DNA of 64,000 nucleotides from Beijerinckiaceae bacterium. Lineage in GTDB: Bacteria > Pseudomonadota > Alphaproteobacteria > Rhizobiales > Beijerinckiaceae. Shown in pieces: positions 1-64,000 of the stretch. Each line of letters opens with the position of its first letter. The stretch's first letter is position 1. The DNA is taken from assembly GCA_030684835.1 (NCBI GenBank), contig JAUXWZ010000064.1, positions 1 through 64,000 of the forward strand. Direction: 5' to 3'. The notes under the pieces were generated by a model. That model ran no database searches, was not told where the DNA came from, and saw only the letters and a program-made list of their open reading frames with translations. The translations under genes and the position numbers were made by a program.

Positions 1-63
1 CACCATCCTCTCGCCCATCCCGCTTGCCCCGCCAGCCCTCTTGCGGCTATTGTCCGCCGCGTC

Positions 64-137
64 GCGGGTGTAGTTCAATGGTAGAACGGCAGCTTCCCAA
101 GCTGCATACGAGGGTTCGATTCCCTTCACCCGCTCCA
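64..137 (+). tRNA. tRNA-Gly (anticodon CCC), CCA encoded
   Basis: GCGGGTG/CACCCGC acceptor stem, GCAGC-TTCCCAA-GCTGC anticodon arm, GGTTCGATTCC T-arm, 3' T-CCA. Confidence 0.96.
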
Positions 138-611
138 GCCACCCAAACTTAAGCGTTTTTCCCGCAGCTCGATGCGGGCATGCTCGGGTGCGCGGTTCTC
201 GATTTCCTAATCATCGGCGCGCGCCTTGGCGATTCCCTGCTTGATCAGAAGCAGGACGACGTCGAGGCCCGCGACGCGGCACACCGAAGATCCTCGGCGC
301 CTCGCCTGACCAACGACGGATCGTAGGCGGTGTCGATGCCAAGCGCGCCTCCGTCCACGACCTGACCGTCAGCCGCTCTAACGTGTGTGCTGGACAACAG
401 GAAGACAGCGATCCACACTTGCGCCCAACGGAATTGAAACACGTCATGCCTTGACCCGGCCTTTTCAACGAATTCGCATTGCGCGGATAGCCATCATAGC
501 CTCCACTTACATAAGCTGACGCGAATTTTAGTGTTGGCCCGAACACTGCATGCAAATCGGGAGGCGCTGGCAGCTGGAATTGTTGACGCCAGCATGAAGG
601 GAAAAATTCAA

Positions 612-1670
612 ATGAATATATTTTCAGGCTCCCGCGCGCGAATTTTATCCCTGGCCATAGTTAGCGCAATCGCGCAATGTTCTTGGGCAACAGCGCAGGA
701 CAATGATGCGCTAGCTGCTTTCTATCGCAACAAAAATATTGATATTTACATCGGCTATTCCGCCGGCGGCAGCTACGACGCCTACGCAAGAATTGTCGGA
801 CGCTTTATCGGCAATCACATTCCCGGTCAGCCGCGCGTCGTGATGCGGCAAATGGCGGGCGGCGGAAGCCGCATTGCGGCAAACCATGTATTCAACATCG
901 CCCCGCGCGACGGCACCGTTATGGCGACGGCCGATCAGGCGATGCCTGTGCAACAGGCGGTAGGCGATCCCGACATCAAGTTTGACACCAGCCGGCTCAA
1001 CTGGATTGGCAATCCAACGGCCGACAACAATCTTCTCGTCGTCTGGCACACCTCGGGCGTACACACGCTGGACGACATCAAGAAGAAGGAAGTCGTCATC
1101 GCATCGACTGGCATCAACACCTCGTCCCAATATGCGCAGGCGCTCAACTCGATAGCGGGCGCCCGCTTCAAGATCGTCCTTGGATATCCCGGCGCCGCCG
1201 AGATGGGTCTGGCGATGGAGCGGGGCGAAGTCATGTCTCATACAGCGCCTTGGGCGGCGTGGAAGGCGAACCGGCCAGACTGGGTGCGCGACAAGAAAAT
1301 CAACATCATCTTCCAGGTGGGCCTGACGCGCTCGCGCGAGCTTCCCGATGTGCCGCTGTTCATGGATTACGCGCAGAACGATCTCGACCGCGCCGCGCTG
1401 CGCTTGTTTTCTGCCGCTGCGACGATTGGCCGGCCGCTTTTTTCGACGCCCGATACGCCGCCCGAGAGAGTTGACGCGCTGCGGCGCGCTTTCGATTTGA
1501 CAATGCAGGACCGTAGTTTCCTTGATGCCGCGGCCAAGACGGGCCTCGATATCGAGCCCGTATCCGGCCTTGAGCTGCAGCGCATCGTCAATGACATCGT
1601 GAACACGCCCAAAGAGGTGACCGCCAGGCTTGCGGCGATCATCGCGCTCCCCGATCAGAAGAAGAATTAG
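612..1670 (+). CDS. Bug/TctC-like tripartite tricarboxylate transporter substrate-binding protein (divergent)
   Basis: Signal peptide then FYRNKNIDIYIGYSAGGSYDAYARIVGRFIGNHIPGQP...NIAPRDGTV; start uncertain (ORF opens at 531, ATGs at 594 and 612). Confidence 0.85.
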   Translation: MNIFSGSRARILSLAIVSAIAQCSWATAQDNDALAAFYRNKNIDIYIGYSAGGSYDAYARIVGRFIGNHIPGQPRVVMRQMAGGGSRIAANHVFNIAPRDGTVMATADQAMPVQQAVGDPDIKFDTSRLNWIGNPTADNNLLVVWHTSGVHTLDDIKKKEVVIASTGINTSSQYAQALNSIAGARFKIVLGYPGAAEMGLAMERGEVMSHTAPWAAWKANRPDWVRDKKINIIFQVGLTRSRELPDVPLFMDYAQNDLDRAALRLFSAAATIGRPLFSTPDTPPERVDALRRAFDLTMQDRSFLDAAAKTGLDIEPVSGLELQRIVNDIVNTPKEVTARLAAIIALPDQKKN

Positions 1671-1798
1671 CTGCACGCGTTAAGGCGGCGCCTGAAGTTC
1701 CGCGCGCCATAAATTCAGGTCGACGTCTGCGCGCGCCTCGCGGTAGTCTCCGTCCCAATGAGAATTCCCGCCAACGGGATAATCAAGGGGAGGTCGCC

Positions 1799-2830
1799 AT
1801 GAAGATCGCACACATGCGCATCGTGTCCGTGCTTGCTTTGGCTGTTGTAGCGCTCGCGCCAATGAAGACGTCCGCCGCCGATTACTATGCCGGCAAGCAG
1901 ATCACCTTCATCATCGGCACCTCGCCCGGCGGCGGGTTCGACATCTACGGGCGCACCGTTGCGCGGCATTTGCCCAAGCACCTTCCCGGCGCGCCGGTGA
2001 TCATCGTGCAGAACATGAACGGCGCCAGTACCATGCGCGCCGCAGGCTTCATTTATAACATAGCGCCAAAGGATGGCACGGTGATTGGCGCGATTTCGCC
2101 TGGCGCCGTGGTCGGCCCGCTGCTCGATGGCAAGGCGGACGCCCTTTACGATCCGACAAAGTTTCATTACCTCGCCACGGCCAACAATTCCGCGCGCGTG
2201 TGCGCGACGTTCGGCACATCGAAAACCAAGACGTTCGCCGATGCGCTGAAGCAGGAAACGATCATCGGTTCAGTGGCCGAAGGAGGCTCGACGCGCGACT
2301 ACGCCTACCTGCACAGGAACACGTCGAAGGCGAAATTCCGCATCATCGCCGGCTACAAGGGCACACCCGATGTGCTGCTCGCGATGGAGCGCGGCGAGGT
2401 GGATGGCATCTGCGGGCTCGACTGGTCAAGTTTGCGCGCGCAGAAGGGCGATTACATTCGTGACGGCAAGCTCAACATCCTCGTGCAGACAGGGCTTGAG
2501 CCCAACGAGGAGCTTACAAAAATGGGCGTGCCGCAAATCTGGCGGTTCTTCGAGAACGACGAAGATAAGGCGGTTGCAGAACTTGTCATCGCGCAGCAAT
2601 TGTTCGGGCGGCCCTACATCGCGCCGCCCGGCACGACGCCCGAGGCCGTGGCGCTCCTGCGTGCAGGTTTCATTGCGGCGTTGAGCGATCCGGCTCTCAT
2701 CGCTGACGCGGCGCGCTCGCAGATTGATTTGGCGCCCGCTGGCGGTGAACGCGTGCAGGAGGGTGTGCGCAAGATCTATGCTGCGCCCACTAGCATTGTG
2801 GAGCGCGCGCGTGAGGCTATCCGTAGATAG
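1799..2830 (+). CDS. Bug/TctC-like substrate-binding protein (divergent)
   Basis: Signal peptide; YYAGKQITFIIGTSPGGGFDIYGRTVARHLPKHLPGAP...NIAPKDGTVIG; GGGGAGG RBS upstream of the ATG. Confidence 0.88.
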   Translation: MKIAHMRIVSVLALAVVALAPMKTSAADYYAGKQITFIIGTSPGGGFDIYGRTVARHLPKHLPGAPVIIVQNMNGASTMRAAGFIYNIAPKDGTVIGAISPGAVVGPLLDGKADALYDPTKFHYLATANNSARVCATFGTSKTKTFADALKQETIIGSVAEGGSTRDYAYLHRNTSKAKFRIIAGYKGTPDVLLAMERGEVDGICGLDWSSLRAQKGDYIRDGKLNILVQTGLEPNEELTKMGVPQIWRFFENDEDKAVAELVIAQQLFGRPYIAPPGTTPEAVALLRAGFIAALSDPALIADAARSQIDLAPAGGERVQEGVRKIYAAPTSIVERAREAIRR

Positions 2831-2957
2831 GGCTGCGACGGCCAGGCAAGTTCAACACACCCCCGGATTTATTCGGCGCCGCCGCCAAGCGCCCACGGGC
2901 TCAACCAGGACAGGCGCGCCCGAATGTTTCTATCTGTCGGGCTGGAGGCGGATGAGA

Positions 2958-3572
2958 TCATTCCTCGTGTTCTGGCGCGAAGCCGCTGTAGCGGCCTTCC
3001 GCCTCGTGATAGCTGCGCGCCAGATCGCTCACGACCGCGCCAATGCGTTCCACGACAGCTCGTTCCGCCTGCCCAACAGCCTTGCGCCGCTCCAGCCTCA
3101 CCAACGAGCCCATGATCTGTAATTGATTGCCGAGGCGATGGTTGATTTCGCGCAGCAACCGGACGTTTTCCGCCGTCCGCGCCGCCACTTCACGCTCAAG
3201 CTCCAGTGCGCGCTCGCGGGGCGACGCAATGCGCAACGCGCGAGGCACAATCGCGATCAAAGCCATGGCGGTGACGACAGAAAGCGCGGCGCATATGGTC
3301 TTGACCGTAGCTTCGAGCACCGTGTGCTCGAAGGTGGTGTACGGCATCTGCAGCGCATGGACGAGATGGGTCAGGCCGCAGGCCACGATGAACGCTGCAA
3401 ATAACGCAAGCATCCACGGGTAGGGGATGTCGAGGAGCCGCTTTCGCAGGACCATGATAAGGCCAATTGGAATTGCGAAATAGGCCAGCGCAATGCTCAG
3501 GTCTCCCGCAAGCACAAGCTTGCCGAGCGGTGACATCGCTCCGCACAAAGCCAAAAAGTCGAAGGGATTCAT
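2958..3572 (-). CDS. Membrane sensor with ETR1-like ethylene-binding domain and HisKA_2-like DHp segment, no HATPase domain
   Basis: GDLSIALAYFAIPIGLI...AAFIVACGLTHLVHAL matches the plant ETR1 transmembrane sensor pattern (D, Y, IP, C-x3-H); EINHRLGNQLQIMGSLVRLE resembles the HisKA_2 H-box; ORF ends shortly after. Confidence 0.85.
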   Translation of the reverse strand: MNPFDFLALCGAMSPLGKLVLAGDLSIALAYFAIPIGLIMVLRKRLLDIPYPWMLALFAAFIVACGLTHLVHALQMPYTTFEHTVLEATVKTICAALSVVTAMALIAIVPRALRIASPRERALELEREVAARTAENVRLLREINHRLGNQLQIMGSLVRLERRKAVGQAERAVVERIGAVVSDLARSYHEAEGRYSGFAPEHEE

Positions 3573-3806
3573 CCCGCCTGCGCCGCCCCATTGCCCCCGT
3601 GTGTACGTTTAGTGACACAACTGGGTTTAGGCTACTGCGAAATAATCTAAAATAAGCTTGGCTTTTTCGTTGCTGCAGCTTGGCTGAAGAGGAACGCCAG
3701 GGACGCCGCTAATTCAGCGGCGCGCCACAAACAACCAACGCGGCGCGCGTTTTGACCGGGCCGGCTCAGGCCCCCCCATCTGCGTCGGCCTTTCTAATGG
3801 CACGTC

Positions 3807-5174
3807 TTATCGCGCAATCCGCAACATGGTCATCTGCTGGGCGATCGCATTGAAGGCGGAGGACAATTGCATCGCGTTTGTCGCGTCGAAATACTTGTCG
3901 GCAGACGTGGCGCACGCACGAAGCAAATTCTTGATCGAGTTTGATGTAACATCAAACGCGATGGTGAAGACCTGAACACCGTCCGCTTTGATGTTGGTGC
4001 ACAATTCAGCGGTCAGGGCGTTAGCTGTCGCAGTGTCGTAACCGTCGTGCTTGGGATAGGTCGGAGACATGGTGTTCTCTCCGTCTGTCATGAGAACGAC
4101 ATATCGCTGCGTCTTGCGGTTAGCATTCGTCGGCTCGCTGAAAGGCTCGATCGGCGACAACGTCGCCCAACCCCACATGAGGCCGGATGGAATATACGTG
4201 TTGCCGACCGCCGCGAGACCATTGATCGCGTTCAGCACTGTCGATCGGCTTGAGGAGAGGGTCGTCAGTGCGGGCGGGCAGCTCACGTTCATCACGCCGG
4301 GAACAGGATTGGTAATATAATTCTGATCGCGCACGTTCAGCGGATGATTGCGCGATCCCACACAACCTTTCCATGTCAGCGTCGTCGTCTGGTTTTGGCA
4401 AGTTTGATAATAAGGGCCATAATCGTGATCGCAGACTTCCCATGTGCCGGACCTTGGCGTAGCGACGCCATCATTCCAGTCTGTCCATGAATGAAACTGC
4501 ATGCGGCAATTGTAGGTGCGCGTTATGTCGCGGGTCTGCCAGCAGGCCTGCTGTGTCGTGGATGAATCGGGCGGAACTGAAAGCCACGGCTGGTTCCTGT
4601 TCGCGATCCCTACATTCACGTATTGCGCGAACGGCACGACCGCCATTTTAATCTGGTTGCCTTGCGTCAGCTTGTCGTAAAGCGTGTTCACCATGCCGGA
4701 TGCCGCCGTCTTAAGGCTGGTGAGTTTGCTGCCGAGCATGGATGCGGTGACGTCAAGCACGAGCGCGATCTGGATGTCCTGATCGTTACCGAGAATGGCG
4801 TCGCTGACTGAGCGCACGGGGCGCGTGTCGACGCCCATCACCTTTGACAAAGTCATGGGTACGTTCGCCGTCACTTCGACGCGAAAGGCGCTATCTGCGC
4901 CCTTCTTGAAAGGCGCGGCGGAAAAAGCAGCGACAAGGCCTGATTGGGTGAAGTTTGCATCGAACACCTGACGCGCCAGCGCCACGGCCTCGTTGGGCGG
5001 CGCTTGCGCTGCGGCAAGAGCGGCTGCGTCAGCCGCGGAGCTGAGCGCCGCGCGCGTGTTTGTCATCCGCGAATAGTCGAGACCCGCCGATGCGGCGCCC
5101 AAAAGCGCAAAAGTGCTGAGCCCGAATATCGTGGCGATATTGCCGGATTCATTCGTCGTGAAACGTCTCAGCAT
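3807..5174 (-). CDS. TadG-like pilus-assembly/VWA domain protein, paralog 3
   Basis: N-terminal TadE/G TM motif (NESGNIATIFGLSTFALLGAASAGLDYSRM), MIDAS-like VLDVTASM, VLMTDGENT; start MLRRFTTNE with RBS (ORF opens at 5231). Confidence 0.85.
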   Translation of the reverse strand: MLRRFTTNESGNIATIFGLSTFALLGAASAGLDYSRMTNTRAALSSAADAAALAAAQAPPNEAVALARQVFDANFTQSGLVAAFSAAPFKKGADSAFRVEVTANVPMTLSKVMGVDTRPVRSVSDAILGNDQDIQIALVLDVTASMLGSKLTSLKTAASGMVNTLYDKLTQGNQIKMAVVPFAQYVNVGIANRNQPWLSVPPDSSTTQQACWQTRDITRTYNCRMQFHSWTDWNDGVATPRSGTWEVCDHDYGPYYQTCQNQTTTLTWKGCVGSRNHPLNVRDQNYITNPVPGVMNVSCPPALTTLSSSRSTVLNAINGLAAVGNTYIPSGLMWGWATLSPIEPFSEPTNANRKTQRYVVLMTDGENTMSPTYPKHDGYDTATANALTAELCTNIKADGVQVFTIAFDVTSNSIKNLLRACATSADKYFDATNAMQLSSAFNAIAQQMTMLRIAR

Positions 5175-5237
5175 TTTCCTGCTCCTCAATGGTCTGCGGC
5201 GCCCGCGCAGGGCGCGGGGGGCTTTCGGCATTGCTGC

Positions 5238-6605
5238 TTATCGAGCGATCCGCAATTGCGAGAGTTGGCCCGTGATCCCTTTGAAGGCTTCACTGAGCTG
5301 CACCGCGCCAATCGCATCGAAGTATTTATCAGGCGAAGAGGCGCAGATACGAAGCTGATTCTTGATAATATTGTTATCAACGTCAAAAGAGATGGTGAAT
5401 ATCTGGACGCCGGAAGCCTTGATGTTCGTGCACAATTCGGCAGTCAGCGCATCCGCCACTGGCACATTGTAATCGTTGTGATAGGGGTAGGTCGGCGACA
5501 TCGAGTTCGCGCCATCCGTCATCAGGATCAGATATTTAGTTGTCTTGCGGCCCGGGGCGTCGGGCTCGACGAGCGGTTCGTTGCCCGATAAGGCCGCCCA
5601 ACCCCACGTCAGACCCGACGGAATATAGGTGTTGCCGACAGGCTGTAGTTCATTAATCGCGGTTAATACGGTGGACTGGCTTGGCGTCAGCGGCGTCAGC
5701 GGAACCGGACAATGGACGTTCATGACGCCGGGGGCGCGATTGATGAGGTAATTGTCGTCGCGCACGTTATTCGGATAATTGCGCGATCCTACGCAACCGT
5801 CCCATTTGAGGGTCGTCGTTTGATTAAAGCAATTCTGGTAATAGGGACCATAATCATGGTCGCAGACTTCCCACGTCCCCGTTTGCGTGCCGCAAACGCC
5901 GTCTACGCAATGTGTCCAGGAATGGAATTCCATGCGGCAATTATAGGTTCGGATGATATCGCGGGCCTGGTTGCAGACCTGCTGTGTGGTCGTTGAATCG
6001 TTGGGAACATCCATCCACGGCTGGTTGCGGTTGCCCATGCCGACGTTCACATATTGCGAAAAAGGCACCACGGCCATCTTCACCTGGTTTGCCTTCTTCA
6101 GTTTGTCGTAGAGCGCGTTCACCATGTCGGTGGCGGCGGCTTTCAGGCTGGTTATCCTTGTGCCAGCCATTGACTGCGTCACGTCGAGAACCAGCGCGAT
6201 CTGAACGTCGGAATCGTTGCCTGCAAGGACTTCACTGACCGCGCGCACGGGTGCGGATGTAAAGCCGATCGCCTGCGTCAGCGTCATCTTGACGTAGGCG
6301 ACCGCTTCGACGCGGACTGCGTCATCCTCGCCTCTCTTGATGACGGAGGTGGTGAACGCGGTGACCGGATCCCTCTCGCGGAAGTTGGCGTCGAACACCT
6401 GCCGCGAAATCGTTTGCATGTCATTGGCTGGCGCCTGAGCGCCAGCAAGTGCGGCCGCGTCGACGGCGGCCGATAACGCCGCACGCGAGTTGGTCATTCG
6501 CGAATAATCGAGGGTGGCTGAAACAGCGCCTATCATGGCCGTGGCGCCGAGCGCCACGCCGATGCCAAGACTGCCGCGTGAATCTCGGGCAAAAAACTTG
6601 AACAT
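5238..6605 (-). CDS. TadG-like pilus-assembly/VWA domain protein, paralog 2
   Basis: LDYSRMTNSRAALSAAVDAAALAGAQA, VLDVTQSMAGTRITSLKAAA, LILMTDGANSMSPTYPYHN; homologous along its length to the flanking ORFs. Confidence 0.88.
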   Translation of the reverse strand: MFKFFARDSRGSLGIGVALGATAMIGAVSATLDYSRMTNSRAALSAAVDAAALAGAQAPANDMQTISRQVFDANFRERDPVTAFTTSVIKRGEDDAVRVEAVAYVKMTLTQAIGFTSAPVRAVSEVLAGNDSDVQIALVLDVTQSMAGTRITSLKAAATDMVNALYDKLKKANQVKMAVVPFSQYVNVGMGNRNQPWMDVPNDSTTTQQVCNQARDIIRTYNCRMEFHSWTHCVDGVCGTQTGTWEVCDHDYGPYYQNCFNQTTTLKWDGCVGSRNYPNNVRDDNYLINRAPGVMNVHCPVPLTPLTPSQSTVLTAINELQPVGNTYIPSGLTWGWAALSGNEPLVEPDAPGRKTTKYLILMTDGANSMSPTYPYHNDYNVPVADALTAELCTNIKASGVQIFTISFDVDNNIIKNQLRICASSPDKYFDAIGAVQLSEAFKGITGQLSQLRIAR

Positions 6606-6715
6606 AGAAAAGCTCCGAAAGGCAATTTGGTTCTCGATAAAAAGTGCTCGAACCTAATATAGCGAAATCGGATTACTTTAAGCTAAATACCCTAGTTCAA
6701 GTTTGGTGGTATTTG

Positions 6716-7978
6716 CTATTTTGCGATGCGTAAATTTGTCATCTGACGCGCAATCGCGTCGAACGCGTCCGAGAGCTGGGTTGCACTCGTGGCGTCGAAA
6801 AAGCGATCGCTTGACGATGCGCAATTAGTGAGGAGCGTCTTTACGCTCGACGTTGTGACCTGGAACGCGATGCTGAAAACCTGGATGCCAGCAGCCTTCA
6901 CGTTAGCGCAGACTTCCGCCGTGAGCGTGTTGGCGGTCGCAACGCTGCCGCTGTTGTGGTAAGGATAGGAGGGTGAAATTGTGTTTTCGCCGTCGGTCAT
7001 CAAGACGAGATAGCGCTTTGTATCGCGCTGTGGGTCCGTCGGCTCGTTGAAAGGTTCGCCCGGAGACAGTGCTGCCCAGCCCCACATGGCGCCTGCCGGA
7101 ATATAAGTATTGCCGGTCGCCGCCAATCCGTTGATCCTGTCCAAGACATTTGTTTTAATTGCTGTGAGCGGCAACATGGCCGTCGTGCAATTGACGTTGT
7201 GGACCGCCGGAACGGCTTTGTTGCCGTAGTTTTCATCTCGCACATTCAGCGGATAATCGCGTGACCCGACGCACCCGCTCCATTTGAATTCGGTCACCAC
7301 ATCCTTGCACTGCCATATGGTTTGACTCTTTACCTTAACCCAGCCGCAGGACTCTGCAGTCGTCGTATAGTCGGCGGCGTTCGATACCCAACCGGCATTG
7401 CGGTTGTCCATTCCGATGTTGACGTATTCCGAGAACGGAACGACTGCGATTTTAACCTGGTTTGCGCGCTGAAGCCTGCTGAACAGTGTGTTCACCATGT
7501 TGGATGCGGATGCTTTCAGGTCCGTTAATCTTGTGCCGCTCATCGATCCCGTGACGTCCAGAACGAGTGCAATCTGCAGGTCGGCGTCGTTGCCCACGAC
7601 AACTTCGCTTGTCGCGCCCACGGGCGCCGACGAATATCCGATTGCCTGCGACAGCGTCATCTTCACGCTTGCTGTCGCCTTGACGCTCATGACCTCGTCG
7701 TTGCCGCGCTTAAACGAAATAGCCTCGAAAGACGTCAGGTCTGCAGAATCGCGGTAGTTCGCGTCGAAAACCTCACGGGCAATTGTTTGCCTGTTGGCTT
7801 CGGGAGCCTGGGCTGCGGCGAGCGCGGATGCGTCCGTCGCCGCGCTAAGCGACGAGCGCGCACCGTTCATTCGCGAATAGTCTAGACTTACTGAAATGGC
7901 GCCAACCATCGTCAGAGAGCCGAGCATCATTATTGCGCCGATGCTGCCCTTTTCGTCTTTGGCGAAGCGTCTCAACAT
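6716..7978 (-). CDS. TadG-like pilus-assembly/VWA domain protein, paralog 1
   Basis: LDYSRMNGARSSLSAATDASALAAAQA, VLDVTGSMSGTRL, LVLMTDGENTISPSYPYHN. Confidence 0.88.
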   Translation of the reverse strand: MLRRFAKDEKGSIGAIMMLGSLTMVGAISVSLDYSRMNGARSSLSAATDASALAAAQAPEANRQTIAREVFDANYRDSADLTSFEAISFKRGNDEVMSVKATASVKMTLSQAIGYSSAPVGATSEVVVGNDADLQIALVLDVTGSMSGTRLTDLKASASNMVNTLFSRLQRANQVKIAVVPFSEYVNIGMDNRNAGWVSNAADYTTTAESCGWVKVKSQTIWQCKDVVTEFKWSGCVGSRDYPLNVRDENYGNKAVPAVHNVNCTTAMLPLTAIKTNVLDRINGLAATGNTYIPAGAMWGWAALSPGEPFNEPTDPQRDTKRYLVLMTDGENTISPSYPYHNSGSVATANTLTAEVCANVKAAGIQVFSIAFQVTTSSVKTLLTNCASSSDRFFDATSATQLSDAFDAIARQMTNLRIAK

Positions 7979-8017
7979 CGAAATTCTCCGGTATGCGCGT
8001 AGTGGGAGCGTCGTCCG

Positions 8018-8674
8018 TTAGGCGACAGGGCAGTTTCCTGTCCCGGTGACAAAGGGTGCGCCGTCGAGGCGCGTCTGCATGTAGGCGGTTTTTCTGATTT
8101 CAATTCCAGAACCGGTATTCGTCCAGCCGGTGAAGCCCATATTCTGCGGCGCAAAATTGGTCGTGAGAGGCGCGGCGAAAGTATAAATAATGTCCACGAC
8201 TATAAATCGTCCCGGGTAGTACATGCCTGACGGGAAGCTGGTGAGGGCGGGCGAGGCAGTGTTGGCTATCTTTGTAAGCAAGCCGCAGGGCCGGGCGCTT
8301 GCCCCATTGCGCGTGACCGACCATGTCGTCCGGGCTGAGCGAACGTTGGCGGCTTCCGTCACGTCCACGCGTGAAATCGTCACCTTGAGGCTGGTGGAAG
8401 GAAAAGGCGACATGACAAGCCGTCCGGCCGCGTAGATCTCGTCAACCATGGCGGCCGTGACGTCGGTCGCGCCACGAATTTGGGCCGTAAGATCGGCCAT
8501 CGTGCGGGTGGCAGTCGCGGCCTTGCGCGCGGCCATGACGGCTTGCGTAATTTCCGTGCCGCCAAGCAGCGTTACAAGCAGCAGCGGCGAGATCATCGCG
8601 AATTCGATGGCTGCCGTGCCGGATTTGTCCCCGGCCGCGCGGGCGATTTTCTGCCGTGTCGTGAGAAAGCTCAT
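8018..8674 (-). CDS. TadE-like pseudopilin family protein
   Basis: DKSGTAAIEFAMISPLLLVTLLGGTEITQA is the classic TadE N-terminal motif; start at 8674 or 8680. Confidence 0.85.
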   Translation of the reverse strand: MSFLTTRQKIARAAGDKSGTAAIEFAMISPLLLVTLLGGTEITQAVMAARKAATATRTMADLTAQIRGATDVTAAMVDEIYAAGRLVMSPFPSTSLKVTISRVDVTEAANVRSARTTWSVTRNGASARPCGLLTKIANTASPALTSFPSGMYYPGRFIVVDIIYTFAAPLTTNFAPQNMGFTGWTNTGSGIEIRKTAYMQTRLDGAPFVTGTGNCPVA

Positions 8675-9252
8675 CAGCATGGCGCCGTTCCTCCGAACGG
8701 TTCGTTACGAAATGCAGTGGCTGCCGACATTGCATAAGTCATGACGCCGTTGACGTTGACCTGACCGCTCGTGATTGTGCCGTCTGCGACGAAGCCGTTG
8801 AGTGCAATGAAGGGCGCGAAGATCGGCGCGTGATACAGGACTCGTACAATGATTACGTCGCCTGCGCCGCCTATGCAGGACGCCGGGTTTGCCGTGTCGA
8901 ACGCTGGCACGCCGCTTGCGAATTGGGCGGCCTTGCGAATGTCGACAACGAGCTTGGTGCAATCGATAAAGTTGGGCAGCATCCGCACATTTGGCGCGTC
9001 TGGATTGCAGATGTATTTGTCGCGGAAAGCGGCTGCGGAGGCGACTCCTCCGCTCTCGTGCACTTGGCCGGTCATCACCATGCGGCCAGCTTCCTGAACG
9101 GCGGTATCGAGTCCTTGACTAACGAGCAGGCTGGTAGACGTTTGGAGAATGGCGAGCACCAGCGCCACGAACGGCGCCGCCAGCATACCGAATTCGACGG
9201 CAGTGGCGCCACTTTCGTCCCGGAGTATGTTTCGGCTTCGTCTGGTGTCCAT
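8674..9252 (-). CDS. TadE/TadG-like pilus assembly protein
   Basis: DESGATAVEFGMLAAPFVALVLAILQTSTSLL; abuts the next TadE-like gene; start MDTRRSRN inferred. Confidence 0.85.
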   Translation of the reverse strand: MDTRRSRNILRDESGATAVEFGMLAAPFVALVLAILQTSTSLLVSQGLDTAVQEAGRMVMTGQVHESGGVASAAAFRDKYICNPDAPNVRMLPNFIDCTKLVVDIRKAAQFASGVPAFDTANPASCIGGAGDVIIVRVLYHAPIFAPFIALNGFVADGTITSGQVNVNGVMTYAMSAATAFRNEPFGGTAPC

Positions 9253-9624
9253 CTCAGCTTGTCCCATCCCCATGCTCGACCTCGGGTTTTGCCGCAGCTG
9301 AAAGCATGTACGTATTAGGTCCAGCTGGTTCTGCGCTGGTCGGTTTAACGAAGACTGAAGCGAAACCAGCAGGAAACGCAGCTTTCACTGCGTGTATTGG
9401 CTTTTCAGGGTGATTTTCGCGCAGATATGATGCGGCGACTGACGCCTTGGGGCATGACGCAATTGATGTATTCGGACCGCTTCGCAATCCGTTGAACGCT
9501 TTGTTCACCAATGTTGCTCAAATGCCGGTCGCTTTTGAAATAGATTGGGGTTTCGCTTGCGTCAGACTTCGGAACCTCCAGTCTTCCCGTCCGTTCGACT
9601 CTCGGGGGCAAAGGGGAGGACAAC

Positions 9625-9993
9625 ATGAACAGACGATATTTCCTGCTGGGTATCATCGGAGCTGCGGCCAGCGGCGCTGCAATTGCATCTGCGCAGGCGG
9701 CGCCGGCACAGACGTTATGGGACGATCTTCAGGGTCTCGACGCGGCCTCGCCGGCTGAAGATCTGCCCGCGGAGGGCGCCTCAGAGGCCCAAAACCAGCG
9801 CTCCCGCGGTAGGGGCCAGTCTCGCGGCCAGAATCGTGGCCGCTCTCGCGGGCGGCGCGCCTATGGGCAGCCATACCGCGGCCGTGGTCGCGCCTATGGG
9901 CGCTCGTATGGGCCGCGCAGGCCCCGGCGTCGTGTGTGCAGGGTCGTGCGTAATCGGCGGGGCGTTCTCGTGCGCCAGTGCTGGTACCGTTAG
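9625..9993 (+). CDS. Small exported Arg/Gly-rich protein of unknown function
   Basis: MNRRYFLLGIIGAAASGAAIASAQA signal peptide, RGRGQSRGQNRGRSRGRR tract, C-terminal CRVVRNRRGVLVRQCWYR; GGGGAGGAC RBS; terminator follows. Confidence 0.7.
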   Translation: MNRRYFLLGIIGAAASGAAIASAQAAPAQTLWDDLQGLDAASPAEDLPAEGASEAQNQRSRGRGQSRGQNRGRSRGRRAYGQPYRGRGRAYGRSYGPRRPRRRVCRVVRNRRGVLVRQCWYR

Positions 9994-10005
9994 TCACAGA
10001 TCTTC

Positions 10006-10034
10006 AAAGGCGGAGCCGCAAGGCCCCGCCTTTT
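10006..10034 (+). terminator. Rho-independent terminator
   Basis: AAGGCGGAGCC-gcaa-GGCCCCGCC-TTTT hairpin just after the 9993 stop. Confidence 0.7.
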
Positions 10035-10106
10035 CCTTTGGGCGCTTGGCGATGTTAGGATGGCGCGGCCCCCGAACGGGGCGGTCATTTTGAGGGGGAA
10101 GCAGCC

Positions 10107-11087
10107 TTGGCCGGCACATTGGACATCACTATCGCGCTTGATCGTTATGATCGCCACTTTCCATTCTTCGACGGGACGGTGAAGGCGCCGGACGGTATTC
10201 GCTACAAGGCGTTGCAGGTTGGACAGTCCGATCAGCTCCGCGATGGTACGGACCGTCATGGCCAAATGATTCACAACAAGGCTTACGACGTCGCCGAGTT
10301 CTCGATGTCGACCTTTCTGATGGCGATTGACCGGGGCCTGCCGCTGATTGGCATTCCTGTTTTTCCGCGCCGCCTGTTCTCGCAGAGCTGCATGTTCGTG
10401 CGCGCTGACAGCGACATCGAGCATCCGCGCGATCTTATCGGCCGACGCGTGGGCCTGTCGTCGTTTCAAACGACCTTGTCGCTGCTTGCAAAGGGCGATC
10501 TCAAGTTCGAATACGGTGTTGAATGGGAGCAGATCAAATGGCTGCTCACCACCGATGAGAAGGTGAAGTTCCAGCCCAAGCCTGGCGTAGTGATCGACCG
10601 CGCACCAAAGGGCACGGACCTCGGCGAACTGTTGGGACGTGGCGAAATAGACGCGATATTCATGCCTCATCCGCCCCATTCGGTGATGAAGGGGCACGTC
10701 AAGACGCGGCGCCTGTTCAAGGACCCGAACGGCGAGGAGAAACGCTATTTTGACAAATACGGGTGGTGGCCCATCATGCATATCGTCGCCATGCATCCTG
10801 ACCTTGTCGCAAAGGAGCCGGACCTTCCGCTTGCTTTGATGGAGATGTTTTCGCAGGCTCACGAAATCTGCGACGATTATTATACGGACCCTAATTGGTC
10901 GCGCCTGCCGTGGATCCGATACGCCTATGAGCAGTCTCAGAAGGCGTTTGGCGATCCGTGGGTGAATGGCTTCAAGAATAACAAGGCCAACCTTGAGCAG
11001 TTCATCATGTATTCGCACGATCAGGGCCTGATCGGCGAGCGTTACGCCGCCGAACGTTTGTTCGCCGCCTCGACGATCGAAACCTAA
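10107..11087 (+). CDS. 4,5-dihydroxyphthalate decarboxylase-like / periplasmic-binding-fold protein without signal peptide
   Basis: DITIALDRYDRHFPFFDGTVKAPDGI, YDVAEFSMSTFLMA, RDLIGRRVGLSSFQTT; TTG start after GAGGGGGAA. Confidence 0.75.
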   Translation: MAGTLDITIALDRYDRHFPFFDGTVKAPDGIRYKALQVGQSDQLRDGTDRHGQMIHNKAYDVAEFSMSTFLMAIDRGLPLIGIPVFPRRLFSQSCMFVRADSDIEHPRDLIGRRVGLSSFQTTLSLLAKGDLKFEYGVEWEQIKWLLTTDEKVKFQPKPGVVIDRAPKGTDLGELLGRGEIDAIFMPHPPHSVMKGHVKTRRLFKDPNGEEKRYFDKYGWWPIMHIVAMHPDLVAKEPDLPLALMEMFSQAHEICDDYYTDPNWSRLPWIRYAYEQSQKAFGDPWVNGFKNNKANLEQFIMYSHDQGLIGERYAAERLFAASTIET

Positions 11088-11209
11088 TCGACACTTGACG
11101 CGAGCCTGCCGACTTGCAAAGGCTCGCGTCCTCATGAGGCGCGAAACAGAGGGAAGCCCTCGATCACGTCGCCGCCCGCCTTAAAGGGCGAATTGGGAGG
11201 GGAAAACGC

Positions 11210-12277
11210 ATGACCACCAATCGGACACCCGCTATCGGCCCATCTGGCTCCAAATGCCTGATCGGCGGAATGACTGTCGTGGCCGCGCTTGCCGCGGGCG
11301 CCGTTCCCGCAACAGCGGAGACAGTGGCCGAGTTTTACAAGGGCAAGACCATATCGATGGTCGTGCAGACGACGACCGGCAACGACTACGACAATCGCGG
11401 CCGCCTGTTCGCCCGCTACATGGGCGAGGTTCTGCCCGGCAAGCCCACCATCATTTCGCGCAACATGCCCGGTGGCGGCGGCGTCGTCGCCTCCAACTGG
11501 CTCGCCAAGGTGGCGCCGCGCGACGGCACTGTCATTTCCATGCTGATGCAGACGGCAAGCATGAACCAGGCGCTCGGCATGGGCCAGATTCAGTACGACG
11601 TGCGTGACCTGGGCTGGATTGGAAACACGTCGGACACGCCCAGCGTCGTGACCGTGTGGCATGGCGCCGGCGCCAAGACGGTTGAGGACGCCAAGGCGAA
11701 AGAAATCGTTCTGGGCGGCACGGTCGGCACGGCCTCGGTGATTTATCCTAATGTCCTCAACGAACTCGTTGGGACAAAATTCAAAGTCGTCACAGGCTAT
11801 CCCGGCGGCAACCAGATCAATCTCGCCATGGAGAGTGGCGAGGTTCAGGGGCGTGGTTCAAACTCGTGGTCGTCGTGGAAGTCCACGCGCCCCGAATGGG
11901 TTGCGGAAAAGAAGATATACAATCTCGTGCAAATCGCTCTTAAGCGCGCGCCCGATCTTCAGGATGTCCCCTTGATGATGGAGCTCGCGCAGAACGACTT
12001 CGATCGCGCGGTGCTGCGCTTCCTGTCCGCGGACACGGCGATCGCGCGCGCCATGGTGACGACGCCGGGCGTTCCCAAAGACCGGCTCGAAGCGCTTCGC
12101 AAGGCGATGGCTGATTCGATGAAGCTTCCCGCGCTTGTCGAAGAGGCAAAGAAGCTCCAGATGGACCTTGAGTGGTTGAGCGGCGAAGAAAGCCACCGCG
12201 TCGCGACGTCGGTAATCGAAGCCGACCCCAAGGTTGTGGCGCGGGCCAAGGCGATTATTGGTTCGCACGCAAAGTAA
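11210..12277 (+). CDS. Bug/TctC-like substrate-binding protein (divergent)
   Basis: Signal peptide; FYKGKTISMVVQTTTGNDYDNRGRLFARYMGEVLPGKP...NMPGGGGVVASNWLAKVAPRDGTVIS. Confidence 0.87.
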   Translation: MTTNRTPAIGPSGSKCLIGGMTVVAALAAGAVPATAETVAEFYKGKTISMVVQTTTGNDYDNRGRLFARYMGEVLPGKPTIISRNMPGGGGVVASNWLAKVAPRDGTVISMLMQTASMNQALGMGQIQYDVRDLGWIGNTSDTPSVVTVWHGAGAKTVEDAKAKEIVLGGTVGTASVIYPNVLNELVGTKFKVVTGYPGGNQINLAMESGEVQGRGSNSWSSWKSTRPEWVAEKKIYNLVQIALKRAPDLQDVPLMMELAQNDFDRAVLRFLSADTAIARAMVTTPGVPKDRLEALRKAMADSMKLPALVEEAKKLQMDLEWLSGEESHRVATSVIEADPKVVARAKAIIGSHAK

Positions 12278-12299
12278 GGCAGCGTAGCATCTGCGCTTG

Positions 12300-12325
12300 A
12301 AGGCGGCTTACGAGCCGCCTTTTCT
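12300..12325. terminator. Bidirectional terminator-like hairpin between convergent genes
   Basis: AAGGCGGCT-tacg-AGCCGCCTT-TT; overlaps the stop of the - strand channel gene. Confidence 0.7.
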
Positions 12326-12757
12326 GTCTTTGTGATGAAGCGTCCAGAAACGCTCCATGTGCATGTACGTGAACGTCGCCGACCAGGAAATCATCACAAG
12401 TCCGGTGAGGGATTCAATCGCCGCTACGATCCGCATGGGGCCTTGCGCGTAGACGTCGCCAATTCCCAATGTCGTGTAGGTCGTCGCGGAGAAGTAAAAA
12501 TAGTCGATCGCATCGACCTTGAAATCGCCATGCAACGACCCGAGCGCGAAATATTCGCTCATCAAAAAATAGCTGAAGGCGAAAAGGGAAATGGCGATAA
12601 CGTGCACAATAAGCGTCGTCATCAGCACGAACAGAATGCGTCGCTGAGGATGGAAGACAAGCCGCGGAATGAGTTCTGATGTCAGACGCAGAGCTTCATA
12701 GTGGATCAGCACGCTCGCAAGAACCACCATCACCGCGATGAATATGACAGCAAGCAT
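12308..12757 (-). CDS. Two-TM potassium channel-like protein (Ion_trans_2)
   Basis: Hydrophobic N-terminus, pore FYFSATTYTTLGIGDVYAQGPMRIVAAIESLTGLVMISWSATFTY; start MLAVIFIAV chosen over the longer ORF. Confidence 0.78.
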   Translation of the reverse strand: MLAVIFIAVMVVLASVLIHYEALRLTSELIPRLVFHPQRRILFVLMTTLIVHVIAISLFAFSYFLMSEYFALGSLHGDFKVDAIDYFYFSATTYTTLGIGDVYAQGPMRIVAAIESLTGLVMISWSATFTYMHMERFWTLHHKDRKGGS

Positions 12758-12882
12758 TTGCCTCTTCCCGATTTGATTCGGCTCCAGTGTACTCTTGGCG
12801 CTGGCTCTTGGCGCTGGCCATTCCGGCCATTGCCCGGACCGCATAGCCTCTGTAGGTTCGCACGAGTCTGGAGAAGCCGACA

Positions 12883-13227
12883 TTGACCCCGATCTATAAA
12901 ATCGCGACCGCTGATCAGTGGCGGACAGCGCAAGCCAGCGGCCGGTTCGAGGGCGCGCCCGTCGACCTGGCGGACGGCTACATACATTTCTCGACCGCCG
13001 AGCAGGCGCGCGAAACGGCTGCAAAACATTTCGCTGGGCAGGAGGGACTTGTCCTGATCGCGCTCGACGCGGACGCCTTTGGCGAGAAGATGGTGTGGGA
13101 ACGCTCGCGCGGGGGCCAGTTGTTTCCGCATCTCTATCGCCCGTTTCTGACCACGGAAACGCTGTGGGCGCGTCCATTACCAACGCGCGCGGACGGCTCT
13201 CACGATTTCGATGGGTTGCTTCCATGA
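12883..13227 (+). CDS. DUF952 family protein
   Basis: IYKIATADQW...DLADGYIHFSTAEQARETAAKHFAG typical of DUF952; stop overlaps the pyrD ATG. Confidence 0.88.
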   Translation: MTPIYKIATADQWRTAQASGRFEGAPVDLADGYIHFSTAEQARETAAKHFAGQEGLVLIALDADAFGEKMVWERSRGGQLFPHLYRPFLTTETLWARPLPTRADGSHDFDGLLP

Positions 13228-14303
13228 TCCGTTTTCTTGGCGCTCTTTCGCGTCCGATTCTATTCGCGCTGGACGCCGAAACGGCCCATCGCGCTACGGT
13301 TGCGGGCCTTCGCTACATGCCGTTGCCCGCCGCCGCGCCTGCTGATGCGCGTTTGCGCACGCAAGCTTTCGGCCTCGACTTTCCCAATCCTGTCGGCATG
13401 GCGGCCGGTTTCGACAAGGGCGCCGAGGCCCCGGATGCGCTGCTGCGCGCAGGCTTCGGCTCCGTCGAGATTGGCACTGTCACGCCGCTTCCCCAGCCCG
13501 GCAATCCCAAACCGCGCCTGTTTCGTCTTGTTGAGGACGAAGGCGTCATCAATCGTTTTGGCTTCAACAGCGAGGGCCATGACGTGGTCCATGCGCGTCT
13601 GAAGGCCCGCGCGGGACGCGCCGGGATCGTCGGTGTGAATGTCGGCGCCAACAAGGAGGCGTCCGATCGAGTCGCCGATTATGTTAATGGCGTAAAATTG
13701 TTTGCCGACGTCGCGACCTATTTCACCGTCAACATCTCATCGCCCAACACGCCGGGCTTGCGCGATTTGCAACAGGCTGGCGTGCTGGATGATTTGCTGG
13801 CCCGCGTGCTCAGCGTGCGCGACGAGGCGAGCGCTCGCCATGGTCGCAAGCCGGTATTGTTGAAGATCGCGCCAGATCTCACACTTGAAGATCTCGATGA
13901 TATCGTGCGCGTATGCGTCGCGCGCGGTGTGGACGGCATGATCCTCGGGAACACGACAATCGACAGGCCGCCCTATCTGCGCGCGAAAGATGCGCCAGAA
14001 GCGGGCGGCCTCTCAGGCAAGCCGTTATTTGAAAAATCCACCCGCATGCTGGCGCAGCTTTATCTGCGGGTCGATGGACGCTTCCCCATCGTGGGCGCAG
14101 GCGGCGTGCATGACGTCGCGAGCGCCTTCGCAAAATTCGAAGCGGGCGCAACGCTCATTCAGCTTTATTCCGCGCTGGTGTTCGCTGGCCCGGCCCTTGT
14201 CGACGAGATCCGCCGGGGCCTCGCGGACAGATTGTCTGGCGAGCGGCTTCCTTCACTGGCGTCTGTTGTTGGTCGCAGGGCGCGCGACTGGGCGGTAGCC
14301 TGA
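13224..14303 (+). CDS. pyrD: Dihydroorotate dehydrogenase (quinone), class 2
   Basis: GLDFPNPVGMAAGFDKGAEA, VNISSPNTPGLRDLQ, LLKIAPDL, TTIDRP, GGLSGKPLFEKS. Confidence 0.96.
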   Translation: MIRFLGALSRPILFALDAETAHRATVAGLRYMPLPAAAPADARLRTQAFGLDFPNPVGMAAGFDKGAEAPDALLRAGFGSVEIGTVTPLPQPGNPKPRLFRLVEDEGVINRFGFNSEGHDVVHARLKARAGRAGIVGVNVGANKEASDRVADYVNGVKLFADVATYFTVNISSPNTPGLRDLQQAGVLDDLLARVLSVRDEASARHGRKPVLLKIAPDLTLEDLDDIVRVCVARGVDGMILGNTTIDRPPYLRAKDAPEAGGLSGKPLFEKSTRMLAQLYLRVDGRFPIVGAGGVHDVASAFAKFEAGATLIQLYSALVFAGPALVDEIRRGLADRLSGERLPSLASVVGRRARDWAVA

Positions 14304-14321
14304 TCGTGCGCGTTCGCGTTG

Positions 14322-14693
14322 TCAGCGCCTCGAGTTGAAGAGGCGCAGCACAAACCAGACGGGGATGACGATGAGCGCCCCGACGATGACATAATCGATG
14401 ATCTCGCGGACGGCCGCGAAGCCCAGACGCGAGAGACGGTAGAAGAAGCGCTCAATGGCGTGGAACACCTCATAGGGCCTGATATCGAGCCACATCAGGA
14501 TTGCGCCAACGACGAGCGACACGACCAGAAGGCGAACAGCCACCATCGCAGGGCTGCCGCCTATGAAGCGCTCAAACCCAGACACAGGGCGCGCATCTGC
14601 TGGCGGCGCGGGCTGTTTGGCTGACCAGTTGGCGTTCTCCCAGCCCGCAGGGCGATTGGACTCGGTCCGGGGCGGTGCATTCTGGTCGGTCAT
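14322..14693 (-). CDS. Small membrane protein, DUF6460-like
   Basis: FIGGSPAMVAVRLLVVSLVVGAILMWLDIRPYEVFHAIERFF; two TM segments; downstream of pyrD. Confidence 0.7.
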   Translation of the reverse strand: MTDQNAPPRTESNRPAGWENANWSAKQPAPPADARPVSGFERFIGGSPAMVAVRLLVVSLVVGAILMWLDIRPYEVFHAIERFFYRLSRLGFAAVREIIDYVIVGALIVIPVWFVLRLFNSRR

Positions 14694-14720
14694 CGGGTTC
14701 GGCTCCTCATTCGCGTCCGT

Positions 14721-15155
14721 TCAGATCCGGTCCTGAGTGGGACTTTCGCGGAACAGATTCATCATACGGCGCATCACGCGTTCCATAAAGCCGAGCGCAG
14801 TGTCGATCTCCTTCTCGCTGGGCAGGGCGTTGCGAAGCCGGTCGCCCGGGGTGACCTGCGCCATCTTGCGTTTCAGGTCTTCGTTTTCTCTCGCCAGGCG
14901 ATCAATCTCCGAGTGCAGAGCCGCGCGTTCGTCTGCACCGCTGCGGCATTGCAGGGCGCCGTCGACGAGCCGGCAATGCGAAACGGCGCCAGTGCGCGTG
15001 TCGAGGCGCAGGAATCCACCGTCAGGCGCGGGTGTCATGGAAAATCGCCCGTCGCGTTCGCCGGGCGCTGTTGGCGCAATGGGTGCGGGCTGCGCAAAGG
15101 CGCTTGCGCCAGCAAAAACACCGGCCGCGACAAGGGAGTAAAGAACACGCGTCAT
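14721..15155 (-). CDS. Exported hypothetical protein with coiled-coil
   Basis: Signal peptide YSLVAAGVFAGASAFAQPAPIA; heptad-like IDRLARENEDLKRKMAQ. Confidence 0.65.
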   Translation of the reverse strand: MTRVLYSLVAAGVFAGASAFAQPAPIAPTAPGERDGRFSMTPAPDGGFLRLDTRTGAVSHCRLVDGALQCRSGADERAALHSEIDRLARENEDLKRKMAQVTPGDRLRNALPSEKEIDTALGFMERVMRRMMNLFRESPTQDRI

Positions 15156-15247
15156 TAGACAAAGCCTCCGCTGGCTGCCCTGTATATAAGGAGCCAGCGG
15201 CGAAAACGGGGCGCTTGCAGACCAGAGCGCCCGATTAGTTTTGCCGG

Positions 15248-15940
15248 TCAGCTATTGGCGCCCTGCCATTGCCCGGCTTCGATCTTCGCGGCGACGATGA
15301 CCGCCTGCGTGCGGCTGTCGACGCCAAGCTTTTGCAGGATGGCGGAGACGTGCGCCTTCACGGTCGCTTCCGAGACCGTAAGCTCATAGGCGATCTGCTT
15401 GTTGAGCAGGCCTTCGGACAGCATCATGAGCACGCGCACCTGCTGGGGCGTGAGGGATGCGAGCCTGCGCACAAGATCGGCTGTTTCCTTGTCGGCGGGG
15501 GCAGCAAGATCCACGTCCGGCGGGGTCCATGTCTGGCCTTCCAGAATGGTGCGGATCGCTGCGCGCATGGCTTCGATCGCCGTGGTCTTTGGAATATACC
15601 CCGACGCGCCAAAATCGATACAGCGGCGCATGACCGACGGGTCTTCGTTGCCCGACACCACAACGACGGGCGTGTCAGGGTGTTGCGCCCGCAGATACAT
15701 GAGGCCTGAAAAGCCGCGAACGCCGGGCATCGACAGATCGAGCAGCACGAGATCCGCGCCGCCGCTCTTGGCGAGCAGCGCGCTCAATTGCTCCAGATCG
15801 CCGCACTCTGCGATATCGGATCCTGGCACCGCCCCGGCCACTGCCTCGCGCAGGGCGCCGCGCACGAGCGGGTGATCGTCCGCGATGACGATCTTCGTTG
15901 TTGTTGTCTGGTTCAACGGAGCCCCACTCCCGACGGCCAT
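15248..15940 (-). CDS. NarL/LuxR-type response regulator
   Basis: REC: IVIADDHPLVRGALREAV...LVLLDLSMPG...VVVSGNED; HTH: LTPQQVRVLMMLSEGLLNKQIAYELTVSEATVKAHVSAIL. Confidence 0.93.
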   Translation of the reverse strand: MAVGSGAPLNQTTTTKIVIADDHPLVRGALREAVAGAVPGSDIAECGDLEQLSALLAKSGGADLVLLDLSMPGVRGFSGLMYLRAQHPDTPVVVVSGNEDPSVMRRCIDFGASGYIPKTTAIEAMRAAIRTILEGQTWTPPDVDLAAPADKETADLVRRLASLTPQQVRVLMMLSEGLLNKQIAYELTVSEATVKAHVSAILQKLGVDSRTQAVIVAAKIEAGQWQGANS

Positions 15941-16036
15941 CTTGGTGGGGCCGCCTTTTGATTTCCTCAGCGCTTCTCTATTGTCCTCCGTCCAACCCGG
16001 CTGCGCAAGCGGCCCGTCAGTTTCGCCGGAGCCGAT

Positions 16037-17818
16037 GTGAAATATCCGCAATCACGGGACGAAACGCGCACCCGCGCCGCCGTGGAAGGGCGCGTCGCCT
16101 TCGTTGCTGCGGCAGTCTTTCTGGCGGGCGCCCTCGTGGTTGTCATCGACCGGGTGGGCGCCCCGGCGCGACTTGTGACTGTCCTGAGCCCTGCCATTCT
16201 CATGGGCGGGCTCGTTGTGCTGGGCTTTATTGCGCAGGCGATGAAAGTCTCCAATTTCTACGCGGGCGGCCGCGTGATGGCGCAAAAGTATGTGGGCCTC
16301 GCCATGGCGGGACTGGCTGCGGCGCTCATTCCACCCATGCTGCCGCCTGGCCCACCCGGCGGACTTCATGCAGCAATGCTTGCGGGGCTGATCGTCGGAG
16401 TGGGGATGGCCGGCTTCGTCTCGGGGCCGATGCTGCGAAAGTCGGGAGCCTTTTCCTTGCCAGATATGTTCGGCATGCGCTTTGAAAGTCCAGCGATGAG
16501 GGCGGCAAGCGCCATCGCTGTCGCGATAGCGTGCGGCCTCGTTGCGCTCGCGGGTTTTGACGGGGCTATCCGGTCGCTGCAGGAAGCGCTTGGCTTCGCC
16601 GCCGCGCCCGCCGCCGGGATCGTGGGTTTCCTCGTTTTCATCATTGTCGCGCCCGGTGGGCTTTCCGGCAGCGCATGGGGGGCGGCCATTTCCGCCTTCG
16701 TGCTGTCGCTTGCGCTGATTTTGCCGCTTGCGATCCTCTCAGCGACTGGGTCGCCATTGCCTGCGCCCTTCATCGGCCGCGCCGATCTGTGGACGGAAGC
16801 CTTGGCCCGCATGGCTATCTGGAACCCACCGGGTAACGCGTCGCTCTTGCAATTCAGTGCAACCGCTGCAGCTGTCGCGTTGGGCGTCGCGGCCATGGCC
16901 CCGCTACTCTCTCCGATGATCGCCTGTCGAGGCGCGCGATCAAAAGGAAGGGCCGGCGTCATGGCGCTGGGCTGGTTTGTCGTACTCGCAAGCGCGATGG
17001 CGGTGGGCATGGCGATTTCCGCGCTCGCGCTCGATGCGCTGGTCGTCGGCCAACGCGCGGACGCCTTGCCCGCGTTTCTATACGCGGCGAGCGACAAGGG
17101 CCTTGTGACAATCTGCGGCCATGCCGCCGCCGCACCGCGCGCAGCCGCTCTCCTGTGCAGCGGTGCGGAAAACTATTCCGGCCGGATGGGCCTCGAGAAC
17201 GTTTGGGCGTCAGGACGTTTCCTTCTCACCGGCTTGCCTGAACTGGGGCGTTTCAGCCTTGCCATTTCTGGGCTGGTGAACGCCGGCTATCTCGCCATCG
17301 CGCTGGCGCTGGCCGCGGCCGGGCTGCAGACATGCGCGACTGCGGTGGCGCACGATCTCCTGTTTCCCGCCCGGCACGGACAGGCGCTCGCGAGTCGCCG
17401 TCTCGCGGCCGCACGCTTCAGCATGGTCGGGCTTTCACTGGGCATGGCCTACCTCGCGTCGGCAGCGCCACCAGCGCCGCAAAATTTGCTGGCGCTGGCA
17501 ATCCTGCTCTCAGCCTCCATCGTTGCGCCATTGCTACTGTTATCGGGCTGGTCGCGCGCCACAGCTTCAGACGCCGCATTGGCGTTTGGCGCTGGCGGCT
17601 GCGCGGTCGTCATCACGATCGCGCTCGCGTGGCGCGAAGGCGGCTTCCAGATGCAGATCATCTCGGTGGGCGCGCTTGCCGGATTTCTTGTTGCCGTTGT
17701 TGTGGGATTCGTATCGAGCCTGCGCCGCAAGGAAAGCGAAACGCGGCCGGGCCGTATTTTTGTTGAAGGGCTTCTCTACGGCGACGGCGAGGTCATGGGG
17801 GCAGATCGCGGCGCCTGA
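16037..17818 (+). CDS. Sodium:solute symporter family (SSS) protein
   Basis: Multi-TM; VSNFYAGGRVMAQKYVGLAMAGLAAAL, SGAFSLPDMFGMRFESPAMRAASAIA. Confidence 0.85.
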   Translation: MKYPQSRDETRTRAAVEGRVAFVAAAVFLAGALVVVIDRVGAPARLVTVLSPAILMGGLVVLGFIAQAMKVSNFYAGGRVMAQKYVGLAMAGLAAALIPPMLPPGPPGGLHAAMLAGLIVGVGMAGFVSGPMLRKSGAFSLPDMFGMRFESPAMRAASAIAVAIACGLVALAGFDGAIRSLQEALGFAAAPAAGIVGFLVFIIVAPGGLSGSAWGAAISAFVLSLALILPLAILSATGSPLPAPFIGRADLWTEALARMAIWNPPGNASLLQFSATAAAVALGVAAMAPLLSPMIACRGARSKGRAGVMALGWFVVLASAMAVGMAISALALDALVVGQRADALPAFLYAASDKGLVTICGHAAAAPRAAALLCSGAENYSGRMGLENVWASGRFLLTGLPELGRFSLAISGLVNAGYLAIALALAAAGLQTCATAVAHDLLFPARHGQALASRRLAAARFSMVGLSLGMAYLASAAPPAPQNLLALAILLSASIVAPLLLLSGWSRATASDAALAFGAGGCAVVITIALAWREGGFQMQIISVGALAGFLVAVVVGFVSSLRRKESETRPGRIFVEGLLYGDGEVMGADRGA

Positions 17819-19495
17819 TCAGGCGCTTGTCTGTTTGCGTTCGCCGATCAATGCTTCAAGTGCTTCCAGCCTGTCGGCTTCGCGCGCGGGTTTGTCCCAT
17901 CGAATACGCGAAACGCGTGGAAACCGCATCGCCACGCCGGATTTGTGCCGTGTGGAGCGTTGCACGCCTTCGAATGCGATTTCCAGCACAAGTCCAATTG
18001 TGCGATTGGCCTCCACCTCGCGCACCGGGCCAAAACGGTTTGTGGTGTGATCGCGGACCCATTTGTCGAGTTGTTTCAATTCGGCGTCGGTGAATCCGAA
18101 ATATGCCTTTCCCACAGGCACAAGTTCGTCTCCCTGCGCGCCTTCGCGCCAGCAACCGAATGTGTAGTCCGAATAAAACGACGACCGCTTGCCGTGTCCA
18201 CGCTGCGCGTACATTAACACCGCGTCGACAGTGAAAGGATCGCGCTTCCATTTCCACCATGGGCCTTTGGGACGCCCCGGCGTGTAGATGGAATCGGCGC
18301 GTTTCAGCATCAGCCCTTCAATGGCGGGCGCTTCTTCGCCCGCGCCCGCGCTTGCAGGATCGCGGCGATAACGCGCGATGTCATCCCATGATTGAAACGC
18401 AACCCGCGCCGAGAGATCAAACCGCTGAGGCCTGCGCATGGCGATGAAGTTTTCCAGCCGTGCGCGACGCTCGCTAAATGTCAGCGTGCGCAAATCCTCC
18501 CCCGCCTCGCTCAAAAGATCATAAGCGCGAACGTGTGCGGGGTATTCGGCCACAAGCTTCACGTCGACCTTCTTGCGATTAAGCCTCTGCTGCAGCGCGC
18601 CAAACGAATCTACCTTGCCCGCGCGCACGACAAGCAATTCACCATCAATGGCCGCGTCGCCGAACGTGGCTGCGCAGAGCGCCTCCATCACGTCGGGAAA
18701 GGCCGGAGAAATATCTTCGCCCGTGCGCGAATAAAGCCGCCCCACGCGCTGGCCATCTGCATCACAACCCACGACCGCTTGCACGCGAATGCCATCCCAC
18801 TTCCATTCCGCCACGAAGTCTTTCGGATCGAGCGCGGCGAGGTCCGCTTCTTCGATGGCGTGCGCCAGCATCGGCGCATGAAACGGCGCAGGGTCGCTGG
18901 TTACGGGACGCAGCGCGCGACCTTCCGCCCACGCGAACAGATCGAGATAGGGGGGCGCAAGTCCGGGCCACACTTCCTCAATGGCGTTGGGTTCAAGATT
19001 GCCGAGCGACGCAAGCGCCGTCTTCGCAAGCCGCGCCGATGCGCCGACGCGCAGACTGCCTGTAATGAGCTTCAGAAGCGCCCATCTGCCAGTCTCGTCC
19101 AGCTGGTCGAGCAGCCCCGCGAGCGCGACCGGCATGCCCGCCTTCGGCGTCTCGTCGAGAAGCTCAATGATTTCGGTCAGCGTCGGCGCCGGCGGCCTGT
19201 TGTGGCCAACGCTCGCCTCATCTGGCGCGGGCCAGAGGAGCGCGACGGTCTCTGAAAGATCACCCACATAATCATAGCTCATCGCAAACAGCACGGGGTC
19301 TGTGCGCTCGGCGATCAACTGGCGAATGATGGCGGGCTTGGCATGGCGAAATGTCAGAGCGCCGGTGATCGCCGCAAGCGCCCATCCGCGATCGGGATCG
19401 GGTGTGTTACGAAAGAAGTCGGCCATCAGCCGCAACTTTCCATTGCGCGAATGTTCGAAAGCGACGCGATCAAGCAGTTCGGCAAAACTGTTCAC
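17819..19495 (-). CDS. ATP-dependent DNA ligase (ligase-associated DNA repair cluster type)
   Basis: EWKWDGIRVQAV (adenylation motif I), YSRTGEDISPAFPD, DGELLV, GLMLKR, KGPWWKWK; GTG start at 19495 overlaps the exonuclease stop. Confidence 0.93.
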   Translation of the reverse strand: MNSFAELLDRVAFEHSRNGKLRLMADFFRNTPDPDRGWALAAITGALTFRHAKPAIIRQLIAERTDPVLFAMSYDYVGDLSETVALLWPAPDEASVGHNRPPAPTLTEIIELLDETPKAGMPVALAGLLDQLDETGRWALLKLITGSLRVGASARLAKTALASLGNLEPNAIEEVWPGLAPPYLDLFAWAEGRALRPVTSDPAPFHAPMLAHAIEEADLAALDPKDFVAEWKWDGIRVQAVVGCDADGQRVGRLYSRTGEDISPAFPDVMEALCAATFGDAAIDGELLVVRAGKVDSFGALQQRLNRKKVDVKLVAEYPAHVRAYDLLSEAGEDLRTLTFSERRARLENFIAMRRPQRFDLSARVAFQSWDDIARYRRDPASAGAGEEAPAIEGLMLKRADSIYTPGRPKGPWWKWKRDPFTVDAVLMYAQRGHGKRSSFYSDYTFGCWREGAQGDELVPVGKAYFGFTDAELKQLDKWVRDHTTNRFGPVREVEANRTIGLVLEIAFEGVQRSTRHKSGVAMRFPRVSRIRWDKPAREADRLEALEALIGERKQTSA

Positions 19496-20520
19496 GCCGC
19501 CGCCTCTTCGCCCGATGTCTCTTCTTCGTCTCCGTAGCCGACAAGATGGAGCGGTTTCGCGCGCAGGCCAATGGTGGAAGCCCAATGGGCTAGCGCATCC
19601 GCTTCGCCGTGCGTCACCCACAATTCGCTGCATTGCGTCTCGCGGATCGTGGTGCACAAATCGTCCCAGTCCGCGTGGTCGGAGACGATAAGCGGCAGTT
19701 CAACGCCGCGCTGTCGCGCCCTCGCGCGCACGCGCATCCAGCCAGAGGCGAACGCCGCGACGGGATCTGGAAACTTGCGCGACCACAAATCCTGAATCGC
19801 GCTGGGAGGACACAAAACGATTTCGCCCGCCAGCTTTGGTCTATCTGCCGCGGTTACTTTTCGAATCTCGCCCAGCTCGACGCCTTCGCGGATGTAATAG
19901 TCCGTGATCTTTTCAACCGCGCCGTGAATCCAGATTGGCTTGTCCCAACCCGCCTCGCGCACAAGCGCCATCATGCGCTGCGCCTTGCCAAGCGAATACG
20001 CACCCACGAGATGCGCGCGTTCGGGAAAAAGCGCGAGCGACGAAAGAAGCTTTCCAACTTCCCGGCGAGAATCTGGATGACGAAACACCGGCAACGCAAA
20101 CGTCGCCTCGCTAATAAAAATATCGCAGCGGATCGGCTCGAACGGTGGGCACGTGGGATCGTGCTCGCGCTTGTAATCGCCTGAAACCACAATGCGCTTC
20201 TTGCCGTCGCACACGCAAATCTGCGCTGAACCCAAGACGTGACCGGCGGGATGAAACGTCACCTCCACGCCATTCACGTTGACCGCCTCGCCGTAGTTGG
20301 CGATCTGGCGCGTCTGGCAGAAATTTTCACCATAGCGCAGCGCCATAATGTCGAGCGTTTGTCGCGTGGCGAGAACGGAGTCATGGCCCGCGCGCGCATG
20401 GTCGGCGTGGCCGTGCGTGATCAGCGCTCGGGGTGTGGCCCGCACGGGATCGATATAAAAATCGCCTGCCGGGCAATAAAGCCCCGCAGGCGTCGGTGTC
20501 AGGAGAAGTGGGTCCGCCAT
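19492..20520 (-). CDS. Ligase-associated DNA exonuclease (metallo-beta-lactamase/beta-CASP fold)
   Basis: LITHGHADHARAGHD, VTFHPAGHVLGSAQI, VVSGDYKREHDPTC; start MADPLLLTPTPAGLYCPAGDFYIDP. Confidence 0.93.
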   Translation of the reverse strand: MADPLLLTPTPAGLYCPAGDFYIDPVRATPRALITHGHADHARAGHDSVLATRQTLDIMALRYGENFCQTRQIANYGEAVNVNGVEVTFHPAGHVLGSAQICVCDGKKRIVVSGDYKREHDPTCPPFEPIRCDIFISEATFALPVFRHPDSRREVGKLLSSLALFPERAHLVGAYSLGKAQRMMALVREAGWDKPIWIHGAVEKITDYYIREGVELGEIRKVTAADRPKLAGEIVLCPPSAIQDLWSRKFPDPVAAFASGWMRVRARARQRGVELPLIVSDHADWDDLCTTIRETQCSELWVTHGEADALAHWASTIGLRAKPLHLVGYGDEEETSGEEAAA

Positions 20521-20578
20521 TGGCTGAAGATAAGCGAGTTGTGCGCGAAACAAAGGGGCCTGTGTGCTTGCGCAGCCC

Positions 20579-20851
20579 TTAGTGTTTGCAGAACTGGTCG
20601 TTCACCGTGCGCACGCTTCCGTTATTAGCGATGACGGCGCGGCTAATGAAAGCGCAGCCGTCTGCATCAAAACTTGAGAACCGCAGTCCCTGCGAAGCGC
20701 TCATGCCATCGCTCGCGCGGGCGTAGATCGTCAGCGGCGGCGCCTTTTCGAAATTGGGCTCAAAGCTGCGGGCGGTATGGGAAACGCCCAGCGCGGCGAG
20801 GGGCCCCATGACCAGGGCGAGAACCAGAAAACTCAGAAACTTCCGTTCCAT
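20579..20851 (-). CDS. Small exported hypothetical protein
   Basis: MERKFLSFLVLALVMGPLAALGVSHTA signal peptide; two Cys in the C-terminal half. Confidence 0.6.
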   Translation of the reverse strand: MERKFLSFLVLALVMGPLAALGVSHTARSFEPNFEKAPPLTIYARASDGMSASQGLRFSSFDADGCAFISRAVIANNGSVRTVNDQFCKH

Positions 20852-21003
20852 GACGATGCCCCTGTACTCTACCTGCCGCCAGCTCCTTGCGTCGGCCCGC
20901 AATCCCTATGTATGGGGGCCATCGCATTTTCACTGTGCGCGTATGCACATGATCACAACGTCCAAGGTCGCCAATGGTTTCGTTTGTGTCCGGGAGTCTT
21001 CGA

Positions 21004-21920
21004 TGAGCGCAACGTCTGGCGACCTTCTCGCTGACCGCCGGTACGCGTGGGGCGCGGGCGCGTTCAAGGAACGCGATTTTGAAGGGGCGGCTGATCTGTT
21101 TCGGCAAGTTATTGAAATCGCGCCGGAATGGGCACCCGCGCACCTGTCTCTCGGCGATTCGCTGATGGGCCTTGGCGACCGTGCAGGCGCGCAAATCGCT
21201 TGGGGCCACGCCCTGCGGCTCGACGCGTCGGGCGTTCTGGGCGCGGCGCTGAAAATCGCGGCGTTGGGGGCGGGGAGGGCGCCGGCGGCGGCCCCGCGCG
21301 AATATGTGCGCGCGCTGTTTGACGAATACGCCCCGCGGTTCGACACGCACCTGCGCGAAAAGCTCGCCTATCGCGGGCCCGAGTTGATCCTTGCCGCCAT
21401 TGAGCGCGCTTGCGGACTCAGGGGCCGCGAATTCTGGTTCGACCGAGCGTTGGATCTGGGGTGTGGAACCGGCCTCATGGCGGACGAACTCTGGAAGCGC
21501 GTCGATTCCATGAACGGCTGCGACCTGTCGCCTGTCATGATTGAAGGCGCGCTCCTCTCCGGCAAATACTCTAATCTGCGTGTGGCGGACGTGGGCGATT
21601 ACCTTGTCTCGCAGGGCGAGGATAGCTCCGATCTCGTCGTCGCGGCTGACGTTTTTGTCTACATCGGTGATCTTGAACCATTATTCGCCCAGAGCGCGCG
21701 CGTTATAGAACGCGGCGGGCTGTTCGCCTTCAGCGTGCAGCGGGCCGAGGGGGCGGAATGGTCCGTCGGCGCTGATCTGCGCTACGCCCATTCGCGCGCC
21801 TATCTGGGGCGGCTGGCGTCAAAACATGGGTTCGAGGTCGCGGTTCTGGACGACGCCTCCACGCGCAAGGACGCTGGTGTGGATGTGCCGGGTCTGGTCG
21901 CAGTTCTCGCGCGCACCTAG
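21004..21920 (+). CDS. TPR-containing class I SAM-dependent methyltransferase
   Basis: TPR-like FKERDFEGAADLFRQVIEIAPEWAPAHLSLGDSLMGLGDRAGA; motif I ALDLGCGTGLMADEL; DLSPVMIEGAL. Confidence 0.9.
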
Positions 21921-21929
21921 AATCCGCAC

Positions 21930-24548
21930 GTGACAAAACGATCGCGCAAGACGAACCCGGTGAACGAGGCCAGCTTGCCGGCTGCGTTCGCCAGCTGGTT
22001 TTCCGCGCGCGGCTGGTCGCCACGCGGCCATCAGCTTGCTTTGCTGTCGCACGCTCAAAATGGCGAGAGCGCGCTGCTTGTCGCGCCCACTGGCGCGGGC
22101 AAGACGCTTGCCGGCTTTCTCCCCAGCCTCATTGATTTAGCCTCCACGAAGCGCCGTGATCGTGGGCGCGGCGTGCACACGCTTTACATCTCGCCGCTGA
22201 AGGCGCTGGCGGTGGACGTTGCGCGCAATCTTGATGCGCCCGTCATCGACATGAACCTGCCTGTGCGCATCGAGACGCGCACGGGCGATACGCCCGCCTC
22301 GCGCCGCCAGCGCCAGCGCCGCGATCCGCCCGACATTCTGATGACGACGCCCGAACAACTGGCCTTGCTGCTGGGGGGCGCAGACGCACCGCATCTGTTC
22401 GGATCGTTGAAGCGCGTTGTGCTGGACGAATTGCATTCGTTGGTCACGTCCAAGCGCGGCGATCTCCTTTCGCTTGATCTTGCGCGATTGCGCACGCTTT
22501 CGCCCCACCTTGCAGCCACGGGTCTGTCGGCCACGGTGCGCGATCCCGATGAGCTGCGTCGCTATCTCGTCGCGCAGCGCGGCAGGCGTGAAATGGCGGC
22601 GCTCGTGACAGCGCCTGCAGGCGCGCCGCCTGATCTGTCCATGCTCGATACGCGCGAGCGTTTGCCTTGGTCTGGTCACGGCGCATGGCATGCGATCCAC
22701 GAAATCTACGAGGCGATAAAAGGGGCCAAAACCGCGCTCGTTTTTGTGAACACGCGCGCGCAGGCTGAAGCGATCTTCCAGCAATTGTGGTCGATCAACG
22801 AGGACGCCTTGCCCATCGCGCTGCATCATGGCTCGCTTGACGCCAGTCAACGCCGCCGCGTGGAAGAGGCCATGGCGCAGGGCCGCCTGAAAGGCGTTGT
22901 GTGCACATCCACGCTCGATCTTGGCATCGACTGGGGCGACGTCGATCTCGTCATCAACGTAGGGGCGCCCAAGGGCTCCAGTCGCCTGATGCAGCGCATC
23001 GGCCGCGCTAATCACAGGCTGGATGAATCCTCGCGCGCCATGCTCGTGCCCGCCAACCGGTTCGAAGTCCTGGAGTGCCGCGCCGCCATCGACGCCGCGC
23101 GGGAAGGCGCACAGGATTCGCCGCCCTTGCGCACGGGCGGTCATGATGTGCTGTGCCAGCATATTCTGGGCATGGCCTGTGCGGCGCCGTTCCGCGCGGA
23201 TGATCTGTTTGAGGAGGTGCGCAGCGCCGAGCCTTACGCTCAACTGACGCGCCAGGATTTTGACGCGGCGCTCGATTTTGTCGCCACCGGCGGCTATGCG
23301 CTACGCACGTATGATCGCTTTGCCAAGATCCGCCAGAACAAGGACGGAATGTGGCGCGTCGCCAATCCGCGCGTCGCGCAAAGCTGGCGCATGAACGTTG
23401 GCACAATCATCGAATCCGACATGCTGAAAGTTCGTCTCGTGCGGGGTCGCGCAGTGCAGGCGAAGGCGCGCGCCACAAGCAGCGGCTCGATGTTATTCTA
23501 TCCCGCAAAACTGCCTGGCAATGCGGCGTCGCGACCCGCTTACACGGGGCCTCTGGCGCGCGGCGGGCGGGTGCTTGGCGAGATTGAGGAATACTTTCTG
23601 GAGACGCTAGCGCCGGGCGACACGTTCGTTTTCGGCGGCGAAATTCTGGCCCTCCAGGGCATTGTGGAAAACGAGGCGCTGGTTTCACGCGCCCACGCTG
23701 ACGCGCCCAAAGTGCCGTCCTACGCAGGCGGCAAGTTTCCGCTCTCGACCTATCTCGCCGAGCGCGTGCGCAAGCTCGTCTCCAATCCACGCAACTGGGG
23801 CGCGTTGCCGGAACAGGTTCGCGAATGGCTCAGCCTGCAAAAGCGCGTGTCGCGCCTGCCTAAGCCGGGCGATCTTCTCGTCGAAACGTTTCCGCGCGGC
23901 GAACGCTTTTTTTTGGTCGCCTATCCGTTCGAGGGCCGTCTGGCGCATCAGACGCTTGGCATGCTGCTGACGCGGCGCATGGAGCGCATGGGCCTGCGTC
24001 CGCAAGGCTTCGTGGCCAACGAATACGCGCTGGCGGTATGGTCGCTGGGCGATGTCGCGGGCGCTGCACGGGCCGGGCGTGTGTCGCTGGCCGCGTTATT
24101 CGATCAGGACATGCTGGGCGATGATCTTGAAGAATGGCTCGAAGAATCCGCGTTGATGAAGCGCACATTCCGCTCCTGCGCCGTCATTGCGGGGCTGATC
24201 GAGCGGCGCTTTCCGGGCAAGGAGAAAACTGGCCGTCAGGTGACGATGTCGACAGATCTCATCTACGACGTGCTGCGCCGCCACCAGCCCGATCACATTC
24301 TTCTGCGCGCCGCCCGTGAGGATGCGTCGACGGGTCTGCTCGACCTTGCCCGGTTAGCGGATATGCTCACGCGCGTGCAGGGGCGAATCGTGCATGAGGC
24401 GCTGGAGCGGGTTTCCCCGCTCGCGGTTCCGGTCATGCTGGAAATCGGCCGCGAACCTGTTTACGGCGAAGCGCAGGATCAGGTTCTGGCCGACGCCGCG
24501 CAGGCGCTTACGCAAGAAGCGATGGGCCAAGAAGTAATGGGCGTGTAA
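21930..24548 (+). CDS. Ligase-associated DNA damage response DExH-box helicase (Lhr-type)
   Basis: LLVAPTGAGKTLAGFLPSL, LYISPLKALAVDVARNL, VLDELHSL, TSTLDLGIDWGDVDLVINVGAPKGSSRLMQRIGRANHR. Confidence 0.95.
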   Translation: MTKRSRKTNPVNEASLPAAFASWFSARGWSPRGHQLALLSHAQNGESALLVAPTGAGKTLAGFLPSLIDLASTKRRDRGRGVHTLYISPLKALAVDVARNLDAPVIDMNLPVRIETRTGDTPASRRQRQRRDPPDILMTTPEQLALLLGGADAPHLFGSLKRVVLDELHSLVTSKRGDLLSLDLARLRTLSPHLAATGLSATVRDPDELRRYLVAQRGRREMAALVTAPAGAPPDLSMLDTRERLPWSGHGAWHAIHEIYEAIKGAKTALVFVNTRAQAEAIFQQLWSINEDALPIALHHGSLDASQRRRVEEAMAQGRLKGVVCTSTLDLGIDWGDVDLVINVGAPKGSSRLMQRIGRANHRLDESSRAMLVPANRFEVLECRAAIDAAREGAQDSPPLRTGGHDVLCQHILGMACAAPFRADDLFEEVRSAEPYAQLTRQDFDAALDFVATGGYALRTYDRFAKIRQNKDGMWRVANPRVAQSWRMNVGTIIESDMLKVRLVRGRAVQAKARATSSGSMLFYPAKLPGNAASRPAYTGPLARGGRVLGEIEEYFLETLAPGDTFVFGGEILALQGIVENEALVSRAHADAPKVPSYAGGKFPLSTYLAERVRKLVSNPRNWGALPEQVREWLSLQKRVSRLPKPGDLLVETFPRGERFFLVAYPFEGRLAHQTLGMLLTRRMERMGLRPQGFVANEYALAVWSLGDVAGAARAGRVSLAALFDQDMLGDDLEEWLEESALMKRTFRSCAVIAGLIERRFPGKEKTGRQVTMSTDLIYDVLRRHQPDHILLRAAREDASTGLLDLARLADMLTRVQGRIVHEALERVSPLAVPVMLEIGREPVYGEAQDQVLADAAQALTQEAMGQEVMGV

Positions 24549-24586
24549 GCCATGGATAAAAGGATGCGCCCGGACGTGGTGGAGCA

Positions 24587-25300
24587 ATGAATCTTGCGGT
24601 GGTGGAAAAGCGGACGCCGACCGCGCCAGCGCGGCTGAACGTCGGCGGCGTCGCGTTTCTGGCCGACATCTCGGGCGCGCTCTTTCTTGAGGACGAGCGG
24701 CTGCTCATCGTCGCCGATCTCCATCTGGAGAAAGGCTCTGCCTACGCCGCCCGCCGCGTACTTTTGCCGCCCTATGACACGGCGGCCACGCTCGCGCGGC
24801 TCGCCTCTGTGGTCTTGCGCCTGGCGCCGCGCGCGGTGATCGCACTGGGCGATTCCTTTCACGATGTGCGCGCCGGTGAGCGTATGGCCGAGCCTGACCG
24901 CTGCGCGCTGGCGGAGCTTCAACGCGGGCGCGACTTCATCTGGGTCGCGGGCAATCACGATCCGGAAGTCCCCGCCTTTGTTGATGGCGAGCGGTGCGCC
25001 ACGTTCCAAATCGGCGCCGTGACATTGCGCCATGAGCCCATGGCGGGCGCATCGGCTGAAATTGCCGGACATCTTCATCCCGTTGCTCGCGTGGTGTCGA
25101 AAAGCGGGGGCCTGCGGCGCAGATGTTTCGCCAGCGATGGCAAGCGCTGCGTCATGCCGGCCTTCGGCGCCTATGCGGGCGGTCTCAACATACGCGACGC
25201 AGCGTTCGCGCCCTTGTTTCCCGCAGGCGTCACCAGCGCCCATGTGTTGGGGCGCAGCGCGGTGTACGGCGTTGGTCCGGCGAACTGCTGGCCAGATTAG
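24587..25300 (+). CDS. pdeM: Ligase-associated DNA damage response endonuclease PdeM (metallophosphoesterase)
   Basis: LLIVADLHLEKGSAYAARRVLLPPYDT, ALGDSFHD, WVAGNHDPE, GHLHPVA. Confidence 0.93.
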   Translation: MNLAVVEKRTPTAPARLNVGGVAFLADISGALFLEDERLLIVADLHLEKGSAYAARRVLLPPYDTAATLARLASVVLRLAPRAVIALGDSFHDVRAGERMAEPDRCALAELQRGRDFIWVAGNHDPEVPAFVDGERCATFQIGAVTLRHEPMAGASAEIAGHLHPVARVVSKSGGLRRRCFASDGKRCVMPAFGAYAGGLNIRDAAFAPLFPAGVTSAHVLGRSAVYGVGPANCWPD

Positions 25301-25307
25301 GCGAACG

Positions 25308-26075
25308 TCAGTCGCGCCGGAAAATCACGCTCGCCAGCCAGCCGATCAACAGGGCGATAAGCGAGGTCGCCGCTCCGTAGAGGATCGGCGAGCGGTGGGC
25401 TGCTTCCGCAACCCATTGCTCGACGGCGTCTTTTGACACGGTGAACTTGAGGTTCGAGCGCGCAGCAAGGGCGCCATCTGAAAACAGCGCGACTTCAACG
25501 TCGTAAGGCCCGAGCGGAACTGCGCCCGGAAGATCGATGTCGGCTCTGAAGACCAACGGCGTGATGAAGCGGACCTTGTCGTCGCCCTCCAAAAACAAGC
25601 CCTGCTGCCGACGTATGCGCTGCATGGCGTCGCGGAACACCGGATCGTTGGCGGCCCGCGATGCGGCTTGCGGGGGAATGAGCGCATCGACGCCGATGCG
25701 CAGATCGTCGCGCACTTCCGCTTGCGCAATGCGGTTAAGGGGCCGGTTCGACAGGATCGAAATAAAGGCGGGAATGGCGATGTAGCGGCGCGCGTCGAGA
25801 TTGAGCCACATGAGCCCCCACTTCTCCTTGCGCCGCACGGTGACAGCCCCTCGAGGCCCGCGAACGGTGATCACGATGTCGTAACCATCCTTCGGGCGCA
25901 CGGCGTTGCCAGGCTCGATGACGCCAAACAGGGCGATGCGTTCGCCTGTGAAGTTCGACAGGATCGGCACGTTCTCGGTGGAGAGCGTCGCCACAATCGA
26001 TTGGGCCTGCGCGGGCAAGGTGACGAGCAGCGTCAACAACCACGCGACGGCAAAAGCGGGCAAGCGCGCGATCAT
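25308..26075 (-). CDS. TIGR02186 family transmembrane/exported protein
   Basis: QSIVATLSTENVPILSNFTGERIALFGVIE; C-terminal TM; ATGA overlap with the upstream TauE-like gene. Confidence 0.85.
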   Translation of the reverse strand: MIARLPAFAVAWLLTLLVTLPAQAQSIVATLSTENVPILSNFTGERIALFGVIEPGNAVRPKDGYDIVITVRGPRGAVTVRRKEKWGLMWLNLDARRYIAIPAFISILSNRPLNRIAQAEVRDDLRIGVDALIPPQAASRAANDPVFRDAMQRIRRQQGLFLEGDDKVRFITPLVFRADIDLPGAVPLGPYDVEVALFSDGALAARSNLKFTVSKDAVEQWVAEAAHRSPILYGAATSLIALLIGWLASVIFRRD

Positions 26076-26995
26076 CGCCCCGTCTCCGTCTGTGTGGCCG
26101 AGAATGGTTCGCGCGGCGGCGTGAAAACATCGGTGGCGAAGCGCACGGCGACGATGAGAATGAGCAGGCCAAGCATCAGGCGGAAGTATTCCCCGCGGAG
26201 ATTCGCGCCCGCGCGCGCGCCAAACTGCGCGCCGAAAACGCCGCCCACCATCAGCAGAAGCGCGAGAAAAAGATCGACCGACTGGTTTGTAGCCGAATGG
26301 AAGATTGTCGCCGCGATCATCGTGAACAGGATCTGGAACAGGCTCGTTCCAACGACGATATTAGCGGGCACGCGAAAAATATAAATCAGGGCGGGCACCA
26401 GTATGAACCCGCCGCCGATGCCAAGAACGGCGCCCGCAAAGCCGATGAGCATCGCAACGCCCACAAGTGGGATCGCGCTGACGTACAGGCCCGCGCGGTT
26501 GAAGCGCATCTTGAGTGGAAGGCCTTCAAACCAGCGATGACGGCCCGCAATTCGGTTTGCTGCGTTCTTGTCGTTCTTGCGCCACGCCGCCCTCGCGCTT
26601 TCCCACGTCACCAGCGTGCCGACAGTGCCCATCAGGACGACATAGGACAGCGTGATTACGGTATCCAGCTGGCCGACGCGCCGCATTTGGTTGAAGAACA
26701 GCACGCCCAAAACCGTGCCGACAAGTCCGCCGGCGAGCAGCACATATGCAAGTTTGAAATCGATCGCGCGGCGCCGCCAGTAGGCAAGCGAGCCGGTCAT
26801 GGACGAGGCGGCGATCTGCGGCCCTTGTGTTGCGACAGCGACGGCCGCCGGAATGCCCACAAAGATCAATAGCGGCGTCAGCAGAAATCCGCCGCCGATG
26901 CCGAACATGCCCGAGATGAACCCGACCGCCATGCCCATCCCCAGAATGAGGAACATGTCGACGGGCATTTCTGCAATGGGCAAGTAGATTTCCAC
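26072..26995 (-). CDS. Sulfite exporter TauE/SafE family permease
   Basis: GMAVGFISGMFGIGGGFLLTPLLIFVGIPAAVAVATQ and GAVLGIGGGFILVPALIYIFRVP. Confidence 0.92.
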   Translation of the reverse strand: MEIYLPIAEMPVDMFLILGMGMAVGFISGMFGIGGGFLLTPLLIFVGIPAAVAVATQGPQIAASSMTGSLAYWRRRAIDFKLAYVLLAGGLVGTVLGVLFFNQMRRVGQLDTVITLSYVVLMGTVGTLVTWESARAAWRKNDKNAANRIAGRHRWFEGLPLKMRFNRAGLYVSAIPLVGVAMLIGFAGAVLGIGGGFILVPALIYIFRVPANIVVGTSLFQILFTMIAATIFHSATNQSVDLFLALLLMVGGVFGAQFGARAGANLRGEYFRLMLGLLILIVAVRFATDVFTPPREPFSATQTETGR

Positions 26996-27123
26996 GCGAT
27001 CTTTCCAGACGATCTTTCCAGGGATCTCTCCAGGCGCCCAAACAGACGCTCCCTTGCCTCCCGACCGGCTTTCTTGACCGGCTTGAGGTCTAGAAGCAGT
27101 CGGGACGCGCGCGCGTCAATGCG

Positions 27124-30100
27124 TCAACGTGTCTGAAGCGAAGAAAATTTCGGCGCACGAGATGCGGTCGGCTTTGCCGGGCTCTGCTCGGGCGCGGTCG
27201 CCCAGCCGCCTTCCGGGTCGAGCGGCTCGTTCGCTGCGGGGATCAAAGGCTTCGCGCGCTGCGCCTTCGCTGTAGCTTGCGCGCGCGCAAGTTGCGCAGC
27301 GTCCAGACGTCCCGCGACCTCCTTGAGCTTGGCGCCAGCGTCCGCGTCGCCTTGCGTCGAGGCCGCCAGGAACCAGACATAGCTTTCAACGAGGTCTTGT
27401 GGAACGCCTAGGCCGCGTGCGCTCAGAATTGCGAGATTGTACTGGCTGTCACGAACGCCGTGCTCGGCGGCGCGTTTGAACCAGCGCGCTGCGGCCGCGT
27501 AATCGGGCTTGCCATCAGCGCCGCCGTCAGCCAGCAAAGCGCCAAGGTTATGCATGGCCTTCACGTTGCCGCTCTCTGCGGCCACGACATAAAGGGCGCG
27601 CGCACGCTCGGAATCGCGCGGTGCGCCAATGCCTTTTTCGTAAACCACGCCCAGGCGATATTGCGCTGGCGGAAAGTTTTGGTCAGCCGCCTTGGTCAAC
27701 CATTCGATCGCCTTGGCCTGATCGCGAGGGCCATTGCGGCCCTCCGCGAAGCGCACGCCAAGCTCATACTGCGCGTGAACGTCTCCGGCAGCTGCAAGTT
27801 TGAAAGGATCGCGAGGGCTTGCGGGCGCAATTCCCCGCGCCGAGCTGTTGACGGGCACGCTTGCGACGGGCGTCATGTCCGCAAGCGGCGCTGTTTGCGC
27901 AAAGCGGTCTGGTGGCGGCGAAACTGCGCCAAGCTGCGGGCTTTCCGCACGCGCGGCTCTCTTTTCCGGCTGTTGCGCAGAGGTTGGAGCTGTGTTCTCG
28001 GCTGTCCGCGCCGACCGCGCCTTTTCCGTTTGATAGAACATGCTGGCGCCCTGCAGCGCGCCCAGAACGACGACAAGGCCAGTCAGCCCAGCCGCAGTCG
28101 TGGAGCGCTTGCGTCCGCTAAAGAGCGCCTTGAGGCCAAATCCACCGCCAGGCTTTTTTGTCTGCTGCGCTTCGGCCTCCGCAGCGGCCGCCCGCGCCCG
28201 GGCGCGGGCTTCGTCAAGCAATTGATTGCCGGTCGTGCCGCCTTCGCGCGCCCCGCCAACGCTTTGCTGCGCGCGTCGCACGGCGGCGATGAAATTGGCT
28301 TGGGCGTCGGCCAGCTCCGGCGCGGCTTCGGCGCCCTCCGGCTGAAGGGGCGCATCGAGGGCCGCATCCATTGCGCTGACGCTGGCCGGCGGTAGCGAAT
28401 TCGAAGCGGAAGCGCTCGGCTGCTGAGTGAGAGCGGTGGCGACCACGTCGCGCGGGGAGGGTTTGCCAGAGCCGGGCTCAAGCAGGAAATCCTCAAAAGC
28501 CGGGCCGCTAATTTTTGCCGCTGTCGGCGCTTGCGGGTGGCGGCGCACGGCGTCCGACGCAGCGCGTTCAGCGACGACAGGCGGCGCGGCGCGCTGCGCT
28601 TCGGCGGCTGGCGCGCTTGCTTTGGGAGCCGCAGGCATCGGTGACGCGACGGGCGCGGGCTCTGGCGCTGGCTGTTCGCTAAACTGGGGCGGTCCGAAAT
28701 TGAGTTCGACGGACGGCTTGTAATTTTCCGTCTCGCGGTACCCCGGCATGGACGCTGACGGCAGGCTCGCCTTCGAGACGGCCACTGGCGCACTCGCCTT
28801 TGGCGCCTGGTCGATTTCGTCCTCGAGCATTGCGAGGCGGTCGACGACCTTTTCGAGCGTTTCGTGAACGGCGTTCAGCGTTGCGTGCGTGCGCTTGTCA
28901 GACACGCTGTGGAGCGAGCGCAGATCGGCGATTTCCCGCTCGAGCGAGTGGGGGACGGCGCTGTTGGACTCGGAGCGTAGCTGCTCCATCTGATCCTGAA
29001 TGTCATCGAGCGTGCGTTCGAGCTTCGCCAGGTTCGCATCGCTGGCTTTTTCCATCCGCTGCGAAAGGGCCGCAATCTGGTCTTCAAGACCGCGCATGGC
29101 GCTCTGGTCGCTATCGCCTCGCAGCGCCGCGTCCATTCGGTCAGCGATTTGCGCCAACGCCAGCTTGATGTCGCGCACGTCCGAAGTTGAGGCGGACGGA
29201 TCTTCAATCCGGGATGCAAGATCGTGAACCAGGGATTCAAGACGCGCCGTGTCGAGTTCGGCTGTAACCGGGGCCTCGAGCTTCTGGGCCACGTCGGCGA
29301 GCCGCCGTTCGATGGCGACGAGCGTCTCGCCGGTCACGCCGCTTCGAAGGGTGGAGTCAAATCGTTCGATAAGGAGCCGGACTGTTTCCTGAACCTGGTC
29401 GGCTGCTGTGATGGGCAGCGGATTGTCGAGGCGCTCCGAAATCGACGCGAGGGACGATTCAATGCGCGCGAGGTCAATCTGCTGGACATTTGGCGTGGGC
29501 GCCGCGAGGTCGAGGCGCGCGGCGACGCGCGAAATCTGATCTTCAAGCGCAGACACGTACGCTGGCTCAGCGCCCGCTCCGACGGCTTGATCAATCTTCG
29601 CCATCAACTGGCCCACGAGCTCGCGCATTTCAGCCGACCCGACGGCCGGGCGCGCTTGCTCTGTGCGCGCTTGCAGCGCGGCAATCATCTCTTCAAGCTT
29701 GCGGTTGTCTGGCGCGCGTTCCGCAAGGTCGCTGTGCATGACGTCAAGTCGCTTGCCCAGCCGGTCGAAGTGCGCGTCGATGTCCGTGCGCGAGGCGGCC
29801 TGATCAAGCTTGCGCGCCAGCGCGTCCATCCGCCCGTCCAGCGCTTTGACGGCCTTAATGGGATTCTGCGTTTCCAGGTCAGCGCGGATCTGCGTGACAG
29901 AATTGACGATGGCGTCGAGTCCGGCGCTTGTTGCGCCGCGTTCAGCGATGCGATCAAGGCGCGCGCCAAGATCGCCGATCCGTTTTTCCAGCGCCTGAAA
30001 CTCCGGCCGCTTGGCGGTTGCAGCCTCGAGCATCTCGCGGATGTCGCGGCTGTGCTCCAGCAGGGCTTCAACCGCATCCGGATCGATGCGCGCTTCAGCA

Positions 30101-31008
30101 AGGGCGTCGACATTGCGCACGAGAGCGCCAATGCGTTTTTCAATGGCCTCGAGCGCCGCTGTCGGCGCCGCGCCGAGCACGGAGCGCTTGAGATCGCCAA
30201 CCAGCAATTCAACCGGGGCGAGAAATTCTTCGACAAGGCCAGAGGTGCGCGCTTCCGACAGGCGCCTTGAGAGATCGCCAATCGCAGATTCTATGTGCTC
30301 GATCGAGTCGCGGGGCGCGAGCGTCGTCAGGCCGCGCGAGATCTGCGCAACTTCGCGCCGAAGAGTCTCAACGTCCTCCGCGCTGGCGCTCTCGACGGTT
30401 TCACGCTGCAACTCGGCAAGCGCCTTCGTGACCTTCGCAAGCTCGATTTTCAGCGGCGGATAGGCCGGATTATCATGTCGCGAACTGGAAACCAGCGGGC
30501 GCTGCGGGCTGTCAAGTTCGTTCTGCCGCTCAGCGATATCGTCAATCGCCTCGTCGATGGAAAACCGCGCGCGCGCAATAGAGGGGCGCGCGGAGACGCG
30601 CTCGCGGTGCGGGCGCCTGGAAACGACTTCAAGAGACTCTTCAGCGCGCGGGTCAACTGGATTGACGTCTTCCAGTTCTGCGACAGCGGTTGTTATGCGG
30701 CGCCAGACGCGGTCGTCGGGCTCGCGGGCCTCGCTTTTACGGTTGGCGATGCGGTCGGCGTAGGTGTCGGCCCGGCGTGATCCCTCGGTCGCGGCGCGTA
30801 GCCGCGTCAAGCGGCGCGCGACCGCGTAAGCGCGCTCATCGTCGTTGAGGTCGGTGACTGACACGCGGCTGTCTGCGGCATGAATTCGCCAAGTTTCATC
30901 GAGCCAGTCCTGCAGCGAAAGTCCAGCGCGCCGGGCGGCTGTCTGTGCCGCGCCCCGCACGTTGAAGTCCGTTTCCTTAGTGCTCCAGGAACTCGCTCTG
31001 TTCATCAT
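27124..31008 (-). CDS. Large coiled-coil/TM/Sel1-repeat protein, PodJ-like polarity factor candidate
   Basis: Extended coiled coil, one TM (TTAAGLTGLVVVLGALQGASMFY), C-terminal Sel1 repeats (AQYELGVRFAEGRNGPRDQAKAIEWLTKAADQ); start uncertain (31008 or 31026). Confidence 0.8.
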   Translation of the reverse strand: MMNRASSWSTKETDFNVRGAAQTAARRAGLSLQDWLDETWRIHAADSRVSVTDLNDDERAYAVARRLTRLRAATEGSRRADTYADRIANRKSEAREPDDRVWRRITTAVAELEDVNPVDPRAEESLEVVSRRPHRERVSARPSIARARFSIDEAIDDIAERQNELDSPQRPLVSSSRHDNPAYPPLKIELAKVTKALAELQRETVESASAEDVETLRREVAQISRGLTTLAPRDSIEHIESAIGDLSRRLSEARTSGLVEEFLAPVELLVGDLKRSVLGAAPTAALEAIEKRIGALVRNVDALAEARIDPDAVEALLEHSRDIREMLEAATAKRPEFQALEKRIGDLGARLDRIAERGATSAGLDAIVNSVTQIRADLETQNPIKAVKALDGRMDALARKLDQAASRTDIDAHFDRLGKRLDVMHSDLAERAPDNRKLEEMIAALQARTEQARPAVGSAEMRELVGQLMAKIDQAVGAGAEPAYVSALEDQISRVAARLDLAAPTPNVQQIDLARIESSLASISERLDNPLPITAADQVQETVRLLIERFDSTLRSGVTGETLVAIERRLADVAQKLEAPVTAELDTARLESLVHDLASRIEDPSASTSDVRDIKLALAQIADRMDAALRGDSDQSAMRGLEDQIAALSQRMEKASDANLAKLERTLDDIQDQMEQLRSESNSAVPHSLEREIADLRSLHSVSDKRTHATLNAVHETLEKVVDRLAMLEDEIDQAPKASAPVAVSKASLPSASMPGYRETENYKPSVELNFGPPQFSEQPAPEPAPVASPMPAAPKASAPAAEAQRAAPPVVAERAASDAVRRHPQAPTAAKISGPAFEDFLLEPGSGKPSPRDVVATALTQQPSASASNSLPPASVSAMDAALDAPLQPEGAEAAPELADAQANFIAAVRRAQQSVGGAREGGTTGNQLLDEARARARAAAAEAEAQQTKKPGGGFGLKALFSGRKRSTTAAGLTGLVVVLGALQGASMFYQTEKARSARTAENTAPTSAQQPEKRAARAESPQLGAVSPPPDRFAQTAPLADMTPVASVPVNSSARGIAPASPRDPFKLAAAGDVHAQYELGVRFAEGRNGPRDQAKAIEWLTKAADQNFPPAQYRLGVVYEKGIGAPRDSERARALYVVAAESGNVKAMHNLGALLADGGADGKPDYAAAARWFKRAAEHGVRDSQYNLAILSARGLGVPQDLVESYVWFLAASTQGDADAGAKLKEVAGRLDAAQLARAQATAKAQRAKPLIPAANEPLDPEGGWATAPEQSPAKPTASRAPKFSSLQTR

Positions 31009-31165
31009 GCGCTCGCTGGGGGGCATCGCCCGCCATTTGGATACTTGAACCGGCAATGCGACGCGTGCGCCCCTGTACCGAACCTTCTGGCCAGTGTTTC
31101 TTAACGTAGTAAACGTCAGGTTAACTTTTTGGCCGAAGGCGCCTGATCGCCGCCCGCGAATTCTG

Positions 31166-31199
31166 CAACTTGAGGTTGTATTCAACTTGAGGTTGTATT
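31166..31199 (+). promoter_or_regulatory. Tandem 17-bp direct repeat CAACTTGAGGTTGTATT x2, candidate MerR operator/promoter
   Basis: Perfect tandem repeat at 31166-31182 and 31183-31199; TTGAGG to TATTAA with 19-bp spacer; upstream of the MerR gene. Confidence 0.6.
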
Positions 31200-31275
31200 A
31201 ACGTTGCGTTGTGCCGATGCGTCGCGGGCAGGGCTCCGAGGGGGCCGGCGACAAGATCGGGCCAAGGGCAGATTG

Positions 31276-31719
31276 ATGATCCAGCGCTCTGAGTTCAAAG
31301 ACGTCGCAGAAACCGCGCCGATTCCCGAGACCGACCGTTTTTCCAAAGAATACTGGACCATCGGCCAAATGGCCGGTCATTTTGATGTCAGTCTGCGGAC
31401 ACTTCGCTTTTATGAAGATCGGGGCCTCATATCCCCATTGCGTCACGGCGCGACCCGCTTTTACGGCGCGGAATGCCGTCGCACCCTGGAACGTGTGCTG
31501 CGCGCAAAAAAACTTGGGTTCACGCTCGCGCGTATCCAAAGATTGCTCCTTAATAATGCGGAGGCGGGAATTGCGGAATCGCTGGCGCCCGGTGAAATTG
31601 CCGCGCAACTTTCAGTCCTCGAGCGACAGAAGGCCAATCTCGATCAGGCGATCATGGACCTTCGCGCCGCCCATGCGCACGTTGGCGGCGAAGGCCAGCT
31701 GATGGCCCGCGCGGGCTAA
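31276..31719 (+). CDS. MerR family transcriptional regulator
   Basis: YWTIGQMAGHFDVSLRTLRFYEDRGLISPLRHGATRFYG; no Cys metal site visible after the HTH. Confidence 0.9.
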   Translation: MIQRSEFKDVAETAPIPETDRFSKEYWTIGQMAGHFDVSLRTLRFYEDRGLISPLRHGATRFYGAECRRTLERVLRAKKLGFTLARIQRLLLNNAEAGIAESLAPGEIAAQLSVLERQKANLDQAIMDLRAAHAHVGGEGQLMARAG

Positions 31720-31725
31720 CCCAAC

Positions 31726-31762
31726 ACGCCGGCCAGGGCCGACACGGCCCCTGACCGGCGTT
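31726..31762 (+). terminator. Hairpin, possible terminator of the MerR gene
   Basis: ACGCCGGCCAGGGCC...GGCCCCTGACCGGCGT inverted repeat; no strong T-tract. Confidence 0.4.
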
Positions 31763-31981
31763 ATCACGCATGTGCAGGCCTATAGCCTTCTGCGAACCGG
31801 AGATGCGACGCCGCAGCGTCCGATTTTGACGGTCTGCCAAATTTCTGCAGCCATTGTGAGCAGTCGGCCATCGCGTCATGCAACGAGAAGATTAGCACGG
31901 GCCGCGCGCTGCATGGGCTTGGTTCTCACTTGACTCCCGCCCGCTTCCCGCGCCAATCCAGACGGCGCGACGGAGGCTCAA

Positions 31982-32608
31982 TTGGCTCGCAACTTGTCTT
32001 ATTATTTTTCACTGGTGAGCCCATGGGCTTATCTGGGACACGCGGAACTTGAACGGATCGCGCGCGCCCGCGACGTTGTGATCGACTATCGGCCCGTCAA
32101 TCTGATGGATCTGTTTCCCGAAACGGGCGGCCTGCCGTTGCCAAAGCGGCATCCGTCCCGACAGACGTACCGGTTCGTGGAGATGCAGCGCTGGCGCGAA
32201 GCGCGGGACGTGCCGTTGGTGTTGCGGCCAAAATACTGGCCGTTCGATTTCAAACTTGCCGATCGCGCGATGTTGATGGCGAGCGGGCTCGGCGATCAAC
32301 GCGCAGTGCATCTGCTAATCGCCTTCGCTTTTCGCGCCGTGTGGGTTGAGGAGCGCAATCTCGCGGACGAGGCGACGCTCGCCGAGATCGCCACGACTGC
32401 GGGCTTTGACGCAAGCAAGCTCATCGAGGCCGCCCGCTCGGACGCCGCAGGAAGCGCCTATGCAGCCAATTTCGAGCGCGCGCGACAAGATGGCGTGTTT
32501 GGATCGCCGTCTTACGTGCTCGACGGCGAAGTGTTCTGGGGACAGGATCGACTTGGCATGCTGGATGCTGCGCTTGTCTCTGGGCGCGCGCCTTATCTTG
32601 ACGCCTGA
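31982..32608 (+). CDS. 2-hydroxychromene-2-carboxylate isomerase family (DsbA/GST-kappa fold)
   Basis: LSYYFSLVSPWAYLGHAELERIARARDVVIDYRPVNLMDLFPETGGLPL...FGSPSYVLDGEVFWGQDRLGMLD; TTG start. Confidence 0.88.
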   Translation: MARNLSYYFSLVSPWAYLGHAELERIARARDVVIDYRPVNLMDLFPETGGLPLPKRHPSRQTYRFVEMQRWREARDVPLVLRPKYWPFDFKLADRAMLMASGLGDQRAVHLLIAFAFRAVWVEERNLADEATLAEIATTAGFDASKLIEAARSDAAGSAYAANFERARQDGVFGSPSYVLDGEVFWGQDRLGMLDAALVSGRAPYLDA

Positions 32609-32644
32609 AGTTACGAACAAAAAAGAATCATGGGAGACATCTGA

Positions 32645-33757
32645 ATGCAGCCGGCCCTTTTTACGCCTATCAAAATCGGCCCCATCGAGGCTTCGAACCG
32701 CATCGTGATTTCGCCAATGTGCATGTATGCGGCCGAGGACGGCACTGCGAGCGACTTCCACATTCAGCATGTCATGCGCTTCGCCATGTCCGGCGCGGGT
32801 CTGTCCGTACTTGAAGCCACCGGCGTGACGCCCGATGGCCGCATTTCGCCCGCGTGCCTTGGCCTGTGGTCAGACGAAAACGAGCGCGCGTTGGCCCATG
32901 TCCTCGCCTCGGCCCGCCGTTGGGGCTTGCCTGACGCCAAGATCGGCATCCAGCTGTGTCATGCTGGCCGCAAGGGCTCGACGCCGCTGCCATGGGAGCG
33001 CGGCGGCATGCTGACGCCGGAGAAAGGCGCGTGGCAAACGCTTGCGCCCTCGGCAATCGCCTCTGGCGAAGGCCAGCCCATGCCGCGCGAGATGACCGGC
33101 CAGGACATCAAGGACGTTATCCGCGCCTTTGCGCACGCCTCGCGCAGAGCTGCGCGCATCGGGTTTGACGTCATCGAGATGCACGCCGCGCACGGATATC
33201 TGCTGCACCAGTTCCACTCGCCGATGTCCAACAAGCGCACCGACGAATGGGGCGGCGACGAAGAGGGGCGTCTGCGCTTCCCCGTCGCGGTGGCCGAGGC
33301 CATGCGTGAGGCGACGCCCAAGCACGTCGCTCTTGGCGCACGAATCACAAGCACCGATTTCGTAGAGGGCGGCCTGACCGTTGACGACGCCGTGCGCTTG
33401 GCGCGGGAGCTGAAAGCGCGCGGTTTCGACTACGTCTGCGTCAGTTCTGGCAACATCGTGCAAGGCGGTCGCCCTGCCGCGGGCCCCGGTTTCAACATCG
33501 AGCGGGCCGCGAAAGTGAAGGCCGAATCGGGCCTCCTGACCCGCACGGTGGGCTTCATCGCCGGTCCGCAAATGGCCGAGGAGGCGATTTCGTCGGGCGC
33601 AGTCGATCAGGTCGCGCTGGCTCGCGCCTTTCTGGATGATCCGAACTGGGCGATTCATGCGGCGGAGCGACTCGGAGTCCCCTTACAGGGCTCCCGCCAT
33701 TACGCCCGCGTCGGGCCCGGAGCGTGGCCGGCGGCCTCCGTCAGCCGAGCTTTCTGA
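32645..33757 (+). CDS. NADH:flavin oxidoreductase / Old Yellow Enzyme family (YqjM-like)
   Basis: LFTPIKIGPIEASNRIVISPMCMY, IQLCHAGRKGS, GFDVIEMHAAHGYLLHQFHSPMSNKRTDEWGG. Confidence 0.95.
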   Translation: MQPALFTPIKIGPIEASNRIVISPMCMYAAEDGTASDFHIQHVMRFAMSGAGLSVLEATGVTPDGRISPACLGLWSDENERALAHVLASARRWGLPDAKIGIQLCHAGRKGSTPLPWERGGMLTPEKGAWQTLAPSAIASGEGQPMPREMTGQDIKDVIRAFAHASRRAARIGFDVIEMHAAHGYLLHQFHSPMSNKRTDEWGGDEEGRLRFPVAVAEAMREATPKHVALGARITSTDFVEGGLTVDDAVRLARELKARGFDYVCVSSGNIVQGGRPAAGPGFNIERAAKVKAESGLLTRTVGFIAGPQMAEEAISSGAVDQVALARAFLDDPNWAIHAAERLGVPLQGSRHYARVGPGAWPAASVSRAF

Positions 33758-33941
33758 CAATTTCCGGGGGCGGTTAACGCTGCCTCCCTCATGGATCGTT
33801 GAAAACAATCAGCTTTTGACTCACGTGGTCAAGGTTAAGCACGTCTGCGGCCCTGCTGGCGGCTTTTTCCGCGTGCGTCAGGGGCGGCTGAGGCGCTATG
33901 AAGAGGGCGGTTACGAGGTCCCCTCTAAGACAACGTAGCCG

Positions 33942-33978
33942 GGCGGGGACGGACCCAGGCAAAAAGCCCGTCCCCGCC
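33942..33978. repeat. Perfect 11-bp inverted repeat in intergenic region
   Basis: GGCGGGGACGG ... CCGTCCCCGCC, about 15-nt loop; no T-tract. Confidence 0.6.
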
Positions 33979-34144
33979 ACATCGCGCCGCCATCGCGCTC
34001 CGCCCTCCATTTTGCGAGCCAGTGCGCGCCGCACGCCCATTCTGATCCAGCGCGCGTTCGAACGCGCGTTTGCGCAGGCTTGACACAGCGTCGCCCGCGC
34101 ATCCCTATGCGCGCAGAAATCATCAGATGGGGAAACACGCGAAA

Positions 34145-35131
34145 ATGGCGCGCAAGGTGCAACTCACGCTCTGCTGTGGCGACTATGAAATCGTTCGCGC
34201 TTTGAAAGAAGGAGCAGTGGAGCCGGACGGCATCGAGCTGACGATGGTGACCTCCCCGGATTCGACGACGCGGCACTGGCGCTTTCTGCGCAATCGCGAA
34301 TTCGATGTCGCGGAAGTTTCAAGCTCCTCCTACATCGTGGCGCGCGACCAGAACATGCCGTTTGACGCGATCCCGGTGTTTCTGCATCGCCGCCTGCGCC
34401 ACGGCTTCGCCTTCATCAATACGTCGAAGGGCATCAAGACGCCGAAAGACCTCATCGGTAAACGCGTCGGCGTAAAGTCGTTTCAGGTCACGGCCGTTCT
34501 CTGGTTGCGCGGTATCCTTGAAGAAGAGTACGGCGTTCCGCATCAATCCATCGAATGGGTCACGGAACTGGACGAAGACGTGGAGTTCGATCCGCCGCCG
34601 GGCCTCAAGCTCACGAAAATGCGTGAGGACCAGAATTGCGAAGACATGCTGGTCGCTGGCGAACTCGACGCTGTCATTCATCCCGATCTGATCTGGCCAA
34701 TCGCAGAAAAAAACCCCGCCGTTGGCCGTCTTTGGCCCGACTACAAGGCGGAGGAGCGCCGCTATTGGGATCGCACCGGCATCTTCCCGATCATGCACGT
34801 CATGGGCATCAAGCGCGAAATCGTCGAGAAGCATCCATGGGTGCCGATCGAACTTTACAAAGCGTTCGATAAGGCCAAGGCGATCGGCATGCAGCGCATC
34901 GAGAACCCGCGCATTGTGCCACTCGTCTGGTATCGCGAGGCTTGGGAAGAGCAGGAAGAAATCTTCGGCGCGGACCCGTGGGAGTACGGCCTCTCCGAGC
35001 GCAACCGGCACAACCTCAACACGCTCGTGCGCTATTCGCATGCGCACGGCCTTATCAAGCGTCCCATCCCCCTGGAAGAGCTGTTTCTTGACGTGAGTCA
35101 GGGCCGCAAGCGTGGCGGTGATCGCATCTGA
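34145..35131 (+). CDS. 4,5-dihydroxyphthalate decarboxylase-like / periplasmic-binding-fold protein without signal peptide
   Basis: VQLTLCCGDYEIVRALKEGAVEPDGIEL, FDVAEVSSSSYIVA, KDLIGKRVGVKSFQVTAVLWLRGILEEEYGV, ELDAVIHPD. Confidence 0.82.
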   Translation: MARKVQLTLCCGDYEIVRALKEGAVEPDGIELTMVTSPDSTTRHWRFLRNREFDVAEVSSSSYIVARDQNMPFDAIPVFLHRRLRHGFAFINTSKGIKTPKDLIGKRVGVKSFQVTAVLWLRGILEEEYGVPHQSIEWVTELDEDVEFDPPPGLKLTKMREDQNCEDMLVAGELDAVIHPDLIWPIAEKNPAVGRLWPDYKAEERRYWDRTGIFPIMHVMGIKREIVEKHPWVPIELYKAFDKAKAIGMQRIENPRIVPLVWYREAWEEQEEIFGADPWEYGLSERNRHNLNTLVRYSHAHGLIKRPIPLEELFLDVSQGRKRGGDRI

Positions 35132-35190
35132 ATGCTTTACAAATGCGGCAGGCGGGCGATGATCCGCATATAAACAAGGGAGGAAGGGAA

Positions 35191-36207
35191 ATGAAAAAGG
35201 CACTCAACGCACTTGCGTTCGGCGCGCTTGCGTCCACCGCACTCAGCGGTCCTGCGATGGCGCAGGAAAATCCATTCGCGAACGGCAAGCCGCTGACGAT
35301 GATTATCGGTTTCGGTCCTGGTGGGGGCTATGACCTCTGGGCGCGTACGATTGCGCGCCATATTGGCAAGCACCTGCCGGGCTCTCCTAATAGCCTACCG
35401 CAGAACATGCCCGGCGCCGGCAGCTATAACGCCGCCAATCACCTCTACTTGCTTGCGCCCAAGGATGGCACGGTGATGGGGATTATCGCGCGCGACGCGC
35501 CGCTCGGCCCTTTGACCGGCCACAAGGGCGCTCGTTTCGATCCTCTGAAGATGTCGTGGATCGGCACGCCCACAACAGAGACGAATGTTTGCGTCGCCAT
35601 GAACACCGCAAAGGTGAAGACGGTCGACGACCTCTACACCAATGAGCTGATTGTCGGCGAAACGGGCGTGGGCACAGGCACGCGTTCCTACCCCAAGGCG
35701 CTCAACGAGATTTTGGGCATGAAGTTCAAGCTCATCGCGGGTTTCCAGTCATCAACCAACGTGATGCTGGCGATGGAGCGCGGCGAAGTGGATGGCATTT
35801 GCCAAAGCCTGGACAGCGTTGTCAGCGACCGGCCCGACTGGATCGCAACCGGCCGACTCAACATCGTGTTTCAAGGCGGCGCCGCGCCAAATCCGAATTT
35901 GAAGAACGCGCCGTTCATTGTCGACCTCGCCAAGACGGAGGAGCAGCGCGCGGCGATTCGCTTCCTCTATGCCGGACAGGCGATCGGCCGCCCCTTCGTC
36001 GCGCCGCCGGATCTGCCGCCAGCGCGTCTCAAAATGCTGCGCGACGCATTCATGGCGACGATGAACGACAAGGATTTCCGAGCCGAGGCGCAAAAGCTCA
36101 AACTTGACGTCGATCCCACGGACGGCGCGGGTCTGGAGAAGATCGTACGCGACATCTATGCGACCCCGCCCGACATCGTGAAGAAGGTCGGCGAACTCAT
36201 CAAGTAG
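35191..36207 (+). CDS. Bug/TctC-like substrate-binding protein (divergent)
   Basis: Signal peptide; FANGKPLTMIIGFGPGGGYDLWARTIARHIGKHLPGSP...NMPGAGSYNAANHLYLLAPKDGTVMG; RBS AGGGAGGAAGGG. Confidence 0.9.
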   Translation: MKKALNALAFGALASTALSGPAMAQENPFANGKPLTMIIGFGPGGGYDLWARTIARHIGKHLPGSPNSLPQNMPGAGSYNAANHLYLLAPKDGTVMGIIARDAPLGPLTGHKGARFDPLKMSWIGTPTTETNVCVAMNTAKVKTVDDLYTNELIVGETGVGTGTRSYPKALNEILGMKFKLIAGFQSSTNVMLAMERGEVDGICQSLDSVVSDRPDWIATGRLNIVFQGGAAPNPNLKNAPFIVDLAKTEEQRAAIRFLYAGQAIGRPFVAPPDLPPARLKMLRDAFMATMNDKDFRAEAQKLKLDVDPTDGAGLEKIVRDIYATPPDIVKKVGELIK

Positions 36208-36229
36208 TCCGCCGCGTCGGCCGTAAAGC

Positions 36230-36256
36230 AAAGGGAGGGTTCGCGCCCTCCCTTTT
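36230..36256 (+). terminator. Rho-independent terminator
   Basis: AAAGGGAGGG-ttcgcg-CCCTCCCTTTTT. Confidence 0.88.
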
Positions 36257-36272
36257 TGCATGCGCCGCTGTT

Positions 36273-37442
36273 TTGCATGCGCTGCCCGCGTTCGTGTACG
36301 ACTGGAGCGAGGTCGAATCGACCCCGCAGGAAGCAATAGCCTTGTCCCACGACTGGTCCCCCGAACAGGCGCGCGCGCTCGACGATGTCGGCCGCTGGCT
36401 GAAGAAGCGCGGCCGCGGGGATCAGGTATTCCGGTTGTTCGGTTACGCGGGCACCGGCAAGACGACCTTGGCGCGCCATCTGGCGGAGGGCGTTGACGGC
36501 AACGTCGTCTTCGCGGCGTTCACCGGCAAGGCGGCGCTCGTCATGCAATCGCGCGGGTGTGAAAATGCGCGCACAATTCATTCGCTGATTTACCGGCCCA
36601 AGGAGATCGAGAGCGAGGAGCCCTCGTTCACCCTCAATGGCGACAGCGAGGCGGCGAACGCCAAGCTCATCGTCATCGACGAATGTTCGATGGTGGATGA
36701 GGAGTTGGGCCGCGATCTTCTCTCGTTTGGCCGACCCGTTCTCGTGCTGGGCGATCCCGCACAATTGCCGCCCGTGAAGGGCGGCGGCTATTTCACCGAG
36801 GCTGAGCCCGACGTGATGTTGTCCGAAGTCCATCGGCAGGCGGCGGGCGACCCAATCGTGCGGCTCTCCATGATCGTGCGTGAAGGCGGACGGCCAACAG
36901 TGGGCGATTACGGCACGACGCGCGTCATCCGTCGCGAGGATATTGATTCTGCTGCGGTGCTCTCTGCCGATCAGATTCTTGTGGGCATGAACCGCACGCG
37001 ACGGCTCTACAACAAGCGCATCCGTCAATTGCTCAACCGCACGTCCACGACGCCGGAGCCCGGCGACAAACTGGTGTGCTTGCGTAACGACCGCGCCAAG
37101 GGCCTCCTCAACGGCGGGGTGTGGCGCGTGCAGACGGCGACCGGCGTACGCAACGGTAAACTGCGCATGAGCGTCGTGCCGGATGAAGACCAGGCCCGCA
37201 AGGCGCAGCGCATTGGCGTCGCGCCGATGTTTTTTGAGAGCGAAGAAGAAGTGCCGTTCTCGCTGCGCAAAAATTCCGACGAATTTGATTACGGCTACGC
37301 GCTCACCGTTCACAAGGCGCAGGGCTCGCAATGGGACGAGGTCGTTCTGTTCGACGAATCTTACGCCTTCCGGGAGCATCGCAGTCGTTGGCTGTACACG
37401 GGCGTCACTCGTGCAGCCAAACGTCTCACCCTCGTGATATAG
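36273..37442 (+). CDS. RecD-like AAA ATPase / DNA helicase
   Basis: VFRLFGYAGTGKTTLARHLAEG (Walker A), LIVIDECSMVDEELG, VLVLGDPAQLPPV, YALTVHKAQGSQWDEVVLFDE; true start may be downstream. Confidence 0.9.
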   Translation: MHALPAFVYDWSEVESTPQEAIALSHDWSPEQARALDDVGRWLKKRGRGDQVFRLFGYAGTGKTTLARHLAEGVDGNVVFAAFTGKAALVMQSRGCENARTIHSLIYRPKEIESEEPSFTLNGDSEAANAKLIVIDECSMVDEELGRDLLSFGRPVLVLGDPAQLPPVKGGGYFTEAEPDVMLSEVHRQAAGDPIVRLSMIVREGGRPTVGDYGTTRVIRREDIDSAAVLSADQILVGMNRTRRLYNKRIRQLLNRTSTTPEPGDKLVCLRNDRAKGLLNGGVWRVQTATGVRNGKLRMSVVPDEDQARKAQRIGVAPMFFESEEEVPFSLRKNSDEFDYGYALTVHKAQGSQWDEVVLFDESYAFREHRSRWLYTGVTRAAKRLTLVI

Positions 37443-37485
37443 AGACGCGCCGCGCCGGCTTGGCGATCGATGGAGCGTTTCGTCA

Positions 37486-38016
37486 ATGCCCGAGTTCGTG
37501 CATTCCGTGCTTGAGTTCGTGAAGGCCCATCAGTCGTGGGCGACGCTTATCGTCTTTGTTCTGGCGTTTGCGGAATCGCTCGCCCTCATCGCGCTGCTTG
37601 TGCCGGCGACAGTGATCCTGTGGGGCATTGGCGCGCTGATCGGCGCCGCGAACCTCGACTTCTGGCCCATCTGGTTTGCCGCCGGACTTGGCGCGGCGTT
37701 TGGCGACTGGGTTTCCTACTGGCTCGGCTATCACTACCACGAACAGATCGCGCGCATGTGGCCGCTGCGCAATTATCCAACCGTGCTGCCGCGTGGTCAC
37801 GCCTTTTTCAAAAAATGGGGCGCGGTGGGCGTGTTTGGCGGCCGGTTCATCGGCCCCCTGCGCGCGGCGGTGCCATTGGCGGCGGGCGCCTGCCGGATGC
37901 CAAGCGCGCCGTTTCACGTCGCCAACTGGACGTCGGCATTCGTGTGGGCGGGCACGACGCTTGGGCCCGGCGCGCTGGGCGCGGAATGGCTGACGCAGAA
38001 AATGGGCTGGTCCTAA
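37486..38016 (+). CDS. DedA family membrane protein
   Basis: FAESLALIALLVPATVILWGIGALIG, GAAFGDWVSYWLGYHY, FGGRFIGPLRAAVPLAAG. Confidence 0.9.
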   Translation: MPEFVHSVLEFVKAHQSWATLIVFVLAFAESLALIALLVPATVILWGIGALIGAANLDFWPIWFAAGLGAAFGDWVSYWLGYHYHEQIARMWPLRNYPTVLPRGHAFFKKWGAVGVFGGRFIGPLRAAVPLAAGACRMPSAPFHVANWTSAFVWAGTTLGPGALGAEWLTQKMGWS

Positions 38017-38020
38017 CGGC

Positions 38021-38341
38021 TCACCGAAGGAAGAACGCGCGCAGCAGCCATCCCCACGCGATGATGCACGCCAGCGGCACGGCCCAGCCGAGCCACAGCG
38101 GCAAATTGCGCGTCTTCGTGAAGGGCAGGGCGGCCGCGCTCACCGCGAGGGCAGCGAGAAACCCGGTAGCGATGGCGCCATACCAGTGCATCACCGGCCC
38201 GCCTTTGGAAGCCTGCTGACCCCAACCAAATTCGCCCGTGCGCGGATGATAGCTGAAAAGCTCCCAATGCCATTCGAAGGCGATGGTGTAGGCGATGGCG
38301 AAGACGGCCGCGAAAAGGCCGAAGACTTTCGTGACGTTCAT
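38021..38341 (-). CDS. Small membrane protein of unknown function
   Basis: MNVTKVFGLFAAVFAIAYTIAFEWHWELFSYHPRTGEFGWGQ...; ATGA overlap with the upstream membrane gene; shorter than the listed ORF. Confidence 0.7.
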   Translation of the reverse strand: MNVTKVFGLFAAVFAIAYTIAFEWHWELFSYHPRTGEFGWGQQASKGGPVMHWYGAIATGFLAALAVSAAALPFTKTRNLPLWLGWAVPLACIIAWGWLLRAFFLR

Positions 38342-38805
38342 TGTCCGAACAGCCCCCGCACGTTGTTGACGATGTGTCCGGCGATGAAGGAGTACCAGAC
38401 GATGACGCACAGGATCGCCGTGGTCCACTTGCGCGCGCCGGCCGTCGCCTCGTCCTTGGGATTGCGCCAGACGAGCCAGAAGAACGGCAGCATGGCCAGG
38501 CCGATGGCGAGCGCCTGCTCCTTGTATTCGAACAATCCGCTGATGTGCCACAGCCGCGCCCGCTCGATCCATGTGCGCACCGCGATGCGGTAGGGCGGAT
38601 AGATGACCGCGCCGAGCATGAAAGTGATGACATAGAACGTGATGTTGGCGTTGGTGAACCGCGCCGCCGAAACCGCGCGATAGGCGCTCGTGAAGCCGCC
38701 TGGCGAGCGCGCCGGCCATAAGACCGCAACGGCCTGATGCGTCAGCCCGCCCAGCAGCGCCACGGCCATAAGCCCATGCATGATCAGCAGAAAAGTGGTC
38801 ACCAC
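38338..38805 (-). CDS. Membrane protein of unknown function
   Basis: VVTTFLLIMHGLMAVALLGGLTHQAVAV...; four predicted TM segments; start approximate (GTG). Confidence 0.7.
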   Translation of the reverse strand: MVTTFLLIMHGLMAVALLGGLTHQAVAVLWPARSPGGFTSAYRAVSAARFTNANITFYVITFMLGAVIYPPYRIAVRTWIERARLWHISGLFEYKEQALAIGLAMLPFFWLVWRNPKDEATAGARKWTTAILCVIVWYSFIAGHIVNNVRGLFGQ

Positions 38806-38954
38806 ATCCTCCCCGATCACGCCGGCGTTGGCCGCCTGTCGTGACCCCTGTCTCACCTTGACTATTAGTGTCGTCTGGCCGGGAAGCCAGCGCAAGGCCG
38901 ACCCTGTTCGATTGCGCGCGTCTCGACTATAATTCAGATATCAGGAGGAGCCAC

Positions 38955-39350
38955 ATGCCAAGACTCCATACGATCGCACTCGCGCTGTCCCTATCGTGCC
39001 TGCTAGCCACATCGGCAGCCCGCGCAGGCGGCGCGGATCTTGAGGCCATCATGGGCGATACGGAAAACGGCGCGCCATTTTTCGGCGAGGCGCTTGACGT
39101 GAAGGGCATGAAGCCCATCGAGGGCGTGCGCATCCGCGCGCAATTGAAGGGCAAGCCGCTGCCGGTGTTCGTGGACACAAACGATGAAGGCCGCTTCAGC
39201 CTGCGCGGCTTTGGCAAGGGCATCGACCCTGCGAACGTGGATGTGAATTGCGAAATGTCCGGGTACAAACTGATCGACCTGTCGCGCCGCCGCGTGTCGA
39301 AAGATCCCGACGCCGCCACGGAGATCGAGTGTCTGTTCGAAAAGTCATAA
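38955..39350 (+). CDS. Exported hypothetical protein with carboxypeptidase-regulatory-like fold
   Basis: Signal peptide LHTIALALSLSCLLATSAARA; GVRIRAQLKGKPLPVFVDTNDEGRFSLRGFGKGIDPANVDVNCEMSGY. Confidence 0.7.
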   Translation: MPRLHTIALALSLSCLLATSAARAGGADLEAIMGDTENGAPFFGEALDVKGMKPIEGVRIRAQLKGKPLPVFVDTNDEGRFSLRGFGKGIDPANVDVNCEMSGYKLIDLSRRRVSKDPDAATEIECLFEKS

Positions 39351-40984
39351 CGGCGTTTTCGCTTGCGCTGTCGCCCTTTCTAGCTTGCGCGCAAGTGGGC
39401 GCCCAGCACGTAGACACAATCATATTCAACGCCAACGTCATCACGCTGGATCGTGATCAGCCCAACGCACGTTCGCTTGCGATCACCGGCGAGAGGATTG
39501 CGGGCGTCTTCGACGGCGCTGTTCCAGACACGTTGATCACCCAAGCCACTCGCCGCATCGACGCGCAGGGCCGCACGATTATTCCGGGGCTTATCGACTC
39601 GCACATCCACGCCATTCGCGCCGGCCTCACATTTGGAAATGAAGTCAGCTTCGAAGGTGCGCGCACGATCGCGGACGCGATGGCGCGTCTGCGCGAAGGC
39701 GCCGCGCGCGTGCAGCAGGATCGTTGGATTGTTGTGGCTGGCGGATGGACGCCGCAGCAGTTTGTCGAACGGCGCAGACCGACGCGCGCGGAGATAGAGG
39801 CAGTCGCGCCGGGCCGTCGCGTGTATGTGCAATTGTTTTATCGCGGAGCGTTCTTGTCCGACGCCGCGCAAGCAGCGCTGGGCGTCAGTGCAGCAAATCC
39901 GCCTGCGGGCGCGGCTTTCGAGCGCGATGAGGCGGGCGCGCCCAATGGCTGGCTGACGGGCGACGTCGATGCAATTACCGCGCTGTGGGAACGCTTGCCA
40001 AAGCCCAGACTGGACGCTGCAAAAGCCGGAACCCGCGCGTTCTTTTCAACACTGAACGCCTTTGGAGTCACGGGCGTCATCGATCCGGGGGGGCATAATC
40101 TTGCGCCTGCTGAATACGACGCCGTGCATGAACTGGCGCGCGCACAACACTTGAGCGCACGCGTGAATTATTTCATCAGCGCGCCGGAGCGCGGAAGCGA
40201 ACTCGAATTTTTCAAGGCTTATGTCGCGCAGCGCCCGATTGGTTCAGGCGATGCGTATTTGCGCTTCAACGGCATAGGCGAACGCGTCACCTTCGGAATG
40301 TACAACAACGACGCGCCTACCGAAGCGGACAAGTCGGACTTCGAGGCCGTCGCGCGCTGGGCGCTGGCGTCAAACGTTCCGCTCACCGTGCACTGGAATA
40401 GCCAACGCTCGGTTCATCATCTGCTCGCCTCATTTGCGCGCGTTGGAAGCGCCGATGAACGTGCGCGCCTGCGCTGGTCCATCGCCCATCTTCACGATGC
40501 GGGGCCAGACACGATGCACGCGATGCATCGCCTTGGTCTTGGATGGCTGACGCAGAACGCGATCTATTTTGCCGCGCCCGCTTTTATTCGCAACATGCCC
40601 GCCGCGCGCCGGGCCGCAGCTCCGCCACTGGGAAGCGCATTGCGAGCTGGTCTCAGAATTGCCGCTGGCACCGACGCCACGCGCGTCATGTCCTACAACC
40701 CGTTCGTCGCGATGCAGTGGATGCTCGACGGACGCACAGTGGACGGTCAGGAAACACGTGCGCCCGATGAGCGGCCCTCGCGCGAAGACGCGCTGCGCAT
40801 GTGGAGCGAAGGCGGCGCGTGGTTTGTGTTCGCGGAAAACGAGCGGGGACGCATCGCGCCGGGGATGCTTGCGGATTTGGCGATGCTCGACGCCGATTAC
40901 ATGAGCGCGCCGGTCGAGACCATCGGGGAGATAAAGTCGGTTCTCACAATCGTTGGGGGACGCGTTGTGCACGCGTCCCCCTGA
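39248..40984 (+). CDS. Exported amidohydrolase family protein
   Basis: IIFNANVITLDRDQPNARSLAITGERI, RTIIPGLIDSHIHAIRAG, LRIAAGTDATRVMSYNPF; likely start near 39332 with a signal peptide. Confidence 0.87.
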   Translation: MRNVRVQTDRPVAPPRVERSRRRHGDRVSVRKVITAFSLALSPFLACAQVGAQHVDTIIFNANVITLDRDQPNARSLAITGERIAGVFDGAVPDTLITQATRRIDAQGRTIIPGLIDSHIHAIRAGLTFGNEVSFEGARTIADAMARLREGAARVQQDRWIVVAGGWTPQQFVERRRPTRAEIEAVAPGRRVYVQLFYRGAFLSDAAQAALGVSAANPPAGAAFERDEAGAPNGWLTGDVDAITALWERLPKPRLDAAKAGTRAFFSTLNAFGVTGVIDPGGHNLAPAEYDAVHELARAQHLSARVNYFISAPERGSELEFFKAYVAQRPIGSGDAYLRFNGIGERVTFGMYNNDAPTEADKSDFEAVARWALASNVPLTVHWNSQRSVHHLLASFARVGSADERARLRWSIAHLHDAGPDTMHAMHRLGLGWLTQNAIYFAAPAFIRNMPAARRAAAPPLGSALRAGLRIAAGTDATRVMSYNPFVAMQWMLDGRTVDGQETRAPDERPSREDALRMWSEGGAWFVFAENERGRIAPGMLADLAMLDADYMSAPVETIGEIKSVLTIVGGRVVHASP

Positions 40985-41019
40985 TGTCGATTGCGCTTTG
41001 TCCTAACCAGCCAACTATC

Positions 41020-43161
41020 TTACTTGGCCAGCGGATCTGGACGAAGCTGGAAGTGCGCTGCGAGCGGCTTGGAGCCCTTGCCGCCTTCGATGAGCCAGGG
41101 TGTACGGTCGCCGTTGGCGGCCCACAATCCGCGACCCTTCCAGCCTGCCTTGGGATCATCGATGCGCCCGTCAAATCCCTTGGCGTAGAAGCCCATGGGG
41201 TAGGGCACGCGCAGCGTGATCGGCTTGCCGTCCTTGAAGGCGATCAACCCGTCGTTGAGGTTGCCCGTCGACATCGGGATGTTCTCGCCCAGCCCAAAGA
41301 TGTTGTGCTGGTCGACCCAGGTGTAATAGCTCGACTCGGCGCTGTTATCGCCGATGCCATCAAAACCCGGCCCCGGATACTTCAGGAAGCTCCAGCCTTC
41401 GGGGCAATGGTTGCCAGTGGCCTTCGGGCCATTGAGCGGAGCCTTGCACTTGGAGCGATCAAAAGCGCCGATGTGGCCGCTTGCGAGCGAAACCCACACG
41501 ACGCCGTTCTTGTCGATGTCGCCGCCGCGCACGCCAAAGCCGGGCATCGGCACGTTGTAGATTTCGGCGAGCGCCGTCTCTGACGGGTTGCTGCCCGGCA
41601 TGACGCGGACCACCGCGCCGGGGTTAGCGCGGACCGAGCCCCAGATAGAGCCATCGGTCGGATGGGGCATGACGGCGTATAAGCCCGCCTGTATGCGGCG
41701 ATCCTTGCCCTCTTCCTGCGGCTTGCCTATCTCGGTGTACTCGCCGCGCTTGCCGTCGCCGCTGGTGTCGAGAACGATCGGCGTCCAGCCCTGCGCCTTC
41801 TGGATGTCGCGCGTCTCGTCCCAGATTCGCGTGTTCACCCAACCCAGAACTTGCCCGCCGCCCGACAGCCACAGGGTTTCGTCCTTGTCGAAACCGAATT
41901 GCGGGTGGTGCGAGCCAAAGCAGGTTTGTAGCGCGACGTATTCTTTCGTTTTGGGGTCGAACATCGTCACCCGGCGGTTCGTGCGCTCGAGGGGCACGAC
42001 CTTGGCGGAGGGGTGATCGGAGCCCTTCTTGCAGAAGTCTGGATTCTGCGGTGCATGTCCCGTCGCCGCCATCCAAAGGCGGCCCTTGGAGTCAAACATC
42101 GCATTATGGTTGTTGGCGCGCGTATTCCAGATCTTCTCCTCGCCCCAATAGGGCGACGGCATGAGTGGCGCGGCCGAGGCGGCGTGGCCCGGCCCCAGCG
42201 CTTCCGGGGTGCCTTCTGCAACAGGCATGCGGAACGTAGTGGTCGTATTGTTGACCGGATCGAGGATCGGCATGTCGTCTGAGGAATATTCAGGCGAGCC
42301 GTAGATCGGGCCGTAAGCGTTGACTGTCGGGTTGCGCTTGTCGCTCGCGATGAGATCGTGAAGGTATTGCTTCTCGTTCATCCAGTCGCGCAGCGTCACG
42401 ACGATGTTGCGCTCTTCGCCTTGAGGCCGCTGCGGCTTGTGCTTGGGCAATTCGCCGTCCGCGATGCGTTGCGTCCAGTCTGCGAAATACTTGATCGGTA
42501 CGGTGTTGAGTTGCCCCGCGATCGTGTTGACCATCGACTCGCCAGATTGGCCCGACTGGATGCGGCGCAGCCACGCCTCTTCGTGGTTGGCGAATTCGCC
42601 GAGCGACTTTGGAATAGTGCGGGTTGAAAGCTGGCCCAGCTGGTGGCAACCCACGCAGCCGTTGTTCTTCATCAGGTTGAGCCAGTCGGTCTGCTTGATT
42701 TTTGCCGGAATGTCGCTCTTGCCGCCGAACTGGTCGGCGCCCGGAATTTTCATCATCGCGTACCAGTAAATCGCCGGATAGTAATGCGCGGCGGCCGCTT
42801 CGCTAGGCGCGACTTTCGCGGCAAGGTTCAGCGTCTTGCCGGGCTCGGATTTCACCTTGTCGGAGTCGACAAGCCCATAGCCGCGCACCCAGATGTCGTA
42901 ATTGGCTTTTGGCAGATCGGGCACCACGAACCGGCCCTGATCGTCGGTGACAACCATGCGGATGAAACGCACTGGGAGATCGCGCGTTTCCGCGATCACC
43001 CACACGCCCGCCTCAGGGCCATTGGGGCTTCGCACCACGCCGCCTATATCGTCCGCATCAATGGCGGGCGCCTGTTGGGCCTGTGCATTCATGGCTGTCG
43101 CGAGCGCGATGAGCGATGCCGCGGCCAACGCAACGCGCGCCTGGCGAGTCCTGCTCTTCAT
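41020..43161 (-). CDS. Exported carboxypeptidase-regulatory-like / c-type heme (CxxCH) / beta-propeller-like protein
   Basis: Signal peptide; IGGVVRSPNGPEAGVWVIAETRDLP...TDDQGRFVVPDLPKANYDIWVRGYGL; NNGCVGCHQLG heme motif; repetitive propeller-like remainder. Confidence 0.83.
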   Translation of the reverse strand: MKSRTRQARVALAAASLIALATAMNAQAQQAPAIDADDIGGVVRSPNGPEAGVWVIAETRDLPVRFIRMVVTDDQGRFVVPDLPKANYDIWVRGYGLVDSDKVKSEPGKTLNLAAKVAPSEAAAAHYYPAIYWYAMMKIPGADQFGGKSDIPAKIKQTDWLNLMKNNGCVGCHQLGQLSTRTIPKSLGEFANHEEAWLRRIQSGQSGESMVNTIAGQLNTVPIKYFADWTQRIADGELPKHKPQRPQGEERNIVVTLRDWMNEKQYLHDLIASDKRNPTVNAYGPIYGSPEYSSDDMPILDPVNNTTTTFRMPVAEGTPEALGPGHAASAAPLMPSPYWGEEKIWNTRANNHNAMFDSKGRLWMAATGHAPQNPDFCKKGSDHPSAKVVPLERTNRRVTMFDPKTKEYVALQTCFGSHHPQFGFDKDETLWLSGGGQVLGWVNTRIWDETRDIQKAQGWTPIVLDTSGDGKRGEYTEIGKPQEEGKDRRIQAGLYAVMPHPTDGSIWGSVRANPGAVVRVMPGSNPSETALAEIYNVPMPGFGVRGGDIDKNGVVWVSLASGHIGAFDRSKCKAPLNGPKATGNHCPEGWSFLKYPGPGFDGIGDNSAESSYYTWVDQHNIFGLGENIPMSTGNLNDGLIAFKDGKPITLRVPYPMGFYAKGFDGRIDDPKAGWKGRGLWAANGDRTPWLIEGGKGSKPLAAHFQLRPDPLAK

Positions 43162-43515
43162 GGTTGTCCCTCTTCCCTGACGACCGCTGTGGCGCGGCTC
43201 TTGTGAAGACTAGCCCAGGAAAACCAGTCCGTACAGAACGGGAGGAAGTCACCCGGATTTTAATCGCGAAACGTCAATATTCAGCCAGCTTTTGGGTGCG
43301 GCCGCACTTCCACGACCTTGGCCTTTCGTGAAAGTGACCTACCTCAATGCTGACCCGCACGAGTGGGCGTACCTGAGACCATGTGCCCCTCGCGCCTCGA
43401 CGCCAGACGGGATATGTGATTTATGACAGTTCTAAACAGGCCGCGTACATTCCGACCGTACCGGCCAAGGTCGGCCCTGACAGCCGGCCCCGGCGCAGGC
43501 GAGGACGGCTCGAAG

Positions 43516-44793
43516 ATGGAATACAGGCGGTATTTCGGCCAGGCGATTGATCGCCTTCGCGACGAACGCCGGTACCGTGTTTTCGCGGACCTTGAACGCG
43601 ACGCCTCGCGTTTTCCTGTCGCGACTTGGCGCCCCAACGGAATGAGTGACGAAGCGTCCGGCGCGCGGGATGTCGTGATCTGGTGCTCGAACGATTATCT
43701 GGCGATGGGCCAGCATCCGGACGTCATCGCAGCGATGACGGAAGCCGCGAAACGGCATGGCGCAGGGGCGGGCGGCACCCGCAACATCTCCGGCACCACC
43801 CATCCGCTCGTCCGTCTTGAGGCCGAACTTGCTGACCTTCACGGCAAGCAGGCGGCGCTGGCCTTCACTTCCGGCTGGGTTTCCAATCTGGCGGCGATCT
43901 CGACCATCGCGCAAATCCTGCCCAATTGCCTCATCATCTCTGACGCCCTCAACCACAATTCGATGATCGAGGGCGTGCGTCGCTCGGGCGCGGAGAAAAT
44001 TGTTTTCCAACACAACGATATGGACCATCTGGAGCAGGTGCTGAAGGCGGCAGGGCGCGAGCGCGCCAAGCTGATCGTCTTCGAGAGCCTTTACTCCATG
44101 GACGGCGACATTGCGCCCGTCGCGCGGATCGTCGATCTCGCGAAACACTATGGCGCGATGACCTACGTCGACGAGGTCCATGCGGTTGGCATGTATGGCC
44201 CGCGCGGCGGTGGCATCTGCGAACGCGAAGGCGTGATGGACCGCATCGACGTGATCGAGGGCACTTTGGCCAAGGGCTTCGGCACGCTGGGCGGTTATAT
44301 AGCGGCGGACGATATCATCGTGGACGCCGTGCGCAGCTATGCGCCCTCTTTCATTTTTACGACCGCGCTGCCGCCGTCCGTGGCTGCCGCGGCTCACGCC
44401 GCCGTCTGCCGCCTCAAGAATTCCAACGCCGAACGGGAGATGCAGCAGCGGCAGGTCGCGCGCACCAAGGAGGCGCTGGAAGCTCAAAACATCCCGGTCA
44501 TGCCCAACCCGTCGCATATCGTGCCCGTCTTTGTGGGAGACGCGGAGCTTTGCAAGACGGCCAGCGACATGCTGCTGGAGCGCCACAGCATCTACATCCA
44601 GCCCATCAATTATCCGACCGTGGCGCGCGGCGCGGAACGTCTGCGCATCACACCCACGCCAGCCCACACTGACGCGCATATTGCAGCGCTGGTGGAGGCG
44701 ATGTCGGACGTGTGGCATCGTCTGGGTTTGCCCCGGCAGTCTCCCCGAACCCCGGTTCCCCACGGCCAATACAAGGCGGTCGCGGCGGAGTAG
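43516..44793 (+). CDS. hemA: 5-aminolevulinate synthase
   Basis: [82 protein letters not shown]. Confidence 0.97.
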
Positions 44794-44803
44794 GGGCTGC
44801 GCT

Positions 44804-45865
44804 TCAAGGCTTCTTCGGCATCAGCCAGGTTTGCACGATCACCGGCATGGCGATGTTCAGCAGCAAAAACCGCGCAAGGTGATGTACGCCGACGTAAAGC
44901 GCGTCGATTCCGAGCGCAAAGGCGAGCATCGTCATCGCCTCCAGCGCGCCGGGCGCAAAGCCAACCATCGCCGCGCCGAAAGAAACGCCAAGCAGCGTTG
45001 AGGCGAGAAACGCGAAGGCCGCGGACGTGGCAAGCCCCACCCCAATCGAGCCCACCGCCGCGCCCAGAATGCCCGGCAGCCGCGTCCAGTCGAAACCCAC
45101 AAAACGCGAGCCGGTCCAGCATCCAATCAGGATCTGGCCGAACAGAGCAACCGGCGCCGGTACGCGTCCGGGCGCAAGGCCCGTGCCGTGGAAGACAGCG
45201 GACACCATCATCGCCCCAAAGAAGATGCCGCCTGCGAGCTTGAACCGCTCCATCAGCAGCCCGCCGACAGCGCCAAAAGCGAGCATGACGCCCACCATCC
45301 AGTAAGGGTCGAGGATGGGCGGAGGGCCAGACACGATAGGCGGGCCAAACTCCACGACCAGGATTGGCAAGACCGCCATCAGAACGAGGACGCGAAACAT
45401 CTGCACGACGACGATGCGGGGCACGTCGCCGCCCACCGAAGGCGAAACGGCGAGAATATAGGCGAAGGCGCCTGGACTGGAGGCGAGGAACGCGGTCGAT
45501 TTTGACCACCCGGCGGCGAACATCAGGAACAGCATTCCGGCGAGCGTCGTCGCCGCGATGCTTACACTCATGATGAGCAGGCTGACGGGGTAAGTGACCA
45601 CACCGCGCAGCGTTTCAGGATTAACCGCCGCACCAATGGTGACGCCGGAGGCAATCATCGCCGCTATGCGCAGATTGCCCTCGATCCGGTGCGCAAGGCC
45701 AAACACCGTCATGAGGGTGACGGCGACCATAGCGCCCGAAATGGCGCCGCCTGGAATACCCAGCCACAAAAAAGCGGCCGATCCGACGCAGCCGAACGCA
45801 ACCGTCTGCAATTGGCGCGCAATGGGCGGGGTTCGAAAAGCTTGGGAGGGAGTCGGAGCTGTCAT
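44804..45865 (-). CDS. AbrB family membrane protein (COG3180)
   Basis: Two repeated halves of TM helices; LGIPGGAISGAMVAV, SPGAFAYILAVSPSVGGDVPRIVVVQMFRVLVL. Confidence 0.85.
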   Translation of the reverse strand: MTAPTPSQAFRTPPIARQLQTVAFGCVGSAAFLWLGIPGGAISGAMVAVTLMTVFGLAHRIEGNLRIAAMIASGVTIGAAVNPETLRGVVTYPVSLLIMSVSIAATTLAGMLFLMFAAGWSKSTAFLASSPGAFAYILAVSPSVGGDVPRIVVVQMFRVLVLMAVLPILVVEFGPPIVSGPPPILDPYWMVGVMLAFGAVGGLLMERFKLAGGIFFGAMMVSAVFHGTGLAPGRVPAPVALFGQILIGCWTGSRFVGFDWTRLPGILGAAVGSIGVGLATSAAFAFLASTLLGVSFGAAMVGFAPGALEAMTMLAFALGIDALYVGVHHLARFLLLNIAMPVIVQTWLMPKKP

Positions 45866-45948
45866 GACCTAGCGAGCGCCTAGCAAGGCGCGCGCCATAA
45901 ATCACGTAAATTCCACTCCCCGCAAGCGTTGCCGCTCCGCGATTTGCG

Positions 45949-46371
45949 TCAGGCCGGCTTTTTGGCGAGCAAGTCGCGGATTTCCTCAAGCAGCACTTGT
46001 TCGCGCGGCGTGGGAGGGGTAGCCGCCGGGGCGGGCGCCTCGGCGCGGCGCAGGTGATTGATGGCGCGGATAACAAGGAAGAGCACGAAGGCGATGATTA
46101 TGAAATTGACCGCGATCGTCAGGAAGTTGCCCCACGCGAGCACAGCGCCCTGCTTCTTGGCTTCTACGAGAGAAGGAGCGTTAATGGCCGAACTCAATCC
46201 GACGAAATAATTGGAAAAATCGAGCCCGCCGGTGATCGCGCCAATGATAGGCATGATGATATCTGCGACGAGCGAATCAACGATCCGGCTGAACGCCGCG
46301 CCGATAATCACGCCAATCGCGAGATCCACGACGTTGCCACGCATGGCGAATTCTTTGAATTCTTTTAACAT
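45949..46371 (-). CDS. mscL: Large-conductance mechanosensitive channel
   Basis: [49 protein letters not shown]. Confidence 0.97.
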
Positions 46372-46521
46372 ATTTGTCTCCATAGCCCCTCAGGCGCGAA
46401 CAGCCCGGAAGTCGATGGCTATAATAGCGCCGATCACGCTTGATGAAACGGCTGCTATGCTTGCGCCTGCGTGTTATTTAAGCGTGAATGGGGCGGGAGA
46501 ACGCCAAGGTATGAGTTCGTC

Positions 46522-49500
46522 ATGAGTTTTGGCGGCATCGCGATCTTCAGCGCGCTGGTTTACTTGTGCGGCCTTTTCGCCGTCGCCCGTTATGGCGATA
46601 CGTCAGGACGCAAGTTCATGCAGTCGCGGGCGCGGCCGGTGATCTACGCGCTGACGCTCGCCGTGTATTGCACGTCCTGGACGTTCTTCGGCTCCGTGGG
46701 CCTGGCCTCGGCCAATGGCCTCGATTTTCTACCCATCTACATTGGGCCTATTCTCGTCATCGGCCTCTTCTTTCCGCTGGTGCTGCGCATTGTGCGCATC
46801 GCGAAGGCGCAAAACATCACCTCTGTCGCGGACTTTGTAGCAGCCCGCTATGGCAAGTCTGAGCAGGTCGCGGCGCTGGTCGCCATCATCTGCGTTATCG
46901 GCGCGGTTCCCTATATCGCGCTACAGTTGAAGGCAATTTCGACCTCCGTTGCGACTGTTCTCGATTCGCTCAACGCAGGCCGCACGATTGCGCTCTCCTC
47001 CAGCGCCGGAGACCTCTCCTTCATCGTCGCGGTGATGCTGGCGGGCTTCGCGATGGCGTTTGGCACGCGCAACATTGACGCGACCGAGCACCAGGACGGG
47101 CTCGTCCTGTCCATCGCAATGGAATCGCTCGTCAAGCTGGTCGCGTTCATCGTGGTCGGCGTTTATGTGACGTGGTGGATGTTCGATGGGCTCGGCGATC
47201 TCACCGAGCGCGCCGCCGCAGACCCCTCCATCAGCAGCGTTCTGGCGCGTATGCCAAACGCCGCCACCTGGGTCGCCACGACCTTGCTGGCGGCGTGCTC
47301 CATCATCCTTCTGCCGCGCCAGTTTCATGTGACAGTCGTGGAGAACCGCGACGAGCGCGATGTGCGCACGGCTGCCTGGTTGTTCCCGCTATATCTGGTG
47401 GCGATCAATATCTTCGTCATTCCGTTGGCGATTGCGGGCCGACTCACCTTCCCCGAAGGCGCCATCGACCGCGATATGACCGTGCTTGCTCTGCCGCTTG
47501 AGTCCGGCGCCAACACGCTTGCGGTGTTTGTGATGATTGGCGGCCTCTCCGCCGCAACCGCGATGGTGATCGTTGCCTCCGTCGCCTTGTCGATCATGGC
47601 GTCGAATCATCTCGTCATGCCACTAATGCTGCGCATTTCCCGCATGCGGCGACGCATTGAGGCGGGCGATCCAGGGTCGCTTATTCTCATCATTCGCCGC
47701 GTGGCGATCGTCGTGCTGCTTGGCATGGGATACGCTTATTTTCACTATTCGGCGGAAGCCGCGCTGGCGGCCATTGGTCTGCTGTCCTTCGCTGCCATCG
47801 CTCAAATTGCGCCCGCATTTTTTGGCGGCCTCTTCTGGCGCAGGGCGACCGCGCGGGGCGCGATGGCGGGGCTCATCGTCGGCATCACGCTGTGGGCGTA
47901 CACCCTGCTTCTTCCTTCGCTCGCTCTCGATTCAGAAAGCGTTGCGGACATCGTCAAGTTTGGCCCGCTCGGGCTTCGCGCGCTCAAGCCCACCGCGCTT
48001 TTTGGCGTGGAATGGAGCCAGCTTGTTCATGGCGTGGCGTGGTCACTGTCCGCCAACATGCTCGCCTTTGTCGGCTTCTCGCTGGCGCGCCTTCCAACGC
48101 CTATCGAGCGATTGCAGGCCTCCGCATTCGTGGGCTCGGAGCCCGGCGTGATAGGTCAGGCCCTGCGCATGAGCGGCGCACGCATCACGGTCAGCGAACT
48201 GGAAGGCGCCGTCGGTCGCTATCTGGGATCGGACCACACGAGGCGATCCTTTCTGGATTTCATGCAGTCGCGCGGTTCGGTGCTCAAGCCCGCCGACGAG
48301 GCCGACGTTCATCTACTACGCTTTGCCGAACATCTGCTCGCTTCGGCGATTGGCGCGTCATCTTCGCGCCTGGTGCTTTCGCTTCTGCTGCGCCGTCGCA
48401 ATCTTTCGCGCGAAGCTGCTCTCAAACTGATCGACGACGCCTCGGCGACCCTGCAATACAACCGCGATTTGTTGCAGCACGCGCTTGATTTCGCCCGTCA
48501 GGGAATCACGGTGTTCGATCGAGACTTGCGGCTCATGGCCTGGAATCGTGAATTCCGGGATCTTTTCGATATGCCCAGCGGCTTCTTGCACGTCGGCCTG
48601 GAGCTTGAAGAATTGCTTCGCTACAACGCCGCGCGCGGAATCTACGGCCCTGGCGTCCCGGCGCAGCAAGTGATGAGTCGGCTGGAATTACTCGTCAATG
48701 AACCGGCGCCCACGCGTTTGCGACTTGAGAGCGGAATCGCAATCGAAATTCGCTCTGCGCGTATGCCTGACGGCGGACTCGTCACGACCTACACCGATGT
48801 AACGCAGACCGTGCGCGCCGAAGAAGCGCTGGAAGCCACAAACGAAACGCTGGAGCAGCGCGTCCGCGAGCGCACAGAAGAGCTTGTTCGGCTGAATGGC
48901 GAACTCGCCAAGGCCAAAGCTGTCGCGGAAGCCGCCGACCAATCGAAAACGCGTTTTCTGGCGGCCGCGAGCCACGACATCCTGCAACCGCTCAATGCTG
49001 CGCGCCTTTATGCGACAACCCTGCTTGAACGCGCACCCGAAGGCGGCGCCGATGCGGCTCAGCTGATCAACAATCTGGATCTCTCGCTGGAGGCGGTCGA
49101 GGAAATTCTCACGACCTTGCTTGAGATTTCGCGCCTTGACGCGGGCAAGATGAAGGCGGAGCCCAGCGTCTTCCCGCTGGGCGACATGCTCAGCCAGCTG
49201 CGTGTTGAGTTCGAGCCGCTCGCCAGAGAGAAAAACCTGCAACTCTATTTTGCGCGGTGCTCACGTAACGTGCGCTCCGACAAGCGCATGCTGCGCCGCC
49301 TGCTTCAGAACCTCATTTCAAACGCCATCAAATACACGCCAAAAGGGCGCGTTCTTGTTGGCGTGCGCCATCGCGGTGAAAGCCTTGTGGTTGAAGTGTG
49401 GGACACGGGCCTTGGCATTCCACAGGACAAACAGAAAATCGTCTTTCGTGAGTTCGAGCGCCTGGCGCCTGCGGCAAAAACAGCGCGCGGGCTTGGACTC

Positions 49501-50055
49501 GGGCTGTCCATCGTGGAGCGCCTCGGCCGCGTGCTGCGCCATCGCGTGAGCCTTTCGTCCGAGCCTGGGCGTGGAACGGTGTTTCGCGTCGAAGTGCCCC
49601 GCGCTGCAGCGGTCGCCTTCGACAGCGGCTTTGAGGATGCGCACGTGTCGGCCGCACAGCATCTGCCGCTGAGCGGCATGGTGGTGCTTGCAATTGACAA
49701 CGAAGAACGCATCCTGGATGGCATGCGCGGTCTTCTGTCAGGATGGGGATGCACCGTCATCACCGCCGATAGCATCGAGACGGCGGAGCGTGAGTTGTCC
49801 GCGCGCAACCTCGCGCCGCAGGCCATTGTTGCCGATTACCATCTTGACGATGGCGACGGCGTCGAGGCGATCATTCATCTGCGCCGCGTCTTCGGACTCG
49901 AAACGCCGTCGGTGCTTGTGACGGCTGATCGCACACCGGAAGTTCGCGCCTTGGCTGAAGCCAACGATATTCGTGTGCTCCACAAGCCGCTGCGGCCAGC
50001 CGCGCTTCGCTCGCTGCTCAGTCAGTGGCTGGTGACGCAGCGCGCCGCAGAATAA
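46522..50055 (+). CDS. Hybrid sensor histidine kinase with N-terminal SSS-like domain, PAS, HisKA, HATPase and C-terminal REC
   Basis: SSS-like TM region; PAS-like FDRDLRLMAWNREFRDLFDMP; FLAAASHDILQPLNAARLY H-box; NLISNAIKYTPKGRVLVGV; GLGLSIVERLGRVL; REC IVADYHLDDGDG. Confidence 0.93.
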   Translation: MSFGGIAIFSALVYLCGLFAVARYGDTSGRKFMQSRARPVIYALTLAVYCTSWTFFGSVGLASANGLDFLPIYIGPILVIGLFFPLVLRIVRIAKAQNITSVADFVAARYGKSEQVAALVAIICVIGAVPYIALQLKAISTSVATVLDSLNAGRTIALSSSAGDLSFIVAVMLAGFAMAFGTRNIDATEHQDGLVLSIAMESLVKLVAFIVVGVYVTWWMFDGLGDLTERAAADPSISSVLARMPNAATWVATTLLAACSIILLPRQFHVTVVENRDERDVRTAAWLFPLYLVAINIFVIPLAIAGRLTFPEGAIDRDMTVLALPLESGANTLAVFVMIGGLSAATAMVIVASVALSIMASNHLVMPLMLRISRMRRRIEAGDPGSLILIIRRVAIVVLLGMGYAYFHYSAEAALAAIGLLSFAAIAQIAPAFFGGLFWRRATARGAMAGLIVGITLWAYTLLLPSLALDSESVADIVKFGPLGLRALKPTALFGVEWSQLVHGVAWSLSANMLAFVGFSLARLPTPIERLQASAFVGSEPGVIGQALRMSGARITVSELEGAVGRYLGSDHTRRSFLDFMQSRGSVLKPADEADVHLLRFAEHLLASAIGASSSRLVLSLLLRRRNLSREAALKLIDDASATLQYNRDLLQHALDFARQGITVFDRDLRLMAWNREFRDLFDMPSGFLHVGLELEELLRYNAARGIYGPGVPAQQVMSRLELLVNEPAPTRLRLESGIAIEIRSARMPDGGLVTTYTDVTQTVRAEEALEATNETLEQRVRERTEELVRLNGELAKAKAVAEAADQSKTRFLAAASHDILQPLNAARLYATTLLERAPEGGADAAQLINNLDLSLEAVEEILTTLLEISRLDAGKMKAEPSVFPLGDMLSQLRVEFEPLAREKNLQLYFARCSRNVRSDKRMLRRLLQNLISNAIKYTPKGRVLVGVRHRGESLVVEVWDTGLGIPQDKQKIVFREFERLAPAAKTARGLGLGLSIVERLGRVLRHRVSLSSEPGRGTVFRVEVPRAAAVAFDSGFEDAHVSAAQHLPLSGMVVLAIDNEERILDGMRGLLSGWGCTVITADSIETAERELSARNLAPQAIVADYHLDDGDGVEAIIHLRRVFGLETPSVLVTADRTPEVRALAEANDIRVLHKPLRPAALRSLLSQWLVTQRAAE

Positions 50056-50057
50056 AA

Positions 50058-50080
50058 AAAGCCCCGCCAGGCGGGGCTTT
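50058..50080. terminator. Bidirectional Rho-independent terminator
   Basis: AAAAAGCCCCGCCAGGCGGGGCTTT between convergent genes. Confidence 0.88.
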
Positions 50081-50103
50081 CTCGCTTCTTCAGGCTAGTC
50101 CGC

Positions 50104-51141
50104 TCAGGGCGCCGTAGCCTTCTTCGCTTCCTCGACGATTGCTGCCGGCGTCGAGGTGAACTCGCCCCACAAGCGCGTCAACAGTTCGCCGTCCATGGGG
50201 ATGATGTCGATGCCGGTTTTGGCCGCGTCGGACAGAAATTCCTTGTCGGACATCGTGTCCATGAAAGCTTTGCGTAACGCTGTCACGCGCTCGACGGGCG
50301 TTTCCGGCGGCGCTGCGTAAACGCGGCCCAGCGCCTGTACGCCAAACAGCAAGCCCGACAACGCGCGATCTCGCTCCGTCTTGATGAAATCGCGCGCGTG
50401 CGGAATGTCTCCGATCTCGCTCGTCTTGTCGCCGCTGATCTGGATGATCGGCTTGAATTCGCCTGCTTCCAGTTCGTTCTTCCAGAACGATTTCACAGTA
50501 GACCACGGCAGGCCGCAAATGCCCTGCACTTCGCCGCGGTTCATGGCGAGCTTCACGTCCGCTGAACCTTTGTATCCTGCAATCACCTTGATCTTTGCGC
50601 CGAGGAGGTTCTTCACCGCAAGTGACGATTTCAAAAGCGGGCCCGTGGGGCCGGTTGCGCCCATCAGGACTTCGCGCTTGCGCATGTCGTCGAAGGTCTG
50701 CACGCCAGAGGCTTTTGTCACGCCGCAGATTGCGACGCTCGACTCCATATTGCCGATCCACACAAGCCGGTTAGCGTCGTAGCGCGCCATCTGGTTGCCA
50801 AACAGCGGTTCGAGCGGAACGGTTTGCGCGAAAGTGCCCATCACCGTGCCATCTTTGGGCGCGACATTGTAAAGCCAGTTGGCCGAGGTTACGCCGCTGG
50901 CGCCCAGCATATTCTGGACGATCATATTCGGGTTGCCGGGAATGTAGCGGCCCATGTGGCGGATAAGAACGCGCGAGTACACGTCAAACCCCGTGCCGAC
51001 CTCGTGGCCGACCACGATGCTTACTGTCTTCCCCTTGTAGAAATCGGAAATGGCGTCGGCGTTCGCCGATTTCGTTCCAGTCACGATTCCAAGTGTGGTC
51101 CCAAGCGCCAAAAATGCGCCAAGCGCGGCTGCGTGTTTCAC
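50104..51141 (-). CDS. Bug/TctC-like substrate-binding protein (divergent)
   Basis: FYKGKTVSIVVGHEVGTGFDVYSRVLIRHMGRYIPGNP...NVAPKDGTVMG; GTG start after GGAGGGGAC (ORF opens at 51240). Confidence 0.88.
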   Translation of the reverse strand: MKHAAALGAFLALGTTLGIVTGTKSANADAISDFYKGKTVSIVVGHEVGTGFDVYSRVLIRHMGRYIPGNPNMIVQNMLGASGVTSANWLYNVAPKDGTVMGTFAQTVPLEPLFGNQMARYDANRLVWIGNMESSVAICGVTKASGVQTFDDMRKREVLMGATGPTGPLLKSSLAVKNLLGAKIKVIAGYKGSADVKLAMNRGEVQGICGLPWSTVKSFWKNELEAGEFKPIIQISGDKTSEIGDIPHARDFIKTERDRALSGLLFGVQALGRVYAAPPETPVERVTALRKAFMDTMSDKEFLSDAAKTGIDIIPMDGELLTRLWGEFTSTPAAIVEEAKKATAP

Positions 51142-51312
51142 GTCCCCTCCCAAGTCCGCCAGTTTGGCGGTTTCGTCTGATTTGATCGCAATTGCTTCTA
51201 TCATCGCGCGGGCGGACGGCCAACTAGGCGGGGGCGGCAAACGCAGGCCCGGCCGGAACCAACCGGGCGCTCTCCGTCTTGTTTGGGTGGTACAACAAGG
51301 GAGATGCCGTCA

Positions 51313-51609
51313 ATGGTTGAAAGAATCGAACGTGAGCGCAGTGGGTCAATGGGCATAGTCGGCGTCATCGTCGGAGCCCTGATCGTTATCGCCGTGGCGT
51401 TCTTCCTCCTTTCCGGCGGTAACTCCGGTTCTGGGACGTCGAGCACCACGATCAACAACACGGCTCCAGCAGCGCCGTCTGTCACGACCGCGCCAAGCGG
51501 TGCGGGTTCCGGCTCGGCTGCGCCCGTAGCGCCCGCCACGCCTGCCGCGCCTGCCGCGCCCGCGACGCCCGCCGCTCCTGCAGGGCCTGCTGGCGGCGGC
51601 TCCCGCTAA
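51313..51609 (+). CDS. Small single-TM protein with Pro/Ala-rich tail
   Basis: MGIVGVIVGALIVIAVAFFLL TM, then PVAPATPAAPAAPATPAAPAGPAGGG; AAGGGAG RBS. Confidence 0.65.
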   Translation: MVERIERERSGSMGIVGVIVGALIVIAVAFFLLSGGNSGSGTSSTTINNTAPAAPSVTTAPSGAGSGSAAPVAPATPAAPAAPATPAAPAGPAGGGSR

Positions 51610-51628
51610 CGTGTGAACACGGTGGTAG

Positions 51629-51656
51629 AAGGCCGGCCCCCAGGGGTCGGCCTTTT
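51629..51656 (+). terminator. Rho-independent terminator
   Basis: AAGGCCGGCCCC-cag-GGGTCGGCC-TTTT. Confidence 0.8.
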
Positions 51657-51764
51657 GCGTGCGCCTATACATCCCCAAGGGAGGCGGTGGCCGACCGCTT
51701 GCAGACGGCTTTGGCGTGCGTAAAGTGCATGCGGTTCGTCACGGACTCAAAACGAGGGAATTAT

Positions 51765-52337
51765 ATGAGCCGGTTCGCATCAAGTCTGATCACGCGGAGA
51801 TCCACACTGGCGGGCGCAGCAGCGCTATTTGGCGCCACCGCGGCCATCGCGCAGCCGCAGCCGCAGCCGCAGCCGACGCAGGCGACCAATCCTGATTGGC
51901 TTTACGTTCCCACACCTCACGACGTCGTCGACAAGATGCTCGAACTCGCCAATGTCACGAAGGACGATATCGTGATTGATCTTGGCTCCGGCGACGGGCG
52001 CATTCCGATTGCCGCAGCGAAACGATTTGGCTGCCGTGCGCGGGGCGTGGACATCAACCCTATTCGCATCGATGAGGCCAACGCCAATTTGAAAGGCTCA
52101 GGCGTCGAAAACCTCGTTAGCTTCGTGCTGGGCGATGTCTTCGAAGTGCCGATCGCCGACGCCACCGTGGTGACGCTTTATCTGTTCCCGCACGTGTTGC
52201 TGAAGCTCCGGGACCGGCTGAAGACCGAGTTAAAACCCGGGACGCGGATCGTTTCCCATGAGTTCATGATGGGCGACTGGGAGCCGAAAGTCACTGAACG
52301 CGTGCGCAACGCGCGTGTTCATCTCTGGACGCTCTGA
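51765..52337 (+). CDS. SAM-dependent methyltransferase with N-terminal Tat-like signal
   Basis: LITRRSTLAGAAALFGATAAIAQPQPQPQP then IVIDLGSGDGRIPIAAAKRFGCRARGVDINP. Confidence 0.82.
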   Translation: MSRFASSLITRRSTLAGAAALFGATAAIAQPQPQPQPTQATNPDWLYVPTPHDVVDKMLELANVTKDDIVIDLGSGDGRIPIAAAKRFGCRARGVDINPIRIDEANANLKGSGVENLVSFVLGDVFEVPIADATVVTLYLFPHVLLKLRDRLKTELKPGTRIVSHEFMMGDWEPKVTERVRNARVHLWTL

Positions 52338-52364
52338 TTGATTTTGATGAGGCGCTTGAAATGG

Positions 52365-52389
52365 AAGGCCGGGAGCGCCCGGCCTTTTT
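52365..52389 (+). terminator. Rho-independent terminator
   Basis: AAGGCCGGG-agcg-CCCGGCCTTTTT. Confidence 0.88.
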
Positions 52390-52405
52390 ATTGAGCCGCG
52401 GGAAT

Positions 52406-52777
52406 TTACGCCGCCTTGCCGCGTGGACCTGCCGTCTTGGCCCACATCGCCGCCGCCTCTGCGCCAATTTCAGGCGTCAAAAATTGAACTTCGAGGCTGT
52501 ATTCGCTGACAAGATAAGCCAGGTGGGCGGCGACAGCGTAGGAGCCATACTTCTCCATCATCATTTGCGTCGCCTTCGCGCCACGCGCGTCAAAACGCGC
52601 ATCGCAATGCGCGTGAATTTGCAGCTCCGGTTCGAACTCGTTCCCGCGCCGCGCCCAGGCCTGCGCTGTTGCGGCGCGCGGCATCCATTTTTCCAGCTGC
52701 GCGGCGAAGCCGGGCAGGGCGGCCTTTAGCGCATCGGAGGCGCTCGGCGCCTGCGCAATCGTATCGGGCTTTCCCAT
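52406..52777 (-). CDS. Conserved hypothetical protein
   Basis: ORF with start MGKPDTIAQAP and RBS-like GGGAGCG; soluble helical composition. Confidence 0.55.
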   Translation of the reverse strand: MGKPDTIAQAPSASDALKAALPGFAAQLEKWMPRAATAQAWARRGNEFEPELQIHAHCDARFDARGAKATQMMMEKYGSYAVAAHLAYLVSEYSLEVQFLTPEIGAEAAAMWAKTAGPRGKAA

Positions 52778-52978
52778 AACGCGCTCCCGCAACCTGATTT
52801 GCAAAGTCCATCAGATACCTGATTCGAGCATACATCTGAAAGAGTCTCGCGAATTCAAACGATCAACGCGATCCTTCGACCTCAAGCGGGGCGTTGCCGG
52901 GCAGTCTGCGACCGCCGATTGCAGTCACGCATGACGTTCCATTCACCGAGCATATCGGCGAACACCTGGTCGCGGAGG

Positions 52979-53689
52979 TCACGGCGTCGGCTCCGGCAGG
53001 CATGCGATCAGTCGCTCGTATGCAGCTTCCGCCTGTCCATAACTGTTGGACGCCAACTCGATCAGAACTTCCCGATCCTCGACGACCACTCTGGCGCGGC
53101 CGCGCGAAATCGCGCCGCGATCCTCCAGCGATTGCATGGCCGCGGTCACGCCGGCCCGCCGCACCGCAAGCATCCACGCGAAGAAGTCATGGGCGAGGGG
53201 AAGCTCCCGCCCAATTGTGCGATCCAACGCCATGAGCAGCCAACGGGCAAGCCGCTCCTCGACGTTGTAATTAGCGTGTGACAGCGCGAGATAGGCGGAC
53301 TGAACAATCAGATAGTGGTGATAGCGGGAAATCAGGTCCGTCACCTTGCCACCCTCTCGAAACAAGGCGTCGAGCAGGTCAAACTCGATCCGGTAGCCGT
53401 GTCCTGCCAAATGAACCATGGTCTGCAGCGGCGTCCGCTTGCTGGGGATCATGTCCGACATGCCCTCAAAACCGACCATGCCCGCTTCGATTGTGTCAGA
53501 ATGCCCCGCGCCAGCCAGAATGGACATCAGACCTGTTTCAGGAAAATACACGTGAGTGATGGCGACGTTGGGCCGAACGATTACGTCGCGCGCCTTCAGT
53601 TCAACGCGTTCCAGATGCGGCGCCAGCTGCTCGAAAGCGACCGGGTCCAGCCGTCGCAGCAACTTGTTGCGGAAGGCAGGGCGCTCCAT
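52979..53689 (-). CDS. Crp/Fnr family transcriptional regulator
   Basis: cNMP-binding-like VIVRPNVAITHVYFPETGLMSILA...; HTH DFFAWMLAVRRAGVTAAMQSLEDRGAISRGRARVVVEDREVL; no N-terminal Fe-S Cys cluster. Confidence 0.9.
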   Translation of the reverse strand: MERPAFRNKLLRRLDPVAFEQLAPHLERVELKARDVIVRPNVAITHVYFPETGLMSILAGAGHSDTIEAGMVGFEGMSDMIPSKRTPLQTMVHLAGHGYRIEFDLLDALFREGGKVTDLISRYHHYLIVQSAYLALSHANYNVEERLARWLLMALDRTIGRELPLAHDFFAWMLAVRRAGVTAAMQSLEDRGAISRGRARVVVEDREVLIELASNSYGQAEAAYERLIACLPEPTP

Positions 53690-53789
53690 GGGTTCGCCTC
53701 CGTAGCCTATCAGCTTGCCGGGTAACGCGCGGACGGCTGGTCCGATCCCACCTCCCTGCTGTTTTGCTATAAAGCAACCGTCTGAGGCG

Positions 53790-54761
53790 TCAGGACGGCC
53801 ACAGCGCCACGAGGTAGGCAACGTAGCCAGCCACAAGCAATCCGCCTTCCCGGCGCCCGATGCGCAGACCGGTCCAGGCGAACACCATCATCAGAATGCA
53901 CACTGCCACCATCACGAGATTGTCGAAACGCACGATCTCGGGCGGCACGCTTGTCGGCGCGATCAGCGCCGTTGTGCCAGCGATGCCCAGCACATTGTAG
54001 ATGTTTGAGCCGACGACACTGCCAAAGGCGACGTCGGAATGGCGCCGGGCGGCGGCGACGACAGCCGTCACAAGTTCCGGCATCGAGGTGCCGATCGCCA
54101 CGACGGTCAGGCCGATGATGCTCTCGGCGACTCCATACGCGCGCGCCATCGCCACCGCGCCGTTGACCAGCAGCGACCCGCCAACGACGATAAGGGCGAG
54201 ACCGCCGATCGCCATTACAAGTGATAACGCCAGGGAAGCCGGACGTCCCGGGCGTAAAGCTTCATCGACCTCGATCGCGGCCTCGCCCTTGTCGAACACA
54301 GCGCCATGATCGGTTGGGACCGCCTGCTCCTGACGGAACGAGAAGAAGATATAGCCGGCCAGCAACGCGACGAAGACGAATCCAACGGGCCGGGTGAGAT
54401 CGAAGGCGGCGGTGAGCGCCGCGAACATCACGGCGACGGCAACCATGATGGCACCGTCGCGCTTGAGCGCCGCCGTGGTCACCACGATGGGCGCAATGAT
54501 TGCCGATACTCCCAGGACCAGCAGAATGTTGGCGATGTTGGAGCCGACGATGTTGCCGAGGGCGATGCCGGGCGCGCCCGAAAGGGACGCCTGAACCGAG
54601 GTGACAAGCTCCGGCGTCGACGTGCCAAAGCCCACGAGCGTCAGGCCGATAACAAGCGGCGAAACGCCCATCCGGGTCGCGATGCTGACCGCGCCCCGCA
54701 CCATGACGTCGCCGCCCACAACAAGAAGGACCAACCCGCCAACAATAAAAAGCGCTGTCAT
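53790..54761 (-). CDS. Calcium/sodium antiporter (CaCA, YrbG family)
   Basis: Two repeats: GLTLVGFGTSTPELVTSVQASLSGAPGIALGNIVGSNIANILLVLG and GLTVVAIGTSMPELVTAVVAAARRHSDVAFGSVVGSNIYNVLGIAG. Confidence 0.95.
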   Translation of the reverse strand: MTALFIVGGLVLLVVGGDVMVRGAVSIATRMGVSPLVIGLTLVGFGTSTPELVTSVQASLSGAPGIALGNIVGSNIANILLVLGVSAIIAPIVVTTAALKRDGAIMVAVAVMFAALTAAFDLTRPVGFVFVALLAGYIFFSFRQEQAVPTDHGAVFDKGEAAIEVDEALRPGRPASLALSLVMAIGGLALIVVGGSLLVNGAVAMARAYGVAESIIGLTVVAIGTSMPELVTAVVAAARRHSDVAFGSVVGSNIYNVLGIAGTTALIAPTSVPPEIVRFDNLVMVAVCILMMVFAWTGLRIGRREGGLLVAGYVAYLVALWPS

Positions 54762-54965
54762 GGAAATTCCAAGGTGAGTGTCTTCTAGCGGATCAAAGGT
54801 AACGGGCGTCGCCTAGGTCCGCGAAGCCCATATAGCGGGGCGAGCCCAAGAAGCCAGCACGATACCGGCTTTGGCGCAGGATGCGTGGAGGGGCATTTAA
54901 TGTCCATGGAGGTGGCTGTGCGGCGCAATGGCGAAAGATCCGCAAGGCTGCGCCGCCAACTAACA

Positions 54966-54979
54966 GTGATCTATGTCAA
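54966..54979. promoter_or_regulatory. Candidate FNR/FixK-type box
   Basis: GTGAT-CTAT-GTCAA, one substitution per half-site relative to TTGAT-N4-ATCAA. Confidence 0.4.
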
Positions 54980-55036
54980 GGCATAAAAACGCAAGCGGCA
55001 TCCTTTTTGCGGGTAGATGGACGACGCTCAACTTGA

Positions 55037-55261
55037 GTGTCTCGATCTGACACAGAGGGGGGCTGCAAAGTGTTCCACAAAAGGAGAAGCCATAACCAAA
55101 CCCACGCACGGACCGATCAGAAACGCGCATTGATTGCGAGACTCCGCGGGCTATCTCAGCAGGACCGCTTGCGCTACCTGGACGCTGAAATTGCGGAAGC
55201 CTTATCTAATAAAGACAGCCGCGCGCTAAAAGCACTCCTGGATCCGCCAAAACCAAGCTGA
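55037..55261 (+). CDS. Small hypothetical protein
   Basis: ORF ARLRGLSQQDRLRYLDAEIAEALSNKDSRALKALLDPP, amphipathic helical; start uncertain. Confidence 0.4.
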   Translation: MSRSDTEGGCKVFHKRRSHNQTHARTDQKRALIARLRGLSQQDRLRYLDAEIAEALSNKDSRALKALLDPPKPS

Positions 55262-55425
55262 TATCTTTGTGCGACTTCTAGGAACGTCTATCAGTAGAAG
55301 AGGCGCTCTCCGGGCTGCGCAGTTTGACGCGGACTTCTCCCGGGCTCGAGCTTTCGTGCAGGATAGCCGGCACACTGATCACCCGGATACTAATCCAACC
55401 CCGTCCAGCAATTCATCGCGGTATC

Positions 55426-55734
55426 TTAGTTGCAGGGATTCGCCGTATATGTGCATCGGTGCCGCAACTGTCCTGAAGACACGACACCGCATTGAGATTT
55501 CTTGTTTTGCGCCTTGCTCCATTTCGAATACGGAGCACCGTAGTTATGCCCGGCGTTGGCCTGCCAGGCTGTTCTAGCCGCCAATTCTGCACCCGCCTTA
55601 GTTGCTGAAGGGTACGGGGCGAAACTCGATATCGGTGGCTTGCAAACTGCAAGCGCGTGCGATGGATAGCCGACTGTAAACACTCCTGCCAAAGCGAGGA
55701 GAGCGGCAGAAAAGTTTTGTTTGTTTGACGCCAT
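55426..55734 (-). CDS. Small exported Cys-containing protein
   Basis: Signal peptide FSAALLALAGVFTVGYPSHALA; AARTAWQANAGHNYGAPYSKWSKAQNKKSQC...CTYTANPC pattern. Confidence 0.6.
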   Translation of the reverse strand: MASNKQNFSAALLALAGVFTVGYPSHALAVCKPPISSFAPYPSATKAGAELAARTAWQANAGHNYGAPYSKWSKAQNKKSQCGVVSSGQLRHRCTYTANPCN

Positions 55735-56163
55735 ATCGAAGGTGCGCATCACAATATCCGCCTATGCGAATCAGCCAAATTGTGCCCGAAGTGCAGGGTC
55801 AGCGCCCCGGCCGCGAGCTATTGAACCTTGCTGTAATCGACGCGTCTGATCGGCTCGCTTAGCCGAGTAAATCGACCGGCGGGTCAACAAAGGCGTCGTG
55901 CTCGTCGCTGGCGTCTGCGCCACATAATCGACCCAGGGCGGCATTGATAACTGCCAGCTCTTCCGGCGAACAGTCTAGCTCATCATACATGGCGTGACTC
56001 CCCTACGGGGTCACTGTTGCACACTTCCGCTCACGCTCGAGATAAATCGGCAAAAGGTTGACGCGGCGCCAAGGGACGAATCGTAAGAATGTCAAAACTG
56101 AATTTTTATCAATTACTTATGCAATTGTTCTTGCGAGAACTTGTCGCGTGATCATGGGATAAA

Positions 56164-56238
56164 TGGTGCTGCGAGAGAGGATTGAACTCTCGACCTCTCC
56201 ATTACCAATGGAGTGCTCTACCACTGAGCTACCGCAGC
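56164..56238 (-). tRNA. tRNA-Thr (anticodon GGT), CCA encoded
   Basis: Reverse complement GCTGCGGTAGCTCAGTGGTAGAGCACTCCATTGGTAATGGAG...GTTCAATCCTCTCTCGCAGCACCA. Confidence 0.96.
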
Positions 56239-56453
56239 GTCGTCGGGCGCGCAGAAGCGGGCGCCGCGGACGGGGGGCTTGTGCCACACGGGCGCCGCAT
56301 GCGCAAGCGTCGCCCGTGCGAGACCCTTCGCCGCGTTCGCGTTCCTTGCGCAAGTGGGCCAGTGCGGTTGCGTGAAGCCAGCCTTCTGCCTAAAAGGCGC
56401 TGGCGCGCGGCGCCGGGATCTTCACACCGGGAGATTCGCCGGGGAGATATGCC

Positions 56454-56699
56454 TTGGCCGGACAGGACGATAAAGACGCTCCCCGCCCCAAGGGCGTCAA
56501 ACAGGCGCGATCAGCGTCCTCTACCGCCGCTGCGGATGTGCGCGCCGAACGCCTCGCCGCGGCGCTGCGGGAAAATTTGAGGCGCCGCAAGGTCCAGGCG
56601 CGCGGCCGCCAATTGGACGCGACAGGACAATCGGACGCCGGGCAGAATGCAGGGCAAGCGGATGTAGCGTCCGAGCCTGTTGATAACGGCAGTATCTAG
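56454..56699 (+). CDS. Small conserved hypothetical protein upstream of murA
   Basis: Basic helical ORF AERLAAALRENLRRRKVQARGRQ. Confidence 0.6.
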   Translation: MAGQDDKDAPRPKGVKQARSASSTAAADVRAERLAAALRENLRRRKVQARGRQLDATGQSDAGQNAGQADVASEPVDNGSI

Positions 56700-56726
56700 G
56701 CGCATCGCCGCCGGAGGGGACAGGGC

Positions 56727-58022
56727 ATGGATCGCATCCGCATCACTGGCGGCCAGACGCTGAAGGGCGTCATCCCGATTTCGGGGGCGAAAAACGCTGC
56801 TTTGCCTCTCATGATCGCCTCGCTCATGACATCCGAGGGGCTGACGCTCGAGAACGTGCCTCGATTGGCCGATGTGCGGATGCTCATCCGCATTCTCGAA
56901 AACCACGGCGTTGATCACGCCATCGACGGCAAGCGGCCGGGCGACTCGTCTAACGCTGGCCAGACGATCCACTTCAGCGCCAAGAATATCGTCGACACGC
57001 TGGCTCCGTATGAACTGGTGTCGCGCATGCGCGCCAGTTTCTGGGTGCTTGCGCCGCTCATTGCCCGCATGGGAGAGGCGCGGGTGTCGCTGCCCGGCGG
57101 TTGCGCCATCGGTACGCGTCCCGTGGACCTTCTGCTCATGGCGCTGGAAAAGTTGGGGGCCAATATCGAAATCGAGGCGGGGTACGTTGTCGCGACGGCG
57201 CCAAAGGGCCTGCGTGGCGCGGAGATCCATTTCGACAAGGTGACGGTAGGCGGCACGCACACCGCCCTGATGGCGGCGGCGCTGGCCCATGGCGACAGCG
57301 TTATCCTCAACGCTGCCCGCGAGCCCGAAGTGGCGGATTTGGCCGCCTGCCTCACGGCGATGGGCGCGAAAATTTCAGGCGCCGGCACGTCGACAATCGA
57401 AGTGCAGGGCGTGACCTCGCTGCACGGCGCGCGCCACTCTGTTCTGCCCGACCGCATTGAAGCTGGCACTTATGCCATGGCCGTGGCGATGACGGGCGGC
57501 GACGTGCTGCTTGAAGGCGCCCGTCCCGACCTGTTGCAGGCTGCGCTCGACTCCCTCGCCCTGACGGGAACCTCCGTCACCGCGACCAACGAGGGCCTGC
57601 GTGTGTATCGCAATGGCGGCGGCATCGCGCCCGTGGATATTTCCACGGCGCCGTTCCCGGGTTTCCCCACCGACTTGCAGGCGCAGTTCATGGGCTTGAT
57701 GACCTGTTCGGGCGGCGTATCGCGCATCACCGAGACCATTTTCGAAAACCGCTTCATGCACGTGCAGGAATTGGCGCGATTGGGCGCACACATCAGGCTC
57801 GAGGGCGACACCGCGATTGTGGAGGGCGTGCAGCGCCTGAAAGGCGCTCCGGTCATGGCCACCGACCTGCGGGCCTCGGTCTCGCTCGTCATCGCAGGAT
57901 TGGCGGCTGAGGGGGACACGACAGTTCACCGCGTTTACCATCTCGACCGCGGCTTCGAGCGGCTGGAGCAGAAGCTCGTGGCCTGTGGCGCGCAGATCGA
58001 ACGCATCTCCGATCCCGGCTGA
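56727..58022 (+). CDS. murA: UDP-N-acetylglucosamine 1-carboxyvinyltransferase
   Basis: [81 protein letters not shown]. Confidence 0.97.
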
Positions 58023-58161
58023 CGGAAAAGCGGGGCGGCGCGCCTCGTATTTTTGCGGTGGCGATCCTAAATGCAGACAGTGCGCCATCGGGGGGCGGCG
58101 GCGCGCGATGTTCAACATTGTCACGCCGTGTTGCGGCGGATAAGCGTTTTCGGGATCGCCC

Positions 58162-58650
58162 ATGCAAACCAGCGCAAATTCTCCCGCCACCCCCTGTCCC
58201 GATTGCGAGGTCCTGCGCCTTGTGGCGCTCGACCGTGAGGATCTCGAGGTCGTCTCCTGCCATATGCAGGACGCGGTCATCCGCGTCGGTGACATGGCTT
58301 TTCTGCCTGCGGCCCATCGCTTCGCGTTTATCGCCGCGCGCTTTGACTGGTGCGAAAGCGCAAAAAGCGGCAAGGTCGAGCGCGCGCGAACCGGCCTCCA
58401 TTTTGATTGCGTCCGCCGCGTCCAGCGCACAGGGTTTGATCCCGCGCAGCCTGACACGGTGCTCAATGTGCTCAGTATCGTGTTTGAGGAAGACCAAGCC
58501 CCGTCAGGCAACGTCGTCATCACCTTTTCCGGCGGCGCCGCCTTGCGGTTGGAAGTCGAATGTCTCGACGCACAGATGCGCGATATGGGAGAGCGTTGGG
58601 AGGCGCGTGGCGCGCCGGTCCACGTAATAGACGACGCCGCGTCCGGCTGA
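58162..58650 (+). CDS. DUF2948 family protein
   Basis: LRLVALDREDLEVVSCHMQDAVIRVGDMAFLPAAHRFAFIAARFDWC; between murA and hisD. Confidence 0.9.
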   Translation: MQTSANSPATPCPDCEVLRLVALDREDLEVVSCHMQDAVIRVGDMAFLPAAHRFAFIAARFDWCESAKSGKVERARTGLHFDCVRRVQRTGFDPAQPDTVLNVLSIVFEEDQAPSGNVVITFSGGAALRLEVECLDAQMRDMGERWEARGAPVHVIDDAASG

Positions 58651-58679
58651 CGCGGCGCTTATATTCGGAGTGTTTTTGA

Positions 58680-59975
58680 ATGCCCCTGCGACTTGATACG
58701 CGTGACGCCGATTTCGCGAAGGCCTTTCAGGCCTTCCTCACGATGAAGCGTGAAGTCTCGCAGGACGTGGACGACGCCGTGCGCGAAGTCATTGCCGATG
58801 TCGTTGCGCGCGGCGACGCGGCGCTCATCGATCTGTCGAAGAAATTCGACCGTGTGGATCTGGCAACGCTGGGCATTCGCGTCACCGACGCCGAGATCGA
58901 CGCCGCGCTCGGTCAATGCGACGCGAAGGCGCTCGACGCGTTGCAGCTGGCGCACAAGCGCATTGTCGCATTCCATGAGAGGCAACGCCCGCAGGACCAG
59001 CGCTTCACCGATGCGCTGGGCGTCGATCTTGGCTGGCGCTGGAGCGCGATTGAATCAGTTGGTCTTTATGTGCCTGGCGGCACGGCAAGCTACCCCTCCT
59101 CGGTGTTGATGAATTGCGTGCCTGCAAAGGTCGCGGGCGTTCCGCGCATCGCCATGGTGGTGCCCGCGCCAGAAGGGCGAATTAACCCCCTCGTTCTCGC
59201 TGCCGCGCGCGTGGCGGGCGTTGACGAAATTTACCGCGTCGGCGGCGCGCAGGCCGTCGCCGCGCTCGCCTATGGCACGCAGACCATCGCGCCTGTCGCC
59301 AAGATCGTGGGCCCGGGCAATGCGTATGTCGCAGCCGCCAAGCGGCGCGTGTTCGGAACCGTCGGCATCGACATGATCGCCGGACCCTCCGAAGTGCTGG
59401 TTATTGCAGACGCGACCGCCAATCCGGACTGGATCGCCGCAGATCTTCTCGCGCAGGCCGAACACGACACGGCGGCGCAGGCTATTCTCATCACCGATGA
59501 CGCAGGCCTTGCGGACGCTGTGGCGCAAGCGGTGGAGCGGCAGCTTTCGACGCTGCCGCGCAAGGACATCGCGGGCGCAAGCTGGCGCGATTTTGGCTGC
59601 ATCATCATGGTTGAATCGCTCAGCGTCTGCATCCCGCTTGTCGACCGCATCGCGCCCGAACATCTGGAAGTGATGTGCGAGGACGCCGAAGCGCTGTCGG
59701 CGCGCGTGCGCAACGCGGGCGCGATCTTCATCGGCGGACACACGCCAGAGGCCATCGGCGATTACGTTGGCGGTTCAAACCACGTTCTTCCCACAGCGCG
59801 TTCGGCGCGTTTCTCTTCAGGGCTGGGCGTGCTGGACTTCATGAAGCGCACGTCGATCCTCAAGTGCTCGCCGGACTCTCTGCGCGAGATCGGGCCTGCG
59901 GCGATTGCACTGGGCGAAGCAGAGGGCCTCAGCGCCCACGCGCGCTCGGTCGCCATTCGCATGAACCTGCGCTGA
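58680..59975 (+). CDS. hisD: Histidinol dehydrogenase
   Basis: [79 protein letters not shown]. Confidence 0.97.
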
Positions 59976-59979
59976 TGCA

Positions 59980-60465
59980 ATGAGCCACGACGCCAGCTGC
60001 AGAGGGCGCCTCGTCTCGGTCGTCCTCGATGAGACCTCGATTGGCCGGGGCAATCTGGACCAGGAGCACGAACGGCTCGTTGCGATCTACGATCTTGTTG
60101 AGATCAATTCGTTCGCTTTGCCGGGCCACGAAGGTGGGCCCTATGCGCTCCATATCTCGCTGCATGACAAGAAGTTGTGCTTTGACGTGCGGGCGCACGA
60201 CGGCGAGGCGGTCGTCCGCCACATCATGTCGCTGACGCCATTCCGCAGGCTGCTGAAGGATTATTTTCTCGTCTGCGAGAGCTATTACGCGGCCATCCGC
60301 ACGGCCACGCCCGCGCAGATCGAGGCAATCGACATGGGCCGGCGCAGCCTGCACAACGAAGGCGCGACGCTGCTGGCCGAGCGTCTGAATGGCAAGATCA
60401 ATTGCGATTTCGACACCGCGCGGCGCCTCTTCACCCTCATCACCGCTTTGCACTGGAAAGGCTGA
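59980..60465 (+). CDS. UPF0262 family protein
   Basis: [40 protein letters not shown]...[34 protein letters not shown]. Confidence 0.93.
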
Positions 60466-60496
60466 ACGCCATGCGCCGGGGCGGGGGAAAAAGGTC

Positions 60497-60961
60497 ATGA
60501 CGGCGCTGGGGCGCCGGCCGCAATCCTTACTCTTCGCCTGCACGACAAACACCGTGCGCTCGCCCATGGCGGAGGGCCTTGCAAAGCATCTTTTCGGCCG
60601 CGAGATCTTCATTGCGTCCGCTGGCGTGCGCCCCATCGAGCCAGATCATTTCGCCATCGCAGCCATGGATGAGATCGGCATCGACATATCGAAGCACAAG
60701 CCGCACGCATTCGCCGAACTGGAAGATGACAGCTTCGACGTCATCATCACGCTCTCGCCCGAGGCCCATCACACGGCGCTCGAATACACGCGCACGTCGG
60801 CGGTGGAGGTAATCTACTGGCCTACCCTTGACGCAACGGCGGTGCAGGGATCGCGCGACCAAATGATGGACGCCTATCGCGGCGTGCGTGACACCCTGCA
60901 GAAGCGCATCAAGGAATACCTCGACTGGCGCCCGATGATGCCGTTGCGCAGCGGGGAGTAG
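60497..60961 (+). CDS. Low-molecular-weight protein tyrosine phosphatase / arsenate reductase-like protein
   Basis: LLFACTTNTVRSPMAEGLAKHLFG (C-x5-R-like loop), VIYWPTLDAT. Confidence 0.88.
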   Translation: MTALGRRPQSLLFACTTNTVRSPMAEGLAKHLFGREIFIASAGVRPIEPDHFAIAAMDEIGIDISKHKPHAFAELEDDSFDVIITLSPEAHHTALEYTRTSAVEVIYWPTLDATAVQGSRDQMMDAYRGVRDTLQKRIKEYLDWRPMMPLRSGE

Positions 60962-61085
60962 GTGGCTTCATGGTCGCGAAAGCGACCAACTACGGCGGGT
61001 AACCTGATCGTTCGGTGCGAAGGCATCGCAGTCAATGCCGGCTTTCGCCCGCAGGGTGAGCTGAGGGGCGCCTAGCCTCACCCGC

Positions 61086-62363
61086 TCACATCCCTTCAGG
61101 CCGGCCCGCCACTGTCACCAGCATCGTCTTGCCATCGAACAGACGCTTGGTCACGCGCCGCACGTCTTCCATCGTCACAGCGGCAATCATGTCGTTGCGT
61201 TTGTCTAGATATTCGACCGGCCATCCGTCCGTCTGAAGGCTCACGAGATTGCCGGCGATCTTCGTCGAGGTGTCGAAGCGCAGCACGTAGGAGCCGATAA
61301 GATATTTCTTGGCCTTTTCGAGTTCATCGGGCGTGGGGCCATCGGCGACGAGCTTGGAGATTTCCTCTTCGATGACCGAGAGCGATTCTGCGGCGCGCTC
61401 GTTCTTGGTCGAAGTGCCGCCAGAAAACAGCGCCGCGTGATCATAGGCGCCGAGCTGCGAGTGAATGGAATACGCAAGACCGCGCTTCTCGCGCACTTCC
61501 TTGAACAGGCGCGCTGAAAACACCCCGCCGCCCAGAATGTGGTTGACCACAACAGCGATCATGTACTCGGCGTCGTCGCGCGCAATGCCAGGCAGGCCGA
61601 AGCGGATTGTCGATTGCGGCACATCCACATCGAGCACGCGCCTCTTGCCCGCAACCGGCACGACGTCAGGCACGGGGGAAAGGGTGGCCTGCGCCGGGAG
61701 CGCGCCAAATGTCTTGTCCACGAGCGCCGCCAGCCGAAGCGCGTCGATCGCGCCAACAGCACCGATCTTGATGTTGCTGCGCGCCAGCGTCGCGCCGTGC
61801 ATGGCGACAAGGTCAGCCCGTGTAATCGTGGGCAATGTTTCGAGTGTGCCCTGCGAGGGCCGTCCGTAGGGATGATTGGGGAACGCGTCTTCGCGGAAGG
61901 CGCGTGCGGCGACGCGGTTGGGATCCTTCACTTCGTGTTTGAGCCCGGCGACGATCTGCGCCCGCACGCGTTCAACGGCGTCGTCATCAATGCGGGGCTC
62001 GCACACGGCCAGACGAAGCAGTTCGAATGCGGGGTCGATGTTGCGCGACAATGTTTTCAACTGGCCTTGAAAATTGTCATGCTCGGCGTGGAAAGCGATT
62101 TCGACTGCAAGATCATCCATCGCGCGATGGAATGCTTCGGCGTCATAGTCCCCGGCGCCCTCGTCGAGCAGACTGGCGAGCATGCTCGCCACGCCTGCCT
62201 TGTCAGCGGGATCCTGTGCTGCGCCAGCCTTGAACGCGAACTCAAAAGCCACAAGCGGAACAGCGTAATCTTCAACGAGCCAGACTTCGATCCCGCCCGG
62301 GGTCTTCAGCTTCTGGACGGTCGCGGCGCGCGAGAGCGCAACTTTCTCAACTACGGCTGTCAT
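61086..62363 (-). CDS. M16 family peptidase homolog lacking the zinc motif
   Basis: VPLVAFEFAFKAGAAQDPADKAGVASMLASLLDEGAGDYD: M16 fold without HxxEH. Confidence 0.92.
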   Translation of the reverse strand: MTAVVEKVALSRAATVQKLKTPGGIEVWLVEDYAVPLVAFEFAFKAGAAQDPADKAGVASMLASLLDEGAGDYDAEAFHRAMDDLAVEIAFHAEHDNFQGQLKTLSRNIDPAFELLRLAVCEPRIDDDAVERVRAQIVAGLKHEVKDPNRVAARAFREDAFPNHPYGRPSQGTLETLPTITRADLVAMHGATLARSNIKIGAVGAIDALRLAALVDKTFGALPAQATLSPVPDVVPVAGKRRVLDVDVPQSTIRFGLPGIARDDAEYMIAVVVNHILGGGVFSARLFKEVREKRGLAYSIHSQLGAYDHAALFSGGTSTKNERAAESLSVIEEEISKLVADGPTPDELEKAKKYLIGSYVLRFDTSTKIAGNLVSLQTDGWPVEYLDKRNDMIAAVTMEDVRRVTKRLFDGKTMLVTVAGRPEGM

Positions 62364-62435
62364 TTGGAAATCCCGGTATCGCAAAAGCGAACTTAAAAAG
62401 CGCAATCAGGGGCGGCTGTCGCCGCCCGCTGCTGG

Positions 62436-63788
62436 TCAGGCGGCTTGCGCATTGTCCTGCGCGAGCAGGAATCCCGTCACGGCTCGGCGACGGTCGAGCC
62501 ACTTTTTCGCTGCCGCCTGCACGTCCTCGGCCGTTACGGCGTCGATGCGCGCTGGCCAATATTGCACAGCCTCCACTGTCTCGCCGGTTGTCAGCGCCGC
62601 GCCATACCAGCGCGCGAGCATGGTCTGGCTGTCCTGCGCGTAAACGGCGTCTGCGATAAGGCGCGTCTTGGCGCGCGCCAGATCTTGCGCGTCTGCGGGT
62701 TCGCCCGCCATCTGCGCGATCACCTTGCCGACGGCTTCATCCAGCGTCTCCAGCGAAACATCCGGCGCCGGCACCGACCAGACGTAAAAGCGCGTGTCGT
62801 CGAGCGCGGTGCCCAGGTAATACGCGCCAGTTGAAACGGCGACCTTCTGATTGACGATCAGCTCGCGATAAAGCCGGCTTGTCGGCCCGCTGCCGATCAG
62901 ATGGCACAAAACCTCGAGCGCCTCTGCATCGCCCGGCTGCGCGGACGCATACGACGGCACGAGGTAAATGCGCTGCTGGGTGGGCTGCTCCACCTTTTCG
63001 TCTGCAAGAGAGACAAGTCGATGGGCGCGGGGCTCGGGCTCGCGCGGGCGGAAACGTTTTGGCGCTTCGCCACGGGCGGGTATTTTGCCGTAGATTTCGT
63101 CGGCGAGCGAGCGCACTTCCACTTCCGTCACGTCGCCTGCAACGATGAGGATTGCGTTCTCGGGCGTGTAAAAGCGTTCGTAATAGGCGAGCGCGTCCGT
63201 GCGATCGAGCGTCTCGATCTCGTGTTGCCAGCCGATGATCGGCTTGCCGTAGGGATGGTGGGTAAACAACGCGGCGTGGACGGCTTCACTGAGTTGCGAA
63301 GCAGGGTCTGTGTCCGTGCGCATGCGGCGTTCTTCGAGCACCACGTCGCGCTCGGGCGCTACAATCTCGTCGGTGAGGACGAGATTGGTCATGCGGTCAG
63401 CCTCATAGGACATCATCACCCGCAGATGTTCTTTGGGCACGCGCTGGTAATAGGCCGTGTAATCGTTCGAGGTGAACGCGTTTTCCTGTCCGCCAAGCTC
63501 GGCGACCATTTCGGAAAATTCACCCAGCTGATGGTTCTTTGTGCCCTTGAACATCAGGTGTTCGAGGAAATGCGCAATCCCGGACTTGCCCTGCGGGTCA
63601 TCCGCCGACCCGTTCCGATACCAGACCATGTGCGTAACCACCGGCGCGCGATGGTCGGGAATGACAACCACGTCCATGCCGTTGCCGAGACGGAAGTTCT
63701 TCACCGCGCCGCCGCCGATGGTTTCGCCGCCGGGTTGCGGCGTCAGGCTGGCCGGTTTGATCGTCGTGGGGCTGGCGGGAGCGTTCAT
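62436..63788 (-). CDS. M16 family zinc peptidase
   Basis: VTHMVWYRNGSADDPQGKSGIAHFLEHLMFKGTKNH: HxxEH motif present. Confidence 0.96.
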   Translation of the reverse strand: MNAPASPTTIKPASLTPQPGGETIGGGAVKNFRLGNGMDVVVIPDHRAPVVTHMVWYRNGSADDPQGKSGIAHFLEHLMFKGTKNHQLGEFSEMVAELGGQENAFTSNDYTAYYQRVPKEHLRVMMSYEADRMTNLVLTDEIVAPERDVVLEERRMRTDTDPASQLSEAVHAALFTHHPYGKPIIGWQHEIETLDRTDALAYYERFYTPENAILIVAGDVTEVEVRSLADEIYGKIPARGEAPKRFRPREPEPRAHRLVSLADEKVEQPTQQRIYLVPSYASAQPGDAEALEVLCHLIGSGPTSRLYRELIVNQKVAVSTGAYYLGTALDDTRFYVWSVPAPDVSLETLDEAVGKVIAQMAGEPADAQDLARAKTRLIADAVYAQDSQTMLARWYGAALTTGETVEAVQYWPARIDAVTAEDVQAAAKKWLDRRRAVTGFLLAQDNAQAA

Positions 63789-63921
63789 GTGGCGCGCTTT
63801 CTCCGGGTGCTAGGTCTCGACGCCGGCGCATGATGGCGAGGCGACGCGAAAAGAGGGCGCGAGCGCCCTCTCGTCGATCTGAATATAGGAGGCTTTCGCC
63901 CAACCGCCATGCGAGGGGTTA

Positions 63922-64000
63922 TCAGAAGTTCGGATCTTCGCCCCGCGCGATGGCGCGCTTGCGCCGATCTTCTTCAAGCTGCTGTGCGCGCGCGTCGCCG
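63922..64000 (-). CDS. Partial CDS (C-terminus), possibly a DUF3035-type protein
   Basis: Reverse complement reads ...GDARAQQLEEDRRKRAIARGEDPNF-stop up to the window edge. Confidence 0.4.
   Translation of the reverse strand, partial: GDARAQQLEEDRRKRAIARGEDPNF

Follow-up and report, generated by a model that had tools for sequence, protein, structure and literature searches.

We analyzed a 64,000-nucleotide stretch of DNA from a Beijerinckiaceae bacterium (contig JAUXWZ010000064.1; hereafter, the window), near the start of which lies a small open reading frame on the minus strand that begins with ATG and encodes 204 amino acids (Table 1). The earlier note, made from the letters alone, had read its product as an ethylene-receptor-like sensor joined to a HisKA_2-type H-box, and the Pfam matches to ETR1_N and HisKA_2 bear out both halves. 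The H-box, EINHRLGNQLQIMGSLVRLE, spans residues 142–161; the protein ends 43 residues further on, where about 45 had been estimated, and its C-terminus is the end of the dimerization/phosphotransfer (DHp) region. A gap of 127 bp, first put at about 130, separates the gene from its convergent, TctC-like neighbor, which ends at 2830. Two adjacent TctC-type tripartite tricarboxylate receptor paralogues occupy 531–2830 (+), the second of them under the Pfam cut-off, and three tandem Tad-like pilus protein paralogues with a VWA domain occupy 3807–7978 (-), assigned by Pfam (3807–5231 and 5238–6605) and by sequence likeness (6716–7978).

Table 1. Features of the short ethylene-receptor-like gene in the window
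Feature	Position	Strand	Basis
Complete gene: ethylene-binding domain and DHp, without ATPase (CA) domain	2958..3572	-	ORF; Pfam; orthologous short forms P0002 (L020) and P0003 (L066)
ETR1_N ethylene-binding domain (EBD), residues 17–115, three predicted membrane helices	3228..3524	-	Pfam PF25487, E = 3.7e-25, 88.5 bits (curated cut-off 27); model helices 15–45, 52–73, 80–114
Asp24, equivalent of ETR1 D25	3501..3503	-	D in 40/42 EBD proteins; N in full-length cousins G526 and G767
Copper-site Cys65 (codon 3378–3380) and His69 (codon 3366–3368)	3366..3380	-	C and H in 42/42 EBD proteins compared
Lys91, equivalent of ETR1 K91	3300..3302	-	K in 39/42 EBD proteins; G in L020, M in G526 and G767
Helical linker from membrane to H-box, residues 118–141	3150..3221	-	Model helix from residue 118; pLDDT about 90 or more over residues 121–150
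HisKA_2 H-box region, residues 142–177	3042..3149	-	Pfam PF07568, 25.9 bits, E = 1e-5 (cut-off 22.3); NF051872, E = 1.6e-5
Putative phosphoacceptor His145, HRxxN motif	3138–3140	-	H-box EINHRLGN
Probable second DHp helix, residues 172–195	2988..3059	-	In register with HisKA_2 kinases after the H-box

Was an ATPase domain simply missed? Neither Pfam nor a six-frame genome search gave a HATPase_c match in the window protein or nearby in any frame. Across the whole host genome the six-frame search found HATPase_c in 38 places, 37 of them above the cut-off, and the sole match on the contig of the short-form gene lies 46 kb away, at 49279–49602; thus, no ATPase domain was overlooked beside the gene. 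Together with the 127-bp gap, the search excludes a missed or frameshifted domain, in agreement with the earlier claim that the protein has no kinase catalytic domain.

The Ethylene-Binding Residues Are Kept in the Short Forms

How complete is the predicted ethylene-binding site? We take the seven ethylene-binding residues of ETR1 to be D25, Y32, I35, P36, I62, C65, and H69. All seven have their equivalents in the window protein (D24, Y31, I34, P35, I62, C65, and H69), which also has K91; the set is complete as well in the two short relatives described below, and the seven positions are nearly invariant across the 42 EBD proteins that we aligned. The Asp, Tyr, Ile-Pro, Cys, and His said to be kept are therefore all present in the three proteins, with ETR1 spacing in the window protein (seven residues from D24 to Y31, four from C65 to H69), and the conservation of Cys, His, Asp, and Tyr, on which the first reading had been staked, extends over the 42-protein alignment. 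Work on ETR1 has established that ethylene binding requires seven residues, has described a role for C65/H69, and has yielded models in which K91 and D25, as predicted partners, are paired in receptor output (PMC11819568).

Among the sensor residues compared, only Lys91 is gone from the L020 protein. Two full-length EBD-HisKA_2-ATPase kinases, at L067:3430-4473 (-) and L123:3159-4295 (-), have D25 replaced by N and K91 by M, a joint loss that fits the suggested D25–K91 contact. These full-length cousins, G526 (347 aa) and G767, are of the same family, have the same domain order, are the nearest kin of the window protein by EBD, and likewise lack an N-terminal HGxCLLW motif. They carry an ATPase domain together with N at D25 and M at K91, whereas the window protein, without an ATPase domain, keeps D24 and K91; thus, the sensor is better kept in the short forms.

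The Truncated Form Recurs, and Its H-Box Helix Is Constrained

Is the short form a lone truncation among full-length orthologs, as the earlier note allowed it might be? The closest orthologs are also short, and the form recurs in two further species: a congener, G625 (L066), encodes a 212-aa protein (P0003) that is 58% identical to the window protein, and a Xanthobacteraceae-labelled metagenome-assembled genome (L020) encodes a 213-aa protein (P0002) that is 43% identical over nearly the whole length. Both score well for ETR1_N (84.5 and 80.5 bits in the two relatives), and all three proteins end about 43–54 residues past the H-box without an ATPase domain. The near agreement of these end points among relatives of 58% and 43% identity is far more than chance.

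The three short forms share an invariant core, EINH(R/Q)xGNQLQIM, with the H-box reading HRLGN in the window protein and HQLGN in G625. Over the H-box helix, the window protein is identical to the congener at 20/27 positions and to the L020 protein at 21/27, versus 61/99 and 43/98 over the EBD; in the congener pair, dN is 0.16 for the H-box helix versus 0.32 for the EBD, with dS at 1.4 or saturated. The second helix has only 4/29 residues identical between the window protein and L020. The H-box helix is thus the most conserved region, above the EBD, and, judged by these substitutions, it is under selection though no kinase domain is attached to it. A helix under tighter constraint than the sensor, when the kinase domain is absent, speaks for a functional role in phosphotransfer or docking. 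The last residues of the L020 protein, QLPLDSAIQQA (L020:3586-3624 (+)), resemble the LPLDxAxxL at the start of the ATPase domain of HisKA_2 kinases and are possibly a trace of a lost ATPase domain, or chance.

How closely do these C-termini resemble a DHp? In a profile comparison, they matched HisKA_2 kinases over 65 columns (probability 97.9%, E = 5.7e-13), reaching into the second helix; by Pfam alone, P0003 scores 18.5 for HisKA_2, under the cut-off. Structure models, which rest on two-sequence alignments so shallow that we do not trust their helix packing, give one continuous helix (118–195) without a hairpin for the window protein (pLDDT 74.5, pTM 0.39) and two helices (116–160 and 166–189), like a DHp hairpin, for P0002. 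A search with the window model returned no PDB structure better than E = 1, and no solved chain matching the window protein by sequence was found.

Distribution and Origin of the Short Form

How widespread is the short form? It was present in three species among over a thousand genomes sampled: 2 of the 51 genomes of the window's genus and 1 of the 151 in a search around the L020 genome. Sampled genomes of the family (397), the order (398), and the class (385) yielded no further short form, and neither did 150 genomes related to that of L020. Other EBD proteins in the sampled groups are mostly full kinases of about 400–700 aa, often with PAS-like regions. Within the bacterial family of the window there is also an EBD-only family of about 175–180 aa (L068:2209-2733 (+), L069:2236-2760 (-), and L071:375-920 (+)), with an extra N-terminal helix, no DHp, and Ser at the P36 position; its members are possibly stand-alone ethylene or copper binders. 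In a different family of the class, a frame of 153 aa (L094:1387-1848 (+)) has the EBD as its sole domain, with the complete set of seven residues, followed by a short charged tail.

In a tree of the EBD, the three short forms and the full-length EBD-HisKA_2-ATPase proteins G526 and G767 form one clade (support 98/98), within which a single group of short forms is weakly supported (86/26). Long branches meet there, so the branching order of short forms and full-length cousins is uncertain. The simplest story, we infer, is that the short form arose by loss of the ATPase domain from an EBD-HisKA_2-ATPase kinase. The three genes each lie in different surroundings.

Likeness to PhyK and PhyT

The best NCBIfam match of all three short forms is PhyK (NF051872; E = 1.6e-5, 5.2e-6, and 5.1e-5), with the DHp aligned to PhyK residues 336–395. 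Because the match covers about 40–60 residues and falls far under the model's cut-off (23.7 of 750 bits), we treat the similarity as a lead, not as membership. In Caulobacter crescentus, PhyK with mutated ATP-binding boxes accepts phosphate from MrrA~P, phosphorylates PhyR, and complements in vivo, and an H371A mutant fails where the ATP-box mutants succeed (PMC5964349). In Sphingomonas melonis, the HRxxN protein PhyT, whose ATPase domain is degenerate, relays phosphate from SdrG~P to PhyR (PMC5898713). Since PhyK and PhyT relay without ATP use, a HisKA_2 DHp without an ATPase domain could be a working relay. PhyK/LovK and PhyT have, like the window protein, a HisKA_2/HRxxN DHp, which in them acts as a phosphotransferase without ATP use. 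They differ in retaining an ATPase domain, which is conserved in PhyK and degenerate in PhyT and of which the window protein has none, and in having sensor domains other than the EBD.

Each of the three genomes with a short form encodes NepR; PhyR is encoded by the host and by G625, and a PhyR-like ORF occurs in the L020 genome (G1160). Both proteins are widespread in Alphaproteobacteria, so their presence is weak evidence. The host nepR/phyR genes are on contig C124 and the short-form gene is on C165, away from the phyR locus. Control of the short-form gene by EcfG was considered and rejected, as the upstream regions of the three loci held no EcfG-type promoter.

A Proposed Ethylene-Gated Phosphotransferase

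What might such a protein do? The explanation we favor, with about even confidence, is that the window protein is a membrane-bound, PhyK/PhyT-like histidine phosphotransferase gated by ethylene; both its ethylene binding and its phosphotransfer are predicted from sequence. Of the three options first raised for the protein—phosphotransfer protein, split kinase, decayed receptor—the first fits best. The DHp would work as a dimer in which His145 takes up a phosphoryl group, donated either by a phosphorylated receiver protein or by another kinase, and hands it to a second receiver, or drains phosphate. Binding of ethylene at a Cu(I) site formed by C65 and H69 would move the membrane helices, a movement that the helical linker (residues 118–141) would carry to the DHp, altering its activity. 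The foremost candidate partner is PhyR, of the general stress response, since no described DHp comes closer than PhyK's and since PhyK and PhyT pass phosphate on to PhyR with no use of ATP. This candidate pairing is the weakest step of the explanation. Both in the window and in L020 the short-form gene is an orphan, and no conserved response regulator adjoins it. The fuller claim, that ethylene, a gas and plant hormone, directly controls a phosphorelay node through a one-piece phosphotransferase with no kinase activity of its own, possibly feeding the PhyR stress response, is tentative and somewhat unlikely to hold as a whole.

Could the protein instead be half of a split kinase, with a full HWE/HisKA_2 kinase phosphorylating His145 in trans and the ethylene input joining that kinase's output? 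Phosphoacceptor and ATPase parts do sit on separate proteins in CheA3/CheA4 (PMC3591291) and Hik36/Hik43 (PMC7656254); those systems are CheA-type with known partners, and no such partner was found here. The host genome has many HWE/HisKA_2 kinases, and in G625 a PAS-HWE kinase (L066:3563-4621 (-)) lies 100 bp downstream of the short-form gene on the same strand, a candidate partner there only. Against this, no ATPase-only gene was found in the host genome—a draft of 208 contigs that is 96% complete—where the 37 HATPase_c matches above the cut-off all lie in open frames of at least 334 aa. The G625 neighbor belongs to a widespread paralogue family; its two close homologues in the host (65% and 64% identity) are on other contigs, the L020 genome has no close homologue of it (32%), and the L020 gene has no kinase nearer than about 9 kb. 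The idea of a conserved neighbor as partner was rejected, as the kinase beside the G625 gene is absent beside the other two short-form genes. The split-kinase option of the earlier note is thus kept as a possible, if unlikely, reading, now lacking both an ATPase-only gene and a conserved adjacent kinase.

It is more doubtful that the DHp serves as a negative regulator, binding a response regulator or draining its phosphate, with ethylene releasing or strengthening the hold. PhyT retains unphosphorylated PhyR at the membrane, an effect that depends on H341 (PMC5898713), and LovK/LovR drain phosphate from MrrA (PMC5964349), so both behaviors have precedents; by sequence, however, sink or sequestration and relay are indistinguishable, and relay would account for the conserved H-box His and Asn just as well as binding would. 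Just as improbable, and compatible with any output mechanism, is a membrane domain whose ligand is not ethylene but copper or some other small molecule. The sensor is recognized here from its residues, the L020 protein is without the conserved Lys, and the full-length cousins are without the Asp; yet none of the three short forms lacks any of the seven residues that ETR1 requires, and AzoEtr1, with the same seven, binds ethylene (PMC11819568). A remnant left by decay or mis-assembly of a full-length ethylene-receptor kinase, for which the rare and patchy occurrence (2/51 and 1/151 genomes), the full-length nearest kin in the EBD tree, and the 208-contig draft assembly would speak, is very unlikely, given that genes in three species and three separate assemblies end nearly alike with no room for an ATPase remnant past the stop, that the H-box is the most constrained region, and that all binding residues are kept.

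Relation to Known Systems and Meaning

How does the proposed ethylene-gated phosphotransferase compare with systems already described? AzoEtr1 of Azospirillum brasilense and SynEtr1 of Synechocystis share the N-terminal three-helix EBD and the same seven residues, but they are full sensor kinases (AzoEtr1, 525 aa, is EBD-PAS-histidine kinase), whereas the window protein is without PAS and ATPase domains. The dimeric phosphotransferases Spo0B and ChpT use a kinase-derived DHp solely for phosphotransfer, as proposed here; both are soluble, have no sensor domain, and keep a degenerate ATPase-like domain. The window protein combines a known sensor domain with a known phosphotransfer domain, and our literature search found no description of such a combination in a bacterial ethylene-binding protein, with the DHp present and the ATPase domain absent. 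A review notes that output domains range "from simple to complex" (PMC7700396), so simple forms may already have been noticed.

To date, the bacterial ethylene receptors that have been studied, SynEtr1 and AzoEtr1, are sensor kinases. If our preferred explanation is true, an ethylene receptor would signal without a kinase domain, intact or degenerate, which would extend the idea, known from PhyK and PhyT, that HisKA_2 proteins can dispense with the ATPase domain. At about 200 residues, the protein would offer a simple construct for testing how the EBD moves an output helix. With a conserved receptor made of a sensor and a phosphotransfer helix, the relay step would be shown to be a possible point of entry for ethylene into a signaling network.
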